Shown here: positions 1 to 8,714 of the stretch, piece after piece
Layout: every line of letters begins with the position of its first letter
Numbering within the stretch: the stretch's first letter is position 1
Assembly: GCA_021789355.1 (NCBI GenBank)
Contig: JAJYJR010000231.1
Coordinates: 1-8,714, forward strand
Direction: 5' to 3'
DNA: 8,714 bases
From: Chloroflexota bacterium
GTDB lineage: Bacteria; Chloroflexota; Limnocylindria; Limnocylindrales; CSP1-4
Notes under the pieces: generated by a model
Database searches by the model: none
What the model was told of the DNA's origin: nothing
The model's input: only the letters and a program-made list of their open reading frames with translations
Position numbers and translations under genes: made by a program

Positions 1-586
1 GCAGCTCGAGGCGGACGATCTTGGAGCCGAAGCGTCCGGCCCGCAGCAGCGAGCGATCGAGCAGGTCCGGGTGCGTATTGGTCGACGCCAGCCAGAACAC
101 CCGGCCGCCGTCCCGCAGGCCGTCCAGGGCGCTCAACAGCGCGTACAGCACGCTGCGCGAGCGCCGGTCGTGGGCCCGCGCGCCGCGCTCGAGCGCCACG
201 GCGTCGATCTCGTCGACATAAACCACCGCGGGCTGCGGGTGCGCGGCGAAGTGGCGGGCCAGGCGCGTCACGAGGTGCCCGCTGAGTTCGGCAGCCGTGC
301 ACTCGTAGTAGGCCACGGCGTCGCCGAGCAGCGCCGCGAGGATCCGCGCAAGGTTGGTCTTCCCGACCCCCGGCGGCCCGGTGAGGAGACAGGCGCGGAC
401 GAGCGATCCCCCCGCCGCCACCACCTGGTCGGGGTCGCGCAGCATGGCCGCCAGGCTGGCCACCTCGCGGGTGGCCCGCGCCGATCCGATGTGATCGGCG
501 AGGGTCAACCCGCGCACCTCGATGCGGTGGGCCTCGAGCCAGCGCCGCGTGCGGCGGTCCGTCTCCGGTCGAGCAGGCCTGGCCAT
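1..586 (-). CDS. FtsH/CDC48-like AAA+ ATPase, 3' end outside window
   Basis: The reverse strand is open from an ATG at 586 to the window edge (195 residues visible, no stop). It carries a full AAA core: Walker A GPPGVGKT at residues 70-77, Walker B VVYVDE at 121-126, sensor-1 STN at 168-170, and an arginine-finger segment LLRAGRFG around 180-187. The stretch before Walker A (GLTLADHIG...) resembles the start of FtsH/proteasomal AAA modules, but no membrane helix or protease part is visible. The usual FtsH aromatic pore loop (FVG) is not apparent; the matching stretch reads SGHLVTRL. An AGGGAG ribosome-binding site lies 7 nt before the ATG, which fixes the start. The ATP-driven remodelling role follows from the family; the substrate is unknown. 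It diverges from the helix-turn-helix gene at 811. Confidence 0.88.
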   Translation of the reverse strand, partial: MARPARPETDRRTRRWLEAHRIEVRGLTLADHIGSARATREVASLAAMLRDPDQVVAAGGSLVRACLLTGPPGVGKTNLARILAALLGDAVAYYECTAAELSGHLVTRLARHFAAHPQPAVVYVDEIDAVALERGARAHDRRSRSVLYALLSALDGLRDGGRVFWLASTNTHPDLLDRSLLRAGRFGSKIVRLEL

Positions 587-718
587 CGGTGCGCTCCCTG
601 TGCGGGTGATCGCCCCGTACGGAAGCGCAGGACGCGCGGTCCGTCGAGGTCGTGCGTGCCCACCGTTCCCTGTGTGCGCGGCGTTCGCATCGTTCGCGGC
701 CGGTCCGCTGGCGCTCGC

Positions 719-746
719 TTGACCGCCGGCATGGCCCGACCAGGGT
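719..746 (+). promoter_or_regulatory. Candidate sigma70-type promoter for the HTH gene
   Basis: TTGACC at 719-724 is followed after 16 nt by CAGGGT at 741-746. The same arrangement (TTGACG, 16 nt, CAGGAT) occurs before the gene at 3202, which makes both more credible. The -10 is a weak match, so this is inference from pattern only. Confidence 0.35.
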
Positions 747-751
747 TCGGT

Positions 752-793
752 GCGACGCCCGTCGGCGTCGCCGTCCCGGGCCCGCCGGCCCGG
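752..793 (+). other. Two tandem perfect stem-loops in the leader of the HTH gene
   Basis: GCGACGCC (752-759) and GGCGTCGC (764-771) form an 8-bp perfect stem with loop CGTC. Four bases later CCGGGCC (776-782) and GGCCCGG (787-793) form a 7-bp stem with loop CGCC. They sit between the candidate promoter and the GAGGA ribosome-binding site at 798-802. They could be operators or a structured leader that limits translation. GC-rich DNA makes chance hairpins common, but two perfect ones in tandem are notable. Confidence 0.45.
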
Positions 794-810
794 CGCCGAG
801 GACCGACGCC

Positions 811-1023
811 ATGCCCCGCATCTACTCGCTGGCCGCGATCGCCGCGGAGACCGGCTACACCCGTCGCTGGGTACTGCGCCAGGTGGAGCTCGGCCACCTC
901 GTCGCCGTGGCCTACGACGCGGGCGGCCGCCGCTCCTATCGCGTGCGCGAGGCCGACTACGCCGCCTTCCGCTCCCGCTACCTCCACGACGCGCGCGACC
1001 TGCCCCGCCGCGATGAAGGATGA
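811..1023 (+). CDS. Excisionase/MerR-type helix-turn-helix protein
   Basis: This small basic protein has 70 residues. Residues 5-55 read as the excisionase-type helix-turn-helix (HTH_17-like): SLAAIAAETGYTRRWV forms the two-helix unit, then LRQVELGHLVAV, a wing with GGRRSYRV, and an ADYAAF helix. Members bind DNA as recombination directionality factors or as small repressors. No integrase is visible here, so which role applies cannot be decided. The start is taken at the ATG at 811 because GAGGA lies 8 nt upstream and the HTH begins directly after; the frame stays open back to 652 but codes for low-complexity Arg-rich sequence. It diverges from the AAA+ ATPase and converges on the RepA-like gene. 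Confidence 0.75.
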   Translation: MPRIYSLAAIAAETGYTRRWVLRQVELGHLVAVAYDAGGRRSYRVREADYAAFRSRYLHDARDLPRRDEG

Positions 1024-1032
1024 GGCGGGAGC

Positions 1033-1084
1033 GACTCCAACCCAACCCCGCCTCCCCTATGCCGCCTGGGCTTGGGTTGGAGTC
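1033..1084. repeat. 13-bp perfect inverted repeat between convergent genes
   Basis: GACTCCAACCCAA (1033-1045) is exactly complementary to TTGGGTTGGAGTC (1072-1084), with 26 nt between. The right arm lies inside the last codons of the minus-strand ATPase (its ...VTPTQAQ end), and the left arm is 9 nt after the stop of the HTH gene. The position suits a bidirectional terminator, but there is no T-run and the loop is long. A recombinase or replication-protein binding site is the alternative. Confidence 0.6.
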
Positions 1085-2097
1085 ACCGCGGCCGCCGGCC
1101 GGTAGAGCGGGCGGTTCACGGGGCCGGCCTTGACCAGGTAGCCATCGCGCACGAAGGCCGCCAGCGCCTGGCGGGCGGTCTCGTCGCTGACGCCACGAGC
1201 TGCGGCAAGGTCGGGAGCGGCGAGCCCGCTCGCGGGGTCCGCCGCCACGCGCGCCGCGGCCAGCGCGACCACGGTCTCCGGGTCGACCCCGCCCGGATAC
1301 CGTGGCGTCGCCGGTGCCGACGTGGCCTGGGCCCGAACCGTGAAGCTGGCGGTCGCGCCGTCGTAGTCGAGGCGCAGCGACTCGCTCTCGGCATCGCGCA
1401 TCTCGCTCTCCAGGCGCAGGTGGTCGCCCTTGCGGGCGAGGATGAGGTTCCCGTCGGTCGCCGAGATGATCGCGCCCGAGCCGCGCGCCACGTTGCCGAT
1501 GGTGCCACCCTCGGCCGCGTGCTTGACCACGTGATGGACGAGGAGGACAGCGGTCCCGGCGGCGGTCAATCCCTGGAGGGCCGCCATGACGCGGCTCATC
1601 TCGCCGGCGACGTTCTCATCGGCGCGGTGCAGCTTCACCAACGGATCGAGGACGACCAGCACGGGCCGCAGCCGGGCGATCTCCTCGCGCAGGGCGCGCC
1701 AGCGCTTCGCCTCGTCGGTGCGGATCCCGGCCCGCAGCACGAGATGGGCGTAGGCCGGGGTCCCGCGCCGGGCCACGATGCGCCGGTAGCGCTCGGCCAC
1801 GCCGGCAGGTGTGCCCTCCTCGAGCACGTACAGGGTCGGGCCTGCGAGGACCGGGCGATCGAGGACGGGCTGCCCGGCCGCGACGGCCACCGTCAGGTCC
1901 ATGGCGAAGGTCGTCTTGCCGAGCTTCTGGGGACCGGCAAGGACGATGAGTCCACCGGCCGGGATGAGGCCGGGGACGACCCAGCGCAACGGCACAATCT
2001 CCTGTGCCAGGAACGCCGCAATGGACTGGGACAAGGGCGGCGGGGGGTCAGATGGTGATGCGTGGGATCGAGATGCGGGTTCGGCGGCGGATGGCAC
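1057..2097 (-). CDS. RepA/AAA_25-type RecA-fold ATPase with C-terminal winged helix
   Basis: The protein has 346 residues. It has a Pro-rich N-terminus (about 1-25), Walker A GPQKLGKT at 55-62, VLEE at 91-94 as likely catalytic glutamate, Walker B LVVLDPL at 147-153, VHH at 187-189 and RGSGAI at 205-210. This order is that of the AAA_25/RepA family (RSF1010 RepA-like hexameric ATPases), common on plasmids, phages and integrated elements. Residues about 270-333 look like a winged helix (DETARQALAAFVRDGYLVKAG), a fitting DNA-binding end. The likely role is helicase or loader in replication of an element; no primase or origin is seen nearby. The start is GTG at 2097, with AGGAGA 5 nt upstream. 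It is the last gene of a minus-strand group, 132 nt after the membrane-protein gene. Confidence 0.85.
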   Translation of the reverse strand: MPSAAEPASRSHASPSDPPPPLSQSIAAFLAQEIVPLRWVVPGLIPAGGLIVLAGPQKLGKTTFAMDLTVAVAAGQPVLDRPVLAGPTLYVLEEGTPAGVAERYRRIVARRGTPAYAHLVLRAGIRTDEAKRWRALREEIARLRPVLVVLDPLVKLHRADENVAGEMSRVMAALQGLTAAGTAVLLVHHVVKHAAEGGTIGNVARGSGAIISATDGNLILARKGDHLRLESEMRDAESESLRLDYDGATASFTVRAQATSAPATPRYPGGVDPETVVALAAARVAADPASGLAAPDLAAARGVSDETARQALAAFVRDGYLVKAGPVNRPLYRPAAAVTPTQAQAA

Positions 2098-2144
2098 GAC
2101 GGTCTCCTGGTGGCAGCGGCGGAGCTGGACCGGGGGACCGTCTG

Positions 2145-2169
2145 CGAGAGCACCCTCTCGTCAAGAGGG
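2145..2169 (-). other. Mutually exclusive hairpins upstream of the ATPase gene
   Basis: Three short arms compete: CGAGAG (2145-2150), CTCTCG (2155-2160) and AGAGGG (2164-2169). The middle segment can pair with either neighbour (CGAGAG/CTCTCG, or CCCTCT at 2153-2158 with AGAGGG), not both. The site is in the 132-nt gap before the ATPase start on the transcribed strand. It could act as an attenuator or an operator; this is pattern only. Confidence 0.3.
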
Positions 2170-2229
2170 ATCGAGCCGAGATGTTGAGGCCGTCTGGTCG
2201 GATGACCCAGGCGGGCCGATCCAGCGCGC

Positions 2230-2607
2230 TTACCAGCGCCGTCGACGAGGGGGCGCGGGCGGTGGTGGGGGTGGGACATAGCGGCGGGTCGCCTGGGCCA
2301 CCGCACGGCGGTAGGTCGACTCGCTGATGTCGCCGTGCTGCCAGAGCCTCCGCAAGTGTTCGAGATCGTCGAGCGGTACTTCGGGCTCGGGGGGCGCCGA
2401 CACGGGCGGCGGCACGGATGGGGCGCCCTGCGCATCGTGCACCAGGAGATAGACCGCCGCGGCCGAGATGATCAGCCATGTCTGGGGCAGGGGCAAGGAC
2501 CAGTGCACCAGGAGGGCCGCCCCACCGACCACGACCAGCGTCGTGGTGCCGGTCACCGCCACGAAGGCGAGGAGGAGCCAGGAGAGCCGGTTGATCACGG
2601 CCATCAT
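2230..2607 (-). CDS. Small two-helix membrane protein with SHOCT-like tail
   Basis: The protein has 125 residues. Two hydrophobic segments (about 9-36 and 43-57) are followed by a Pro-rich linker (61-76). Residues 79-107 (DLEHLRRLW..GDISESTYRRAV) match the layout of SHOCT domains, short C-terminal helical hairpins with an 'x-L-x-x-L-x-x-x-G-x-I-T-x-E-E-Y' pattern. The tail is a run of six prolines and a basic RRRRW end. The start is ATG 2607, which overlaps the stop of the zinc-ribbon gene as ATGA and implies coupled translation; a second ATG at 2604 is possible. The function is unknown. SHOCT domains are thought to mediate oligomerisation. The long open frame reaching back to 3384 on this strand is antisense noise. 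Confidence 0.75.
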   Translation of the reverse strand: MMAVINRLSWLLLAFVAVTGTTTLVVVGGAALLVHWSLPLPQTWLIISAAAVYLLVHDAQGAPSVPPPVSAPPEPEVPLDDLEHLRRLWQHGDISESTYRRAVAQATRRYVPPPPPPAPPRRRRW

Positions 2608-3005
2608 CGGGCAGCCCGCCCCGGGCCGTGGGGGCGCACGAGGTGGATCGTGATCGAGCTGATAGCAGGCCAGGTCGGGTTCGCCGCGCTGCGTGCTCCG
2701 CTCTCCGTGGGCACCAGGCGCAGGGGGCGTGCGTCGGGCGAGATCCAGAGTTCGTCGGGGTCGGCCGCCGGGGCATACAGGCGGGCGCTCGCGCGCACGT
2801 CGTCGGGCCCAAGCTCGACGCCCCGCTCGACCACCACGCCGTTGCGGATCCAGAGGCCGCAGCAGTCGCACGCGAGCGTCTCCACCGGGCCAAGCGACTC
2901 GGGGACGGGGGTGGGGTCGGCGCGTGTGAAGGTGCAGAGCCCGCTGAGCTCGCTCACGCCGCAGGCGGGGCAGGTGGTCGGTACGGCACGTCCGATGGGA
3001 TCCAT
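2604..3005 (-). CDS. Zinc-ribbon protein of unknown function
   Basis: The protein has 133 residues. CPAC at 12-15 and CDCC at 46-49 make a CxxC-x30-CxxC zinc-ribbon candidate, with aromatic and glycine residues between and after (GLWI). The middle (about 60-100) is polar with no membrane segment, so it is probably cytoplasmic. AAGGA lies about 7 nt before the ATG at 3005. Its TGA overlaps the ATG of the next gene, so it is the first gene of a minus-strand group leading to the membrane protein and the RepA-like ATPase. Zinc ribbons of this sort bind nucleic acid or protein; I do not recognise a specific family. Confidence 0.75.
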   Translation of the reverse strand: MDPIGRAVPTTCPACGVSELSGLCTFTRADPTPVPESLGPVETLACDCCGLWIRNGVVVERGVELGPDDVRASARLYAPAADPDELWISPDARPLRLVPTESGARSAANPTWPAISSITIHLVRPHGPGRAAR

Positions 3006-3087
3006 GCAGCGGTCCTTCCGGAGCGACCGCCGATCGCGCCGGGTGCGGATCGTCGCGGCTCCGGGAGGTTCGGCGACCGAGGCCGCA

Positions 3088-3155
3088 CGTCAAGCGGACG
3101 GGGGGTCTCATGCGCCGACCGCCCAGCTTGACGGCGCCGTGCAGCGGCCCAGGAT
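3088..3155. promoter_or_regulatory. Divergent promoter/operator with TTGAC-containing inverted repeat
   Basis: CGTCAAGC (3088-3095) and GCTTGACG (3126-3133) are exact inverted copies with 30 nt between. Each arm contains TTGACG reading outward, as expected for two divergent -35 boxes. Rightward, CAGGAT at 3150-3155 sits 16 nt after its TTGACG as a candidate -10 for the gene at 3202. Leftward no good -10 is seen. A shared regulator of both transcription units is inferred. Confidence 0.4.
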
Positions 3156-3201
3156 CGGGCTGGTGCCGTGACCGGGTCCGGTCGCGGGGAGCGAGGGGAC
3201 C

Positions 3202-3939
3202 ATGGCCGCCCGAGATCGCGTGCGCGAACACCCCGGCGACGCGGGTCCCCTGCGCCGCCCGCTCGTGCGCGGCCTGCGGGAGCGCTGGGGACGCGAGCGG
3301 GTCCGCCTGGCGGTGTGGCGCGGCACGTTCCTGCTCGTGCTCGGCGGCCTCGTCCTCGCGAGCGTGCTCGACCAGCCCTATCACGCGGCGATAAGCGCCT
3401 GGGTCGTCGCCGGGTCAGTCGCCTGGATCAGTGGCGTGGTCGCCGAGCGCGATCGGGCCCGCCGGATCCGCCGGCACGACACCAGCGGCCTGCCGGCGAT
3501 CGGCGGCTGGCGTCTGGTCGCCCCTCCGGGCGAGCTCGCGCCCGAGGACCTGCTGGCGCTCGACCTCGTCGCCTGGCTCTACGACCGCGCGCAGCTGCGG
3601 CAGCGACCCATCCGCGGGCATTCCCGGGGCGGTACCCGGACCACCTACGCCGGCGGGGGCCTGCGGGCCCTGGCCCGTCGCTGGGCCGCGCAGAGCGGGG
3701 CCCCGGTGCGCCAGGGCGATCGCACCCTGGCCCGCCTGCGCGCCCTTGGAGTGGTCCGCGGGGTGCGCATCAGCCAGGTGGTCGCCCATCGCCTCGTCTT
3801 CACCAGCGCCGAGGACGCCATCCGGACCATGGAACTCGCGACGGGTCGGCGGCTGGTGGCCTGGGAACTCGGGCGTGATCCGCGCGCTGGTGATGCGGAC
3901 GAGGCCGCGCCATGGTCAGGCGAACCCGCGCGCGCGTAG
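3202..3939 (+). CDS. Membrane-anchored protein with possible winged-helix domain
   Basis: The protein has 245 residues. A strongly basic N-terminus (about 1-38) precedes two hydrophobic segments at about 40-56 and 62-81, then a charged RDRARRIRRHD turn. The soluble C-terminal part has helices around 112-131 (ELAPEDLLALDLVAWLYDRA) and 153-200 (LRALARRWAAQ...RTLARLRALGVVRGVRI), whose order resembles a winged helix. The family is not recognised. GAGGGG shortly before the ATG at 3202 supports the start. It is divergent from the zinc-ribbon operon and shares its control region. The stop (TAG, 3937-3939) lies inside a dispersed repeat found again at 5382, so the C-terminus may have been re-formed by recombination. 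A membrane-tethered DNA-binding role is inference only. Confidence 0.72.
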   Translation: MAARDRVREHPGDAGPLRRPLVRGLRERWGRERVRLAVWRGTFLLVLGGLVLASVLDQPYHAAISAWVVAGSVAWISGVVAERDRARRIRRHDTSGLPAIGGWRLVAPPGELAPEDLLALDLVAWLYDRAQLRQRPIRGHSRGGTRTTYAGGGLRALARRWAAQSGAPVRQGDRTLARLRALGVVRGVRISQVVAHRLVFTSAEDAIRTMELATGRRLVAWELGRDPRAGDADEAAPWSGEPARA

Positions 3940-4003
3940 GAATGCTCCGGCACAGGGTCGACGCCGCTGCAGGGCCAACGCGCGACCCGATCCGTCGCGC
4001 TCG
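3924..4003 (+). repeat. Dispersed repeat, copy A
   Basis: This stretch starts at the last codons of the 3202 gene and resembles 5382-5460. The core, CGCGCGTAGG-A/G-ATG-C/G-TCCGGCAC, is followed by a weaker shared tail (GCGCGA..C..TC..GTCGCG). Both copies end a plus-strand reading frame with the same TAG. On the minus strand both read PVPxHxYARAGS, so the repeat may derive from a lost coding sequence. Confidence 0.5.
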
Positions 4004-4023
4004 AGACCAATGACCGACGTTCC

Positions 4024-4138
4024 CACGGCACGACGAACTGGGGGTTGACACGAGCCCAGTGCCGCCGACGCTCGGGCGTCGGACAGATCGCCTCCGCCGG
4101 GGGCGCACCGGCCGCCAGGAAGTGCGGAGAGAGCGGCT
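4024..4138 (+). promoter_or_regulatory. Conserved promoter and 94-nt leader, module copy 1
   Basis: TTGACA (4045-4050) is a consensus -35. From its first T to the ATG is 94 nt, exactly as in copy 2 (6483 to 6577). About 59 of the first 71 positions match with no gap, by my count. Inside lies a perfect hairpin, CCGACGC (4065-4071) / GCGTCGG (4076-4082) with loop TCGG; GCTCGGGCGTCGG is identical in both copies. No convincing -10 box is seen, so part of the conservation may serve an operator or RNA structure. GGAGAGAG before the ATG is the likely ribosome-binding site. Confidence 0.65.
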
Positions 4139-4396
4139 ATGCCAGCGAAGCCACGGTCCATGTACCTCGATCCCTACCTGGCCGACAGCGTTCATCGCGC
4201 GGCGCAGGGTCGCCGGCCGCTGACGCCCAGCACCTACCTGTCCTACCAGCTGCACGGCTGGGCACGCGACCACGCGTACGTGTACCGCCGCGCGCTCATG
4301 CGCGCGCTCGACGAGGAGGTCCGCCAGGGCCGAGTCGTGATCGTCCGGTCGGCGCACAGCGCCGAGGGCTACCTGCCGGTGGAGGTCGCCGCGTGA
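4139..4396 (+). CDS. Basic 85-residue protein, duplicated module, copy 1
   Basis: The family is not recognised. The N-terminus (residues 3-33) is basic with PRSMYL and GRRPLTP, followed by a helical core (STYLSYQLHG... to RALDEEVRQGR, about 31-65) and a likely beta hairpin VVIVRSAHSAEGYLPVEV. Helices followed by a hairpin suggest a small winged-helix DNA-binding protein, possibly a regulator of its own conserved leader. The paralogue at 6577 has the same length and about 58 of 85 identical residues. The block YRRALMRALDEEVRQGR is unchanged in protein although codons differ at synonymous sites, a sign of selection on the protein. The stop overlaps the GTG of the next gene (GTGA), implying translational coupling. 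Confidence 0.82.
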   Translation: MPAKPRSMYLDPYLADSVHRAAQGRRPLTPSTYLSYQLHGWARDHAYVYRRALMRALDEEVRQGRVVIVRSAHSAEGYLPVEVAA

Positions 4397-4725
4397 TCGC
4401 GGGCCCCCGCCCACCCGTCTACGGGGTTTCGCCGGCCGTCTCGACGAATTGCACCCCCAGGCCCGAGATCGAGGATCCTCGCCGCGTCGCGCTCGATCAG
4501 GCGGGCAATGATCCACGCGCACGCGCCTTGATCCGAGACCTGGATGACTGTCTCGATCTGTGGGACATCTCGGAGGGCATCGCCGCCGATGATCCCGCCG
4601 AGATGATCCGTGCGGCGGGAAGCCCTGCTCGGGCCGCAACTGCATGGGGTCTTTCAGCGAGAACGGCGCAGCGGTTCCGAGCGTCGATTGGCGGCTGTGC
4701 ACGTGAAGCAGGGAGTCGCGGATGA
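4393..4725 (+). CDS. 110-residue unknown protein coupled to the small basic protein
   Basis: The start is GTG at 4393, inside the stop of the preceding gene (GTGA overlap), with an open frame to TGA 4723-4725. The middle is acidic and helical (about residues 37-75: DPRARALIRDLDDCLDLWDISEGIAADDPAEMIRAAG). The end (about 77-100: ARAATAWGLSARTAQRFRASIGG) reads as a helix-turn-helix with the A-x-x-x-G-L-S-x-R-T pattern. No family is recognised. An acidic protein coupled to a small basic one is a layout seen in toxin-antitoxin and repressor pairs, but nothing here proves that. The equivalent frame after copy 2 (ATG 6834) is short and degraded. The start could only be GTG, since no upstream ATG lies in frame after the previous gene's start. 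Confidence 0.6.
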   Translation: MIAGPRPPVYGVSPAVSTNCTPRPEIEDPRRVALDQAGNDPRARALIRDLDDCLDLWDISEGIAADDPAEMIRAAGSPARAATAWGLSARTAQRFRASIGGCAREAGSRG

Positions 4726-4803
4726 GGGATCTCCTGGCCGATCTCGCCCACGGGAACGGGGAATCGGTCAGGGAGGTTCTCCCGGGGCGACGGCGGTGCC
4801 ACG

Positions 4804-5203
4804 ATGCACGTGACAGGGGGTCTCGTGATCGCAATCGGGCTGGCCCTGGCGAGTTCCCTGGCCTGCGGGAGCGCCGACTTTGCGGGCGGCCTGGCGTCCC
4901 GCCGCGCACATGTGTTGCGTGTCGTGACGGCCGGGGCTCCCGCCGGTCTCGGGCTGTATCTCCTGCTGCTCCCTCTGGTCGGCGCGGCCTGGTCGCGCTC
5001 TGCGCTCGCCTGGGGCGCGGGGTACGGCCTGGCCTCGGCGGTCACCTTCGCGCTGCTCTACGAGACCCTGGCCCTCGGCCCCATGAGCGTCCTCGCGCCG
5101 CTCACCGCGGTGATTTCAGCGGTCGTCCCGGTCGGAGTGGGTCTCCTGGAGGGCGGGCGCCTTGCCAGCCCGGCGATCCTCGGACTGCTTGTGGTGATCT
5201 TCG
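4804..5203 (+). pseudogene. Truncated EamA/DMT-family transporter (N-terminal half)
   Basis: The reading frame encodes about 133 residues typical of the first EamA repeat: hydrophobic helices from about 8-24 (LVIAIGLALASSLACGSADFAGG, the usual G-S-A-D-F segment), 40-60, 67-87 and 96-115, and the conserved end LEGGRL.SPAILGLLVVI. Intact members have two such repeats and about 280-300 residues. Here similarity stops near 5203 and the frame continues as unrelated sequence to a TAG at 5397. The true start may be ATG 4804 or GTG 4825; AGGGGG lies 4 nt before the GTG. With only half the fold it is unlikely to transport. The loss of the second half at a sharp point suggests recombination, not gradual decay. 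Confidence 0.7.
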
Positions 5204-5207
5204 AGGG

Positions 5208-5366
5208 TGATCTGGCTCCGGCGCGAGCGACGGAGCCGGCGGCGCCGACCGCTCGCCGCTGCCCACGGGTGACGAGCTTGAACCCCACGATGAGCGCCGC
5301 CATTGCCCACATGACCGGCAGCGAGAGCGAGGCGTGGAGCACCACCGCAGCCCCGACGACCGCCGA
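5208..5366 (-). pseudogene. Possible antisense fragment of a membrane protein (DUF2182-like end)
   Basis: Read on the minus strand, this stretch gives CVRGSAVVGAAVVL, then LSLPVMWAMAALIVGFKLV, then TRGQRRAVGAAGSVARAGA. It loosely resembles the last helix of DUF2182 predicted metal-binding membrane proteins (VMxxxWMAALAxxxxAEKLLP). It begins where the plus-strand EamA similarity ends, so two opposite-facing gene ends appear joined near 5205. The frame has no credible start. The family match is from memory of the motif and is weak. Confidence 0.3.
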
Positions 5367-5381
5367 GCCGCGCACGCACGA

Positions 5382-5460
5382 TCCCGCACGCGCGTAGGGA
5401 TGGTCCGGCACGGGTGGCAGCGAGGCACGACGAGCGCGCGATCGGTCCTCGTCGCGACCG
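5382..5460 (+). repeat. Dispersed repeat, copy B
   Basis: This is the partner of 3924-4003. The best part is 5383-5412, where most positions agree; the tail aligns only with small gaps. As in copy A, it supplies the terminal PARA codons and TAG stop to the plus-strand frame entering it. The two copies bracket module copy 1 and the EamA fragment, a 1.46-kb interval. Confidence 0.45.
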
Positions 5461-5486
5461 TGGTTCACCCTTCCCGCCATTCAGCC

Positions 5487-5562
5487 GTTGTCTGTCGAAT
5501 AGCTGGTACCTTCGTAACTGCCCCGCCGGAAGTAGTACTACTTCCAACCCAGCTAGGACAAC
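5487..5562. repeat. Nested palindromic structure around a perfect 18-bp palindrome
   Basis: The centre is GGAAGTAGTACTACTTCC (5528-5545), a perfect palindrome. Around it, TAGCTGG (5500-5506) pairs with CCAGCTA (5549-5555), and outside that GTTGTC (5487-5492) pairs with GACAAC (5557-5562). The left side has unpaired stretches of 7 and 21 nt; the right has 1 and 3. The region is visibly less GC-rich than its surroundings. It could be an operator for a dimeric regulator, a recombination or replication site, or the stem of an RNA. It lies 94 nt before the start of the next gene. Confidence 0.7.
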
Positions 5563-5656
5563 TGCGCCCCTCGCACCGCACCGCGCTGTCTGCGAAGGTC
5601 CGACTTGACCAGCCGCCGATGTCGGGCGGCCCTCAACGCAGCAGCGGAGCACACCA

Positions 5657-6130
5657 ATGACCGACCGCACGGCCGTAAACGGGGACCTGGCCGACGACCT
5701 GGAGACGGTGACGTTCATACCGGGCGACCTCTCCAGGCCACTCGGGATCCGCATGACGGACTTGGACCAATCTCCCGGCGACGTCGCGCGCCGCGACCTC
5801 GCACGCTACTACCGGCTCCTCGACCTTGAGCTCGCACGCTTCGCCTTGAAGTCCGCAGACATCCTGACGCTGGTCATCAGCCTGCAGCCTCCTGTGCTAG
5901 GCACGCGCGCGGACGAGTTCGTGTGGGGGCTCAGAGACGATGCCATCGACCTGGACGATCTGGCGCGGAGCTTGGGCAAAGCAGGAGCGCCGCTGGTGAA
6001 ACGACTCCGGCGACTTCCCACGGCCCGCATGCTGGCCCTCCTGGACGCGATCGAGCGCGTGGAGCCGAGCGCCGGGTTCATCGGCGCCTGGAGGGCATCG
6101 TTGCGGCGCGTCGGGCTGATCCGCGACTGA
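5657..6130 (+). CDS. 157-residue predicted helical protein, unknown function
   Basis: GGAG lies about 7 nt before the ATG at 5657, and the frame runs to TGA at 6128-6130. The N-terminal 40 residues are polar and acidic. From about residue 44 the protein is predicted helical: RRDLARYYRLLDLELARFALKSADILTLVISL, then FVWGLRDDAIDLDDLARSL, then LVKRLRRLPTARMLALLDAIERV. The regular leucine spacing suggests a soluble helical bundle; no catalytic motif, cysteine pair or membrane helix stands out. I do not recognise the family with confidence. It is the only intact gene between the two module copies, and its upstream region holds the nested palindrome, TTGACC at 5605 and a GCCGCC/GGCGGC hairpin at 5612-5630. 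Confidence 0.7.
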   Translation: MTDRTAVNGDLADDLETVTFIPGDLSRPLGIRMTDLDQSPGDVARRDLARYYRLLDLELARFALKSADILTLVISLQPPVLGTRADEFVWGLRDDAIDLDDLARSLGKAGAPLVKRLRRLPTARMLALLDAIERVEPSAGFIGAWRASLRRVGLIRD

Positions 6131-6181
6131 CCTCAATGGGGAAGGTGGGCCCGGGACGCTTCTCGACGAATCGCCACGGCC

Positions 6182-6400
6182 CGCACCGATAATGACCCGG
6201 CGCTCACCGGCCCCAGGCTGGTGCCCTACGACGCGGAAGCGCACGACTCCTTCGTGGCTCTCGACGACGACGGGTCCGTGGGTACCTCGTGCGGGTCTCA
6301 GAGGGCGGCATCACGGCGAACATCCTGCGCGACCACCCTCCGAGCGACAAGGAGATCCGGGTCGCACTCCCCCTCCTCGAACGCGGCACGACTCCTCCAC
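6182..6400 (+). pseudogene. Frameshifted remnant of an unknown gene
   Basis: Two frames read as one protein if a single shift is allowed near 6280: frame 2 gives DPALTGPRLVPYDAEAHDSFVALDDDGSV, and frame 1 continues YLVRVSEGGITANILRDH, then PPSDKEIRVALPLLERG. Both halves look like genuine protein, with balanced acidic, basic and hydrophobic residues unlike the Arg/Pro-rich shadows elsewhere. No good start precedes it (the first option is GTG 6221) and the second half dissolves after about 6400. The family is not recognised. Confidence 0.5.
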
Positions 6401-6462
6401 GGCGGTACGCGTGTGGCCATGCGTGCGCCCGCGCGTCCAGTGGCGGAGGTCGATCCCATGCT

Positions 6463-6576
6463 CACGGCTCGACGGACAGGGGTTGACACGAGCCCGATGT
6501 CGACGGTGCTCGGGCGTCGGCCTGATCGCCTCCACCGGGGGTGTACGGGCCGCGAGGGAACCCCGAGGGAACCCTA
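6463..6576 (+). promoter_or_regulatory. Conserved promoter and 94-nt leader, module copy 2
   Basis: TTGACA (6483-6488) starts a leader aligned without gaps to 4045-4138. Upstream similarity reaches back to CACGGC-A/T-CGACG at 6463, with one G fewer before TTGACA. The conserved 13-mer GCTCGGGCGTCGG is at 6508-6520. The copy 1 hairpin is altered; a weaker pairing CGACG/CGTCG or CCGATG/CGTCGG remains. AGGGAA before the ATG is the likely ribosome-binding site. Confidence 0.62.
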
Positions 6577-6834
6577 ATGCCGCGGAGACCACGCTCGATG
6601 TACCTCGAGAGCTACCTGAACGACGGGGCACAGCGCGCCGCGGTGGGTCGGCGCCCCCTGACCCCCGCCACATACCTCTCCCAACAACTGCACGGTTCGG
6701 CGCGCACCCACGAGTATCTGTACCGGCGCGCGCTCATGCGCGCGCTCGACGAGGAAGTCAGGCAGGGGCGGGCCGTGGCCGTCCGTTCGGCGCGCGGGGC
6801 CGTGGCCTTCGCGTCCACGGCGGCTGCCGCCTGA
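6577..6834 (+). CDS. Basic 85-residue protein, duplicated module, copy 2
   Basis: This paralogue of the protein at 4139 has the same length and about two thirds identical residues by hand alignment. PRSMYL, YL, GRRPLTP, TYLS, QLHG and YRRALMRALDEEVRQGR are kept. The last 15 residues differ: copy 1 has GYLPVEV where copy 2 has an Ala-rich AFASTAAAA end, so the proposed beta hairpin may be damaged or altered. The codon differences in the central block are synonymous. The stop TGA shares its A with an ATG (TGATG), as in copy 1's coupled arrangement. It converges on the restriction gene 112 nt later. Confidence 0.8.
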   Translation: MPRRPRSMYLESYLNDGAQRAAVGRRPLTPATYLSQQLHGSARTHEYLYRRALMRALDEEVRQGRAVAVRSARGAVAFASTAAAA

Positions 6835-6930
6835 TGCGCCAGCGGCGGCGCCCAACCGGGGAGCACGACCTGCCCACCGCGAGCCCTAGGCCCGATCCTG
6901 GGACGGCGGGTGCAACGCGCGTGGCGGTGC
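6834..6930 (+). pseudogene. Likely remnant of the module's second gene, copy 2
   Basis: ATG 6834 overlaps the preceding stop, mirroring the GTG at 4393. The frame encodes MRQRRRPTGEHDLPTAS, with a short shared stretch near PRPD (compare PRPEIEDP in copy 1; CC-C/T-AGGCCCGA at DNA level). It then runs into the end of the convergent restriction gene and stops at 7001. The helix-turn-helix end of copy 1 is absent. The homology is weak. Confidence 0.3.
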
Positions 6931-6945
6931 AGGGGCTCCGCGCGC
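6917..6945 (+). terminator. Weak GC-rich hairpin between convergent genes
   Basis: GCGCGTGG (6917-6924) can pair with CCGCGCGC (6938-6945) with one G-U pair and a 13-nt loop, just before the stop of the restriction gene. There is no T-run. It is a possible terminator for copy 2; low support. Confidence 0.2.

Positions 6946-8714
<1,769 letters not shown>

What the first reader, a model, noticed from the sequence alone, without database searches (positions are those of the whole stretch)
4024..6834. Duplicated small-protein module with a gap-free 94-nt conserved leader
Two paralogous 85-residue proteins (4139-4396, 6577-6834) share not only their coding sequence but the whole leader from TTGACA to ATG, exactly 94 nt in both. 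About 59 of the first 71 leader positions match, and GCTCGGGCGTCGG is identical. Conservation of a non-coding leader at fixed length beside mainly synonymous changes in the core suggests a regulated unit, perhaps autoregulated by the protein it encodes. I know of no named family for it.
Basis: partly seen in the sequence, partly recalled or inferred. Interest (0 to 1): 0.7.

Follow-up and report, generated by a model that had tools for sequence, protein, structure and literature searches.

The report
Duplicated DNA-binding gene with its promoter
Two old copies of a gene for a small, unnamed, probably DNA-binding protein lie 2.4 kb apart, and the shared stretch in front of them is most simply an ordinary promoter plus a short untranslated leader, copied together with the gene.

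Summary
In detail: two 85-residue genes (4139-4396, 6577-6834) share a gap-free 94-nt leader, 70/94 identical, 59 of the first 71. The reading changes. TTGAC lies 52-94 nt upstream of 7 of 8 gene starts tested (shuffle mean 0.35, maximum 3), and 5 of those 7 have A-N3-T at one fixed distance (5 matches in the window, 0.08 expected). So TTGACA is most likely a -35 box and the leader a promoter plus about 60 nt of 5' UTR. The duplicated segment is larger, from 3921 to 4370, and not recent: dS 0.53, and copy 1's nearest relative is P0002, not copy 2. An RNA element is not supported. The protein is probably a small basic winged helix without a Pfam, NCBIfam or PHROGs name; two distant relatives lie in viral contigs, one in a replication-gene region. 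Autoregulation is possible but unshown: the shared dyad is at chance level, and no DNA of close relatives could be reached. Ordinary in kind, useful as a small new family and a promoter pattern.

The parts
4139..4396 (+). copy 1, 85-aa small basic protein (pI 9.8), predicted winged helix
6577..6834 (+). copy 2, 85-aa paralogue (pI 11.3), 68% identical to copy 1
4045..4072 (+). predicted promoter of copy 1: -35 TTGACA 4045-4050, 16-nt spacer, -10 GACGCT 4067-4072
6483..6510 (+). predicted promoter of copy 2: -35 TTGACA 6483-6488, 16-nt spacer, weaker -10 GGTGCT 6505-6510 (lacks the A)
4073..4138 (+). rest of leader 1: start region and about 60 nt of 5' UTR (inferred)
   Evidence: inferred from the promoter pattern; no codon rhythm in the differences
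6511..6576 (+). rest of leader 2: start region and about 60 nt of 5' UTR (inferred)
   Evidence: inferred; in-frame stop in this copy
4045..4057 (+). first identical 13-nt block of leader 1 (matches 6483-6495)
4070..4082 (+). second identical 13-nt block of leader 1 (matches 6508-6520); CGAGC 4051-4055 and GCTCG 4070-4074 form the only perfect dyad with arms of 5 or more kept in both leaders (spacers 3-25 tested)
3921..3999 (+). upstream part of the duplicated segment: last codons of the 245-aa gene and the spacer after it; similar to 5379-5456
   Evidence: 75%, E 1e-7; gapped score 56 v maximum 27 in 200 shuffles
5379..5456 (+). second copy of that upstream part
5457..6462 (+). about 1 kb present only in the second copy; holds the 157-aa gene 5657-6130 with its own TTGAC
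719..746 (+). same promoter pattern, upstream of the weakly excisionase-like HTH gene 811-1023
2137..2164 (-). same promoter pattern, upstream of the AAA_25 ATPase gene 2097-1057
3066..3093 (-). same promoter pattern, upstream of gene 3005-2604
3128..3155 (+). same promoter pattern, upstream of the 245-aa gene 3202-3939
5605..5633 (+). TTGAC 52 nt upstream of gene 5657-6130; no NANNNT at 16 nt (at 17 nt GGCCCT, without the A)

Best explanation
The finding is an old segmental duplication of one transcription unit in what looks like a mobile-element region. Each unit has a housekeeping-type promoter (-35 TTGACA, 16-nt spacer, -10 of type NANNNT in copy 1, degenerate in copy 2), about 60 nt of untranslated leader, and a gene for a small basic winged-helix protein. 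The leader looks special because it is a promoter plus UTR copied with the gene; the same promoter pattern stands before other genes of the window. SHOWN: the duplication, its age, the statistical promoter pattern. PREDICTED: the fold. INFERRED: that the protein binds DNA, most likely as a regulator or accessory factor in phage- or plasmid-like replication or early gene control, and that copy 2, whose -10 lacks the key A, is the weaker or more strongly regulated unit.
Confidence: 0.66

Rival explanations
1. Autoregulatory operator: the encoded winged helix, as a dimer, binds the two identical 13-nt blocks around the -35/-10 spacer (half-sites CGAGC / GCTCG, 19 bp apart) and represses its own and its paralogue's promoter.
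For: Blocks 26 of 26 identical, the 12 nt between them 6 of 12 (Fisher p 0.0003, blocks chosen after seeing them); two identity runs of 13 or more in 2.9% of shuffles; the blocks occur nowhere else in the window with up to 1 mismatch; predicted DNA-binding fold.
Against: The shared dyad is at chance level (18% of shuffles); half-site-like CNCGAGCNC occurs 17 times in the window (9.2 expected), mostly elsewhere; near-matches to the blocks are at the chance count; no third leader to test.
Confidence: 0.22
2. Structured RNA leader (riboswitch, attenuator or protein-binding RNA).
For: Copy 2 folds better than shuffles (z -2.19), and the two-row consensus has 3 of 24 pairs changed on both sides.
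Against: Copy 1 folds no better than shuffles (z +0.62) and its best structure differs; leaders shortened to the last 73 nt plus ATG give z -0.14 and -1.31; no Rfam match; two sequences cannot establish covariation.
Confidence: 0.05
3. Gene-independent repeated leader, like the start-associated sequences of cluster K mycobacteriophages, that sits before several unrelated genes and recruits a common factor.
For: The viral relative in L005 has an exact 24-nt repeat before the family gene and before the next ATG; cluster K phages have repeats before many genes (PMC3203893, passages).
Against: In the window the two leader blocks occur only before the paralogues, and the homology covers gene and upstream DNA too; what the other genes share is only the promoter boxes.
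Confidence: 0.05
4. The upstream stretch is coding: an N-terminal extension or a small upstream ORF.
For: In copy 1 the frame of the gene is open from just after TTGA to ATG; copy 2 has an in-frame GTG at 6541.
Against: In-frame stop in copy 2 within the leader; mismatches spread evenly over the three positions (9, 8, 7).
Confidence: 0.02

Closest known systems
Housekeeping promoters of GC-rich bacteria (Streptomyces avermitilis: -10 TANNNT, -35 BTGACN; PMC8780764, passages read)
   Same: TTGACN box, short fixed spacer, A and T of the -10 at the right places in 5 of 7 sites
   Different: first -10 base is C or G in those five; start sites not mapped; host unknown
Winged-helix DNA-binding proteins (rows include CymR, IscR, RsrR, LmrR, PerR and eukaryotic FOX proteins; that these are winged helices is recalled)
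   Same: helices followed by a two-stranded wing; small and basic
   Different: no sequence match in the PDB (best E 0.98); not shown to belong to any of these families
Start-associated sequences (SAS/ESAS) of cluster K mycobacteriophages (PMC3203893, passages read)
   Same: a repeated sequence upstream of start codons
   Different: SAS is a 13-base repeat (GGGATAGGAGCCC) at genes of many phamilies; here a promoter-to-gene unit is duplicated as a whole

Membership tests
Sigma-70-type promoter of GC-rich bacteria | -35 and -10 boxes at fixed spacing upstream of genes | tested here: met
   5 of 7 sites at 16 nt, 0 of 20,000 shuffles; 5 in the window v 0.08 expected. Copy 1 matches; copy 2 has the -35 but not NANNNT
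Sigma-70-type promoter of GC-rich bacteria | transcription starts 6-8 nt after the -10 (recalled) | not testable with these tools
   needs 5'-end mapping
E. coli-consensus sigma-70 promoter | at least 9 of 12 bases of TTGACA/TATAAT at 16-18 nt | tested here: not met
   0 sites in the window
Winged-helix DNA-binding protein | helix-turn-helix followed by a beta wing | tested here: inconclusive
Winged-helix DNA-binding protein | binds DNA | not testable with these tools
   basic (pI 9.8 and 11.3); binding not shown
A named Pfam / NCBIfam / PHROGs family | clear match of the protein or of many members | tested here: not met
   Copy 1: only XFP at 11.4 bits, cut-off 22; no NCBIfam (E up to 1) or PHROGs (E up to 0.1) hit. 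Of 41 members: Pfam and PHROGs families hit 1 or 2 members each; one NCBIfam model (PRK10441) hits 5, best E 0.014. The terminase hits fit the odd C-terminus of P0038
Rfam RNA family | gathering score reached | tested here: not met
   0 matches in the window
SAS/ESAS-like repeated leader | repeat present before several unrelated genes | tested here: not met
   leader blocks only at the two paralogues in this window; the rest of the genome is not held

The most novel reading that the evidence does not exclude
The two paralogues form a cross-regulating pair of phage-derived winged-helix repressors, each binding a bipartite site around the -35/-10 spacer that was duplicated together with the gene; copy 2's weaker -10 makes the pair asymmetric, a simple two-repressor switch from a family that has no name yet.
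Probability: 0.12. Interest if true: 0.5.

Novelty: new member of a known kind. Interest (0 to 1): 0.3.

Why it matters
It turns a puzzling 'conserved leader' into a testable promoter and gives a promoter pattern for an unidentified GC-rich host. It also brings out a small protein family without a Pfam, NCBIfam or PHROGs name (42 database hits, two of them the window's own), with members in viral contigs, once in the replication region, and short enough to express and test for DNA binding.

Tried and rejected
RNA element: folding, two-row consensus and Rfam, not supported. Coding extension: rejected. Operator dyad: at chance level. Further leader copies in the window: none with up to 1 mismatch; leader pattern in viral contigs: 0.

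DNA of close homologues: genome contigs with copy 1 found nothing; with alignment A2 one match, L001, covering 22 residues, in a Porphyromonadaceae MAG; a whole-genome search there found nothing at E 0.001, so I treat it as chance. tblastn of copy 1 in plasmids and phages: none. P0037 in phages: none; in plasmids: one weak hit, E 0.05, in Novosphingobium, where the frame reads like the end of a sugar kinase (by eye, motif recalled) and the family profile found nothing. Viral scans: A2, P0015, the AAA_25 protein, the leader pattern, A8 and P0040 gave none; P0041 and A9 gave L003 and L005. So no leader of a close relative was ever seen. Relatives of G001: 0 of 21 genomes, uninformative.

tRNA: none in the window. 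Foldseek viral library: no E <= 0.001. PDB sequences: 3 matches with E 0.98 to 2, taken as chance. Papers: listings with starts of abstracts; passages only of PMC3203893 and PMC8780764. I noticed no paper on this protein family in those listings; the searches were by topic words, as the family has no name. Rows left out of the tree: P0036, P0038, P0042 (odd length or fusion), P0006 (fragment), P0001 and P0005 (the window's own); the L003 protein was added, the L005 protein was not.
Full report
WHAT IS THERE. The window (8714 nt, about 72% G+C by the base counts; no whole genome held) holds two 85-codon genes at 4139-4396 and 6577-6834. Their leaders, from TTGACA to ATG, are both 94 nt and align without a gap: 70 of 94 identical, 59 of the first 71. 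The proteins are 68% identical.

HOW FAR THE DUPLICATION REACHES. BLASTN between 3200-4396 and 4397-6900 gives 4024-4370 v 6463-6808 (77%, E 1e-71) and 3921-3999 v 5379-5456 (75%, E 1e-7); the other matches have E 0.009 or worse. A gapped alignment of the second region scores 56 against a maximum of 27 in 200 shuffles. So a segment from the last codons of the 245-aa gene through the leader and most of the small gene was duplicated, and about 1 kb (5457-6462), with the 157-aa gene, stands in the second copy only. The leader is therefore not the only conserved non-coding part.

AGE AND CONSTRAINT. dS 0.53, dN 0.25; 24 of 41 four-fold sites identical. In a tree of 39 proteins copy 1 groups with P0002 (98/95), while copy 2, P0003 and the other lines of this clade are unresolved. 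The two copies thus parted before copy 1 and P0002 did, or copy 2 came in separately. The first 71 nt of the leader are more alike than four-fold sites (p = 0.007), the whole leader only weakly (p = 0.07). Leader mismatches show no codon rhythm (9, 8, 7), and copy 2 has an in-frame stop in its leader, so the leader is non-coding.

THE LEADER IS MOST LIKELY A PROMOTER PLUS 5' UTR. All 13 TTGAC sites of the window, both strands, were listed. Seven lie between genes, on the strand of the next gene, 52-94 nt before its start; six lie inside genes. Of 8 gene starts tested, 7 have TTGAC in the 110 nt upstream; shuffles give 0.35 on average and 3 at most in 2000. I drew up the list of starts; gene 2604(-), which overlaps its upstream neighbour, the doubtful EamA-like ORF 4804-5397 and the type I restriction gene, whose start is outside the window, were not in it. 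At exactly 16 nt after the hexamer, 5 of 7 have NANNNT; over spacings 10-26 the only other is one site at 13 nt. The six TTGAC sites inside genes do not have it at 16 nt (listing). None of 20,000 shuffles did as well at any spacing of 15-19, also when either duplicate was left out. The joint pattern occurs 5 times in the window with 0.08 expected; all five are upstream of genes. I saw the pattern by eye before testing it. Streptomyces avermitilis has -10 TANNNT and -35 BTGACN (PMC8780764, passages). Against it: the first base of these -10 boxes is C or G, copy 2 has G in place of the key A, gene 5657 has no match, and a plain E. coli consensus scan finds nothing.

NO RNA ELEMENT, NO PROVEN OPERATOR. 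Copy 1 folds no better than shuffles (z +0.62), copy 2 better (z -2.19; 6 of 200 shuffles as good), with different structures; a two-row consensus with 3 of 24 pairs changed on both sides cannot establish covariation; no Rfam match. The only perfect dyad with arms of 5 or more kept in both leaders, CGAGC-N14-GCTCG, is matched by 18% of column shuffles. Two identity runs of 13 or more appear in 2.9% of shuffles, suggestive but looked for after the fact.

WHERE THE FAMILY OCCURS. One relative (L003, 73 aa) sits in an IMG/VR contig between a primase/helicase gene (5257-7296) and a DNA helicase gene (8238-10169), with one possible ORF (7414-7938) before it; RecT-like, exonuclease, resolvase, terminase and head-tail adaptor matches lie in the same 16 kb. 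Another (L005, 46% identical to the L003 protein) is near the end of an IMG/VR contig with a terminase-like gene (that gene judged by eye). P0038 equals P0015 over its first 37 residues or so and then reads as a terminase small subunit; it may be a deletion or an assembly fault. The window itself holds an AAA_25 ATPase with matches to phage primase/helicase families, a weakly excisionase-like HTH protein (E 0.005) and a type I restriction subunit. This fits a mobile-element region, which is inferred. The upstream stretches shown for L003 and L005 have no TTGAC leader like the window's (by eye); these are distant relatives, so this says little about close ones.

MECHANISM. Most likely each unit is transcribed from its TTGACA promoter, with about 60 nt of UTR, and makes a small DNA-binding protein. 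Shown: duplication, age, promoter statistics. Predicted: fold. Inferred: DNA binding, role, relative promoter strength. Autoregulation is a fair hypothesis at about one in five.

Noticed in passing
window 5528-5545: Perfect 18-bp palindrome GGAAGTAGTACTACTTCC inside weaker inverted repeats (5484-5565), near the left edge of the 1-kb stretch found only in the second copy.
   Followed up: partly
window 1024-1093: Inverted repeat, 26-nt arms 81% complementary, overlapping the space between the converging genes 811-1023 and 2097-1057; perhaps a two-way terminator.
   Followed up: no
window 4804-5397: ORF with a very weak EamA match (E 0.88), perhaps a truncated transporter gene.
   Followed up: no
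L005:7969-7992 and 8289-8312: Exact 24-nt repeat with a GCCCC-ATC-GGGGC hairpin, 8 nt before the family gene's ATG and again shortly before the next ATG; a further 48-nt repeat (83%) lies at 7928 and 8221.
   Followed up: partly
protein P0038: N-terminal part of this family followed by a terminase small subunit tail; 3 contigs.
   Followed up: no
window 2137-2164 and 3066-3093 (-): Short inverted repeats around the -35 box (CCCTCT-TGACG-AGAGGG; CCGC-TTGACGT-GCGG), read by eye; possible operators.
   Followed up: no
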